Shown here piece after piece: positions 1 through 64,000 of a stretch of 64,000 nt of DNA. Position 1 is the stretch's first letter. Each line of letters opens with the position of its first letter. Under the pieces are notes generated by a model, which had not been told where the DNA came from, searched no databases, and was given only the letters and a program-made list of their open reading frames with translations. Location of the stretch: positions 28,804,798 to 28,868,797 of the forward strand of contig CM037862.1 in NCBI GenBank assembly GCA_021292105.1, given 5' to 3'. Made by a program: the position numbers and the translations under genes. This DNA comes from Anadara kagoshimensis (taxonomy: Eukaryota; Mollusca; Bivalvia; Arcoida; Arcidae).

Positions 1-980
1 CGACAATTTATCACAGAAAGGGAAATTAAAAAAAGTCTGGTAAAAACAGTAATAATTATATTATAATGTTTGTCGCAATATGTATTCTTCTAACTCTGTT
101 TGTCCAAATATTTGACTTCATTTGTTCAAATGAACCCTACAAGGACACAACAGAAGCCTCGGTGGCCAAAGTGCAGTACGTGGTTTAAAGCGTGTAAATA
201 CAGATAACAACGCCTCTAGATCTAACACCGCCCGTGTTCGAATCCTACTAGGACACAACAGAAGTCTCGGTGCCCGAGTGGTCTAAAGCGTGTAAATACA
301 GATCACAACGCCTGTGTTGGAACCCTACTAGGACACAACAGAAGCCTCGGTGTCCGAGTGGTCTAAAGCGTGTAAATACAGATCACAACGCCTGTGTTGG
401 AACCCTACTAGGACACAACAGAAGCCTCGGTGTCCGAGTGGTCTAAAGCGTGTAAATACAGATCACAACGCCCGTGTTCGAATCCTACTAGGACACAACA
501 GAAGCCTCGGTGCCCGAGTGGTCTAAAGCGTGTAAATACAGATCACAACGCCTGTGTTGGAACCCTACTAGGACACAACAGAAGCCTCGGTGTCCGAGTG
601 GTCTAAAGCGTGTAAATACAGATCACAACGCCTCTAGATCTAACACCGCATGTGTTCGAATCCTACAAGGACACAACAGAAGCCTCGGTGGCCGAGTGGT
701 CTAAAGCGTGTAAATACAGATCACAACGCCTCTAGATCTAACACCGCCTGTGTTCGAACCCTACTAGGACACAACAGAAGCCTCGGTGTCCGAGTGGTCT
801 AAAGCGTGTAAATACAGATAACAACGCCTCTAGATCTATCACCGCCTGTGTTCGAATCCTACTAGGACACAACAGAAGCCTCGGTGTCCGAGTGGTCTAA
901 AGCGTGTAAATACAGATCACAACGCCTCTAGATCTAACACCGCCTGTGTTCGAATCCTACTAGGACACACCATAGACTGA
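1..980 (+). repeat. tandem array of tRNA-like (SINE-head) units
   Basis: About nine consecutive units, first 80 bp apart (unit starts near 261, 341, 421, 501, 581) then about 98 bp apart (near 679, 777, 875). Each carries an A-box-like stretch (gtccgagtggtctaaagcg) and a B-box-like stretch (gtgttcgaatcctac), the two internal RNA polymerase III promoter boxes of tRNA genes, spaced as in a Leu/Ser-type tRNA. The longer units have an extra 18 bp containing ctctagatct. Several B boxes are damaged (gttggaaccc). There is no convincing anticodon arm or acceptor stem, so these look like SINE heads or tRNA pseudogenes that spread by tandem duplication rather than working tRNA genes. Confidence 0.75.
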
Positions 981-2457
981 GAAAATTGTCATTCCACATG
1001 CCGAACGGTTTTACTGGACACTATGATTTCCTCCACTATACAAATCTGACCGTCTTGATATAAGTATAAAAAATCTTGACCGGGATGTAGAACACTATTA
1101 CTCCACTCCACTCAACTCAATTGCCCAATAAAGTTTAAGTACCACAGTATTTTGTTCCATGTACCAGAAGCGGGGTGGTTTTGTGATGTTTTATATCCTT
1201 ATCAAGATTCTTCCAGTTATATCGAGGTTTGTCAGTTTTGAAATAGTAGAGGAATTCAGAATGCACATAAAAATTGGTTTGATAGAGTTATCAAATAGTG
1301 TTTAGTGTTTCAGAATATATATTCCTGAACCACGTGCACCGACAAAGGTCTGGTGTCATGTCGAAAAATATATTATCAAGTTTTTTAAAGAGAAAAATCA
1401 CGAAACTAAAACAAATCCATGGTGGTTCCCGATAAACATTCCTAGTGTGATTCAAACATATATAGGGGTTGAGAGGCGTTGTGATCCATGCGTCATAAGC
1501 GCATTCTTTAGACAACTTGACCACCGATACATCGATACAATAAGAAACTAGAAAAACTGTGAGCCACAAGCTCACAAAAAATACCCCCCGCTCCCCCCAC
1601 ATAAAAAAATCCATCAATTTTTAAATAGGAGGTGCACATCTATATTATATCACAAAGATTGTGTAAAAGTTTCATGAAAATCAATTGAAGGGTTTAGGAG
1701 GAGTTGCGGATGAGAGATGGGTACCCTAAGGTGTAACGGAAGGACGGACGGAGACCCCTATAACTATATGCCCCGCACTTTTTAAGCACGTTTTATTTAA
1801 GTAACATGCAGGTTAGAAATTGTAATAGGATTATCTTGGATGGTAGGATTTTCATTTGAACCAATAAGAATAATAACTTAATTTTATGCGTTTTTTCTTG
1901 CTTGCATCTGATTTAAATTCTGGTTGAAAAATATGAACTTCACTACAATACACACTGCACTGCGGAACAATCAAAGGGAGAGAACTAGCATTACATGTTA
2001 GCAATGCTTTGTCAATAATAACCGGATATATATTAGTTGTACTTAATGGGGTACTTGGGTACTTTTGTCACTTATCTAGGTACTTTTAATGACTGTACTT
2101 TAAGATTTTACTACTAATAGTGATATATCTATATAACAGCTGATTTTGTAAACACGTTTAAAAGAATAAACAATGATGTCACTAATATTCCGGTTCCGGC
2201 TCCAGGAGGCCTTCCGTGTACTTTTAGTCGGTACTTATAAACAACCAACCGGATTTTACCGGATGTCAAAAATAACGATTAATAATGATAGCACAAGTAC
2301 TTAATGAGACCTATATGTACATGTATCTACCGCTGGGAAGACTAGCTGGAACACGGCCAAAGCGACAGTAAAGGACACGCAAAAATGGATGGATAGCGTC
2401 GCGGCCTTATGCGCCTTCTGGCGAGGAGAGCATTAAGACATTAAAACAAACATAATT

Positions 2458-2459
<2 letters not shown>
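981..2459. other. intergenic, no supported gene
   Basis: AT-rich DNA without a convincing exon. A fragment with ggacggacggagacccctat near 1735-1765 resembles the end of the tacccc/gtccgtc repeat family seen complete at 38.8 kb, here in reverse. A 108-codon minus-strand reading frame at 1291-1617 begins with a hydrophobic stretch but shows no family motif. Confidence 0.5.
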
Positions 2460-2500
<41 letters not shown>

Positions 2501-2521
2501 GTGTGTGTGTGTGTGTGTGTG
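2460..2521. repeat. (TG)n microsatellite
   Basis: About 30 TG dinucleotides with one interruption. An alternating purine-pyrimidine tract of this length can adopt Z-DNA. Confidence 0.95.
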
Positions 2522-2655
2522 CTGAAAACTTAATATGGTAAGCTTTTCAGATTCAATTTTTGGTGAGTAAAGATTTTTCAGAACCTTTTCATTTAAAAAA
2601 ATTGATTGATAATATTGATATTAATGAAATACGGTTATGATCGAAACGGATGTTT

Positions 2656-2717
2656 TTGGCCTTATTCGAGATTATATCAACATGTGTTGGCCTTATTCGA
2701 GATTATATCAACATGTG
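2656..2717. repeat. 31-bp direct duplication
   Basis: The stretch beginning ttggccttattcgagatta is present twice in a row, 31 bp apart and identical: a recent short tandem duplication. Confidence 0.85.
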
Positions 2718-3061
2718 TTAGTTCAGGTCAAATGGTCAAATTGAAAAAAGCGTTTAATATCGGTAATGTATTAATGGAAATAGATCTATTTTTAACACTG
2801 ATCATATTTTTGGCGAGTTTGTTCCTCTAGTAAAAGACAACTCTATTTAAATGAAATATTTATTGCACAAATCGGATCAGACTTATTATTTCATTTGGAT
2901 CACAGTCTAGTCACCACGACCTGTATTATATTGACACCATAGTTGCAGCAATGTTATTATTATCTACATTGATGTTTTAATATTAATGCTGAGCGCAGAC
3001 TTAATGCTTCAATGTCGAACCTAGATTTTTGACTTACTATGCTCGCACATTAGAATAAATA

Positions 3062-3572
3062 TGAATGCGCTTAGCGAAATTTTATGCTATTGATAACATC
3101 ATTGTAATGCGCTTAGCGAAATATTATGCTATTGATAACATCATTGTATTGCGCTTAGCGAAATTTTATGCTATTGATAACATCATTGTAATGCGCTTAG
3201 CGAAATGTTATGCTATTGATAACATCATTGTAATGCGCTTAGCGAAATATTATGCTATTGATAACATCATTAATTGTAATGCGTTTAGCGAAATGTTATG
3301 CTATTGATAACATCATTGTAATGCGCTTAGCGAAATGTTATGCTATTGATAACATCATTGTAATGCGCTTAGCGAAATGTTATGCTATTGATAACATCAT
3401 TGTAATGCGCTTAGCGAAATGTTATGCTATTGATAACATCATTGTAATGCGCTTAGCGAAATGTTATGCTATTGATAACATCATTGTAATGCGCTTAGCG
3501 AAATGTTATGCTTTTGATAACATCATTGTAATGCGCTTAGCGAAAGGTTATGCTTTTGATAACATCATTATA
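3062..3572 (+). repeat. 42-bp satellite array, 12 copies
   Basis: Twelve nearly identical 42-bp units (gcgcttagcg at about 3067, 3109, 3151, 3193, 3235, 3283, 3325 and so on), with one 6-bp insertion (taattg) after the fifth copy. Because 42 is a multiple of three the array reads as an open 14-residue repeat beginning MRLAKCYAIDNIIV, but this is a by-product of the unit length: no start context or flanking coding exon. Each unit holds an imperfect hairpin around gttat..ataac. It ends directly in a GA microsatellite. Confidence 0.9.
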
Positions 3573-3573
3573 G

Positions 3574-3574
<1 letters not shown>

Positions 3575-3624
<50 letters not shown>

Positions 3625-3626
3625 CT
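3575..3626. repeat. (GA)n microsatellite
   Basis: Uninterrupted GA dinucleotides with one AA interruption, directly following the 42-bp satellite. Confidence 0.95.
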
Positions 3627-4097
3627 GTCGGAGAGAGACTACCAACCTTACCACGTTCTCTTTATTTAATTTCTATTCAGGTGTTCTTGCCAAGTTTTTA
3701 TCATTCAACCTAACATAAAGTGAATCATTTACTTTTTACTTTATGACTCAGTGCGGAAATCTATAAAGTTTATTTCTCATCACCTTATAAAGATGTACTG
3801 TATGTTATTTATAAAAGAACAATTGTACGTAAAAGGTTACTTGTAAGTATATCACGACACAAACGCCGGGATATAACTATTTTTATTGCTATCAATTTTT
3901 AACTGAACTATCTTTTCATTAAAAGTCAAAAATAACACACGGCATGTTTGAATTTTAAATCCATGCGGCATAATTATTTGAATTTTATTTTTCATTGTTC
4001 ATAAAATTATTATTTTTTATATTTTCTTTTTAACATTATTGTTTTTATATTTTTATATTTTTCTTCGATTAAAAAAAGAAGATTATAAGAATCCATT

Positions 4098-4216
4098 ATG
4101 TGTATCCATGTAGGATAGGGACCCGAGGGGTTGAAATTTCTGTCAGAGACAAGGCTTGCCGAGTCTCTGATCAGAAATATTCAACCCCTCGGGTGAGATT
4201 TTCCTATTCTACATGA
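4098..4216. repeat. hairpin MITE (foldback)
   Basis: Two arms of roughly 45 bp are inverted copies of each other: the left contains catgtaggatag, cccgaggggttga and tcagagac; the right contains gtctctga, tcaacccctcggg and tattctacatg. No coding capacity; typical of a short foldback transposon relic. Confidence 0.75.
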
Positions 4217-4264
4217 ATAAACCTATAATGAATTATTTTTCTTTTTTTCTTTTTATTTAATGTC

Positions 4265-4445
4265 AATATGTGGATGAAACCGGAGTGTCCGGAGAACACC
4301 ACCGACTTTCTGCAAGTGAACTGACAAACTTCCTAACACTAGAATCTTCCCGGGTAAGATTTGAGGCTAGACAATGAGAGGTGATGTGATCTATAAGGGC
4401 GTGCCTTAGAATAATCAGTCAACGAGACCACCTGCTATATCGTTG
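4265..4445 (-). repeat. decayed SINE fragment (bivalve type)
   Basis: The order ccggagtgtccggagaacacc, ctttctgcaagtgaactgac, then a degraded B-box-like region matches the antisense of the SINE seen in sense at 5725 and in antisense at 7165 and 17470. The tRNA head is badly eroded. Confidence 0.45.
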
Positions 4446-4880
4446 ACTTATCACTTATTACACAATGTTGGTGCTGATTGATCCCAAAACTAATTATAAT
4501 GTCAACTGATAGTTAACACATAAAATATAGAATAGAAAAAAATGCTCAATGCAATATAATATATCGTGATGCATGTTAATTCATATGACTCAAATAATAT
4601 TTTGGGTTCGAACCAAATGAACAGCATACCATGCGAGATAACTCGAATTAAAATCATATGTTGTCTATGATATATCTCGATTGTAAATGTTTGTTTTGAC
4701 TAATGGTGTTTTGCGATATCGGAACGTCACCAGCTACATGTGACGTTGCAAATGTAGACGTAATAATGGGCTTATGCAATAAAAAGTCATGGGTTTTTAT
4801 CGTACCATACCCACTGTTACACGGGTCATTGACTATCACCCGATTACCGATAGCAGAAAATGTACAATGTATATATGAGG

Positions 4881-4903
4881 CAATAAATAAATAAATAAAT
4901 AAA

Positions 4904-4940
<37 letters not shown>

Positions 4941-5042
4941 ATAGTAAGAAAAAAATAAATAAATAGTAAGAAAAATAAATAAATAAATAGTAAGAAAAAT
5001 AAGTAAATAAATAGAAAGAAAAATAAATAAATAAATAATACA
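4881..5042. repeat. (AAAT)n compound microsatellite
   Basis: AAAT repeats broken at regular intervals by agtaagaaaa, giving a second-order tandem structure. Overlapping minus-strand reading frames rich in LFIY are artefacts of this tract. Confidence 0.9.
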
Positions 5043-5724
5043 TCTCTTACCTTTGTTTCTATTTCGGACAAGTCCTAGTGTGAAAAAAAAATTCGTTGGT
5101 TCCAATTTTCACTGTCGGGAGTTCTTTTTAATATGTTTCGGTGTCCTCCATGGCCATCCGATATGGCGGCGGCATTTCAGAACTGACGGCTTCGATTATG
5201 TAGGAATTAATCGAAATATATAATATATTACTAAGCAGACTAAAATTACGACTCACTATCCACCATCGACAAATTCGTTAAATCATGATTATTTGTTGTA
5301 CTAGTTAAACCTGATATTTACTACACGTATTGGGATAATCAATAACATGTACACACTAATCAATTAATAAATTGATCGATTTATTGACATTTTCCTATTT
5401 TGCATTACCGATGACGCAAATGGAATTTCCCATAGCACACAGACAGTATACATGTATGTCTGAAACAAGTGTCTATATTATACTAATAATATAGTATAGT
5501 AATAATATAATATATAATATAATATAATATAGTAATTAAACTTTCTTTCAATGGCTTATTTTTACAGATGTTTCTATTTTCAGCAACTAACGAAGAAAAG
5601 TACATTCAGATTTCAGTATTACATAGCAAGTAGCTGTAATTAGTAGTAATGCTTAACTCACTAAAGTACATTTTGTAAGTACGTGTACATGCATATCAGA
5701 TTTTAAAGCACCAAGTGGTATGTG
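5043..5724. other. intergenic, no supported gene
   Basis: Low-complexity AT-rich DNA including a taatata-rich stretch near 5480-5530. No exon or RNA gene recognised. Confidence 0.5.
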
Positions 5725-5862
5725 AAATTGCCGAGCGGTCTAATGCGTACCACTTGGGTTCGAATCCCACTTCAGAATATCCTAGCGTGGGAGCTTGTCA
5801 GTTCGCTTGACGTTCGGTAGTTTTTTCTAGGTACCATCTCAAAAATGATCGCCTATGTGTAT
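5725..5862 (+). repeat. tRNA-derived SINE, sense copy
   Basis: A tRNA-like head (ttgccgagcggtctaatgcg as A box, gggttcgaatcccac as B box) is followed by the body seen in antisense elsewhere (gcttgtcagttcgcttgacg, then gttcggtagttttttctagg). The spacing between the boxes is too short for a functional tRNA, which points to a SINE head. Confidence 0.65.
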
Positions 5863-6416
5863 GTGAAAGAATCTTCATCGGGCCGTAAAACTTCATTAGG
5901 TACCATTGTTCACAATTTTATCCAAAGAGCAATGATTTCAAAGGGGTCAGTTTCATAATAAAAATTAAAAAATGCACATAAGTATATATAAAGAGTAAAG
6001 GTGAACTTTTCACTTGTAGGTACTCCGACAAAATTCTACATTACTTTTTTAATTCGTGTCCGATCATCATGCTCTTGGTGTCGCGCTTTGTTCCTTGATA
6101 AATATTCTATAAAGTGACGTTCAATTTAGACTTAATTTTAAATTTCATTAAAATATTCACACTGAAAACAGAGAAAAACAATGTAATTTTACACTATGTA
6201 CCTAAGCCTGTCCGTTTAAAAAAAAGCTACAATTAGCAAAAAAATCACGTTTTTCCGCTATCAGCATCTGTGTCAACTACAAATACTGATGTGGATCGAA
6301 GAACTGAATCATAAGCAATAAATTCTAAAGGTAATCGTTACTCACAGCTAAATCTACATGCTATAATCATCAATTTTGTTCCAAAATTAACGTATTTAAA
6401 GACATTAAAACGTAAA
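5863..6416. other. intergenic, no supported gene
   Basis: AT-rich sequence. Could contain further exons of the candidate at 6417-6635, but none is recognisable. Confidence 0.4.
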
Positions 6417-6635
6417 CTAACCTATTGTTCCGTTGTTGCTGGTGATTAAAATGAAAATTCCATTTATTCCATCTACGTGTAACAATGGGAGGTTTTCAGG
6501 TAAGATAGTTCCAACTATATGATGCAGTGGATCCAAATGGAAAGGTTCTTCATAAATACTCCAAATGGATTCTGAACACATTTGAACACATAGCAGACAG
6601 AAAAGGGTCACACATAATGCGAAAACGATCAACAA
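6417..6635 (-). CDS. possible first exon of a secreted protein
   Basis: Reading frame from an ATG at 6635 starts with a strongly hydrophobic signal-peptide-like stretch (MLIVFALCVTLFCLLCV) followed by about 50 ordinary residues, and runs into a plausible splice donor (ATAG followed by GTTAGT) at its 3' end near 6422. This is what the first exon of a secreted protein would look like. No downstream exon, homologous family or stop was found, so it may equally be chance. Unrecognised. Confidence 0.25.
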   Translation of the reverse strand: MLIVFALCVTLFCLLCVQMCSESIWSIYEEPFHLDPLHHIVGTILPENLPLLHVDGINGIFILITSNNGTIG

Positions 6636-6689
6636 GATTGATTCATAGTAACACTACATTCACGTGCATTTATTAAGTCAATAAAATAT

Positions 6690-7160
6690 AAAATTCTCAC
6701 ATGTTTTCCTGCCATTTAAATTTTGCAATAATCGCCATTTTTTTCTATTATATTTATTGCTTAATACTTCAATTTTATTCTTTATTTAGTAACTTTAAAT
6801 TTATTTTTAGAGTAAAACGATTGTTAAATTATCATGCGTTAAGTAGGTCAGTAGTAGTCATACACTTAAGACTGTTTAATCATATATAGATCCTAATTTA
6901 TGAACCAAATGTCATAGTTTTTGTCAGCTTCTCACGTTTTAATGGTAAGACTAAATATAAGTTCCGTCGTGTACAACATTTTCAAATAGATTGATTCAAT
7001 TACAACTTAAGACCGTGTAGGACTGAGGTAACAAAATGTATAGTAGTCTATGAGGTAAGTCAGCGTGTTTATACAGCAAACACTTCCGGGTAACTCAAAT
7101 GCCTTTCGTACCATTGTTTCGCAAAATATAGCGTTTACTGAGATTATTCATACTGTCACT
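6690..7160. other. intergenic, nothing recognised
   Basis: AT-rich sequence without a supported gene, tandem repeat or clear mobile element. Confidence 0.5.
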
Positions 7161-7164
7161 TGTA

Positions 7165-7305
7165 CAGAGGCAATTAGTGTGGAGTAAACCGGAGTACTCG
7201 GAGAGAATCACGGACATTCGGCAAGCAAATTGACAAACTTTTTCACACTGGTTTCTGTCCCGAGTGAGATTCGAACCCAGGTCGTAAAAGAAAGCGTATA
7301 CTGAA
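7165..7305 (-). repeat. SINE fragment, antisense
   Basis: Contains gtggagtaaaccggagtact, cattcggcaagcaaattgac and a B-box remnant gagattcgaacccaggtcg, the antisense of the SINE at 5725. The head is truncated after the B box. Confidence 0.6.
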
Positions 7306-7521
7306 TTAGCTTTAAATTGAGTAATCGCCGGGTGTAAAATAAATTTGAATTACACCACATGTACATTCCATATCTTTTCGCACACTTTTTGTCGATTTTG
7401 TTTTGTCTTTTTTGGGGTTTTCGTTGTAGCATTTTGTTATAGCATGTTTATGTGCATAGTGTTTTAATACCGTATACGGTATAACTTCCACCGTCGTATA
7501 TTCATTGATAAAAGAATAGGT

Positions 7522-7567
7522 CTATACGCAAAAATGATTCATTTGAGTGTTTCGATGATGATGTTGT

Positions 7568-7624
<57 letters not shown>

Positions 7625-7887
7625 CTTTGGCAAGGGTGATAGCAATGGCATTTGGCAACATAATAATAAGAGTCGACAATGAGTTTTCTAATTTGCTTGT
7701 CAACTAGTAGATAGTTTGTGACCAAATAGGTATGCGTCTTTTCTAAAACTGGCGAAAATGGAAAAAACTTAACAATAGCAGTTACTTCCAAAGGAGGTTC
7801 AAAGAATAGACCTTCCAGGGTTCTCCGGTGAGCTCTACGAGCGTCAGAGTACGTTTCAAATTGTTTGCTCCAGCTATTGCCAAACAT
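7522..7887 (-). CDS. uncertain ORF with poly-His tract
   Basis: A 121-codon frame starts MFGNSWSKQFETYSDARRAH and shows mixed, non-repetitive composition for about 88 residues, then about 20 consecutive His codons supplied by a (GAT)n microsatellite at 7556-7623, then a short tail. The first part looks protein-like (charged and aromatic residues, two CxC-like spots), but no domain is recognised and no promoter or splice context supports it. It lies 460 bp downstream of the AMDHD1 stop, same strand. It may be a retained exon or chance. Confidence 0.22.
7556..7624. repeat. (GAT)n microsatellite
   Basis: About 20 GAT trinucleotides with one GTT interruption. Confidence 0.95.
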
Positions 7888-8299
7888 ATATTATTTAGAA
7901 ACAGCTTTCTGCAATTAATCGCGATCATTTGTTTATGTTGCATTTAAACAAGAACAGAGCGGCGGTGTTTTTTTTTGTAGCGCGTTATTAGCAATATTTC
8001 TATAATATAGGTAAAACCATGATTTTGTTATGCAAGATGTGTATAACTCATCAGCTTTGACAACCGACAATATGTTTCTTACATGGGTCAACCAACCAAG
8101 AGCCAAAGAAAAAGAAAAAGAGGTAGCTTTCTAATCACAGCGGCTCTTTAGTCTAGCAGAAACTAATGCAAGGAAGTTTGTAAAGGTACAATTTTCTCCA
8201 CCGCCTCGATATATCGACTGGGTGGTAAAACACGATTCATTCAGTCAACAAGTGAATTGTCAAAGTAATTGAAACACATATTTCAAAAATAAAATACAC

Positions 8300-8305
8300 T
8301 TTATT
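8300..8305 (-). terminator. AMDHD1: AATAAA polyadenylation signal of AMDHD1
   Basis: TTTATT on the plus strand, i.e. AATAAA on the gene strand, lies 40 bp beyond the AMDHD1 stop codon, a normal distance for a short 3' UTR. Confidence 0.55.
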
Positions 8306-8344
8306 CATTAAAATAGAAATATACATTTCTGGTTTAACATACAT

Positions 8345-11300
8345 TTATTTTTCATACACTACATCTCCCATTTTGATGACGTAATCAATTATGTTGTCAT
8401 GGCAACCTAGACGATATATAAGATGCTCCCATCTGCAAATAAACATGTTCACATACAATATCAATTTTTAAAAAAAACTTGAAACATCTAAGCTATAATT
8501 TGATCTAAAAAACTTTCTCACAGTTGGATATCTCCTTTGTTGTATTCGAATTTTAAAAAAAAACTTGAAATATCTAAGCTATAATTTGATTTAATTTTTT
8601 TTCTCACAGTTGGATATCTCCTTTGTTGTATTCGAACCTAGATGGTAAAAGTCACTGTGCTCTGTTAGCCCTATGGTTTTGACCACTCGGCCATCAATGT
8701 ACAATCTTTTTGCAAAAAAGTAAGACTTTTCTCAAGGTAATAACAAATTTACCAAAAGAGAAAATTAATCGAATTAAAAATAGCAGAAACTTCAAAATAA
8801 GCAGAAAGTGTGTTTAAAACCACCCACAGGTCCTTAAGAAATGTGGTCTTTATATATATTAATGATCTTCCTGTTTGCAAAATGAAACAAAGGGGGTTTA
8901 ATACATTGAACTTTTTATGTTTTAAGAGAAAGTTGCTACATACCTGTCGGCGTTTATGATGACCATATCAGCGTACTTTCCCTCAGTTAGTGATCCATAC
9001 CGATCCGATACGCCTAATGCAGCAGCCGAGTTCAAGGTCGCAGCAACCAATGCTTCTGCCATTGTCATACGCATAATTATACAAGCTAAATGCATAACCA
9101 AAGGCTGAAATACAGATATATATATATACAGGGCTGTTATTAATGGAAATGTTCAGGATAAAAAGATACCATTTATTTTAATTTATTTTATCACTGCAAA
9201 TATTTAAGAGTTGGATGGAAGAATGATATTTTTCGCAATGCACAATCGAAGCTCTTTCACTTATATCGAGGTAGTCTGTAGAAACCTTAGTACCAACTGT
9301 CTCACAATAGGATTTACCCGAGTGTGCTTTGAACTGAAGACATACTCCAACAACTTAGGGATTACAGTAAGATTCAAGCGAGTATAACTTTGATTCTGAT
9401 TAATTATGAAGTAATTGTGACCGTGTTGAACTTATTATATAAACATACTATTAGGTACAACTGTACTTAAAAACCACCATCCTTAACGTCGGTATTTCCA
9501 ACAAAAATTTCTGTTCTAAATGAAAATAACCCTTAGTTATATTAGGAGATATGGGTTTCTGAAAATCCCGATGGTCAAAGACAGGGCCGCAAGACTTACA
9601 ATAATACATTTTATATCATACCATTGATAAGCAATATGCGTTCGGGTTAAAATCTGAACCAAGTGCCACTGCCATTCCAGCATCAATCATTTTACGGACT
9701 GGTGGTGGTTTAAGTCTCAGTATGTACGCTGTGGTTGGCAGTACAACACCTATAGATCCTGACCTAGACATGGCTTGTATCCCGTCATCTGATATCTCTT
9801 CTAGGTGACTTATAGCTAAAGCTCCAAGTTCTGCTCCCATCTAAAATGAAATGAAACAAGTAATAAGTGAAATACGTGTCAGTACTACACGGTTGCCGGA
9901 ATTACTAAGATAAAGCCAAAACCGAGACAAATATGCACTACTTAAGTTAAAAATGGCTTGGCCGGAAACTAATTGCGATAAAAAATATTGTGCGACTAAA
10001 TTATCTAAACTACACATAGGTAAACGTATACGATATTTCAAAAAAAAGTTTCAAGGCCAGCATCATCTTACAATTTCATTTCCCTCAAACGTCCGTGTAA
10101 AAATTCTTTAATTTTGGTTGATTAATTCCCTTTTCTTCAAATGAATAAAATAAATCAAATAAATAAAATAAATTGATAACTATTTGACTCTCTTGAGATC
10201 AATTGCCTAAATACTTTTGTAACAATTAGTTTGAAGTAAGGGTAAATTGACCGATATTGAATCAAATGAACATGTCAAAGAGAGAGAGATAGAGAGAGAG
10301 CACCATAAAATCAGCATATTAAATATTTTCATTCTCTAAATAACAAAACACACAAAAAACGATTGTATTTGAATGTCTAGGTGTATATCTTAATGCAAAT
10401 ATTGATAAAGTCAACTAAGTATTAAACAAATAAAGCTTACTTTAGCACCATCGAGTGGATGAAGCTCATCACCATGGAAATTTATGTTTAACCCAGCATC
10501 TTTTCCTGCTTGAAGAATTTTTCTTGATTGCTCCACATTAAAGACACCCTCTTCACAAAATACATCAATATTTTCAACTTGTAATTCACCCTTGTCCATC
10601 AATTTTCGAATTTGTGGTATCTGGTTTTGTATGACGTCATTAGTTGCCTCCTCGGATGACTTGCCTCTAAATTCAATTTAGAAAAAAAAGTTTGATTTAG
10701 TTTTAAAATTGTGTACATTGACTAGAAAATGACAAAACAGCTACATGTATGCCTAATTCGATATCGGTCCAAATCTGAATGTCTAGTGATCAGTGATTGG
10801 TTTCTATATGCCTTTCTCAAGTGCTATGCAATATTGGATTTGCGTTGACAATTATCGATTTGACCGATGTTTTTTCGTAAGTGGCAAGGCAATTTTTTCG
10901 TAAGCGACAGATTGCTCCAGAAGAACATGCCGTGACGTACTAAGATATAAAAGCAATCAAGTTGCCCGAGGATTTTTCCAATACGGTTTTTGGTTTTAAT
11001 TATTTGTTGTATTGGTATTATTTGTTGGAAGTTCATTTCTTGACGGTTGGTGGTGGGTGTAGCTGGCTAAACAGGGGAACCAAAGGTCACTTTAATGGGG
11101 AGTTCACGTGTTTGACAGAAGTTGTCAGTTTTTCAATTACGTGTACATGTTGCTTTTTGGATTGTGCTTTTAACATGGGCCGGTATGTTTGTGTTTGCCA
11201 TTTAGGTAAACTATATAAAAAAATAACAAAAAATTTCCTATAACTTGCAAATGTTTTTAGGTATTTCTAATTCAATTGTTTTGTTTTGGTTGATATTGTG

Positions 11301-14190
11301 AGTAGAATTCAACTGTTGTTTTAAACAGACGTGTGTACTTCGATTTCAATTACGAAACATACATGTAATATTAAGTAATCAAAAACAAACATACTAATCC
11401 ATGTCCGATCGCGAATCACAATCCAGAAGCAAAGTAAAAACTTTGGAATTGACAAGTTAGGTTAGACACGTGAACTTCCACCAGGGAAGTGAGGCCAGGT
11501 GCTCCGGAAGGGTAAGCACCTCCTCCTGTTTAGCTAGCTACACCCGCCACGTGTGTGATCAAAATTGTGTAAAAGGAACATGGTTATTTGGACGTCGAAT
11601 CTATCCAGGGCAATCCTGGACACAGAGACATCAAACTTATCAACAATACTGTGATGATAGCCATGATAAGTAACAAATTAAATTATAACTTACTTGGGTA
11701 CGGCGTGTGCTCCACAGTATGTAGACGATATACCTATTTGAACATTGTTTCTAGCTTTATGGATAACATTCAACATTTTGATCTCATTTTCTGCGTCCAA
11801 TCCGTACCCACTTTTACACTCAACAAACGTTGTTCCACATTTCTGCATACTCTTCAGGCGTTTTGTTAACGATGTCAACAGTTCCTCCTCTGAAGCTTTC
11901 CTGGTATGTTCCACGGTGTAATGTATTCCACCTCCGGCTTTATGTACCTCCATGTAAGTAGCCCCAGCTAACTAAATGTATGAAAAGAAAGTAGCTAACT
12001 AAATGTAATCAGCATAACATAAAGGGCAGAAGAAATTTGAAAGACATAATGCGACATTGGCTGATACTGTTACAACATAATGACCACCAACAACAGAAAA
12101 GTATCAGTTCATTCAAATTGTTAGTAAAATTAAATTCGGGTCAATAAATGTAATTTTTTGGTTTTGAAATCGAAAACCTATCATACTTTAATAATATTTT
12201 AGAATCTTACCTTCATTGCAAATTCATGAACTCTGTCTCCGGCCCAAACTGGATGTGTATGAGAGTCAACGAAGCCTGCAATGATCGACATTTCATTACG
12301 TAAATTAATTATATAATTCCCCACAGCATTATTAATACTATTACAATGCACATAATAAGCTTCATATACAATTTTAAAAATGGCATATGAAGCTGGGCAA
12401 CATTTTATCAAAATACGTATTTAATACATTTAGATATGATTACATATTATACCAGTGTTAATTTTACAGCATTAGACGACCGTTTCGGGACGCAATTCCT
12501 AATCGTGATCAGTAGTGCTTGGACCAAAGTTGTGATATCAAAATTTTTCAAGGGGGTTGAAAAATATCTTGATGACCAAAATACATAGAACCAAATTTAG
12601 CTAAGGGAATACTTTGCATGAGAGAGTATACCTTAGTTTTTGAGGATTTCCATGTTTGACTAACAGCATTAATTTATATTTTAGACAATAGTATATTTCT
12701 GACAATATACAAAAGTATTTCATACTAAATTTATGATATCCTCGGGGAAACATTTTGTGGAATTTTCCATCAAATGGTTCCAAATGTAAGGATCATTGGT
12801 TTATTGTTTGGTAAAATAAGTGTTATTGTATAATTTAAATGTACGTATTTATGTGTCATTGGTTATAACATAAGTTAGGTGGTTGGGACCTTTCAAAAAA
12901 CCGTCAAAATCGAAGGCAATTGATTTTCAAGAAAAATAACTTTGTGAATATATCACTTTGAAGTATTGTAAAACTTGAATACTTAAATGAAATGTGACAT
13001 GAAGATCATACTATAAACCTTTGCCAAATATAAATGTTTACAGTTATTTATAAATGATATCTTTGATTATCCAATTATTTTAATTAGCAAATCAACGAAG
13101 ATTTATACCTGGTACTACACATTTTCCGGAAGCATTTATCACTTTCTCCGCCACTACTTCTCTATAAGTCTTCTCCAAGTCGCTGTCGTGTCCAATATAT
13201 TCTATCATTCCATTTCTGTAAATATAAAAATGTATAACAATATTCATTGGATATCAGAGAATTCGAGAATAAATACGTTTTCGGCAAAGGTTTGTAGTGA
13301 TGGAATGATTGATTGAATGAAGTTTAAGGTCCCATTCAAGAATATTTAACTTTTTACGTTGGAAGTGCGCTCTGGGCAATATATGTTCAATGGGGATTCA
13401 CTAGCTAGCCTACTACGTCTGCCGTCGCAAGGGATAACGGTTTTTAAGGTCTCTTCCGAAGGACCCCGTGTGACTTTCATTCCTGAATGCCATAGGATTG
13501 GCAAAAACAGTCACTACCTATTTTCAAGTCTTGGCCATTCCACGCCAAAGGTCAGGGATCGAACACACGGCATTACATACACGAATCGAACACTCTACCA
13601 ACTGAGTTACATTGTGGTCCTAGTTTTACCTGAGATTATCAAGCTACACCATACAAGACACTATTAAAATGTTTGTGATTTGTGCAGTAGAAATATACAA
13701 CTAATGTTTGGATGCATGTATTTAGAATTTCTTTTTTAAAAGAAATTAATTACTTATTTAAACATGTAGAACTTTTAAATATCTATCAGTAAAATTTTAA
13801 TTTACTTTGTTTAAAGAAGATTGTAGCATTACAGATGTCACTTTCAGGACTAGCCATTGTCGACTTTTTTGACAATAAGGTCTACAATGTAGATTTAAAT
13901 GGTGCACCGAGTATTTACAGGCTGCAGTGTAAATGCCATATATGATCAAATTTTAAGAAACAAACAAACTGTCTGATGGCCACAATGTAATCTATTTAGT
14001 TCGATCAAACACATACCTTCATGAATATTCATAAATACCTGTTTACAAGAATGCTGATTCCTTCCGGATCTTTCCCGTCCAACGTCTGCACCGTTTGCAT
14101 TTCTTTCCCGCGTAAAACTGAGATTTTAGCATCTCTTCGAATCAGAACGACCTGCTTCGCGGATTTAATGAAAAGCTTGAATTTTACCAT
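8345..14190 (-). CDS. AMDHD1: imidazolonepropionase (AMDHD1), complete, 8 exons
   Basis: Hydrolyses 4-imidazolone-5-propionate to N-formimino-L-glutamate, the third step of histidine breakdown, in the cytosol. Coding exons on the minus strand: 14190-14039, 13215-13109, 12275-12211, 11971-11694, 10666-10441, 9840-9622, 9104-8944, 8432-8345. All junctions are GT..AG and all phases agree, giving 431 residues, close to the roughly 426 of vertebrate AMDHD1. Amidohydrolase features: HTHPVWAGDR with metal ligands His92 and His94, EVHKAGGGI substrate region, INFHGDELHP with His265, SHLEE with His288, and GSDFNPNAY with Asp339. The start at 14190 gives MVKFKLFIKSAKQVVLIRR, normal for the N-terminal beta domain. 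Introns hold SINEs, a G-family element (11375-11665) and a hammerhead-type element (12465-12765). No broken codon or missing catalytic residue was seen; the gene looks functional. Confidence 0.93.
8461..8637. repeat. tandem duplication, ~86-bp unit, in AMDHD1 last intron
   Basis: Two adjacent copies of a unit containing aacttgaaacatctaagct and cacagttggatatctccttt, differing at a few positions and in A/T run lengths. The second copy runs straight into the antisense SINE head at 8625-8705. Confidence 0.85.
8625..8705 (-). repeat. SINE head, antisense
   Basis: On the minus strand: gatggccgagtggtcaaaac (A box) followed by aggttcgaatac (B box). Only the tRNA-like head remains, inside the AMDHD1 last intron. 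Confidence 0.55.
11050..11205 (-). repeat. dispersed element family G, partial copy
   Basis: Contains gtgggtgtagctggctaaac, gagttcacgtgtttgac and ggattgtgcttt, the antisense of the family best preserved at 11375-11665 and 59945-60225. AMDHD1 intron 4. Confidence 0.6.
11375..11668 (+). repeat. dispersed element family G, near full length
   Basis: Order of landmarks: aatccatgtccga, ccagaagcaaagtaaaaact, gaacttccaccagggaagtg, ggtgctccggaagggtaagc, agctagctacacccgccacg, cagggcaatcctggacacag, catcaaacttatcaacaata. The same order recurs in at least ten other places here in either orientation. No coding capacity, no clear tRNA head; probably a non-autonomous DNA element or SINE-like sequence. Confidence 0.75.
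12465..12765 (-). repeat. hammerhead-bearing non-autonomous element, copy 1
   Basis: Shares about 300 bp with 32176-32445: agtagtgcttggaccaaa, ctttgcatgagaga, ccttagtttttgagga, gacaatagtatatttctgac and gatatcctcggg occur in the same order and spacing. On the minus strand the shared segment ends in a hammerhead-like module (12469-12518). Resembles terminal parts of Penelope-like elements or animal retrozymes, which are known to carry such ribozymes; that assignment is inference. Lies in AMDHD1 intron 2. Confidence 0.6.
12469..12518 (-). ncRNA. degenerate hammerhead ribozyme motif
   Basis: Minus strand: GCACTA, then a core broken by extra bases (CTGATCACGATTAGG in place of CTGATGAGG), then CCCGAAACGG, TCGTC, TAATGC. 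Stem I has one mismatch and the conserved CTGATGA box is interrupted, so cleavage activity is unlikely. It is the decayed sister of the motif at 32180-32223. Confidence 0.5.
13325..13625 (-). repeat. tRNA-derived SINE (family S2), antisense
   Basis: Shares cagggcaat or ctgggcaat, tttttaaggtctc, cgaaggacc, tttcattcctgaatg, ttcaagtcttgg and a tRNA-like end with the copy at 27745-27997. On the minus strand the head reads as an A box (taactcagttggtagagtg) and a B box (gttcgatccctgacc). AMDHD1 intron 1. Confidence 0.65.
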
Positions 14191-14250
14191 TATAAATATT
14201 TACAAGGAAATAATATTAAAGGCACAGTATAACAATACCTTGACACATAT

Positions 14251-14479
14251 ACAGTGCAGACATGTCGAAAGTTTAACACTGAGAAAACGTAAAGGAGTCG
14301 AAGCTCGGCTACCGAGTGGCGAAAATTAAAAAAAAACTAGTGGCAATTAAGCTGCCAAGAGATAGATAGTAGCTGCCGATAAGCTGTCGAGATATAGATA
14401 ACGAGGGGCGAAGATGAACTGCCGATTCAGTACCCATTCGTTAGCTTACTGATAAACTTTTGACAGGTCTGTAACTGTG
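14251..14479. repeat. MITE family A, copy A1
   Basis: Terminal inverted repeats: left has acagtgcagacatgtcgaaa and gtttaacactgag; the right end reversed has acagttacagacctgtcaaa. Internal landmarks: cgaagctcggct, accgagtgg, gataagctgtcgaga, cgattcagtac. Five more copies lie at 18.3, 35.6, 37.4, 43.4 and 43.7 kb. No coding capacity. It starts just upstream of the AMDHD1 start codon. Confidence 0.75.
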
Positions 14480-15401
14480 CATCTTAAACATTCAGGCCAA
14501 GAAACATTTTGTGTGTTTATGCTGACAAGATAAAATAACAGAGAGAGAAAGTTCTTGATTTTAAAAAATAATCTTTGGAACAGAATTAATCCTGGTTCAA
14601 GTTGTTCAAAGCTTAGTTAGAGTTTAGTATTATACATGAAACCATACTTAGCGGCATGTAACTAACTGATTTGCTAAGTATGATATTGATTGTTTTACTG
14701 TAATTTAACTTATCCTTGATGTAGAAATGGAAAGAGTTGAGTTGAGTAATGGTGTTTAACGTCCCAATAATATTTCACTTATATCGAGACATCGACATCA
14801 ATACAGAGGGCAGATTGATTTTAACATGGTATTTGGTAATTTTGAAATACATGTACATGTATATGACAAAAAGAAAGTTTTGATAGAAACGCTGAGGCGT
14901 ATCACTTTGGAATATAACGAACTTAATTATATGCAAAGCATTTTCGTAAGGAAATGTAAACACATTGTATATACCATAAGCAAACATAGACCGTCATTGT
15001 TTTTTGTCAACCGAAGTTACGTTAATTAACGAAAGGCCATATAACATATACACAGTCAATAGAATCAGCAAAAACACACAATTTGTCGGCCTTGGCCTTA
15101 ACTCTGAACTCCTGTGCTATCTTCAACTGAGACTTAATGATAAAATTAAGTCTTAAGTATGGAGGATCTAACCTGACATAATAAAGGTAACGATAAACAT
15201 CAGATAGTGAGAGACATATTGATATTGTGGCAAAAGTCGTTGTTATAAGTGTTGACATTTTTCAAATAAACCCACTTTAAAAGTTTAGCTTAAAGGAAAC
15301 ACGCACAGATTTATGCCTAAGTGAACCAGTTCAATAAATTAAACTTTAAACTAAGAAATACTGGGATCAAATCAAGAACTCTTTAAACATATATTACCTA
15401 C

Positions 15402-15552
15402 CCTCACTAAATTAAAGCCAATAGTACTAGTCGATAGTGTCTCAATATAATTGTAAACACGAGAATGTGAATCAAAAATGGTATTTTGCATAGGTATCGT
15501 TTTTAATGCAACAACATCCACTGCATAACTGCGCCATTCATTAAAAAAAACC

Positions 15553-15613
<61 letters not shown>

Positions 15614-16929
15614 ACCTTATGTTTCAAAATAGATCATATATCGCTAAGGAGAATATCATCGTTGTAAATGAGCAAAACAACAAGTCGTTGTGCAAAAAGG
15701 GTCCTGGGGCGAACCTCTTCTGTAGCACGATGGCAAGAAGTAAAATAAAATTTGCAGCACCCAATCCAAGAAAAGTCTGTAAAGCTCTAATAAATAAATA
15801 AAAAATGTAAAATATTCAGCAAAATGTTGCAAAGAATGCGATACTTATAGACAAAACCGGTTTTGAGACAAGTTTTTAAGTGTTAGTGTGTTTTCAGATG
15901 CAGAAGTATTAAAACGTTCATTGCATTTTTACTTCTGTATACCGATAAAGCAGTATTATGGTCGAAAATACGAAACATTATACTTCAACCTCGAAAATAC
16001 CAAATTCATACTATATTTGAATCTTATAACAACCAGAGTTAGATCGTTATATACCACTTGTTTCAATATCAACCCCTAAAACACGACTTTGGACAGTCTA
16101 AATAGGTTTACATGCATTATGCGTAACACCAGTAATATTAAGACGAACCATTTGTAAACACAGCTGGCTTTTCAGTCGTTACGGTTGTCATCTGTCGAGG
16201 TGTTGTTCTGTCATCAGCGCCATCTGTAAAAAAATACAAACAAAATGTCTAATCCGGAAGTGAAAACCGTGCATAAGTTTAATGCCCATAGTAAGCGTAC
16301 ATGTACGTATGAATCGAGAAATGATCATGGTAATCGATCTAACTATAATTAGAAATCATATTACCCATATCACAAATCACCCACGACAGATTCAGCTCGA
16401 CTTTAGTTACCATTCCCGTTGCGCTACGCATCACGGTATTCGTCGATACGTTATGAAGAGCACATGCATGTTATGTACACTATATGTGAAAAACGAATAC
16501 AAAATACGACTAAATATACATTTATACATGACCTTCTGTTCGGGCTATATTCGCAGTATCGTACTTCTCGCTTCTTCGCATCGATACGATGGCGAAAAAG
16601 CAAGGTTGCGATAAAGATGCGTATATACAAGTTTACCTTATTGAGATGAATACCGTGTTCTGTTAGGGCCAAATTTGCATCATCGCTCTTTTGAACCGAA
16701 AAAAGGTTTTGAAGGGAAAGAAGCAAACTTAGAAGGAGGAGAAGCTATAGTATTTTATAAATCTGCGTTATTGCAACTTCGCTTCTTCGACATCGTGTTT
16801 TCGCCAACCATTCGCTTTTTCGTACATGTCAAAGTAGAGATAAGGCAAATTTGGCCCTAACAGAACGCCGTATTCATGTTAATAAAGACATTCAATGTAT
16901 GTATCTTTCTTGAAGTACTGTTCGACTTG

Positions 16930-16986
<57 letters not shown>

Positions 16987-17324
16987 AAGAGAGGAGAGAG
17001 GAGAGACTTACCACAAGCTCTTGTTCTGTCATAATATACAATGTATTTGATTCCTGGCTGACACATCTGATTTAACTGCCATTTTCTGTAAACTATCAAC
17101 TGCTCAACTTCTGCATCTTTCAAAACAATTTCCCGCGTAGGATAACTTAATGTAATAATTGCACCTCGAACGCCTTCAAATATTATTCCGTCACATTGTC
17201 TGGTTTCACAATAGAATTTATACGATTCCGTACTTCTGCAGCACATAGAAGCTGCGTACGGTCTAGCATCAACTGCATACAAGTATAAACACATCGACAG
17301 AGTCAAACTTAAAAAGGTATCCAT
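15402..17324 (-). CDS. candidate small type I membrane protein, 4 exons (partial)
   Basis: Exon 1 (17324-17012) encodes a signal peptide (MDTFLSLTLSMCLYLYAVDA) and a Cys-rich ectodomain (CC, then YCETRQCDG, QMCQPG, RTRACG), ending at a strong GTAAGT donor. Exon 2 (16223 to about 16162) gives a Thr-rich stalk (DDRTTPRQMTTVTTEKPA). Exon 3 (15776-15715) gives a membrane segment (LGLGAANFILLLAIVLQK). Exon 4 (15528-15402) gives a tail with VYNYIETL and ends at a GTAGGT donor. Phases fit across all four, but the exon 2 donor (GTGTTT) and exon 3 donor (GTTCGC) are weak. A longer start at 17378 is possible. The ectodomain's last part loosely recalls a galactose-binding (SUEL-type) lectin fold, only a guess. 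No C-terminal exon was identified with confidence; 15260-15020 has an in-phase option. Confidence 0.42.
15554..15612. repeat. (AAT)n then poly-A tract
   Basis: Eight or so AAT units followed by about 36 A residues, between exons 3 and 4 of the membrane-protein candidate. Could be the tail of an inserted retroelement, but no body is visible next to it. Confidence 0.9.
16646..16877. repeat. MITE with ~32-bp terminal inverted repeats
   Basis: Left end atgaatacc, gttctgttagggccaaattt; the right end is its near-exact reverse complement (aaatttggccctaacagaac, then gtattcat). The interior is non-coding. It lies in intron 1 of the membrane-protein candidate. No second copy is seen in the window. Confidence 0.75.
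16931..17006. repeat. (GA)n microsatellite next to a splice donor
   Basis: GA dinucleotides and GAGAG variants stop five bases from the GTAAGT donor of exon 1 at 17011, so the first intron starts with a long CT tract on its own strand. Confidence 0.9.
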
Positions 17325-17469
17325 TTTGAATCGAGCAACAGACACGATTCTTAAAAGGCATCCGTCGTTCTTATCCAATGTTGCATTTGTTATGAAGGTT
17401 TACCGTAAAGCATGGACTAAGAATTGAAAAAATGGAGATATTAGACCCAATCGAAACTCGAGGCGGTTA

Positions 17470-17645
17470 GTATTAAAATGGTGGAGGAAACTGGAGTTTC
17501 CAGAGAAAACCATAGACCTTTGTAACCGAATTGACATACTTTTACAAAAAGAATCTGGGATTCAAACCCAGACGATGAAGGTTCTGTGATTATAAAGCAT
17601 GCGATTTTGGTCGCTCGTCTACCGAGGTCCCAAGTTTTACCCATT
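17470..17645 (-). repeat. SINE, antisense
   Basis: Contains ggaggaaactggagtttcca, gtaaccgaattgacatactt, a B box on the minus strand (gggtttgaatcccag) and an A-box remnant (ggtagacgagcgaccaaa). Same family as 5725-5862. Confidence 0.55.
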
Positions 17646-18318
17646 TAATTGGTTGGTAGATCCGCATATACCTGGGACTTGAACAATCCAGAAAAGATTC
17701 GATTAAATTTTAAAGGCATTATATCCCCCATTTAAAGACAGGTTTTAATCCGTTTTTGATTATTTCTACTTGGCATTTGTCGATAAGTGCCATTTTTAAT
17801 TTTTTTTTCAATACTTTATTTTTAAAATTTCTAAAAATAGAAATGACACAATTGTTATTTATCTTAAATCAATCAGTAAAGAACTTTGCATACACCAAAC
17901 TAGTACTTATAAAATAAGTGGACACAATGAATACAAAGAAACATAGAAATAATAAACTGCACGTCACCAAAGAACAAAGAGTTACAAAGAAGCAATGGTA
18001 AAATGGCCGTCAGTAGTTATGAAGCTCTACTACCATAAATTGTAACCATATAAATGCGTATATATAAATTGATTTAAAAATAAATTTAATTTTACATGAA
18101 TTTTATCTACAGTCCATATGAAAAGTTGAAATATCAAGTCCAGATTTTCAACTATGCCAGGTACCAGATTCCGATTATCTTATCAATTTCTTTCCAGATA
18201 CAAGCTAGAAATCTTTTAAACATTTTTTATCAACATACAAATTACATCCTCAGCTTGTCCTATTTTTTAAATAGGTCAACAACATAATTACTTATAATAT
18301 AGCGTTTATATATAGAAG

Positions 18319-18507
18319 TATACAGACCTGTCGAACGTTTAATACTGCGCTAATTAAAAGTCGAAGCCTGGCTGCCTAGTGGCACAGTATTAATAGGTAG
18401 TACAAAAAAGTTGACGAGGGATGGAAAACTGCTGCTGATAAGTTTCCAAAATATAGCTAACTAGCTAATTCTTTAGCTTAGTGTTAAACTTTCGACAGGT
18501 TTGTACA
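18319..18507. repeat. MITE family A, copy A2
   Basis: Ends: tacagacctgtcgaacgttt on the left; the reversed right end is gtacaaacctgtcgaaag. Internal landmarks tcgaagcctggctgcc and gataagtttccaaaatat match A1, A4 and A5. Confidence 0.75.
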
Positions 18508-19587
18508 CGTACTATAAAATCGAAATAAGAAGGATGGAACTTCTGGTTTTCCAGTCTCGTTAGAGTCTCATTTCCAACATACAGTGTATGTAACGCTGTT
18601 GAAAGTGTTAATGAAGTTAACAATTATGGTGGTCTCAAAAATATGTACTTTATTATAGGGTCTTCTGACAGTTAACGAAACATTTATCGAAATTCGGTAC
18701 GGGATCAGCATTCACAGTTGACTGTGGTCATGTCAGAAAATGCAATGGTCAAATATAGTTTAGATCCCGTGACACGGTTTAGAGACGACGATGACGGACA
18801 TTTTATACATTATTCTTTAACAAAGAATGGTATATGGTGTGTTTTTGAATTCCCAAGCATTACGTAAATATCGAGGTCAACGTTTTGGATAGCGTGGAGA
18901 TGGATAGCTTGTGTTATGTTTAAGTATAGAGTGTTATTTTTTCAATAACAAAAACAAGTGCCTGTGTGTGTTCTGTCGTGATATATTCTTCCGCATGCGA
19001 ACTCTGGTCCCTGTATTACACAGGTGCCCGGGGGATAGATTGATTGTTTAAAAATATAGCGTATCGCATAAAAGGTTGGTCACTTCAGATTTCTAAAAAC
19101 TCCACACCGCTAGGGAATCCCCTCCTAAAAATAAGTATGAATCAAACTGACCCGTTAAAAACCCTCCTTCAGAAAAATGTTTATTCTTCAAGAAAAATCA
19201 CGCTTTAACCAATACGGCCTCGTAAAATCCATTCTCCGGGCACCTGAAGTGAATTGTTATTCAATAATAAAACACGGCGCATGCTTCTTAATTTATTAAT
19301 AGAACTTGCTTTCACATATCAGTCAAGAGTATTTTACTTATATCGAAACGTTACCAGCTATAGATGAAGTCATGGTTTTTTTCCTTTGCAGAACACTAAG
19401 AACAAAGTGGTATGAGACATTGGTTTTAGGTATTTTTCTTCTTTTCATTTCTAATATTGCACATAATGTAATACCTGATACAGTAGTGATAAGAAACACG
19501 TATTTGAGTTCAACAGATCGACGCTTTTAATCAGTGTAAACAAAATATTAACAATTAGATGAGTTACACAATTGCTTTAACAAGACA

Positions 19588-19588
19588 C

Positions 19589-19633
<45 letters not shown>

Positions 19634-19634
19634 C
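19588..19634. repeat. (CAA)n microsatellite
   Basis: About 15 CAA trinucleotides. Confidence 0.95.
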
Positions 19635-20452
19635 CAAGAGAGCACATAATGTACGAAGGTTTAGATCAATTGTATACAAGTAGAGGTCCGATGGTCCTGA
19701 AATGTTCAAATGATAAAAATGACTAGTTTTAATTATATTATTTGGTGGATGGTGTAATGGTGTTCATTTTAAACATCTAGAATGCCTACATGACATGAAC
19801 TTTGATCAAAGAGACCCTATTCTTACTTCTAAGGTTACGACCTTGACCTAGTGGGCATTTCAAGAAAAGGTCACAACTGAAAACCAGATATCATTATCTG
19901 ATAAAAAGTCATAAACTTTATGAGATCAATGCCCTGATTTTTTACAAGCTTTGAAATGTTTGTAGCGAATTATCAAATTCTTTCATTTGTCAATAACAAA
20001 AAGAAACAAATCTTTCAAACCCATAAGCAATTAGCGACGAAATATTTGACATGAAAAGTTCGTATAGAAACAAACGTTGATTTTACTTAATGGATATGTG
20101 CTATGCTTTGCTGGATCAAACTGAGACTTTGTTTAGAATCATGCATGTGAAATAATATAAGGATATGTGGAAAGTATAGGGGACTCGAAATTAATTGGTT
20201 TGACCAATATGTTGCAATATGACTGTCACAAGCTGATATGAAATTCGGCTAGGTGAGGCGACAGCATGAGGTCTGATGGGTTTCCTAAGCAAAGTAGTGA
20301 ATATACAGTTTAACGCAATGACATGTAAGTGGTAATAATGGGACACACCAAGAACAAGAACGTGCTATCAAAACGCATGAAACGGGAAATGAAAAAAGAT
20401 GATAATGACAAGAACACATAAAACATATGAGTATTGATCAACTGTAATGGTG

Positions 20453-20684
20453 TACTGTAGATCACTTCTTTTCGCGAGTAGAAAATTTCGCGTCAACACC
20501 GTCTTGGACTTATTCGCAAATATTTGAATTCGCGTTTGGAATCTTATTGAATGCAACATATATATGTCAAAATAGAAATATCTGTGTGCTGCAAATATTC
20601 GCGTCATATTTGAATTCGCGAATAGGATGAGTCGCGAATTTACGCGAAAATAAATCTCTCGCGAAATAAAAGTGATCTACAGTA
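20453..20684. repeat. MITE with TACTGTAGATCACTT ends
   Basis: Left tactgtagatcacttctttt, right aaaagtgatctacagta, inverted; both ends followed inside by cgcga/tcgcg motifs. A fragment of the same family lies near 21440-21545 (gcgaaataaagtgatctaca). Relatives with a different first few bases lie at 50565 and 52595. Confidence 0.75.
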
Positions 20685-20737
20685 TGTGCAACAATGACTC
20701 AATTCCGTCATAGTAACATTTCATATTCCGTATTAGT

Positions 20738-20929
20738 TTATTCTAAATCGGATCCTCTAAATTGTCCTCCGATTCTACGGTAAACATCAATACCAGTCCA
20801 TGAACACGCATAGAAATCCCATAGTAGTATTCTATAGAAAAATGTGTTATCACTTCCAACTATCTGGTATTGCTTTTGGGGAAAACTTCCGACAGGTTCC
20901 AATATATATGACGCCATGATCAAAGTCAT
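20738..20929 (-). CDS. possible orphan terminal exon
   Basis: A 63-codon frame with even, protein-like composition (for example FYRILLWDFYACSWTGIDVY) closes with a stop that overlaps an AATAAA signal, and a plausible acceptor (ACTATTGTAG) sits about 15 bases before its first Met. It lies 190 bp downstream of the DEG/ENaC stop on the same strand, but its phase does not fit any channel exon. Unrecognised; either the last exon of another gene whose other exons I could not find, or a pseudogene piece. Confidence 0.25.
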   Translation of the reverse strand: MTLIMASYILEPVGSFPQKQYQIVGSDNTFFYRILLWDFYACSWTGIDVYRRIGGQFRGSDLE

Positions 20930-21115
20930 GTCATAGGCACTACAATAGTATTTATATTATTTAAAATGATTTAATATTTTATATATTAATCCACTCCCAA
21001 GTCAGTAATTGTATAATGTTTTGGAATGAAGTATTGTTTTAACTTGCATGTGTTTCTTTCGTGATTTTGAAGTATAAATAGATCTATTCCGGGGTCTTGG
21101 CACATTATTGGACTA

Positions 21116-24100
21116 CTATTTCCCGGTTTTGACATGGACTACTTTTGCAGAACTCTTTGTCTTCGGGCGACATAAAGCACTTAATGCTACACAAGACAAA
21201 ATAATCAGAAATTCCACCAGTTCAGTAACAGTCAGAAAACTAGCACCAAGAAATACGCCCATCTGTCCTCCAACGTTAGCTGTAAAAATAAGTATAAGTA
21301 TAAAAGTATAACCAACAAGGCGGCAGGGAACCTTAAAAATCGGTAGATTTGTCTGCGGAAATTTTGTTGTAAAATTAAAAATTTGCCAAAAACAAATGTG
21401 TCGAATGTTTCGGTCAAAACAATGAGTGCATGTATATTGTTTTATTAAAATGTATTTATTCGCGTGAGATTTGAATTGGAGATTAAATACATTCTCGTTT
21501 TAACGCCAAAACAAATCTAATGCGAAATAAAGTGATCTACATTATACTGGAAACAAAAAGAGTAAAATATTATTATTATCATACACCAACCAGAAAATAA
21601 TATGTTCTTAAAAATGTTTGATGAACCAGAACCATGTAAACCAAAGAGCTTGTCATCTCTGATTTTACTGGAGATATTCATCAGCCGGTCATTGTGAAAT
21701 AAATCTAAGTGCAATCCATATTAAATAACTTAACGTCTAGAAGCCTTGTAAGTTTAGTAGCACGTAAGTGATAAAAGCTGAGACTGCCTGAACGCTTCTA
21801 CTGCAAGTACATTGTATGTACATATAAAGGGGAGGTGTACATACTCGCAGCACGCTTCAAAATGAAGCGCCGAATCAAGTGAGATATAGAACCCGAGTTT
21901 TATACCTTTGTACTTTTTTTACAAAAAAGATCAGATTCAAAAGTTACCGATTTTCAACAAACAAACAAATTGAAATTCAGTAGATTGATCATTAATAGTG
22001 AACATTTATATCTGCTCAACATTGCATAAAATAATCTACATCTAGATGTGGGGCATTAAACTTAAAGTTACAATAAGATTTATTGTTATTAAAATAAATG
22101 TCATTCCGACTACCGGATTCTATGTATGTTTCTTTTTTACCTTTAACCTTTTCTCTGACAATGTTTTATCCAGTTATAATTTAAAAAAGTTATAGAACTG
22201 AGGAATTGTAAATCACACTATATAATAAATTAAGTTTTATGTCTAAAATGTATTGTTTGTATCGTTCTTACCTAGAATGGATTCTATATTTGTGTACTGG
22301 GGTAACTGTTTGATGGTTTGTTTCAGCATCTCGTCAAAATAAATTCGTACGTACATTCTGTTGTTCCTGTTAATATAAAAAAGATTGCAATGGAAGAACA
22401 ATTTTCAAGTACAAAACAACAACTTTCCAGAACAAAATTTTTTCCAAGATATAAACAATATTTTTCAAAGACAAAAACAGTTTTTGTCATTTCTTATTAT
22501 GAAAAGAAAATAATTGGAAATATGTCAAATTGATTGTAATAAATATCACAAAATTAAAAGCAATGCAATAAAGATCTTATAAAACCTTCTAATAGATTGC
22601 AGTGAAGAAATGTGGAGTTTAGACCTATACCTGTATTACTTAGTAAACTTATACCTTGTTAAAGAACGATCACATGAATGGGACATTCCTCCTTGCAAAT
22701 GAGTGGAGTATAGTTTTTCAATTAAGATTCGTTCACTTATATCGACACAGCCGATGCTGACATCAGGATTTTTGTGTTCTGTAAAGATTGGGACACCCGT
22801 GTTGTCCTTAACGGTTTTTTTTACATACAAATTAATGCGACGAGATATACCAGGGATTTATCAAGGGCCTATTTAGGGCCGAAATCTGCCCCATTCCCAA
22901 TGGAAAAGACACAGATTTTTTCCCAAAATTGGCTGAGAAAATTCCCAATTAGAAAATTGTACCAGATACATAGCTGAAGTCTGGCCATAAATGTGGCTGC
23001 TTTTTTCAATCTTCAATCAACTCAATACACTAAAAGCATTAGATTTAATCATTAATGGCATCAAATATGTCAAAGTTTTCCCAAAATGAGCAAAAAGTTG
23101 ATAGTTTTTCCCAATTTTTAGTCTAGGGCCTTCTCCCAAAAAACCCTGATAAATCCCTGTATACTGAAAACCAAACCTAATACTCTGCAGTGACGATCCT
23201 AGACTCTGGTTAACTATGACATTCCCTATGAAATCAGACGGATACTGGCTTGTTGACACCATTGTTGTGTATGTACTAAAGTCACACGGTCGTTTACAAT
23301 CACATTTAGACTGGAATTCGGCATCACCTTGAAGTTTTGCTAAAATTTCAAACCAAAGAAAACAATGTATTTGAAGCTGATAACATGGTGAGTTACGTAT
23401 TTGTCATTTGTACGTCATATTATCTTATGTTGTTTGTTACATTTTACTTCAGGCTGTTTCGCCTGTTTTTGTTATTGGTCAAGAGAAATGATTCTATGTA
23501 CATTCCAAATTGAATTTACAGGTTTTTGTGGTGTGCATATTGTTTTTCAGTCAGTTTTTGTGGTATACATGTGTTTGGTAGTGTATATATATATACATTA
23601 ATATATATACATATATACATTAATTTGAGTCTGATACTAATTTCATCTTTCAAGGAACCATTCGAGTACCTTTATACTCCTTCACCTAACATGTCAAGGA
23701 TTTGAATTTTTTTATACATACAGGTGCTGTTAGCCGAATAATAATTATAATCATGAACTGACATACTTCGTACATAAATCAGTTATATATCTGATGATTA
23801 AATTAAAGACATTTTAAAAAATTAAAATTAACAAGCCTTGTTATATTCCGACTGTTCATGTTTATCGATATTACCAAACTAAACTAAAAGTTCAAGTATC
23901 AAATTGGAATAACGTCGAAAATTAACACCAAAACTTATCAGTAAAAGCACACTGACATCCGGGCTATAATCTTGTTCGAACGTACAAAGGGGGATCACTC
24001 TAATTAGCGCTGAAAACTTTTAAACATGCAGGGAAATTTCCAACTCATGATCAATCTATCTTCTTGAGTTTGAAAAATATGTATGACGATTTTGGGGTGT

Positions 24101-27100
24101 TATTTATTTATTTTAATTGGTCTATCTACTTGCCTAATTCTGGTAGGTAACATTCTTTGTGCATAAAGTACGAACAAATTGGCATCAAACCTACAAAATG
24201 ACAAAGTATATTATAATTCAAGAATTTTGATTAAATGTATATAATTATTAAACATATTCAAATATTTATGATTTATGAAACAATTTACCGTGTAACCTCG
24301 GAGTTCAATCTGAAATTTTAGAAACAGTTGTGCCCATTGCATTATATGTAATTACACAATCTGACTTTTTCTCTTGAAAATATTTTGGGATTCTTAATAA
24401 ATATATAAATGATATCCTCAGAAGTCCTTAAATAAAGTATAATCTCGAACGTGTGGTATGCATGTCATATTTGAAAATGGACATACATGTATACATAGGT
24501 TCATTTTATGTAAAAAAAAATACTTTCAAAATTACAGGTATTTGTACTGTTCAAATATTAATCAGCGTTTTTCAAGGAAAACAAAATGCATGTAAAATGT
24601 ATCTGGGGCTATGATGGTCGAGTGGTTAAAGCATAGGTCTAAGAATCATATAACTTTTCATTGCCCGAGTTTTGTATTCCAATATCAGAATATTTGTTAG
24701 TTCGATTGGGGTCTTTTAACGGGTGTTCAGATTCCTCCACAATTCCAAATAACAGGAGAAAACTACTGAAGTAAATACAGAACTTTAAAAATCTTCAGCA
24801 AGACTTTGAGTAACTCCAGATATACGATTGCACACTTAGCGTTGCTGATTTACTCAGCTGGGCTTATCTACGATGACACATTAACAAGCACTAAGGTACT
24901 CCATTCGTGCTATACGGTGGCACACTTATCACCAGTTACGTACTCAACTCGGCTTATACGGTGGCAAACTTGCTGCAACTGGTATACGCAACTCGGGGTA
25001 CATGTGTATATATATTGCACTCTTGTCGCCATTTGGGTACGCAATTCTGGCGATACGATGTCAAACTTACCAACACTTAGGCACTTAAATTTGACTAAAT
25101 TTATAGGGATTAAACTTGGGTTTTACGATGTCACACTTACCGTCACTAAAGTAAACACATTTACATCTTTTAAGCAACTCTTTAGATATACAGCTGTGTA
25201 TACAGTTACTATGACTATATACGTCTTTCTCGTTAACCCCATCCTCTGGTTCATAGCAATACTCTTCTCCAAACGCTTTATACGGATATGGTAAGAATTC
25301 ATACTAAAAGTTAACCAAATAACAAATGTGATTCTAAGCGTGCTTTTAAATTGAAGATATGTAAAGACGTTTTACAAAAATATCGTACAATATATGACTA
25401 ATACCAACTAAACTAGATTTTATGTCAAGCGGTTTTATTTTCTTTAGCTCAGTTCAGGCTTTGTAACGCCACAAAGCGGTGTTGCCGCATAAACGCGCCC
25501 AACACGTCTATGCGGGGAATTTCAACGCATAAAAAGGTTGGCCACGTTTATGCGGCGGCGTTCAACGCATAAAGATGTGTTGCTTATGTGCGGCGCAAAG
25601 CTGCCTTTTTCACGCATAAAGAGGACTAATTTTAATAACTTAGTATGAATTTTAAAAAACAGCTAACATCTAGACAAATACGATGGTGGTGACATTAATT
25701 ATGACGATGACAATTGAAAATTTATGCTGTTGTTTATAATGGTAATAATAATTGTAAAGAAGTGGAAGGGGAAAGTGGACGATGAGAGGGCGACGACGTC
25801 GACGATGGTGACTGTAATGTTGATGATCGTTAAATTGTGATTTTGGCAGAATTTCGACTATTGCTTTTAATAATAATGATAACGATAAAATTAATGATGA
25901 TCATCACGATGATAGTGATGGTAGTGGTTTTTTAATGAAGGTGTTAACGATGATGGAGGTGTAGGTGTTGATAGTAAGTGTTTTCTTTATGCGGCGGAAT
26001 ATTAATGTAGCCTTTTTGCCGCATTAAAGCGTTCTCTATATGCGTTGAAATTCCCCACATAGAGGTGTTGGAACACGTTTATGCGGCAACACCGCTATGT
26101 GGCGTAACAAGGCTTATCATTACCGTATAATAGAATATTTATTTGTTAACATGTCTAGACTGTTATTCAAGCGAACAATATTGAAGGAACTAAGCTATCT
26201 GCGATTTGCAATGATTGTTGCAAGATGAACGTCCTTCTCGAACGTTATTACTACTGCTTTTTATAGGACTGGGACATTTAATTAAAATAAAATTTAAGTA
26301 AAACAAGGCAGTTGTTAGTCTTTTCATTGCTGTGCAAACCAAACTAATCAAGACGCAATCATGTTCATTTATTGTAAATCGGGAAATTTTCGTGTTCTTT
26401 TTTCGCATTTGTTCTATTTTCGAATTTGTTCTATTGTGCGTTTGTTCTATTTTACAAATACAGTGAGAGTAATAAGACGTGAAAATACAATATTTACACA
26501 CTTGTATTTGCACTGATCATGATCAGAAAACGCGAAAATAAAAAACCACGAAAATAAATTGAAATGACTATTATCGCATTTAAATTAATTCAAGCTAAAG
26601 TTTTCCGATTTACAGTAATTTTGAATATAAACGTACCTTGGTTTGTTTTATGACAGAATACACAGAGGTCCCTGGCATTACAGTAAACCCTTTGTTAACT
26701 ACATCCGGGTATTCTCCGGGGTCATGCACGACAATCTGAAAGAAACATCAAACGTTATACAAGCGTGAAATGGTATACAAAATAAAGGTATGATGGTTGG
26801 TTGAATGTTGCTTAACGTCGCATCAGTAATTTTTCAGCTATTCGTGACGAGAACTATTTTATTCATCTCTATGGATTAATCTATATGCATGCATGTGAAG
26901 TGCGAGTGTGTTGTATGGTCTGCCGCAGACAAGCGTACCACTCCCCCAGTCCATTATACTGATACCAGTTGAATCAGTAAAGGCCAACGACAAGGAAAAT
27001 TCACTTTCCCACATGTGGTCCGAGCGGGACTCGAACTAACAGCGGTGAAAGACCCTGGATTTGAAGACTGAATCTTATCCATTAGACCACCGCGGTCTCT

Positions 27101-29359
27101 AAGTAAAGGTATGACAGTTATTTTTGATTTGTTTGTAATTGTATCACTTGGAACCTCACTTTTTTATTTCGATGTTTAAAGTCGAGGTTTACAATGGATT
27201 TCGAGGGGTGACAATATGGACTGTCACCCTATCAGAAATATAATATTTATTTTATTATACCGATTACTGGTTTGCATTATACCGTGTAACCAAAAATGCA
27301 TAAAACATTCTCAGTTCATTAATTCTTAATTAAATGTATTGAATTTTGCAGTTGCCAAGTTTAAACGGTCAAACACTTCTTTGTTTTTTAAAGACCAAAT
27401 TGGGGTTAAAATGTCAAATACAAATAATTAAATCAATTTTCTTTATATCAAATATTTAACTATTTTTTTCAGGAAAAATCATTAGTGACCATATTTACAA
27501 TAATATTAATCGTTTCTACAACAAACTAAGAAAGCTACCATTTCAATATCGAAAACATCATTAACTTACATTTTAGACGGCTTGTTCGATAGATCAGTTA
27601 TATCGATTTAAATTATTATTTAAAGTACAGTGTTCATGTTTCTGTCCTCTTGGACTTAAAGAGTTTAGTGGTGTAATGGTACTTTTTACCAAGTCAGGAC
27701 TCTACGAGACTTTGATTCATTGAACGGGATTTTTCGTCCCAGTCAAAAACAGTTTCATTTATATTGAAACGTCGCCAGCTATAGGTGAAGTGACAGAAAT
27801 TTTGACTATTGCTAGCGCTCAGGGCAATATACAGGGAGGGTTTTAAGGTCTCTCCCGAAGGACCTCGTGAGTTTCATTTCTAAATGTGTGCTTGGCGAAA
27901 GAACAGTCGTTACTTATTTTCAAGTCTTGGTCAGATCCAGCCGGGGTTCGAACCCACGACCTTCTTCATACACACTCCACCACTGAGCTACCGTAGTGTA
28001 ATATTATCACGAAGTGATAATTTTACCTCGGACAGCAGTATTTGACTTTGTCAACAATCCTTCCTTCAGTTCTAATATTGAAGAATATACCAGTATTATG
28101 ATTTAGATTTAGATGGACATGTACATAAAAATTTTTGCCAACCAGCACTAAGTGAAAACTATGGTATTCGTCGCTTTCGGACATTTTTCTCTCTTATAAT
28201 AGTGATGAATTTTTATGATAATGAAGTTCAGCGTTTTATAACATAAAAGGAAAGACGATGGTTGGTTGCATATTGTTTTTTCGTCACGTTATATAATTAA
28301 CATCATAACTAAGTGCATTTTAATTATTCTTAACGTACATGTACAGGTGCACGACTCCTAATCTGGTTTGGACACATTTTTTTAGATTAACACTGAATAC
28401 GGATACGGGTGCCATGACACGTGTAGCGTAAGCTAACGACAAATTGATATGGCGTAATCACTTACCACAATCTAGACTCGTTATGATTAGTGCCTTAATC
28501 ACACTGAGGCAACCATAACCCAGAGGAAGGCCATTGTATGCAATAGGCATCCAACGTACAATATAGAAAAAGGGAATGAGATTTGATTGAGCATCCCCGT
28601 ATGGGCGAGAGGTGCGTATCCACCAAGGATGCCAGCATCTTCCCGTTTGACATCGGAGTCTGATCCCGACATCTTACACTGTTCTGTTTTTGGGAACAAG
28701 AACAGCGCGGGAATTGAACATCAAAAGAACGGAAAGAGAGAGATTAAAGTCAGAAAGGGTAAAGAATTGAAAGAGAACGCCCCGTTAAGGGCGAGTGGTC
28801 GAATAGTCCATCACGGATATACTCAACCACCTTCCCGTTTGATATCGGAGACTGTTCCGACATCTACACTATATTCTGCTTATTAGCAAGAACAGCGAGG
28901 GAAGTATTGTTGGTCTTCATCACGCAATGTTGTGTTATAACGATACCTGATTTCACTTCATTAAGGTGTCATATAATAATAATTCATTTGAAATTTACTT
29001 GGTGAAAGAAAGTTTTATCTTGTGTTTAATTTCGGTGTAAAGAAAAAATAATATTTTATTTTTGTGTATATTTATTTCTCCACATTTCGTCTTTATTTAT
29101 TGAAACATTAGATAAAATACAATTAATTTTTCATAGTTTTTAGTTTTAGGATTCCACATAACTCTAAACTGCCACAAAAAGTTGATAAATAGTGAACACA
29201 GTTCTAGGTGGAAAAGGTGCCCGTCTTATATTACCTTTACGAGAAGTGACATGTTAATTACCTTTACGAGAAGTGACATGTTTACACAACTTGACCCCGA
29301 GACAGACGACAAATTCAAATACATATTGATTGCTACCAAAACGCACACACACGAGAGAG

Positions 29360-29404
<45 letters not shown>

Positions 29405-31820
29405 TGGGTAAATAGTCAATGCGATTCAAGTACATGTACACGTTTGAGATTTTGTCATTTCTACACTGCTTCATATATCAACTACGTGCATTCATTGGTT
29501 TTTAAAGAATAATAATTATGTTATACCAAAGTTTTAATTCTTTTACTAAATCAGTAAAACAATTATTTATTCTTATCCAGAAATAAAAATTGAGAATTAT
29601 GCCACCAACAATACAAAATTATACTAATAGCCAATTTCATATGTGTTGGCTAGCTATATAAGAGGTGCTTACCTTTCCGGAGCACCCGGTCTCACATCCT
29701 TAGTAGAAGTTCACATGTTTAATTTACATGTTTGACTAAATTTGTCCAGTTTCAATGTTTTTACTTTGAGTTTGAGTTGATTCGAACCTGACCTGGCGTG
29801 AGTTTTTTTTATCAACTTCTATGACTGTTATAAATAGTAATGCAAAAGTATTTCAAACCATATGTCCTTTTTGTGGTAAACTTGTTCTCCGGGTAAAAAT
29901 CCACGTATTTGACTAAATTTGTCCGTTTTCAATGCTTTTACTTTGATTTTGGTTTTGATTCGAACCTAAACTGGCCATGGTATGTGTTTTTATCAACTTC
30001 GATTATTGTTATAAATAGTCATGCCAAAGCATTTCAAACCATATGTCCTTTTTATGGTAAACTTGTTCTAACATAATATCAGAGAAAAAGCAAGAAATGT
30101 TTAGAAAAAGAGTTATAAAGGCTTGCCTTAAGACCCGCTGAAATATCCGAGTCCCAGGTGTATTCATCTTGGAATATGTTGGCATAAAAGTGGAAATTGT
30201 ATCGAGCTCCGCTAAATTTTGTTTTTATTTTTCCGTCGTTATTGAATGTATGGCATAGTCCCAGGGGCGTTATAACATTGGTAAACGCATTGTGACAGCT
30301 TGATATCTCATCCGTGTCAAAGAAACACAAGGGAAACATTTTCTCTTTCGTCATGGATGACTGGTACAAAGCATCTACCACCATGTCATCAAAATAACCA
30401 TTTAGCTTGTAATGAGGATCGGACCAGTTTATCTTTGGACCCATGTAATCAACTGGGCTTAATTGAAGAAAATAGTTAAAGAAATATTCATCGACGTGCA
30501 TCGTGCTTCTGTTTTTGCCGCACAGGTTACACACCGTGATTGCCGGAAACGGAAGTTCTTTGACAAAATTTATGTCAATGCTAGACATTGTGGGATAGCT
30601 GTAATAATTTTTAAGTTCCTTAGTCAACGTAAATATCATATAACCAGCACTACACAAAACAATCAGCGTCCAAATCAATCTGAAATAGAATGTGACATGT
30701 GTAAGAAAAGAACAATTACCTTACAGTTCGGCCTAAATGTCAGAAGGTACAATTATCATACAGACTGAATGAAATATCCAAGCCAACAAGTACTTAAACT
30801 GGACAATTATCAATTTCATAAGCGTATCGCACGGATAAATTATGTTTTACGTCAGCGGCATACCCTTTTAGTGTCATACATAGAGGACCAGAACACTTAA
30901 TCAATGGGAATATGTTTATCGTTGGCGTTTTATTTGATGCCAGTTGAAACTTTTACAAATTATATGCATCCCTTAATGGAGTTGGAACCTTGTTGATGGA
31001 ATGGCTTTAAGCGCGCGCTTATGTATCAAAACGCCACTCATCGCGAATTCCATCCCGGACTGATCCAAATGTGAGACAGTTTGTTAGTTAACTTCCCAAA
31101 AATCGGCAGTTTATTCCGGGCACTCCGGTTTCCTGCAGTATCCATGAACTGACCATCTAGATATAAGTAAAAACCTTGATAGGACGTAAAACGTTTTCAC
31201 TCCGATTTCTATTTGGAACTTGCAAACTGCATAAATGCAAAGACAAAGTTATAAAACGGCTAAATCTAATTCCGATTATGTTAGATGTTTCAGCTTCAGA
31301 GTAAGACATATGGTAAATTTATTTAAAGATAAATGCCCCAATCCCAAACATTGTCGAGTTGGTTTTTTTTAAGATTGAACCTAAACTTGACCTACGTACC
31401 TAAATGCCGGTATGGCATGCGACACATTCCCATCTGTTGGTTTTTATTTTTTTTTACAAACGTTTGTGCTTAGTTTGATCAAAATCAATCTATGGACATG
31501 GAAGATATAGAGCGGATACAATATCTGTATGGACGGACAGACAGACGGCCAGCGATTCCTATATACACCCTCAACTTCGTTCGCAGGGGTGTACTAAAGA
31601 ACGCTTTTCACTTATTCACTCACCTTCTTCTGGTAGAACGAGAACCAGTCAGTTTGTTTATCCCATGAATGGTAGTCTCCTGGATAAATTCTGAACATAA
31701 TGACCGAACACCGGGTTCCGAATTAGACTTGCTCTTATCAGATTCTTTCTCCGTCGTAGGAAACCCCTTCTTGTCTTCATCATTGTACAAATCAAGGATG
31801 TTTCTATTGTAATTCTCCAT
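21116..31820 (-). CDS. DEG/ENaC/ASIC-family sodium channel subunit, complete, 7 exons
   Basis: Subunit of a trimeric, amiloride-type cation channel of the plasma membrane. Exons: 31820-31624, 30679-30127, 26735-26637, 25303-25141, 23339-23165, 22366-22272, 21279-21116; phases agree throughout, giving 481 residues, at the short end for the family. Visible hallmarks: cytoplasmic gating motif TTIHG (His52-Gly53); first membrane segment about 67-85; PFPAITVCN at 109-117; FQDEYTWDSDISAGLK joined to IVVHDPGEYPDV; LPYPYKAFGEEYC; Cys-rich domain with NCIHSC and KCDCKRPCDFSTY; GGQMGVFLGAS with the selectivity-filter GAS at 439-441, then the second membrane segment and a short tail ending KVVHVKTGK. 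Introns are GT..AG except the second, which appears to use a GC donor (AAG then GCAAGC). The ligand (protons, peptide or other) cannot be told. Intron 5 carries a transposon exactly at its donor; intron 4 starts with a minisatellite. Confidence 0.92.
21440..21546. repeat. fragment of CTGTAGATCACTT-type MITE
   Basis: Contains ttcgcgtgagatttgaattg and gcgaaataaagtgatctaca, matching the interior and right end of the MITE at 20453-20684. Within the last channel-gene intron. Confidence 0.5.
22851..23159. mobile_element. 309-bp inverted-repeat element in channel intron 5
   Basis: Left end cagggatttatcaagggcc, right end (inverted) matches, reading cctgataaatccctg. It is flanked by the perfect 5-bp direct repeat TATAC (22846-22850 and 23160-23164). 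Interior is non-coding, with repeated ttcccaat stretches. Immediately right of it is the 3' edge of DEG/ENaC exon 5 (23165), so the duplicated bases are the first five bases of the intron. Confidence 0.85.
24595..24790 (+). repeat. SINE, sense copy
   Basis: Head with A box (tatgatggtcgagtggttaa) and a degraded B box (gcccgagttttgtattcc), then ttagttcgattggggtcttt and gttcagattcctccaca. Same family as 5725-5862. Channel intron 4. Confidence 0.5.
24822..25165. repeat. degenerate minisatellite overlapping a splice donor
   Basis: Five or six diverged units about 55-60 bp long share acgatgtcacacttacc or acggtggcacacttatc followed by act..gtactc and cgcaactcgg. The last unit contains the DEG/ENaC exon 4 donor (GTAAGTGTGACATCGTA on the minus strand, at 25140), so the array looks like copies of the exon-intron boundary spread into the intron. 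Confidence 0.65.
25462..26109. mobile_element. DNA transposon family B, copy B1 (648 bp, non-autonomous)
   Basis: Ends TGTAACGCCACAAAGCGGTG and (reversed) TGTTACGCCACATAGCGGTG; terminal inverted repeats extend about 80 bp. A perfect 6-bp target duplication AGGCTT flanks it (25456-25461 and 26110-26115). The interior is rich in gacgatg-type repeats and has no transposase. Channel intron 3. Second copy at 35725-36389. Confidence 0.85.
26788..27105 (-). repeat. tRNA-derived SINE, antisense
   Basis: On the minus strand: gaccgcggtggtctaatgga (A box region) and tagttcgagtcccgctcgg (B box), followed by a body ending in an unrelated tail near 26790. The anticodon region is recognisably tRNA-sized, so the head is fairly well preserved. 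Channel intron 2. Confidence 0.65.
27745..27997 (-). repeat. tRNA-derived SINE (family S2), antisense
   Basis: Minus strand head: ggtagctcagtggtggagtg (A box) and gtgggttcgaaccccggctg (B box), both close to canonical. The body shares ttcaagtcttgg, tttcatttctaaatg, cgaaggacc and tttttaaggtctc-like blocks with 13325-13625, then ccagctataggtgaagtg. Channel intron 2. Confidence 0.75.
28593..28905. repeat. diverged direct duplication, ~190-bp spacing
   Basis: Two segments share gggcgag, cttcccgtttgacatcgga, gttccgacatct-like and gcaagaacagcgagggaa blocks (28593-28713 and 28779-28905). Channel intron 2; origin unknown. Confidence 0.6.
29353..29401. repeat. (GA)n microsatellite
   Basis: GA dinucleotide run in channel intron 2. 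Confidence 0.95.
29640..29775 (-). repeat. dispersed element family G, partial copy
   Basis: Contains gaggtgcttacctttccgga, gcacccggtctcac and gtagaagttcacatgttt, antisense to the family consensus. Confidence 0.6.
29735..30070. repeat. tandem duplication, ~180-bp unit
   Basis: Two adjacent copies share tttgactaaatttgtcc, tttcaatg, gattcgaacct, tcaacttc, ttataaatagt and accatatgtcctttt, ending 60 bp before the end of channel exon 2. The first copy begins inside the G-family fragment. Confidence 0.75.
31370..31605 (-). repeat. dispersed family C (tacccc..gtccgtctgtc), antisense
   Basis: Contains gtatggcatgcgacacattc, ggacatggaagatatagagc, tggacggacagacagacgg and ctatatacacc, the antisense of the copies at 34755 and 38827. 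In channel intron 1, just downstream of exon 1. Confidence 0.6.
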
Positions 31821-32115
31821 TTCTATCTCTCAGTGATAATTTTAAACGTAACCAAACGCATTTAATATCTGTAAATAAGAAAAACATTCATGTGCATTCT
31901 CCAGTTACAATCCAATGATTATGGTGAATGCAACAGACAATGCGCTGCCGTGCATAAATTATTATACACGTACATAACATCGTCACAGAATAAAATCCCT
32001 GAGAACACCATTCTGCTAAAGATGGATGTTTTTATCTATAATGGTGTTTGTACATGTATCATGAAAAATATTTTTCAAACATTTTTTTATATTTTCCCCT
32101 AAAATGTAAAAAAAT

Positions 32116-32179
32116 TCAAAAAAACTGTTTTCTAAGAAAATATATATACATTACATATTGTAACAGTTTTATTTGTACA
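32116..32179. other. AT-rich flank of hammerhead element
   Basis: Short AT-rich stretch between the channel gene's upstream region and the element; no promoter motif recognised. Confidence 0.3.
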
Positions 32180-32445
32180 GCACTAGACGGCCGTTTCGAA
32201 ACATAATTCCTCATCAGTAGTGCTTGGACCAAAATTATGAAACTTTTTTGCCAAGATGTTGAAAAGAAACCCAAAGGACAAAAATATATTTTACCAAATT
32301 CGGCTAAGGAAATTCTTTGCATGAGAGATTTTACCTTAGTTTTTGAGGAATTTCAAATTTTAACTATAGCAGCAAATTTAGACAATAGTATATTTCTGAC
32401 AATAATACACAAATATTGCCTACTGCGTTTGTGATATCCTCGGGA
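32176..32445 (-). repeat. hammerhead-bearing non-autonomous element, copy 2
   Basis: Shares its whole length with 12465-12765 (same landmark order). On the minus strand the element starts near gatatcctcggg and ends in an apparently intact hammerhead. No reverse transcriptase is present, so it is non-autonomous or a truncated end of a Penelope-like element. It lies 360 bp upstream of the channel gene's start codon. Confidence 0.65.
32180..32223 (-). ncRNA. minimal type I hammerhead ribozyme motif
   Basis: 44 nt on the minus strand. Stem I: GCACTA pairs perfectly with the closing TAGTGC. Core box CTGATGA is intact. Stem II: GGAA with TTTC across the loop TTATG. Then GAAA and the very short palindromic stem III ACGG/CCGT, followed by the cleavage triplet GTC directly before stem I's second strand. 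All catalytic-core positions of the hammerhead consensus are present. Stem III without a loop is the form known from Penelope-like elements and retrozymes, thought to act as dimers. Cleavage would fall after GTC, near 32186. Confidence 0.8.
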
Positions 32446-33314
32446 CACCAGCCACAAGCAGAGATCAGACATCACTAAATTTATAATTAAATATAGCAAA
32501 AACTTCAATATTGCAGTTCTATGGCAAATACATGTTTAAATTCGTACAGTTATTTATGGATGGCAGTTTATGTATAATGTTCCAAAGTTATGATATGTTT
32601 CTGTGAATAAAACGAACATTGTTAGTAATTATCAAAATTGATCCTAATGCTTCTATAATAGAAATGCATCGTTTTAAAAGTGCATTTTCACATTTTTAAC
32701 GTTATACAGAAAACATTTAAATTTATGGATTTTATAGGTGGTATGTTTTGACAAACCTTCAAATATTTTAAATGATTATTTCACTAATCATAGAAATTGT
32801 CTGTACCATTGTCATTTTTCAAAAACAATACATATTTTTCATTCAGCTGAATAGTTTATTAATTATATAGTAAAACATCAATTTCCTTTCATATATATAA
32901 AGTGCCTACCAGAAAATCCAATATGTCAAGTAGATGCAGAAGTGTTTTGTTAATTTTTTGTAAAGCTATTATTCTACCCGAATGTAAATATTTATAAACT
33001 TTTTTAATTATTAAGCAAAGTTTATTTTCCAATTTCGTGTAAAATACGTTATTATTCTTATGATCGATTTGATCAACGTGAAAAAATAAATGTCACCTAT
33101 ATACATTTATTGAAACTGATTCTGTTTGTCTAAGGCTGAAAGTAACTATTTTTGCATTATTTGTCAAACCTTATAACAATATGATTTCATCGAAAAATTC
33201 ATAATTAAATTAAGATTTCTTCACTCAATTTTTGTTGAAGAAAAAATGATTGTGGTTGTGATGGGGACACGTTACAGATCAAGTTTAAATTTTTTTATGG
33301 TTTCATTTAAAAAC
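32446..33314. other. intergenic, nothing recognised
   Basis: Very AT-rich DNA; no exon, RNA gene or clear mobile element. Confidence 0.5.
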
Positions 33315-33490
33315 AAACCTACTTATCCATGTACGAATCAAAGTTCAGAAACTTTGAAACTGACAAATCAGGTAAACATGTGAACTTTCACCAGAGAAGT
33401 GAGGCCGGGTGCTCAGGCAGGGTAAGTACCTCTTGTTAAGCTAGCTACATCCGCCACGTGTAATCAAAATTGGATGAAAGGAATTTTCAG
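33315..33490 (+). repeat. dispersed element family G copy
   Basis: Contains tatccatgtacgaatcaaag, gtgaactttcaccagagaag, ggtgctcaggcagggtaag and agctagctacatccgccacg in consensus order. Confidence 0.7.
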
Positions 33491-34239
33491 CAAGTAGGGG
33501 GCTATGTAGTGTCTATTCTCTGGAATTGTTTGTTGATTTTCTGTGTTTTGTTGCATTTACTGTAACCAGGTACATTGTAAACATTGCCTTTTGTCTTATC
33601 TACCTTCATGCAGATTATATATAATACCATGATTTAAGACGAGACTCGGTGATTGATTTGCATAACACATCGGTCCTCCTACGTTATATTACAAAACCAA
33701 AAATTTATTGGAATACAATCAAAACTTCAGTAGTTGTACAATGTAAATAAGGATCAAAATCGTTTTCTTTTGCAAAAAGTCAAATGTATGTTGAAAGCAT
33801 ATCTTTAATATGTTTGATCGAAGTTTTGAAGAATTTTTTCTAATAGAACTCCATCTCTTTATTTGTCTAAAATTCTGACCAAAATTGAAGGAATTTTACC
33901 AATCGCAATTCGTGTAAAATTATGACAAAAATTAAGGGATTTTACAAATTACAATTCGTGTAAAGCTACATGTAATGCCTAGTCTTTTAGTGGCAAAGCT
34001 GGGAACTTACTTACATAAAAATGGTAAAGCTACCCCCAACGAAATCAGTGCTTTCATGTCAGTACTGTTATTTAATTTTAATGTTAAATTATAAATATTC
34101 GGTCTAGATGTTCTGCTTTGTAAGGTTTGGTGGAAAGCTTTGATAAGGTAAATATATTAACTTCGATCCCACTTACTTTGGTCAAAAACTTTTATTAAAA
34201 GATTTGATCACCGGTTTTGATAGTGCTAACTTTGCTTAA
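33491..34239. other. intergenic, nothing recognised
   Basis: AT-rich sequence; a short imperfect duplication (ttttacaaattacaattcgtg and relatives) lies near 33890-33965. Confidence 0.5.
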
Positions 34240-34445
34240 TGATAAAATGAGTAAAAACAAATCACGTTTCAATACATGAACACCAGACAAATGAGACCGA
34301 ATGCTCCGGACGGGTATAAGCATCTGTTAAGCTAGATACATTCGCCACGTGAAAATAAAAATTGAGAATAAAAGGAACATGGAACAACCATGGAACGCCA
34401 AATATATCCAAGTAATTTTGGATACACAGGATCTTCAACAATGTT
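34240..34445 (+). repeat. dispersed element family G copy
   Basis: Contains gaatgctccggacgggtata, taagctagatacattcgcca and atatatccaagtaattttgg; diverged but co-linear with 11375-11668. Confidence 0.65.
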
Positions 34446-34754
34446 TTTTGGATTCGATATTAGTATATGATGTAAGAAGTTAGCCGTATTTATAGAGAAG
34501 TTATTTCGTACTATTCAAAGACACTTTAAGTACAGTATATAAGCTACGCCAATTTTTAAATAAGAATGGTCGATACACAGATGGGGGACAACAAAACAGG
34601 GTTCATATTGATAAGTTCAATTCATATCGATTAGTTAAAACTGTTTCTTTTATATTTTCAAATATTTTTCATATTTGTTTTTTGTTGTTGAAAAAAACCT
34701 TATATAATACGTATTCTTTCAAATTTGTTTTTAAAGATTTTATAATGACATGCT

Positions 34755-35035
34755 TATTATACCCCCAAAACGAAGTTTAGCTGTGTATATAGGAATCGTC
34801 CTGTCTGTCTGTCCGTCCGTCTGATTGTCCGTCCAAATATCGTTTCCGCTCCATATCTTTCATGTCTGTGGATGGATTTTGATCAAACTTGGAACAAATG
34901 TAAATTTAATTTATATAAGATGATGTGTCGCATACCAAATTTATGTGCATAAGTCAAAGGTCAAGGTCACTAGATCAATGTTTGGGGCTGGGGTGGGGGT
35001 ATTTGGCTCTCAAGAGACAGTTCTAGTTTTTATTC
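34755..35035 (+). repeat. dispersed family C (short copy)
   Basis: Starts ttattatacccccaaaacga, has gtctgtctgtccgtccgtct and gatggattttgatcaaactt, and ends in ggtatttggctctcaagaga, cagttctagt. Same ends as the longer copy at 38827-39688. Confidence 0.7.
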
Positions 35036-35039
35036 CATT

Positions 35040-35215
35040 ACAATGGTGGCGGGAGAAGCTAGCTTTACCGGAGATACTTGCATTTTCGGAACATCCCGCC
35101 TCACTTACCCATTGGAAGTTCACGTGTTTACTTAATTTGACTGCAAAGTTTTTACTTTTTGCTTTTAGGATTATGATATGGACATTGGGCGGTATGATTG
35201 TATTTGATTGATAAG
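35040..35215 (-). repeat. dispersed element family G copy
   Basis: Contains ggcgggagaagctagcttta, attttcggaacatcccgcct and ggaagttcacgtgttta, antisense. It directly follows the family C copy. Confidence 0.6.
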
Positions 35216-35724
35216 TCAAAAGCTGTTTCTTACATACAATTAAATATTTTTTTAATCTTTTTCGTTTGAAAAGATTTTTTTAACACACATTGTTTCAAAC
35301 CAAACTTAAAAAAAGATAATGACATGCATATTTTTATTCCCGATAAAAGTATTTACATAGATTAATATAAAATAACCAAACTTCAAACATGTTCACTCAG
35401 GCTTTATTCTGATCTATCTATCCATCTATCTCTTTGACTCATTATGGATTTCTATAAGGTATAATCAAATGAATACAATAAAATAATAACATTAATAGAT
35501 CTTTGTGATTCGATCTATGTTCATATCGATTGTTGTGGAAAGCATACGGTTATATTTGTTTGCAAACACTTAACTCGTATTTTATTACCGGTGTATACAT
35601 AAAAACAAACCTGTCGAAAGTTTAACATTGAGCTCACGAAAAAGAGTCAATCCTCGGCTGCCTATAGCTAGCGCCGGGAGGCCGAATATCTGCTGAAAGA
35701 TATCCAGCAATTGCCTAGAAGCTA

Positions 35725-36122
35725 TGTTACGCCACATAGCGGTGTTGCCGCATAAACGCGCCCAACACGTCTATGCGGGGAATTCTAACGCATAAAGAGG
35801 TCCACCACGTTTATGCGGCGGCGTTCAACGCATAAAGATGTGTTGCTTATATGCGGCGCAAGGCTGCCTTTTTGACCCATAAAGATGGCTGATTTTAACG
35901 AGTTGGTATGAAATTTAAAAAGAGCTGATATCTCGACAAAAACGGTGGTGGTGATATAAATTATGACGACGACGGTGACAATTGAGAATTTATGTTGTTG
36001 GTGTTGTTGATAATGGTAATAATAATACGAGGATGGGGACAGGGACAATGAGAGCGCGACGACGATGTTACCGTTGTCGTTCATCGTTAAATTGTGATTT
36101 TGGCAGAATTTCGACTTTTGAT

Positions 36123-36168
<46 letters not shown>

Positions 36169-36389
36169 TAATAATAATATAATGATGATCATCACGATGG
36201 TGGTGGTGTTTTATGTGAAGGTGGTAATAATGATGGAGGTGTAAATGCAGGTGATGATAGTAATTGTTTTCTTTATGCGGCGGAATGTTGCCTTTTTGCC
36301 ACATAAAAGCTTTCTCTTTATGCGTTGAAATTCCCCGCATAGACGTGTTGGAACACGTTTATGCGGCAACACCGCTATGTGGCGTAACA
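35725..36389. mobile_element. DNA transposon family B, copy B2 (665 bp), nested
   Basis: Ends TGTTACGCCACATAGCGGTG and its inverted repeat at 36370-36389; inverted repeats about 80 bp. A perfect 6-bp target duplication AAGCTA (35719-35724 and 36390-36395). Interior has gacgacgatg-type repeats and an (AAT)n run; no transposase. Inserted into MITE A3. Confidence 0.88.
36127..36181. repeat. (AAT)n microsatellite
   Basis: AAT trinucleotides inside transposon copy B2. Confidence 0.9.
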
Positions 36390-36519
36390 AAGCTATCGAG
36401 ATAAAATTAACTGATGGGCCTAGACGAGCTGCTGATTCGGCACTAATTCGTGGTTTAGCGTTAAACTTTTAATAGGCTTTACTTCAGCTCTAAGTAAAGT
36501 ACTATTGTACATTAAACTA

Positions 36520-36715
36520 CAGTCAAACCAGTCTATAAAGACCATCCAAGGGAACCAGTAAAAGTGGCATTTATGGGCAGGTGGCCTTTAAATACAGGTT
36601 CAAATAATATGAATAAAGAACAATTGGGATACAATTCTAATGGCCTTTATAAGCAGGTGACCCTTATATAGAAGCGGTCTTTAAAGCAGGTTTGCCTGTA
36701 CATACAATTAGGGTA
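36520..36715. repeat. dispersed repeat H, copy 1
   Basis: Shares ggaaccagtaaaagtggcat, tttatgggcaggtggccttt, caggttcaaataatatgaat and aaagaacaattgggata with 63755-63930. Confidence 0.75.
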
Positions 36716-37169
36716 TTGGTATTTATGTAACAATGCTGGGTAAGGCCGTAATTCATTGATTACCATGTATCATTTACCAGTCGATGTTAATTCTTTGTTG
36801 CGTATAATGATAACAAAATTGTTACCATTAATTGCTTCAAATTACTTCAGATAATTTAGTTATGAAATAGATAGTTACCTTAGTTTTAATCACTAAAATC
36901 TTCTATTTTAAAACTAAATTTGATTTCTTTATGATTTTTGTATAGAAGCATATTTTTGACATTATTTACATAACCTAGAACAATATTTTTTATGACCTTG
37001 CAATACAAGTGTAAAGCAAGCTTAATTAATTAAGAATAGCAAACACGTATTTGTTTCCTTTACAATAAAAAATATAACAAATCAGACCTCATGGGATTGG
37101 AAAAACTTCATCAAAGCAGAAAATCGGAACAGTAGGCTTAAAAATGATCTGACATAATCAAAAGTTAAG
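36716..37169. other. intergenic, nothing recognised
   Basis: AT-rich sequence without supported features. Confidence 0.5.
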
Positions 37170-37278
37170 CAGGGACCGGAATGTTTGTTTTCACCATCAT
37201 GCAACAATTGTTTAATTTTAAGCAGGGACCGGTATGTTTGTTTTCACCATCACGCAACAATTGTTTAATTTTAAGCTA
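37170..37278. repeat. tandem duplication, ~52-bp unit
   Basis: Two adjacent copies of a unit with agcagggaccgg, atgtttgttttcaccatca and caacaattgtttaatttta, differing at two or three bases. Confidence 0.9.
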
Positions 37279-37400
37279 CCTTAATAGAAAAGATAAAGAT
37301 AAAAAATCAGTTATTGGTGAGTGTTATTCAACACAATACAATCAACGTCATGACCTGATTAAACAAAAATAACTTATCCTCGAACACATATAAATTTGTG

Positions 37401-37620
37401 TACAGTATAGACCTGTCGATAATTCAACACTAACAGAACGAAAAATATCGGAGTTCTGCTGTCGAGTGACCGAAATATTGACAGCTAGTAGCTGCTGCAA
37501 AGCTGTAGAGAGACAAAAAGAAGCCACTGAAAAACTGTCAAGATATATCTGAAGAAAGACTGAGATGAACTGCAATCAGCCCCTTATTTCTTAGCTTAAT
37601 GTTAAACTTTCGATAGGTCG
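37401..37620. repeat. MITE family A, copy A4
   Basis: Left end tacagtatagacctgtcgat, right end ttaaactttcgataggtcg; interior agctgtagagagac and tatctgaagaaagac. Confidence 0.7.
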
Positions 37621-38699
37621 AATTTCAAACTTTTGAAAACATTACCGTTTGAAATTTGATCAAAATCAGTTTTCAAGAACTATCTCAAAGAAAACATCTA
37701 ACAGATCTCACTCTGTATTAATTGGAAATTGGATTGGTTGGAATTTACAGAAGGCATGAGTATTATTTCCAGGTCAAAGGTCAAAGGCATAACTCTACTA
37801 CTTCCGGGTCAAAGTAAAAGCCTCACAAAATGTCAGTTAAATTAGAAACAAAGCGATTACTTTTGTGCTCATTCGCTGTTCACTTCAAACAATAAAAAAC
37901 GCCATTTATATTTCCTCATTACCAATACATTGATTTGTCTTTTATTTCCACGTAAGGTAAAACAAACAGATCAATACACAAATATAGACACAATACAACA
38001 GAAAGTAAATTTTGTTTACATGGACAGGCAAATGTTGTGATTAATTAAGAACCTTTGATTTTCATCCTTCACTTCAATGGGTTTGGATCAATTTTGACCG
38101 TAGTCCCTAACGTTAGTCTTCGTTAGTGTATACATATCGTTCACACGTTCTTCCAAAAGGACAGCCGAGTATATAAAGCCACAAAAACATCGTGATCGTG
38201 ATTTTCATTTCTCGTACCTCGGACAGAAAAATCTCACGCGCATACCAGTGCTAGATTTTTCTGTCTTGTCCAGTTTGTCTGGTACTGCCTCACGCGATGA
38301 AGTATCCGATCATTGCGCTTGACGTCATCAAAACAAAGCGTTTCTTTATTTATTTTTCACATATGTGTTTTATTTTACTTTTTATTCAAAATATTTCATT
38401 GTCAAAGTTTTTTATATTTGCATTGAATACAAATCGTTGATATTTTAAAATTTTGAAGAGTTGTCGATGGGATTATTTTCAAAGGGCGGATTTGTACAAT
38501 GCATTAGGTGCCCAAAGGAATGCAAGAGGCCCCATGAGGGTACGTGTTTTGTTTTGTATACGCAGTTATAAACACTTAAATGGTACGAGAAATAGAATCT
38601 GTCACCTGTTTGTGACCGATACCGGTTGATCTCAGTCGAGGGCGATGTGATGTAACATATCCCAATCTCGGCAAAGCCTCGATTGGGATATATTAACCT
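37621..38699. other. intergenic
   Basis: No supported gene. An imperfect inverted pair near 38215-38290 (tacctcggacagaaaaatct and agatttttctgtcttgtcc) suggests a small foldback element. Confidence 0.45.
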
Positions 38700-38810
38700 T
38701 GTCCCAAACAAAGTACATATGGGAATATAGGCATCAACTTGTCCGTCTTGTCGCCCGTCCGCCCGTCCAATATTCGATTCACCCCAATATTCTATCTAAT
38801 CCATATCTTC
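38700..38810 (+). repeat. dispersed family C fragment
   Basis: Contains acaaagtacatatgggaat, cttgtccgtcttgtcgcccg and ccatatcttccatctctat. It is truncated by the longer copy that follows. Confidence 0.55.
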
Positions 38811-38826
38811 CATCTCTATATTATTA

Positions 38827-39688
38827 TTATACCCCCGCAAACGAAGTTTAGATGGGTGTATAAAAATCAGCTTGTCCGTCTGTCTGTAGACGGATTGGTT
38901 TCCGGACAATAACTTGAGAAATATTTGACCAATTTTATTAATATTTGGTATTTAGCTTTGTTGTATGAAGATAAACATTGGGTTCGATTTTGGTGTTATT
39001 CTATTGATTTTTAAAAGGAGTTATTGCCCTTTGATCATAAAATTTAAATAACCCTTTAAAAAAGCAAAGCTTGTAGGCAAAAACTGACTTGATATTGGAC
39101 ATCTGTAGTGTCTTAGGTATGTAGTTTATCAATTACACGAATTTTCTTTGTAAAATATGTTACGCGTTTTTCTCGTTTAGTTTTTATAACGCATAACATT
39201 GACAAATTATTTTAAGGACAATAACATAAGAAATATTTGACTAATTTTAATTCTACTTGGTATGTAGCTTTCTTTTATGAAGATAAAAGTTGAGCTATAT
39301 TTTCCTATTATTTTATCAATTTCTACAGGCGTTATTGTCCTTTGATAATAATTAAAACACCGAAAAAAACCTTTTTTTCCTTAAAAAGCAAAGCTCATAG
39401 AGAAATCTGCCGATTCGATATTTGGCATCTGTGTTGTCGTAAGCATGCAGTTTCTTAATTTTATGGAAAATTATGTACTTGATAAATTCCATGCTTAAGA
39501 CATCACAGATCCCGAATATCAAGTCTACAAGCTTCCCAATATTTATTTTGTATTGGCACATACTACTGGATTTATATAACAGACATTGCCATGAATAACA
39601 ATGGCTTGCATTCATGTAATTTGTTTGCTACAAAAACCAAATGGCAGGTCTGCGGGGATATTAGTCTCCTTTAGAGACAAATCTAGTT
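38827..39688 (+). repeat. dispersed family C, long copy (~860 bp)
   Basis: Starts tacccccgcaaacgaagttt, then gtccgtctgtctgtagacgg; ends tgcggggatattagtctcct and agagacaaatctagtt, followed by TTATTATTA. The interior has two diverged halves with cgataataacttgagaaatatt-like and ttattgccctttgat blocks, an internal duplication of about 300 bp. No protein is encoded. Confidence 0.7.
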
Positions 39689-40260
39689 ATTATTATTAGC
39701 TCACCTGACCGAAGGTCATGTGAGCTTATGGCATAGCGCAGCGTGTGTATGTGCGTGCGTGCGTGTGTGCGTGTGTGCGTGCGTGCGTGTGTGCGTCGTT
39801 AACACCTATTTTCGACTTCTCCTCTGAAACTACTGGACAGTTTTTAATGAAACTTTGTCAGAAGTATATATGGGCTGGTGCAATTCAGATTTGTTCGTGG
39901 CGTTGCTATGGCTACCATAACTAGGTCAAGGTGACCTAGGGGTGCAAAAATCTTAAAAAATCTTCTTCTCCAAAAGTACTGATTGGAGAAAAAAATCTGA
40001 TGTGATATTTGGCTTCTCTAGGGTCTTAAGCCTATAGTTTGTTCATTTTGTGAAATTCGGATAAAAAATAGGTTACGCGTTTTTGCGTTTAATTTTAAAA
40101 AAATCGTAAAATAGCTTCAAATTGTTATAACTTGACTATTTGACCAGATAATGACATGAGGTTTTCAGTTTTGACATCTTCTTGTTAGTATCTTCAAAAT
40201 GAGGTCAAGGTCAATTGTGAAGGTCATGACCTAATTTTTTTACCTCTGATTATAATTATT

Positions 40261-40881
40261 ATCTCGAAAACTATAAACATTTTGTATAGGCATGTATATA
40301 AGAATGTTGTAGGTATTGATACAACGATCATTTGATGTATAGGAAAGGTCATGGGTTCAAAGGTCAAGGTCACAGATGCGAATCAATACCGAAATGGTTT
40401 ATTATCTCGAAAACTATAAACTTTTTGTATAGGCATGTATATTAGAATGTTGTAGGTATTGATACAACGATCATTTTGATGTATAGAAAAGGTCATGGGT
40501 TCAAAGGTCAAGGTCACAGATGGGAAACAATACCGAAATGGTTAATTATCTCGAAAACTACAAACTTTTTGTATAAGCATGTATATTAGAATGTTGTAGG
40601 TATTGATACAACGATCATTTTGATGTATAGAAAAAGGTCATGGGTTCAAAGGTCAAGGTCACAGATGGGAAACAATACCGAAATGTTTAATTATCTCGAA
40701 AACTATAAACTTTTTGTATAGGCATGTATATTAGAATGTTGTAGGTATTGATACAACGATCATTTTGATGTATAGAAAAAGGTCATGGGTTTAAAGGTCA
40801 AGGTCATATATGCGAAACAATACTGAAATGTTAATTATCTCGAAAACTATAAACTTTTGTATAGGCATGTATATTAGAATG
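40261..40881 (+). repeat. 144-bp tandem repeat, five copies
   Basis: atctcgaaaactataaac occurs at about 40261, 40404, 40548, 40693 and 40837; each unit also has gcatgtatattagaatgttg, gtaggtattgatacaacgat, cattttgatgtatag and aggtcatgggttcaaaggtc. Copies differ by few bases. Confidence 0.9.
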
Positions 40882-41378
40882 CAGGGGCGTAGATAGGACC
40901 CAATTACAACCGAGGCAAAAATAGAAGTAGGGGGTCCAGGGGCATGCTTCCCCCAAAAAATAAAATAATGGCAATAAATAGTGCTTTCTGGCAACACCTG
41001 AAAGTGACACTTGCAGTTAAATGATATTAATAAATATAAAATAAAAACTTATAAATTTAAATACAAACATATCACCCCGTGCTTATAAATATAAACATTG
41101 TCAAAAAGGCAAAGCAAAACTTTGACTAAACCGAACATTGTACATACAGTTGAACAAATAAAACAACATAGTAACTCAAGTTTTACTGGAGATTTTCATT
41201 AAGTCAGTCATCGGAAATACAGCAGTTTATCATATTTACTAACTACTAGTATATCTGTTCTCTATAAATTATTTTTTATCCTTTTCTAATTTTTTGTGTT
41301 TCTGTAAAAAATATAATATACTTTCTAACTTTTACCGAGGCAGTTGCCTCGGTTGCCTCATAGTTAGCTACGCCCCTG
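40882..41378. mobile_element. 497-bp inverted-repeat element (CAGGGGCGTAG ends)
   Basis: Left end caggggcgtagataggacc, right end gttagctacgcccctg (inverted). A perfect 5-bp target duplication GAATG (40877-40881 and 41379-41383) interrupts the fifth 144-bp unit; other units show the empty site (tagaatgttgtagg). Additional inner inverted repeat aaccgaggca / tgcctcggtt. No transposase; CAGGGGCG-type ends are common in hAT-like MITEs, though a 5-bp duplication is unusual for hAT. Confidence 0.85.
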
Positions 41379-41513
41379 GAATGTTGTAGGTATTGATACA
41401 ATGGTTATCATGATATAAAATAAAAAAGTCATTGGGGTTTAGTATTTATGTCTTCTTTAAATCTATCAGCTAGCCATTAGTTATCAGGTGAGCGTATCAG
41501 GCCCATGGGCCTC

Positions 41514-41545
<32 letters not shown>

Positions 41546-41841
41546 GTGGATCTGACTATTGTAGATTTGAGGAGTGTCCATACGCCTTTTTCGAGTTGTC
41601 GATGTGGAATACTAAAGATTGACTCAGTTTAAAGCTTGCAACATTTAACTACTGGATCGATGTTTAAATTATTCTTATAAACACCAGGCAAAGTTTGAGA
41701 GCAATATTCAACAAAAATAATCATAAAAGCACACAACATAGATTTTGGAATTGGGTCAAAACCCTTAACCTATGCACCTAAATTTGGTATGTGACACATT
41801 GTCTCATGTTGGTTTGCATTTATACCAAGTTTGATAAAATG

Positions 41842-41900
<59 letters not shown>
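41842..41900. repeat. (AAT)n microsatellite
   Basis: AAT trinucleotide run. Confidence 0.95.
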
Positions 41901-41901
<1 letters not shown>

Positions 41902-41925
41902 TGTTAGACTTGCCTTAGTTCATTG

Positions 41926-41990
41926 TTTCCAGGGCTGCCGGTAACGAGATCAATTCATTGTTTTCAGGGCTGCCGGTAACGAGATCAACA
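41926..41990. repeat. tandem duplication, ~33-bp unit
   Basis: Two adjacent copies of ttcattgttt, cagggctgccggtaacgaga and tcaa. Confidence 0.85.
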
Positions 41991-43408
41991 TTTTATTATG
42001 TCAGAAACTGGAACTTTAATTTTATGATGTGATATGTCGGTATTTTCTTTACACAAGCTTTTTGTTTTTTCTTTCTGTTTTTGTGTCCTGAACCAACAAC
42101 ACAAAAGAAAATATCCCCTAAAGTGACAATATATCGGTAGGTTATATGTTCATAAATTGGATGCCACTTAAAAATATATATTAATAATTAAAATAAATAA
42201 ATAAATAACCCTTTTTATTTTCCCTTTTTATTTGCATTGGGTGTCAAAATGAAAATACATTTTAACCTGTTATGTTTGCTATAAATTTTATTATTTTAAC
42301 ATGTATTGGAATGAATAATTATTAAAACCACTGGGTTTACACAGCAAGACCAGTCAATTAGAAAATGCTCGTATTTGTCCGCCGTCTAAACTTGTCAGGG
42401 TTCTGTAAATCACTAATTTCGCGACACCTTTTTTTCGCTGATATGAACGAAGAACTATTTATTTTTGATGACTCGAAATATTCGCGATTTCTATTTTATA
42501 AGATTACGTTTATTTTTAGTGCATGATTTTTCATTTTGCACACTTCATTTTCGTAATTCAAATATCTTTAACATTGTTAAAATAAAACGCTAGCGAAAAA
42601 AAGGGTGTTGCAAATAAAAAAAATTAACACAACTAGAATACAAATGCTGTAAGTCCTTAACTGATGTCCAAATAATACCTGAATAACTTGAAAAATAAAT
42701 ATTTTGTCAGATCATATTGTAAGTTAAAAAATTTTAGTTAAAAAAATAATACTGTAGCTGGCCCTGTCCGGTTCCACAAACATTCCTTAACTTAAATCTG
42801 GCAAACACGAGGAATTTGAGGTGTCATTTTGTACATTACTTCAAGCTGATAACATTGCGTTTAGTTTTGTCAAAAATATTATTCGTATTCCAAAAAGATT
42901 GTCAAAATTTATTCGATTTTAGTTAAGAAACGATTATGAAACCGGGGCTTTGAGACCAGCTGATTAATCACATTTTAGTTTCAATTATATAAACTGAACA
43001 CGAATAATCGCGAAAGTCAAACAAGAGGTTATTATGTCTAATCAACACTTACCGTTAGTTATACTTCACCCCACACCATATTGCTGCTGAACCTTCAGTA
43101 TGACTATAAACATTATTATACGCATCGAACACAAATTAACCAATCATATGATCAGCAAGTGTTAACGTGATTATAGTACCCGCAAATAAAGGAGTCAGTT
43201 GACATAAGTTAATGAGTTACGATCGAAATTCTCTATTGATTTGAAGTTGTTGATGTGACATTGCATTAAGTTCGAATATCTGGGGCATACTTTGTCAAGA
43301 AACTTATAGGGGGGATATATTTATTTTGTAACAGATGCTGTAGGTTTCAATCAATTGCAAGACTAAAAAACACAGAGTTTTCATGGACAAGGGAACTGGG
43401 GTATCATA
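41991..43408. other. intergenic
   Basis: No supported gene. The part near 42400-42600 has aatttcgcgacacc and gcgaaaaaaagggtg at its edges, consistent with an eroded TTTTCGCG-type MITE. Confidence 0.45.
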
Positions 43409-43606
43409 CAGTACAGCTTTCAAAACATTAACACTGATCTAACGAATTAGTACAAATAGGACAGCTCAGATTGACCACTGGTTCCCAATATCTTGACAGC
43501 TGTTATTTAGCTCTCTTGGCAGCTTTTATCTACAAATTATCCACATTTAGATCGGCAGTCAACTCCTTTTAATTTTCGCAGTGTTACACTTTTGACAGAT
43601 CTGAAG
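43409..43606. repeat. MITE family A, copy A6
   Basis: Left end acagtacagctttcaaaaca and ttaacactgatctaacga, right end cagtgttacacttttgacag. Interior has cttgacagctgttatttagc. More diverged than its neighbour A5, which lies only 105 bp away. Confidence 0.6.
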
Positions 43607-43710
43607 ACTAGTTCAAGTGGACAAAAATAGGAATGGACTTTCCTTCGCTAGTGTATCATATAAGTTTTAAAGCATATTCCGCATGAAGCTGGACAGTAGT
43701 GAATTGTTCT

Positions 43711-43936
43711 ACAGTGCCGCCTTAAACTTGTCGAACGTTTATTACTGAGCTAACAAAAAGAAGTCGACGTTTGGCAACAAAATAAACCCGATACGGATAG
43801 CCCCTGTCCGAAAAACTGCCTTGGGATATACAGTAGCTACGGAAAATCTGTCAAGATCTACTTAACGAGGGCCGAGTTGAGCTGCACTAAATTGTTAGTT
43901 AAGTGTTAAATGTTTGACAAGTCTGTGTACAGTATA
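43711..43936. repeat. MITE family A, copy A5
   Basis: Left end acagtgccgccttaaacttg then tcgaacgtttattactgagc; right end gttaaatgtttgacaagtct then gtgtacagt. Confidence 0.7.
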
Positions 43937-44285
43937 TGGCTGAAATGATCACAAAGTACCACCAGAGTAGCATAGATATAACCATTAAATTAAATAAAAT
44001 CATACCATCAATATACATTTAATAATAATTATAATAATAATAATAATAAAAGAAAAAAAATTTCAATGCGCGTATCCCAGAGTTTTTAGTAACTTATCGA
44101 TCAAGGTTTTATTATACATTACAATAATTATGATATGTATCCTAGGTCGTGATCCCTAAGACAGGAGAGTAAAACATTAAATAAGGTATTATAGAAAGAT
44201 AACAAACTTAGAGAGCCAACTATGTTACAACCAAAATATGACAAAGGTTATTTAAATGAAAGGCGGAAAAGGTCAGTTCAGGTTT

Positions 44286-44287
<2 letters not shown>

Positions 44288-44330
<43 letters not shown>
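44288..44330. repeat. (CT)n microsatellite
   Basis: CT dinucleotide run. Confidence 0.95.
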
Positions 44331-44333
<3 letters not shown>

Positions 44334-44424
44334 AATCGATGCTTTATACATCATTGTTTTTCATTAATGTTTGAAATAACGGTGGATGACACAAGTTTTC
44401 ATTAAAAGTGATTTTTCACAGTAT

Positions 44425-44680
44425 TGTTGATAACTTTGGTGTCTCTGTGTCCAGGACTGCCCTGGATATATTTGACGTCCCATAGTTACATGTTCCTTTC
44501 ACACAAATTTAATTACATACTTCGCAGGTGAAGCTAGCAGGAGGTGCGTACCCTTCCGAAGCACACGGCCTCACTTCCCTGGCGGAAATTCACGTGTATA
44601 ACCTAAATTGCTCATTCCAAAGTTTTTACTTTGCTTCTGGATTGTGCTTCGGAAATGGAAAAGTATATTCGTGCTGTCAT
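44425..44680 (-). repeat. dispersed element family G copy
   Basis: Contains gtccaggactgccctggata, ggaggtgcgtacccttccga, cggcctcacttccctggcgg and ttgcttctggattgtgcttc. Nearly full length, antisense; 570 bp upstream of the carboxylesterase start. Confidence 0.7.
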
Positions 44681-45256
44681 ATACGAATCTAATGCATTTA
44701 CGGTCTAAATATATATATTTATATATAAGAACAATAAGCATTATATGCCAGATGGTTACGACCCTGCAGACATGCTACCTAGCCAACGAATTATGTTTTG
44801 TCGTGAGACAGAAAGTTTTAATTTTATCATCAATGATCGAAGTAATCATTAACAGGTTATCAAGTGTCATCTTTTCATTCGTTGTATTCTGTCATGAAAT
44901 GTTCGTTGTTGCTTTGCTTATTCACAGGAGTAAAACCCAGATATCACAATTTTGACCATTCTTTTCATGAAGTTAAGCTCCAAACAATATTCCATTTGTT
45001 ACTATGAAATCAGTAATTTTCGTTCTGTTCAATTTTTCGTATTTTGTTTGTAAATATCCTGACTCACGAATATAAACGTCCACCAAATAGTATAAAAGTA
45101 TATTACTAACTTATTAAAAAGACACCAAATACCATAATAGTATTGTTTTAAAGAAACATAAAAATTGGACACCACAAAAACCAACGATTTCACTGTTACT
45201 TACTAATTCTGGTTAACTTACCGTATTAATTCTGAATATATTTTCAGATCTGAATC

Positions 45257-47816
45257 ATGACTGAATTACAAGCATTGTTGGTCGTATTCGTTCTGCTGGT
45301 AACTTCAATGCATGGTAAATACATTAGTCACAAAACACAACTTGGTACCGCCATAGGCACAGAAGAAATATTTATGAATGAAACAGTGTATGTCTTTAAG
45401 AGAATTCCGTATGCTGAGCCGCCCATTGGTGAATTGAGATTCCAAAAACCCAAACCTGTAAACTGGTGGAATGAAACTTTGGATGGCACGAGGTATGGTC
45501 CGTCTTGCTGGCAACTCATGAGAAAGGAGAACATGTTTGTCTTACCAAATCAAAATATGTCAGAAGATTGTTTACATCTAAATGTGTTTATTCCGAGAGA
45601 AATTTCTACATCTCGCCCTAAGGCAGTCATGATTTGGATTCATGGGGGAAGCTTCACGATTGGTCAGGGAATGTTGTATGATGGGAAGACTCTGGCTCTT
45701 CATGGTGACGTCATCGTTGTTACCATCAATTACCGGCTTAACGTGTTTGGGTTTTTCAGTTTAGCAGACGATGTAGCACGTGGTAATTTTGGAATCTTGG
45801 ACCAAAGAGAGGCTATAATTTGGGTTAAAAATAACATTGTTGATTATGGAGGGGATCCTAATAAAATAACATTATTTGGTAACTCAGCGGGCGGGGTCAG
45901 TGTTAGTTTACATGCAGCAATTCCTAAAAATCAAGGACTGTTTCAGAGAGCAATTCAACAAAGTGGAACTTTTCTAGGTCCAAAAGATTTCAAAGTTGAA
46001 TCCGTTAGCAGTTCCATGATTATTAGCAGACTCCTTTCCTGTCCAACAGGTGTTAAATCAGCCTTGATCAAATGTGTTCGAAATGCCAGAGCAGAAGATC
46101 TTTTCAAAGCATATTTGGCGTTCTCAAAAATGGTGAAGCCTTTCGCAATGAGGATTCCACTTGGGCCTATACCAGACGGTGATCTGATCCCGTACGACAT
46201 TAGGAACTTGGTGACTGACCCAAGATCACCATCTGTTAAAATGTTCAAAAGCCTCGATTACATGGCAGGAAATACGGATGGCGAGGCTGGATTATTTTTA
46301 TTCGGTTTATTTAATTTCCAAAAGTCATTCAAGTTTAATGTTTTTAAAGGAATCCCAACCAGGGTATTGTGTGGGGATATAGTACCGGCAATTGCAAAAG
46401 AATTGTATCAAAACTGTACAAATGTTTTAAACTCTATCTGCCTGAAATATTCTCCAGCGGACGACAGGAACGTCAGTTTACAAACTCAGACAGACTTTAG
46501 TGCTAATATGTATGGAGATTTTATAAAGGTGAGCCCTACTGTAAGAATGCTGAATCATCATTCTAAATACAGCAACAAAGCGACTTACCAATACATGTTT
46601 ACTTATAAACCGAATAAAGGCGCCATGACACCTAGACCAACGTGGTTAAAGGGAGCTAACCACGTAGATGAAGTCCCATTTATTTTTGGTATTAAACCTT
46701 GGTATGGTAGCAACGTCACTGTAGCAAATGAAGAGGTTGATTTGTCATCAAGAATCATGACTTATTGGTCAAACTTCGCAAAATATGGGTAAGGTAATAT
46801 TACAAATATTATTTCAACAACACCATCTGTATACATTGAACCGTATCAAATGCAAGTACACGGCAATGTTGATCCATATATGGCGTCTGTTATACACGGA
46901 AAATGTGGAAACTTTTGATAAATGCCATTAAGATATAACTTGCATCATGTGAAATAGATATATTACGAAATAATGTTTCCAACATGTTTTCTATACTACT
47001 GATATAAAACGCGGATTCATTTCGCTTTACATTTATAAACTTCTACCAGGAAAGTGAGACAGAGCGCTTCTAAAGGGTATAGAATGCACTAATACGAGAC
47101 ACATTTATATTGCATAGTAAACGACAAGATGAACATCTCCAATAAAAAAGCAGATGGTAGCCGTTTTGAAATTTTTAGTGCGTTTTGTTTCTGCATTCAA
47201 ATAATTTTCAGAAACTTTCACACTGTTTAAAGCTGTTTTCATAGTAAGATATATACCTGGAATTAAAAGGGATCCGCGTGGAAAAGGAACGGTGGTTTAG
47301 CAAGTATTAAAAATAATAGAGAACACATATTTTTCTCAAGATTTCCAAAATAATCATTGAAATGTGTTGATCAAAACAACAGCAACATCAATAACAACAA
47401 CACACGAGACACACGATGTCACAAACACCACCAACTATTATTATTATTATTATTATCATCATCATCATCCTTATTATTATCATTGTCATATACTAATTTT
47501 TAATGTATTTTATGATTAAATTTCGAAAAATGGTATATGACATTATTCTTCTTCTTATTATTATTATAGAAATCCTAATGGTAATGGAATGGATATATGG
47601 AAGCCATATGATATGGAAACTATGAAGTATATAAACTTTTCCGCCATCGACGTTGTGCAAGATCATCTCTGGAAAGACCGGATGGATTTCTGGACGACAC
47701 GTGTCCCGAATATTTACCGAGATTGTTTGTCAATGAGAGTATCAGCTGGCGTAAAGCACCAGTACTCATTATATCTGTTTATACTTTCTATATTCATAAC
47801 TAGATCTATATTGTAA
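45257..47816 (+). CDS. type B carboxylesterase, secreted or membrane-tethered, 2 exons
   Basis: Alpha/beta hydrolase of the carboxylesterase/cholinesterase family, expected to cleave carboxylic esters outside the cell or in the secretory pathway. Exon 1 45257-46788 (donor GTAAGG) joins exon 2 47570-47816 (acceptor TTATAG) in phase, giving 592 residues. Residues 1-20 form a signal peptide. Family landmarks: IPYAEPPIGELRF at 50-62, SEDCLHLNVF at 102-111, oxyanion-hole HGG at 129-131, catalytic Ser210 in GNSAGG (usual form GESAGG), acid Glu343 in NTDGEAG, His469 in GANHVDEVPFIFG. Exon 2 adds a Trp-rich end (WTTRVPNIYRDC) and a hydrophobic C-terminus (SLYLFILSIFI) that could be a membrane anchor or GPI signal. 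An acceptor (ATTTTCAG) lies 10 bases before the ATG, so a 5' UTR exon probably exists upstream. Substrate unknown; the triad is intact. Confidence 0.92.
47035..47115 (+). repeat. dispersed element family G fragment
   Basis: aacttctaccaggaaagtga and gagcgcttctaaagggtata match the middle of the family. It lies in the carboxylesterase intron. Confidence 0.4.
47430..47500. repeat. (ATT)n/(ATC)n low-complexity tract
   Basis: Mixed ATT and ATC trinucleotides in the carboxylesterase intron. Confidence 0.8.
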
Positions 47817-49339
47817 GATCCATCTGAAATATTTGAAATATGAATATATAAAAAATTAGAATTATGTTACGTGTGCAAAATGCCTAATTCTTTAATTCAA
47901 TTAATGGAATTAAAAAAAAACAAATCAGCGCATGCAATACTCTTTACAACCATACATGGTGTAGGAAATCAAATATCCGTCTGTATTGTCCATGATCACA
48001 TGGCGTCACTGAAATCCATTTCTTTCATAAAAATAACAGAAAACACGGGGGACAATGACGTGACTTATGTTGATCACACCCCAGAGAAAAACGCTCGCTT
48101 CGGAGGTAAGTTGGCCTTAGTTTTGTATGATAGCGCGTGAATTTGAAAATAAAATGTAGCCTACGGAAGATGTATATGTGCATTAAGTTGCCTTGCCTAA
48201 TGGCAACATTCAAATCCCCGTAGTTTCTGCAAACACTTCGACAATGTTTTGATCAAGTTAGATATTCGGGTTGATCACGCTTTCACTTTTATGCTGTTGC
48301 TAATTTGAATTCATTAATCAACAAAATTAGCGCATTTTACTCACAGATTTTCTGCATCCACTAGATATTTATTACATCAGAATATTATTTCGCCTATGTT
48401 CATGCAAGTAGACACCTTAATTTGTCTATATTGTCAAATTACGAAAAGATAATAGTTTATATACTGCATTTAAGTAATAATTTATTGTATATGGAAAATT
48501 ATAAAGTTTCTGCTATGTATATAATGAAAAATTGTAAATTAAAAACCATTCCTATGTATACATCATCATATAAGTTACACACCATAATACTATATGTGCC
48601 CATTAAGATAATAGAGTAATTTCCCTTTGTACAGCAAAGCAGCAAAAATGTGGTCAATAGCGTGGAGTAGTTCCCCTTTAAATAGAAAATCAACAAACCT
48701 AGGAATCATCGACGATAAAACTGAAAATTAACAATAGTTTAACTTATAACAAAGAAATTTTTGGCAACTCAAATTTCTGGGGTTTTTATTATAAAGTGCA
48801 TTGGTTTATAGTAAATGCCCTTAAAAATTAACTTGTCAGAATTATAGTTTACAGAGCGTTCCTTCCGTTGCTTGCAATGTCCGTTGTTTAGATATATTAT
48901 TCTGCGAGACCCAAACTGCAAGTAAGTTGTTAAACACTGTCGGTCTTGGCCAGAAACATAAATGAAATTATGAAGTAAAAAGAAAAGAAAACTAGAAAAG
49001 AGGTATTGGAATTATTATACGCCCGAAAACACCGTTGCAACTAGAAACGCGTTTTTCATGAACCATATTATATACTTGCACAAAGTTCAAATTATAAAAT
49101 GATTCTAAAGTCTTTTTGAATACTCAAAATGAAAGGTCCTCCAGCCAAAAACGACTAAAATTAAAGGAAAATCATTGAAAAAAGTATGCTCTACTGATAT
49201 AGCAAACTTTAATGTCCCAATGCATAGTTAAATATACAACAACCACACAATGAATGAATTCATAGTCCATCATTAATCATCCATAATCAATCCAACTGTT
49301 ATATTCTTAACCTTAAAAATAAAAGGTTTTTTTTCAGTT
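47817..49339. other. intergenic between convergent genes
   Basis: Presumed 3' flanks of the carboxylesterase and the Usp gene. An 89-codon plus-strand frame at 47871-48140 has no recognisable domain and probably is 3' UTR. Confidence 0.5.
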
Positions 49340-51810
49340 TCAAATATGTGGATGTTCTCTTTGTCGGCAGATTATCACAGGAACCTTTGAATGGTGAAGA
49401 ACATAATCACTGACTGAACCTAACATTGTCCGACATATTGTACCGCGCCCTCTACTCCCGGTAATTATGAAATCGGCGTTGACTTCAGCAGCGGCGTTTA
49501 TGATCCCTTCTCCGGGTTTAGATGCATGGATTCCCTTCACCGTGCCCTTTACCTGTAAAAATTGAAAAAAAACAACCAACAACTGATTATTTTGGTTACT
49601 AAAGACGAACAGTTACAACAAGAGCGATTTGGTTTCATTTGGAGTATTCTGTCAAGGTATACGCACATTATTAAACATTTTTGTTTAAAATACCATTCTC
49701 TGGTGATCAAGACATCTACATGTATATTGTATTCTGGAATAAAGCCTTGTTTGACCATGGGTACTCAAATCGACACCATGTATCTTATCCTGAGACCAAC
49801 GCTTACGACGAAATTGACGCCTGTGGTGCTTATTTGTTATATGACATTTCATTATACAAAATCAGCAATAAAATTACTCTTAAACTTTTCCAAAAACTGC
49901 CTTTCAATAAAAAGCATTGACACACTTGTGCATTAAAAGCAATGGCAATATTTGATCTGCACCGAAATGCAATAGATGCAGAATTGTACAAATTTCTTCA
50001 TCAGTTTTGTTTCTTTAACAATAATTGCATTGATTTTGAGTATTTAATATTGTCATGTCATTTCGAGTTTCTGAAATAACTTTAAAAAAATGTTGCCAGT
50101 TGATTTGAATTATTTTTGATAAAACATAAAAATCATGACATCTACAGTTTAAAAAGTCTAGGGAAACGCATTTTAGGAATTCACCAAAGTGCATCTGCAA
50201 GATTCGAGACCGAGTCTATATAACAATTGTAATATTCGTAGTTGAACTGCATTGAAATGAGTTCGCCCGAAACAGTAAACACCTCTTATTCAACTAGCTA
50301 TACCCGTCCGCGCCACATGTATTGAATCCTGATTTCTGTGTTTTTGCATCTACTTACACCCGATTTCAGCAACAATGAAGCAAAATATTCCAGTTTTTCT
50401 TTTATAACTTTTGTTTCGCTGTCCAGAATCCCCATAAATACATCTTTATTAAAAGGAAGTGATGGCGAAAAAGCTGAAATAGAATATAAACAATTTAAGT
50501 TGTAAAGCTTTTTTAATTTGATATGATCTTATGAAACACGGACGAGTTAAAATATACCAGTCTGTAAATGTATTAAATTTCGCATGTATTTATTTTCGAG
50601 GTAAACGTAGTTAAATTTTCGCGGTTTTTTTTAAATATGCACATTAACACAATAGGCATAGTGTAATTTTTGCTCGGTATTATTTTTCGCGCAAAACGAA
50701 CAATCGCGAAATAAGCGAAAATTAGTACATCGCGAAAATTAATACGTTTACAGTAATCACATAAACAAGTTTAGGTTATTCATCCTGTGAATCCCTTGAA
50801 CTATATATAGGGACATTGCCGTTAACAAACAACATTCTTTATACTTTCTTCTTTATTAGCTACACCGGCTATTTTATTAGATCTGCTTATTTTCCAGATT
50901 TTAATTCATTTTTCCATGTAAAGTAATTTTTTTAGTCTTTTATTTATGATGTCATGATTACGTCATTACTATTATTATATTAGGTTTGATAAACAAGGGA
51001 GGTCCTTTGGCACCCGACATCTACTGAAAAATCTAATTTGAGAAAGATGTTTTCTCGATAAAAAATAAACTTGAATAAAAAATTGCGTATTTTAACCATT
51101 CACTGTCAGAATAAGAGAGGTGTAATGTTCATGACGTCATCATTACAAAATACACTATTATTGTTGACTTTTGTGTTTTGTAGATAAAAAAACGACAGTA
51201 AATTGTTATCAGTTTGAATGAGTAGATTGAATCAATACTTAAAATTAAGAATTATAGTCATTTCATACCATGTCCATTTCGTACCGTGATCATTTCGTAC
51301 CATAATCGTTGACCATGCAATCAAGTCATTTTTACCATATTGCAAAGCTACCATATGCATAGTGAAGTTTTATACTCACTCGTGCCATAAAATTCGAATT
51401 TCGTATCATAGTGAAACACACATTCTCTCGCTCTCTCTCTCGCTCAGCGTACTTCTTACACTATAGTAAAGTTCTCTATTGCCAACAACACCGTTATAAA
51501 TAAAAATGCTTGGCCTTTGGGCATCTATGCTTAGAAAACAAAGTTTCTGTTGATATACGGGCATTAGATCCGAGTTGAGTACGAAATGATTAATTTGGGT
51601 ACGAATTGGTCATGGTACGAAATGACTAACTTAAAAAATTTATGAATCTCTGTACATGTAGTACCTTCTTATTCATACTGAAACATAGACTTGTGATGTG
51701 ACAGTTTAACTTACCATTATGCCAGCAGTGTGAGTTTAACAACTCATTAAGCTCCATTGATATAACTATAAATATATAATCGTTCTCCTGGTGAAGATGA
51801 CTTACATACC
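49340..51810 (-). CDS. universal stress protein (Usp), last three exons; 5' exon missing
   Basis: Exons 51810-51715, 50473-50358 and 49552-49340 join in phase (GTAAGT donors, AG acceptors) into about 141 residues: YVSHLHQENDYIFIVISMEL (end of first beta-alpha unit), DSETKVIKEKLEYFASLLLK, then VKGTVKGIHASKPGEGIINA, ADFIITGSRGRG, GSVSDYVLHHSKVPVIIC. The C-terminal GSRG, nine residues, then GS fits the ATP-binding pattern G-2x-G-9x-G(S/T) of ATP-binding Usp proteins. The N-terminal strand with the usual V(D/A)GS motif must lie in an upstream exon ending in phase 1; I could not find it up to the LINE cluster. Role: small cytosolic nucleotide-binding stress protein; exact function of animal members is unclear. 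A partial gene only because the first exon is not located. Confidence 0.85.
50255..50325 (+). repeat. dispersed element family G fragment
   Basis: caactagctatacccgtccg and gccacatgta match the family centre; within a Usp intron. Confidence 0.4.
50565..50756. repeat. TTTTCGCG-type MITE
   Basis: Left end ctgtaaatgtattaaatttc, right end reading gaaaattaatacgtttacag, inverted with mismatches. Inside both ends are TTTTCGCG-like blocks. Usp intron. Confidence 0.65.
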
Positions 51811-51849
51811 CTGAAGTATAAAGAACAAACAAATTTATGTAGTATAATA

Positions 51850-51985
51850 AATAACAAACATACTAATCCATGTCCGAATCACTATCCACAAGCAAAGTAA
51901 CTTTGGAACTGACAAGTCAGATCAGGTAAGCCAAGTAAGCTTCCACCAGGGAAGTGAGGCCGGGTGCTCCGGAAGGGTAAGATTA
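51850..51985 (+). repeat. dispersed element family G copy, 3'-truncated
   Basis: Contains aatccatgtccgaatcacta, agcttccaccagggaagtga and gggtgctccggaagggtaag, stopping abruptly after the last block. Confidence 0.65.
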
Positions 51986-51999
51986 ATTAGGAGGATGTA

Positions 52000-52594
52000 C
52001 AACAGAACTGACGCATAAATTATTTCAAAGAGGTCCGATAAGACCAATAACGATCAATTATCAATTATTATGTTCATTACCATTAAGCTCAGTAAAACTA
52101 TGTGGAAACTTGAGGGGTCTGAAGGAACTTAAACAGGCTCGGATTGAACGCTAATAAGCTCGTACGAAGTAAATAAGTGATGTTGGTAATAATTCAAGCT
52201 ATACTGGCTTTGAAGTGTCGGAAAATTAAAAAATAATTTTCTAAACGTAGTACAAGTGTATAAAATTTTGTTTCATTTGGCTAATTGGTTTCGAAAATCT
52301 AGTTCCTCGACATTCGACTAATTTAGTATCCATAATTTTTATTTCTGCTAATACCGAGCACCTTGAAAAGTTTCATAAGTAAAATGTTTGAAATGTTTCC
52401 TGTCAATTTTTTAAATATAGCATGTGAACGAAATTCATAATAAATGTGATCATGATCATTTAGTCATTTATCTGTTTTATTTCTTTTTAATATAACGGCA
52501 GCCATTTTGATGTCAATTTGATTTGGCTATCATTTCACAAACTTTAAATAGGATGAACGAAAAATGGTCGTTAGGAATAAAAGAAAAAATGATA
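52000..52594. other. intergenic or Usp intron, nothing recognised
   Basis: AT-rich; no first Usp exon could be identified here. Confidence 0.45.
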
Positions 52595-52803
52595 TACTGT
52601 AACCGTATTTATTTTCGCGGTGTACTAATTTTCGCTTATTTCAGGGTCGTTTGTTTTGAGCGAAAACACAAAGCGAAAATTATATTATACTTGTTATGTA
52701 ATAGACCATATTTCAAAACGCGGAAATTCACCTATGACGAATATGTTTAAATATCCTATACAGCGAAAATAAATACACGCGGAATTCAATAAATTTGCAG
52801 TAG
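52595..52803. repeat. TTTTCGCG-type MITE
   Basis: Left end tactgtaaccgtatttattt, then tcgcggtgta; right end gcgaaaataaatacacgcgg then ttgcagta. Related to 50565-50756. Confidence 0.65.
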
Positions 52804-53156
52804 TATAGACCATGTTTATACATATTGCGACATTGATGTGAACAGACTCTTTTTTTAGACAAACGACATTAACTTGTTCGTTTTACCTTTCATAAGAAAT
52901 ATTCATATTTAATGATCCACCCAATACAAGGATAGTGTTAGGATTCGCAGTCAGTACATATTAATAATGTATGTTTCGCTGTGATATTGACAAAATAAAC
53001 ACCTGTGTTCCCTAAGCGTAATGTACTGATTCATTTAAAGGTAAAAAAAGACAGGCCGATACTGTTTGCCTATATTACACTATATTGAACTTTTTCATTG
53101 TTGCCCAATAGCAGTGGAATATAATATATCTGTACAAAAGGAATACAATAATAAAA

Positions 53157-53159
53157 ATA

Positions 53160-53209
<50 letters not shown>

Positions 53210-53210
53210 T
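53157..53210. repeat. (AAT)n tail of LINE copy 1
   Basis: AAT run directly beside AATAAAG on the minus strand, as expected for the 3' tail of the minus-strand LINE. Confidence 0.8.
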
Positions 53211-54418
53211 ATTGAAAAAAGCAAACAATACATTGCTATAGCATTACAAAACGAATTGAATTATGTAACAACATGAAAAATAACAAATAAATAACAGAGA
53301 ACAGTCAGGTGATGAGAAGTTGAGATCTGATGAATAACCAGACTTTAGATAGATAAATAAAGAGTTTCCTTGTGAGAGATTCAGAGTCCGCTTTTAATAG
53401 TGTACGAAATTTATTGATATTCGGCCAGTTATATTTCGGTAGATATTGATAACGTATGAAACGGAATATAAGGACGAAGTGATACTCGGTCTCAATACAG
53501 TTTAACGCACAACATGAACAAATCCTCATTTTCCTTGGAATGTTAGTATAGCGGCCAGATTCAACATTTAATCGCAATGTACCACTGCGTAATTTGGTCA
53601 AAAGTGATACATTGAAATCAAATGCTAAATAACCCGCTAAACTAAATTCGTTTATAAGAGACAAATAGTATGACAATTTTTCAGACAAGCTGACAAGCTG
53701 GATCCATTTCTGGTAGTACTAATCGTTAATACGGGTTTACACAATGTCTAGAGAAACACTTGGATATTCTTGGTTGTACCAAACATCATTAAAACCTAAT
53801 GAAAATAACATGTCTCGTACATCTGAGACCCAGTTCTTTTTACCAAGTAATACATCATTATATTTGTATAATATACATCAAAGACAAACGTAGGTTTCAA
53901 AGTTATGATGCGAAACCAATATTTAATTATTTTATGTTTCCGTATAACACTTGGTGGTAGATGTCCAAGTTCACCATACAAAAAGGCAGTGGGGGCACAT
54001 TTAGATAAACCTAAAGTATAACGACAAAATCTATTAAAAAAAAGATCAATTTCATGTGTACGGTGGAATCCCCAAACTTCCGACGCATAGTTTAATACCG
54101 AACCAACCATACTGTCGAACAGATATTATTTGTGTTTAACGTCGATATAATATAGTTCTTTGATGTTATATAGAAGTCCAGACAAAGCTCTTGTCTCCTG
54201 TTGGGCTATCCTTTTCTGGGTGTGCAAAAATTTGCCGTTATAGTGAAGCAGCATTCCTAAATATGTATAAGCGTCAACAATTTCAATTACTTGATTATTG
54301 AAGTAAAATGTGTCTTTTATAGGTTTTTGTTAACATCGTCTACGTTCGCCAGGTTATTAATTTGTGTAATTAATGCAGCACATTAATCCTGTACGCTATT
54401 TCTAAACTCCGATTCTTT

Positions 54419-54670
54419 GGTTTTGTCACCCTTCAAAGAAATTTCTCGCATGCTGATTGGTTAACTTGCCGGGGTACATGGAACTGTGTTCGGAAATCTG
54501 CCGGGGTACATGAACGCACGCGACGTTTAGCGGTAAAAGGGAAGTAACTCGTACATCTCTGACGTCTAGTTACGGTAAACAAAGATGGCGACAACGTACG
54601 CAAGTCACACGAAATACGAAATGAAAGTTAAAAAGATCCAACTGGTTACGCTTTGAAGGGTGACAAAAAC
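54419..54670. repeat. 252-bp inverted-repeat insertion in LINE copy 1
   Basis: Left end ggttttgtcacccttcaaag and right end ctttgaagggtgacaaaaac are near-perfect inverted repeats; the interior has two ccggggtacatg blocks. It sits where LINE copy 1 loses its reverse transcriptase and abuts the foldback at 54671. Confidence 0.7.
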
Positions 54671-54807
54671 GTTATACAGGGCTTTGGCAGGTTACACGGC
54701 CCCATGTACCCCGTCAAAGATGAATGTACCCTTCGCCTGCGGCTCAGGGTACATAAATCTTTGACGGGGTACATGGGGCCGTGTAACCTGCCAAAGCCCT
54801 GTATAAC
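54671..54807. repeat. perfect 51-bp-arm inverted repeat (foldback)
   Basis: Arms 54671-54721 and 54757-54807 are exact reverse complements; the 35-bp loop holds a further perfect 8-bp inverted pair (TGTACCCT / AGGGTACA). No mismatch over 51 bp means very recent origin or active correction. The arm contains gtaccccgtcaaag and tacacggccccatg; the related word ccggggtacatg occurs in the neighbouring insertion. Confidence 0.95.
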
Positions 54808-56880
54808 TTATATTGTCCCATTTCAAATAGTTATGTACAAGCGGAATATGGACGTCAGATTTATTTGATAGAGTTAAACTAAACGTCACCGGCGAATGAT
54901 CCGAGAATTCGTTGGTTTGTAAAACACTAAAGTCCGACAATGAATCATAATCATCTGGATTTATTAATAAGTAATCCACCACACTGTTACCGCGGGCCTT
55001 ACTATAAGTGAAATTTCCACTTGAATCATCACCAAGTCTTCCATTTGCAATGGTCAAGCCAGTATTATAACATAGCTGAATGAGTTTGCGTCCGAATGGA
55101 TTGATAGTTTTATCATCTGAATGTCAATTGGGAACATTGGGGATCTCATCGTGCACAACACTATTTACATACCTATCTAAATTATCGTTTTCTAATATGT
55201 GACTAAGTTCACCTGTGCGACTAATTAAGTCGCCACATACCATGATTCTACCCTTGGCTTGGTACCTTCTAACTACATTTTCAATAACCTCAAAAAGTCA
55301 TGATCATAAATATTGTAGAAGTTGGATTGTTGATGTGAATATAGGAAAAACATATATACAAATTATCTGGTATGGAAAACAATAAGCTATCAAATTTAAT
55401 GACTACAATACCGATATCATATTTCTAAATTATAGAAATACCATTTGAAATACTATCTTTACAGAATATTGCTAAACCACCTTCAAACCTAATTCCAATA
55501 TTTTTACCTCTATTTACACGACCTACTTTCTTAAACCTTTTATTTCGATACTTGTGTCCCTAAGCCATGTTTCACTCAAAAAGATAATATCATATTTGTT
55601 AATTAACTCGATAAAATCACTATCATCATAAAATGACCATTTACATACCACGATAAACACTTTATACAAATAGACTGATCTCTGGACTTTTCCTATTTGG
55701 GATTGTACACCTTGTCACTGACAAATATTTTGTCTTTAACAAAATACGCTTTAACACCGCGTTCTTTTAATTGTTTCATAGCGGGCATTTGTTGTTTCGG
55801 ACCATTTTGGATTTCTATTGGGAGTTGTTCTGAAATTCCGAATGCTGTTCCTTTGAGGGATTTAGAGTTACGACGAACTAGCTCCCTATGTCCGAAAGAC
55901 GTGAGTTTGACTAGAATAGGTCGGATTTTGGCGCCTTTTTCCCGAGCCTGTGGGCATCACCACCGATCCGGAATTTTCATAGTGTTTGCAAAGAAATCGG
56001 ACAGTATGTCGATACAATTTTCGTTGTCGTATTCGGCGACATTGTAGAGGATAAGATTATTGTTCATTGATTTGAGTTGGACATCTTAGATCATCGAGTC
56101 CTTTAACTTTGATATTTCACTTTGACTCTGGACTATTGTAGAGCCACATTTATCACCGAGTTTGTGGAGATCCGCGATTGAGTTTGCTTTTATTGAGTTT
56201 GTGATTTCCTTGAGGTCTCTTTTAAATTCGGAGAGTTAAGATTTTTGCGAGTCAAATTCATCGTTTACTAGTTGTGCGCTCTGTTCAACTTGGATTAGTC
56301 GTTCATTTTTTAGAACCCTCTTCTAAACGAATGACCTTTTGCATTAATTTGTGTGACGGGGCCGTCAATTTGGTCTAGCTTTTTCAATTTAGTTTCTAGA
56401 TTGTCTATTCTCTCTATAAATTTTGAATCTAGATTACCCATGCGACTAAGTTAGTCATCCACCCAGGAGGGTCTTTGTTGCATCATTTGCTGTGGGATTG
56501 GTGATACGTTTTGCACCCCGGGGAGTATATATCAGATATAGGGCTGGAGCAAAAACTTGTTGACGGTGTTGTTGTTGTTGCTGTGGATAGGGAAACTGTT
56601 GCTGTTGGTAGAGATATTGATTGTCAGTTTGACCAGTTAATTGTACCTGTGTTCAATGTACCGTGACTGACTGGGACACTAGCTGAATGATTTTCACCTG
56701 TATTTCCACCTGTATTAGAGTCAATGTCCGAATTTTTTACAGGAGCTTTCTGTTTCTTTTTGCTCTTTTTTGTGGGTTTTTTATCGACAGTTTCGTCGAG
56801 CGAGCTTATATTACGTTGTGTGTTCTTTCTTTTTGTCATTACTGACCGTTAAAGTTCAATAAAGCTCAAAATAAGTTCTA

Positions 56881-57099
56881 ACCTGTCACACCCACATCTG
56901 CTCCCTGTCATGTTGTCACGTGATAATAGAGGGAATGAACCCATCACCATTACCACCATTATTACCATTATTAATAAATGACATATATTTTATATAATTA
57001 AAAATAAGTATCACAGAGTAGAGATATACTTATAATGATATTTAATATAATAGTAATCATTATTATTATTATTATTATCACCATCACCATCATTATTAT
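56881..57099. repeat. AT-rich microsatellite stretch between LINEs
   Basis: ATT/ACC-type trinucleotide runs (attaccaccattattacca, tcattattattattattatt) between the 5' end of LINE copy 1 and the 3' end of copy 2. Confidence 0.7.
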
Positions 57100-59465
57100 A
57101 ACATCATAATAATAATAATAGTAATAATAAATAACAATAATAACAACAATAACAATAATAATATTATTAAGTGGGGATAGGACATTGGTTCTTAGTCCCA
57201 GGCTGTAATAAGATACTTTGATAACTTAACTAACAATGAATGGAATTGCTGTTCACTATAGCATTAAATTTGTGTAGGGTTGGCAAATGGTTATAGTATG
57301 GTGGTAGAAGCTTAAGTCAAGCCTGTCTGTAAATTGGACATATTAATAAAAATGGTATTCATCTTCTACAACACCCATTGAACAACATGTACATAACTGT
57401 TGGTTTCTAGGAATATTTGTATATAGACCTGTAACTACATTTAACTGAAGTGAATTACATCTAATTTTGATAACATATATACATATTTAATATTTACACA
57501 ATTTAAATAACATTCAAACTGTACACAACATTTGAAACCTTTATATAAAATAAGTTTACTAGATGTATTTATGTAGTTAAACCAATGCTGCATAGACGGG
57601 TCATACAATCTTTGTTTAACTATCTCAAAATTAATAAGGCTAGCATTCTGCGAATACCAGTAGTCAGAAAAACCAAGATACGTAAATTGGAGACCCAGTT
57701 TACGTTACCGTTATTGGCATCTGTAAGTAACAAATTGTATATACATGTATTTGATAACATATTATCATTGTTCTGTAAAACTTTTAACCAATATTTAATT
57801 ATATGCTCTTGGCGTTTGGCATCTGTAAGTAACAAATGTATATATTTGATAACATATTATCATTGTTCTGTAAAACATTTAACCAATATTTAATTATACG
57901 CTTTTGGCGTTTGATATTGAGCGGTACCCTGCCTAACTCGCCAAGCAATACATTAATAGGTGTGGATTTATTAACATTTAAGACATACATGCAGATTTAT
58001 TGTGCACATTTTCAATGTCGATAGCTTTATGGAAGCCCCATACTTCACTTCCATAACACAAAACAGACGCAACTATTGAATCAAAAATATATCATCGTTG
58101 TTTAATATGTAGTGGAAGATTCCTGCAAATACTCATCAAGCTGTACAATGCGTTAGATCCTTGTTCCGATATACGTTTTTGAGTCTGGAGAAATTTGCCA
58201 TTTTTGTGTAAAGTAATTCCAAAATATGCATACGAGTCCACAATTTCTATAGTTTGGTCCCCATAAGTCCAGTTATAACTGTATTTACGCGTTCCATTTC
58301 TAAAGGCAACTACCTTGGTTTTGTTTATGTTAACAGTAATGTTTGTTGCAGTATATATACGTTTATCTAGTAACATTTGTAAAGTTTCTGGCGATTTTGC
58401 AAAGAGCACAGTATCATCTGCAAATAACAGAAGGCATATTATAAATCCATTGGATTGAAACAGGTCATTGCTATCTATATGCAAGTCTTTCGCGAGATCG
58501 TTTATGAAAAATAAGAACATCAATGGTGATAAAGGCTCACCCTGCTTTACGCCGATAGTGTTCTCAAAAACGCTGAATACTGACCATTTGATCTCACACA
58601 AAGATTTGATTTAACCACATTGATTATTTGGGAACTACATCCACTTTGAATTAATTTAAACCATAAAAGTCTTCTATCCACGATATCAAATGCCCGTTTA
58701 AAATCTACGAATCCACAATACAGTTTTCTTTGTTTTGTAGAACATGTGTAATGATGCCATGCAGCACGAAAATTGCATCCACGGTTGATTTACCACTTCT
58801 AAATCCAAACTGACTGTCACACAGTCTGTTATTTGATTCTGCCCACAAAAAGAGTCTGTTATTAATAAGAGAAGTGTATATTTTTGAAAACACACTAACT
58901 AGAGTTATGAGTCTATAATTGTTTGGATCATTTGGATCACCCTTCTTTGGCAAAGGAACTACGACACCATTCGTCCAAGCGTCAGGAAATTCACATTTTA
59001 AGAACATATAGTTAAATAGTTTACACAAAATTAGAAGTAGTAACCCGGCTGCTGTAATAAACATTTCATTTATAAGTTTATCTAGTCCTTTACTTTTTCA
59101 TCTTTTCAATTTATTAATTATTTCTAAAATTTCCGTCTCTGTAAAAGGTGAATCGAGTTCCTCTATTACAATATCATCATATGGCTGGTTTAAATAGTCA
59201 ACGAGTTGTTCATTAAATTCAGATTGCTTGTCGCCTAGAAGTTAATTGAACATTTTATGGAAATCGTCAAGGTTCACTGGACACTTCCTGTTCGATTTAG
59301 GCCTCAGAGTTTGCCCAAACTTCCGCGGGTTCCACTTCGACACCTCACTTAACTGTTTACATTTATTATTCATATGTCGGAACTTTGCTGACCGTTTTTT
59401 CCTATTATAATAATTATGCGCACTGATGGATATAGGCCTATTAGTGTCGGTAGGATTCCTATATT
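57100..59465 (-). mobile_element. decayed non-LTR retrotransposon (LINE), copy 2 (5'-truncated)
   Basis: Same family as copy 1, here with the reverse transcriptase. Minus strand: linker (59460-59100: KWNPRKFGQTLRPKSNRKCP), fingers/palm (59064-58705: KKGDPNDPNNYR, FSKIYTSLINNRLF, DSQFGFRSGKST), then 58601-58092 with GVKQGEPLSPLMF and the catalytic FADDTVLFAKS, followed by YFGITLHKNGKF and a C-terminal part with VLLGELGRVPL. Frames are broken in several places. The endonuclease and ORF1 are absent. The 3' end runs into an (AAT)n tract at 57106-57170, like copy 1. Both copies point the same way. Confidence 0.88.
57716..57915. repeat. tandem duplication, ~105 bp, within LINE copy 2
   Basis: Two adjacent copies contain ggcatctgtaagtaacaaat, tttgataacatattatcatt, gttctgtaaaac and aaccaatatttaattata; the first has a longer tgtatatacatgta stretch. 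It duplicates the code for IIKYWLNVLQNNDNMLSN. Confidence 0.85.
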
Positions 59466-59944
59466 ATTCGTTTCTGGCTGCGTTAAATTATAAGACATGT
59501 GGTCATTAACAGTTTACTGTACATTGTATATAGGACAACTGATAAAATAACAACAGTTCTATATTCAACTTTAGCAGACTGGATCTTTAATATTTCCAAA
59601 GTAAAGTGAAGTTAATTAATTGCAAATGAAGTAATAATGGTGAGTAAAATATTTATGTTTTGACAAAACTAACTATATATCCCACTGAGACATAACTGTC
59701 CCGCAGAAATGAAGTGACAAAGTGACGCTATGTAAAAACTAAAGACAATTAAAGCGCCCGGCTGAGACAGGGGCGCAATAAATTCATCTGATTGCCTACA
59801 TTAATACGTCCATAAATTATATATATTTTTGTTACTTTTTCTCTATATATATCAAATCCAACCATATTCATTTTTCAATGTAAAGTGAGTTTGGTTATTT
59901 GGACGTCATGAGCAAAGCCTAGGCTTATCAAGGCCCTCAAAAAG

Positions 59945-60225
59945 TTTTATGGCCGTCATCACAGTATTGTTGATAAGTTTGATGTCTCTGTGTCCAGGAT
60001 TGCCTTGGATATATTTGACGTCTCATAGTTCCATGTTCCTTTCACACAATTTTGATTACACACGTGGTGGGTGTAGTTAGCTAAACAGGAGGTGCTTACC
60101 CTTCCGGAGCACCCGGCCTCACTTCCCTGGTGGAAGTTCACGTGTCTAACCTAACTTGTCAGTTCCAAAGTTTTTACTTTGCTTCTGGATTGTGATTCGG
60201 AAATGGATTAGTATGTTTGTTTTTG
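59945..60225 (-). repeat. dispersed element family G, near full length
   Basis: Antisense: cacagtattgttgataagtt, gtccaggattgccttggata, ggaggtgcttacccttccgg, cggcctcacttccctggtgg, gaagttcacgtgtctaacct, ttgcttctggattgtgattc. It matches 11375-11668 from end to end at high identity, so it is one of the youngest copies. Confidence 0.75.
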
Positions 60226-60511
60226 GTTAATAGGGATGAAGATTAGCAGAGGCCCAATAGGTCATGGCTACTAAAAATCAGTCTGGACTCCTTAATGTGT
60301 TTACACATTTGAGCTATTTATTGCTATTACAACTTCTTTTCTAAACTAAGCTAGGTCCCTAACTCAAAATAGTTAAGCTTCCTCCCTTGTTATTTTACTT
60401 CTCCACCTGAATACCACGCTGAATATGGTTCGGGTTTGCCTAGTAGATCAAAAGTTAAGGATATACACACACGCTTTGGCATGCTCAGTTGGATAATAAA
60501 ATAAACTTCAA

Positions 60512-60574
<63 letters not shown>

Positions 60575-60870
60575 ACATACACTACGATGAGAAGGTCAAA
60601 TTTCTTAAAACAATTTATTTTGAAATTGAGTTAGATGGCAGCTAGTGTGGACTAATGAATATGTTTTTGTTCTGGTCGAGTGTTCCGTAATTAAAAGTGA
60701 TAGTCATAAATGCAATTGTGTCTTATCATCGGTTCGGATAGTTTTGTTTTGTTTTGTTTTTTTTTTGGTTTTGGTCTTAACTGCTGTTATTGCTGGTAGT
60801 TGTTATATTACGAGCATTCTGACAGTTTTTCTAGGTGCATGCTAGATCTTAACATATCAATAATTATCAA
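60226..60870. other. intergenic
   Basis: No supported gene; contains an (AAAT)n microsatellite at 60509-60574. Confidence 0.5.
60509..60574. repeat. (AAAT)n microsatellite
   Basis: About 16 AAAT units. Confidence 0.95.
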
Positions 60871-60874
60871 TTGT

Positions 60875-61465
60875 TTGGTGACGTCATTTTACACGTTTAT
60901 TTTAATCCCGAACACTAGTACTGTTGCTTTACCCGGAAAGTGCAAATCGCATGGCGAACCTAACATATTTCATATTTTTATCTTTACCAAGCAGTTTGGT
61001 ACGAAAGCTTGTTCGTGCCACTTTGTTATCTGATTTTTTTTCTGAATTCGTACGTACGAATTTTAAAATCGTACCTACGAATTTCAAGATCGCACATACG
61101 AATTTAAAAATCATACGTACGAATAAAAAAATCGTAGCTACGAATAAAAAAATCGTACCTACGAATTTTAAAATCGTACATACGAATTAAAAACAAATCG
61201 TAGCTACGAATTTTGAAATCGTACCTACGAATTTAAAAAGCCTACATAAGATTTTAAAAATCGTATGTACGATTTTTAAATTCGTAGGTACGATTTTAAA
61301 AATCGTAGGTAAAAAAAACAGATTACAAAGTGGCACTAACAAGCTTTCGTAGTTTGCTGACGTCATTTTACACTTTTTTTTAAATCCCGAACACTGTTGC
61401 TTTACCCGGAAAGTGCAAATCGCATGGCGAACCTAACATATTTGTATCTTAACCAAGTAGCTAAA
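60875..61465. repeat. composite repeat: palindrome array within inverted and direct repeats
   Basis: Three nested layers. (1) A direct repeat of about 115 bp at 60875-60997 and 61352-61465 (tgacgtcattttacac, gctttacccggaaagtgcaa, atcgcatggcgaacctaaca). (2) Inside it an inverted repeat of about 33 bp (tacgaaagcttgttcg, tgccactttgt and its reverse acaaagtggca, acaagctttcgta). (3) Inside that, from about 61047 to 61310, a run of roughly 14 units near 18 bp each made of tcgtacgtacgaatttt, tcgtagctacgaa, tcgtacctacgaa variants, each a small palindrome. The array happens to stay open as TNFKIV-like codons; I see no gene. Confidence 0.85.
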
Positions 61466-63280
61466 CGTTATTAAGCATAATTGTAAACGCATAGAAGTGC
61501 TAACTTGTTTCCGCAATCAAATTCTTAATCACATAGCTTCTGGCAATTGCTTGGAAAAATGAGTCTAGGGACTTTTACAATCAATTTAAAAACAATTACT
61601 GTCTCTATTATCAGACAAATTATACTCAATATTGTGTTTTATAGTCAACACCAGGATATTGCTACTAATTTTACAAAATAAATGTTATACTAAAGCACGT
61701 TTTAACCAATTTCTTGATTTGCTCTTTGTTTTACAGAAAAAATTGTCTTTGATGATCTGACGTCTCTTTTGATTCTTAATGTTGGTTTTACACGTTGTGT
61801 GTAGCTAGCTACACAGGAGGTGGTTACTCTTCCGGAGCACACGGCCTAAGGTTAAACGTCTGATTCGTTGTCTTTATTCTTGCAAATACTAGCATTTTTT
61901 CTTTTTCTGATTTTTGCTTCAAGGTAAACTTAATTTATTCATGATATGTATGTATTTATTTGATAATCATAAAAATATTAGTAACTTATTTATCTGTTGA
62001 ATAGAGATGTCATGTTTGAAAAAATTATTGTCAAACCTGTTTTAAGTTAATGCCCGGAATTTAATCCTAATGTCTACTTAATCTTTGAAATAAAATATAA
62101 CTGCAATTTAAAGCAAAACACGTTATGTAACCAAGACGCATAAACTGCTGTTAGACTACATTAATGTATTTTAAACTATTTTTCAATACAAATAGAATAA
62201 AAGACATAGATCAAATAAAAATACAAACCTACAAATCCATGTCCAAATCACGATTCAAATCGATTTAATGATAAAACAATACTTCAATTTTTATTCTCTG
62301 TTTTATGCTCGCTGTACCGGTAATACGTTTTCTGACCGATTTTTATTATTCTAACAGGGAATGTTAGAAATAATGTGCACAATAGAATCTCAAAATTAAT
62401 TTTAATTCCTTATACGCAATTGCTGGAAAATTAAGGTTTCAAGGTGCAAGAGTTCAAATGCCTGTAATTATTTAAAGGTCATTTATTTTTCACTGGAATG
62501 ACATTTATATTAAATTGTTTTATGGAGCTCACCTGTTGATTATATGATAGACTACATGTTTACATATTTTTACTAATACTTCTTTAGAAATAAAAAAGTT
62601 TCAACTAAATCAATTTCCTGGAGTAATGGGATAAAAGAAAAAGTCATTTGTATATAGTCAATGATTACGTCACCGTTATGTCTAGATCTATTTTCAGATC
62701 ATTTTTTCCTTTTTACGGCTATCTTTTATTTATTGATTCTGAGTTGCAGAAATTGCCTTCACGTTGATAGTTATATTTTTCTTTCTTTTTTAAAATTTTA
62801 TTTTGATTGATAAAACAATTTTGATTTAAAAAGACAATTCTTTTTAAGCATAAGTCGTTGATTTTAATTGACGTCATAAAGACGTAACTACTATTTTCAA
62901 TATATAGAAACGTTAAAACCTGATAATCACCATCAACAATGAAGACATCGCGATTGTGTTATTCAGATATTTCTGCATGCATTGTTAATTTTATTTGAAA
63001 GCAAATTTTTAAATTTTTAAATTTTAATTATTGTGGTTTCTTATTTGTATTTTGCAGCACAATTTAAGAAATTAAGTAAAAAAATAAATATGATGCTCAC
63101 CTTGTATGAAGATTGCAAAATTAATGATTTCAAATATTTTAAAAAGTTGGACCGGCAAAGCTCTTTTCAAAGCAGTCCAAAAACCTTTCAAAGTAAAAAT
63201 TGTTATCCGTTTTAATACAATTCGGTCATCTTCTATGATGAAGTATATGTCTACATTATACCAGCCGATGTTCAAATTAC
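61466..63280. other. intergenic
   Basis: No supported gene. A G-family fragment lies at 61775-61850 (antisense: gtgtagctagctacacagga, ctcttccggagcacacggcc) and a possible trace near 62222-62260 (acaaatccatgtccaaatca). Confidence 0.5.
61775..61850 (-). repeat. dispersed element family G fragment
   Basis: tagctagctacacaggaggt and ttccggagcacacggcct match the antisense of the family centre. Confidence 0.55.
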
Positions 63281-63283
63281 AAC

Positions 63284-63323
<40 letters not shown>
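63284..63323. repeat. poly-A tract
   Basis: About 39 consecutive A residues. Possibly a retroelement tail, but no recognisable body precedes it. Confidence 0.95.
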
Positions 63324-63326
<3 letters not shown>

Positions 63327-63754
63327 AAATAACATACATGGAGTACAACCAATAATAATTCCTTGGTTAAGCGGATAGTCAATAATTATGCTTTATTTAT
63401 CAAAGTTAAATGTAAAATCTCTGAACTAGTGAGAAAATTAAAAAAAACACCATTAAACGCAATCCAGATGTTTAACCACATTTGTAAATTGTACAAACAT
63501 TTTATAAATTATATTTTCGTCTTTTTGTCTTTTTTCACTAAATATACATTAGTAAAATAAAGAGTGGATGTTGCAAAATATACAGAATTCTATGGAACTT
63601 TACACATATAAAGATAACTGTATTAAACATGTTTTATTTTGCATCTTGTCCAAATGTCACAAAATATCCTAGCTAATTATTTGGAGTGATCATTGCAACA
63701 TAATTAGAATAGACAATATCATCAGGATAAGGGTATTCTAATAATTGAAATGCA

Positions 63755-63930
63755 ACTAAACCTGTGTATAATGGTCACCCAAGGAAACCAGAAAAAATGG
63801 CATTTATGGACAGGTGGTCTTTACATACAGATTCAAATAATACGAATAAAGAACAATTGGGATAATTTCTATTGACCTTTATAAGCAGGTAGCCCTTGTA
63901 TAGAGTTAGACTTTTAGGCAGTTTAGGCTG
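63755..63930. repeat. dispersed repeat H, copy 2
   Basis: Shares ggaaaccagaaaaaatggca, tttatggacaggtggtcttt, cagattcaaataatacgaat, aaagaacaattgggata and cctttataagcaggt with 36520-36715. Confidence 0.75.
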
Positions 63931-64000
63931 TAGTATTGTTATTGTTCACTTACATTTCAATGCTGATCTCTTTTTAGCTACATACTTTATAACTTGTCTT

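Follow-up and report, generated by a model that had tools for sequence, protein, structure and literature searches.

A decaying hammerhead copy in Anadara kagoshimensis belongs to a large retrozyme family whose insertion ends hint at spread from RNA circles

A minimal hammerhead motif lies in a 64,000-nt stretch of the Anadara kagoshimensis genome (contig CM037862.1), which was analysed as a whole and is called the window below. The locus raises two questions: what kind of element the motif belongs to, and whether it does anything where it now stands. Minimal type I hammerheads are known from Penelope-like elements and Terminons, for which cleavage as dimers has been proposed (PMC7761336). Animal non-LTR retrozymes also carry type I hammerheads, in tandem repeats of 150-450 bp with low GC content and with circular RNAs (PMC7229834). 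A sequence-only reading of the window had named both kinds of element as possible homes. Our account of the locus rests on the following features:

32224-32179, minus strand: minimal type I hammerhead ribozyme (sequence descriptor and Rfam alignment)
32465-32147, minus strand: single-unit, truncated copy of a 339-nt retrozyme repeat (unit 56 to 339, then 1 to 40)
12752-12439, minus strand: second, older copy of the 339-nt repeat (identity to the reference unit about 77%)
12468..12519, minus strand: hammerhead remnant in the second repeat copy
30079..30720, minus strand: DEG/ENaC channel frame, downstream of the element and outside it (Pfam ASC, E 3.8e-24)

The sequence-only reading gave the position and strand of the motif correctly, and all of the elements it described are present on the minus strand. 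The core letters are complete, with CTGATGA, GAA and a loopless palindromic stem III (ACGGCCGT); C17 is at 32186 and cleavage is predicted between 32186 and 32185. The stem lengths had to be revised: stem I is 7 bp (AGCACTA/TAGTGCT, 32224-32179) rather than 6, and stem II keeps the 5 pairs of the family, two of them as G-U, rather than having 4. A CUGANGA/GAA core, three stems and an H17 other than G, the features that define membership among hammerheads, are thus all found in the window motif. As a chance control for the hammerhead descriptor, we used 150 dinucleotide shuffles of the window. The descriptor has a single match in the real window; the shuffled windows yielded 0 matches at stems of at least 6/4/4 bp, 1 at 5/4/3 and 10 at 4/3/2.

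Covariance-model evidence is consistent with this assignment at a low score. Rfam Hammerhead_1 (RF00163) aligns end to end with the motif in a 63-nt query (model positions 1 to 45, 28.0 bits, E 1e-5), and core and stem III are identical in kind, the Rfam consensus itself having a loopless ACGcgCGU; the gathering score, however, is 34 bits. The match surfaces only with the short query. At the gathering score Rfam has no match in the whole window, and a 1-kb query returned 8 matches up to E 10, with no hammerhead among them. A family copy from elsewhere in the genome (L021) scores 28.1 bits, also under the cut-off. The sequence-only reading had held that the lack of any hit above threshold would speak against a hammerhead. 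Formally, that is the result we obtained, yet it is outweighed because the consensus has the identical loopless stem III and the family core is present in thousands of copies. A whole-genome search with RF00163, in which 73 of 112,716 candidates were scored, gave 0 matches at E <= 0.001; it is uninformative, since 14 control genomes likewise gave 0. Four hammerhead patterns scanned against IMG/VR had 0 matches each. A loose hammerhead pattern was seen in 17 prokaryote contigs (L083-L099), five of them in Caballeronia or Burkholderia.

The motif has a very large number of relatives in the host genome, which was searched over 1.115 Gb in 36 contigs. With the window element as query, 43 matches came from 40 scored of 5435 first-look candidates, and the descriptor recognised at least one hammerhead, with matching stems, in each of 22 of the 30 loci fetched from this search. 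The family hammerhead core is present with up to 2 mismatches at 10,421 genome places (5282 + 5139), against 0 for a reversed-pattern control. A stricter core is found at 4,239 places (2173 and 2066); here CTGATGAG, the closing letter of stem II, GAA, stem III and C17 are exact and the remainder of stem II is free. In its family form, stem II (GGAAT-TGT-ATTCC) has 5 bp capped by a loop of 3 nt.

Some of these hammerheads are arranged in tandem. In L005, L010, L021 and L025 they follow one another head to tail at spacings of 338-340 nt, and L031-L034 are one array of 1697 nt with five units. The first 100 exact cores on contig C1 represent 89 loci, of which 83 have one hammerhead and 6 have at least two; neighbouring spacings in the multi-core loci of this contig also include 325, 341-344 and 357 nt and about two units. 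Tandem units of about 339 nt, two to five in some loci, lie within the retrozyme size range of 150-450 bp, and the GC content of the majority unit (34%) is below the 50% taken as a retrozyme limit. Single or partial units make up most of the sampled insertions, the window copy among them. In a unit of 339 nt there is scarcely space for coding sequence, an LTR, a primer binding site or a polypurine tract, features that metazoan non-LTR retrozymes lack. A search of the circular unit's ribozyme strand by strict consensus for Pol III A and B boxes, which would mark a tRNA-derived SINE, gave no match. The 46-nt hammerhead has a divergence of 3.3% versus 6.0%, the fifth lowest of 254 overlapping windows (28 rows). 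The window hammerhead is part of a family of metazoan non-LTR retrozymes with about ten thousand motifs in this genome.

Pairs of loci with a common insertion and similar flanks were also seen (L001/L002, L013/L014 in the near flanks, L042/L044 and L045/L047), and we read them as segmental duplications. For L001/L002, the best match of the window element besides itself lies on the same contig, 0.8 Mb off, with 95.5% identity over the whole 3.3 kb, a segmental duplication.

The copy at 32465-32147 carries one hammerhead and has diverged by 12.5% from the reference unit. Within the 46 nt of its hammerhead there are 3 changes, all in stem II and its loop, where 5.75 would be expected at the divergence of the copy (binomial 0.157). 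This number is within expectation for its age, and the window copy therefore shows no sign of selection. Since it has a single hammerhead, we infer that it would be unable to free a unit by itself. In the older copy, the CTGATGA core of the remnant at 12468..12519 has a 6-nt insertion and one changed letter, and one pair of stem I is gone. The window copy is an old, decaying, single-hammerhead relic and an ordinary member of its family.

Folding separates the family from the window copy. The lowest-energy homodimer of the family sequence is a double hammerhead (-34.5 kcal/mol), and the best fold of the family monomer is not a hammerhead. The earlier view, in which the motif is a minimal hammerhead of type I like those of animal retrozymes, with a stem III palindrome suited to dimers, agrees with this. 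For the window copy the same check came out differently: an alternative dimer (-32.7) is more stable than its double hammerhead (-29.3). Compared with 60 shuffles, the circular unit shows no excess of predicted structure (z -0.56). From these predicted folds, family hammerheads probably act in pairs through the palindromic stem III. Hammerheads of newt satellite and axolotl retrozymes, which we liken to the present family by description and which come from another animal group, also have a weak stem III and are better as dimers (PMC7229834; PMC6155905). The supposition that the window copy itself is active, or gives circular RNA, finds no support: it has one hammerhead, it is 12.5% diverged, and the double-hammerhead fold is no longer its lowest.

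Several other features of the window were observed. Between 225 and 969 an 80-nt unit recurs in tandem, and its copies include tRNA-like A-box and B-box strings (GTGTCCGAGTGG, GTTCGAATCC); ARAGORN (bacterial code) calls no tRNA in this interval. Twelve repeats of a 42-nt unit (95% match) occupy 3064-3569, and a 156-aa open frame overlapping them has no Pfam match over the cut-off. An interspersed repeat of about 290 bp is found at nine places in the window including the query, 72-91% alike.

11376-11664, 60229-59949, 44651-44416, 51845-51981, 33309-33483 and others: places of the repeat of about 290 bp
58095-58610, minus strand: reverse transcriptase fragment (Pfam RVT_1, E 6.1e-11)
45254-46792, plus strand: carboxylesterase-like 512-aa open frame (Pfam COesterase, E 1e-118)

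The ends of the insertions bear on how the family spread. Segments of 80 loci were aligned to the repeated unit, and 97 segments were reduced to 69 distinct insertions by dropping 6 rows close to the end of a locus, 13 whose flanks resembled those of another row (one insertion fetched twice, or duplicated loci) and 9 with less than 85% identity or less than 80 nt. L001-L030 had been chosen by likeness to a 321-nt window piece, which biases them toward lengths near 320, and L031-L080 for having an exact core of the hammerhead on C1. In 62 of the 69 insertions the 3' end falls at unit positions 30-44 (20 at 38, 16 at 40), about 38 nt past the cleavage site. The 5' ends are uniform round the unit (KS p = 0.48, n = 69); 4 of 69 fall at the cleavage site (positions 330-339 or 1-8), where 3.7 are expected. 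Lengths range from 91 to 1697 nt. The C1 sample taken alone has the usual 3' end in 35 of 40 insertions, a KS p of 0.25 and 10 insertions that exceed one unit. Conservation of letters drops sharply to background after about unit position 37, and a weak A/T preference is seen beyond it. Another apparent 3' end is found in 7 of the 69, although three of these (L025, L065, L078) seem to retain the usual tail behind an indel.

A constant 3' end together with spread 5' ends, some of them past a full turn, indicates that copying has a single starting place but no fixed stopping place. Because the copies run through the cleavage site, where a linear hammerhead product would end, the template was uncut or had been reclosed. 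Other hallmarks of insertion are sparse. No A-tail was seen at the insertion ends, and target-site duplications of at least 12 nt in the near window occur in 2 of 69 insertions (L017 and L037, the latter inside a tandem repeat); in wide windows they number 4 of 67 and 3 of 67, versus 0.3-0.4% in controls. Such a scarcity of target-site duplications is unusual for target-primed insertion; in metazoan non-LTR retrozymes these duplications, where they occur, exceed 4 bp.

Within arrays, successive turns resemble each other more than they resemble other insertions. Eighteen insertions have turns that overlap by 60 nt or more; in these, identity is 97.6% between successive turns versus 93.3% between insertions, and non-consensus letters are common to successive turns in 218 of 343 cases versus 282 of 3060 between insertions. 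This signal rests mainly on four arrays (L032, L021, L005, L025), and L011 (0/2), L027 (0/7) and L070 (0/8) have no shared non-consensus letters. The letters common to successive turns imply either a single template sequence for each array or later homogenisation. One template sequence per array is the simpler reading and, with the ribozyme of the family, points to circles. The ends and the shared letters together suggest that the family spread from RNA circles.

The closest described counterpart is the retrozyme of the mussel Mytilus galloprovincialis, which has about 5000 copies, repeats of 350-390 bp and slow cleavage (PMC7229834). Both families have a type I hammerhead, repeated units of similar size (about 339 nt here), low GC content and thousands of copies, the mussel figure having been counted by another method. 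RNA circles have been demonstrated in the mussel; the Anadara family is described here from its genomic copies. We found no published account of a 339-nt retrozyme family among the literature matches listed. The pairing of a fixed 3' end with uniform 5' ends was not met in the text of PMC7229834 available to us, in which the string 'truncat' is absent. Among the matches listed, PMC10886601 is the only text to contain both 'retrozyme' and 'target-primed reverse transcription'; in its available part, retrozymes come up in a remark on non-autonomous LTR elements and in a reference.

The mussel repeats may also be related to the Anadara unit by descent. Presumed mussel repeat letters can be aligned with almost all of the unit (64% over 354 columns, E 3e-26). 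At 102 bits, against 22.6 for the best of 30 shuffles, the alignment with these presumed mussel letters also covers unit positions missing from the window copy. A presumed mussel hammerhead pattern has 0 matches in this genome at up to 3 mismatches. Possible homology with the mussel repeats is a lead.

Penelope-like elements are present in the genome as well. A GIY-YIG search, with 150 of 248 candidates scored, gave 50 matches, two of which (L081 and L082) were examined. L081 has a 576-aa frame in which Pfam recognises GIY-YIG only, and L082 a 762-aa frame; we read both frames as putative reverse transcriptases. Direct repeats of about 800 bp (877-1635 and 3558-4364, 80% alike) flank the GIY-YIG frame of L081, which by its layout appears to be a Penelope-like element with pseudo-LTRs. 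No hammerhead was found in L081, either by descriptor or among Rfam matches up to E 10. L082 carries a candidate:

L082 1435-1388, minus strand (the strand of the frame, 79 nt past its end): minimal hammerhead candidate (descriptor)

This motif has a 6-bp stem I, CTGAAGA, a 4-bp stem II behind one mismatched pair, GAA, the palindrome AGTACT and A as H17. The descriptor used for it tolerates one mismatched first pair in stem II and was defined after the match had been seen; it has 0 matches in 400 shuffles of either stretch (L081 or L082). A 71-nt query gave an Rfam hammerhead match of 15.2 bits (E 0.2), under the cut-off, and Rfam on the 5-kb L082 stretch did not list the hammerhead. Both kinds of hammerhead element occur in this genome, as they do in other animals (Cervera & de la Pena 2020, PMC7229834), and the window motif is of the retrozyme kind.

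Could the window motif nonetheless be the pseudo-LTR hammerhead of a Penelope-like element? Such hammerheads share the minimal type I form (PMC7761336), candidate elements are at hand in this genome, and the L082 motif has a palindromic stem III. However, the window motif sits in a tandemly occurring 339-nt repeat with no sequence similarity to L081 or L082, the L082 hammerhead differs in its stems and core letters, and L081 has none by the same descriptor. No element encoding a reverse transcriptase and GIY-YIG surrounds the window motif, as judged by comparison with 2 of the 50 GIY-YIG places. We regard this origin as quite improbable; of the two homes proposed at the outset, the retrozyme was borne out by the 339-nt tandem repeat, and the Penelope-like element, having no sequence in common with the repeat in either locus, was not. 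That the motif is a chance look-alike is a vanishingly small prospect. The sub-threshold Rfam score would allow it, as would the loosest descriptor setting, which matches about once per 15 shuffled windows, but no shuffle matched at 6/4/4 bp, the core recurs at more than ten thousand places and the stems match in most fetched loci; the existence of the family rules it out. A different objection concerns the template rather than the motif. An uncleaved linear multimer, with the hammerhead a passenger and reverse transcription from a fixed internal site, is also expected to give a fixed 3' end, random 5' ends and lengths that may exceed one unit, and homogenisation within arrays could account for the shared letters. 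Yet few stretches of the unit are as well conserved as the hammerhead, and RNA blots show the mussel retrozymes to be circular (PMC7229834). Moreover, 83 of the 89 C1 loci have a single exact core, so multimeric transcripts would have to come from few loci. A linear template is therefore unlikely.

The neighbouring gene invites one further reading, in which the window copy has been co-opted by a DEG/ENaC gene for self-cleavage in its 5' region. The copy is on the same strand, its core is intact and a possible start codon follows 360 nt downstream. The sequence-only reading had taken this ATG (at 31820) as the start of the channel gene; Pfam ASC confirms the channel frame on the same strand, but the putative first exon has no Pfam match, and the start codon is thus unproven. 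The deficit of changes in the hammerhead is not clearly below chance, and stem II is different in the duplicated locus L002, so we consider co-option very improbable. Nearness to the gene is no more than expected of a family with two copies in the window, and a role of the window copy for the DEG/ENaC gene has no support.

We therefore return to spread through RNA circles. Going by family resemblance and folding, arrays of about 339-nt units would be transcribed, hammerheads probably paired through the palindromic stem III would cut the transcript into units, and the cut units would be closed into circles. A reverse transcriptase from another element, possibly Penelope-like, would then copy the circle, beginning about 38 nt past the cleavage site and continuing for a fraction of a turn up to five turns. 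New copies would thus share their 3' end and differ freely at the 5' end, as we observe; fixed-start reverse transcription on circular RNA predicts such ends, with variable length. The window copy would be one such insertion of less than one turn, now decaying. We consider it likely that this retrozyme family spread by fixed-start reverse transcription round an RNA circle and that the window copy is a decaying relic of that process. We also lean toward a more specific view of the insertion ends, namely that they reflect a closed, religated template and not a linear ribozyme product, with a borrowed reverse transcriptase that starts about 38 nt past the cut, stops anywhere and leaves neither an A-tail nor regular target duplications.

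It has been proposed that retrozyme circles are copied by the reverse transcriptase of another element, with Penelope-like elements as strong candidates (PMC7229834). In the available text of that study, re-entry of the circle into the genome is only a model (Cervera & de la Pena 2020, PMC7229834). Because the Anadara family has about 10,000 hammerheads, and because its 3' ends converge on one dominant position while its 5' ends are random, the re-entry step can be measured through end counts. Unit positions 36-40 give a defined place to seek the primer or the partner element, and this genome holds at least one apparent Penelope-like element with a minimal hammerhead, the type of partner proposed in PMC7229834.
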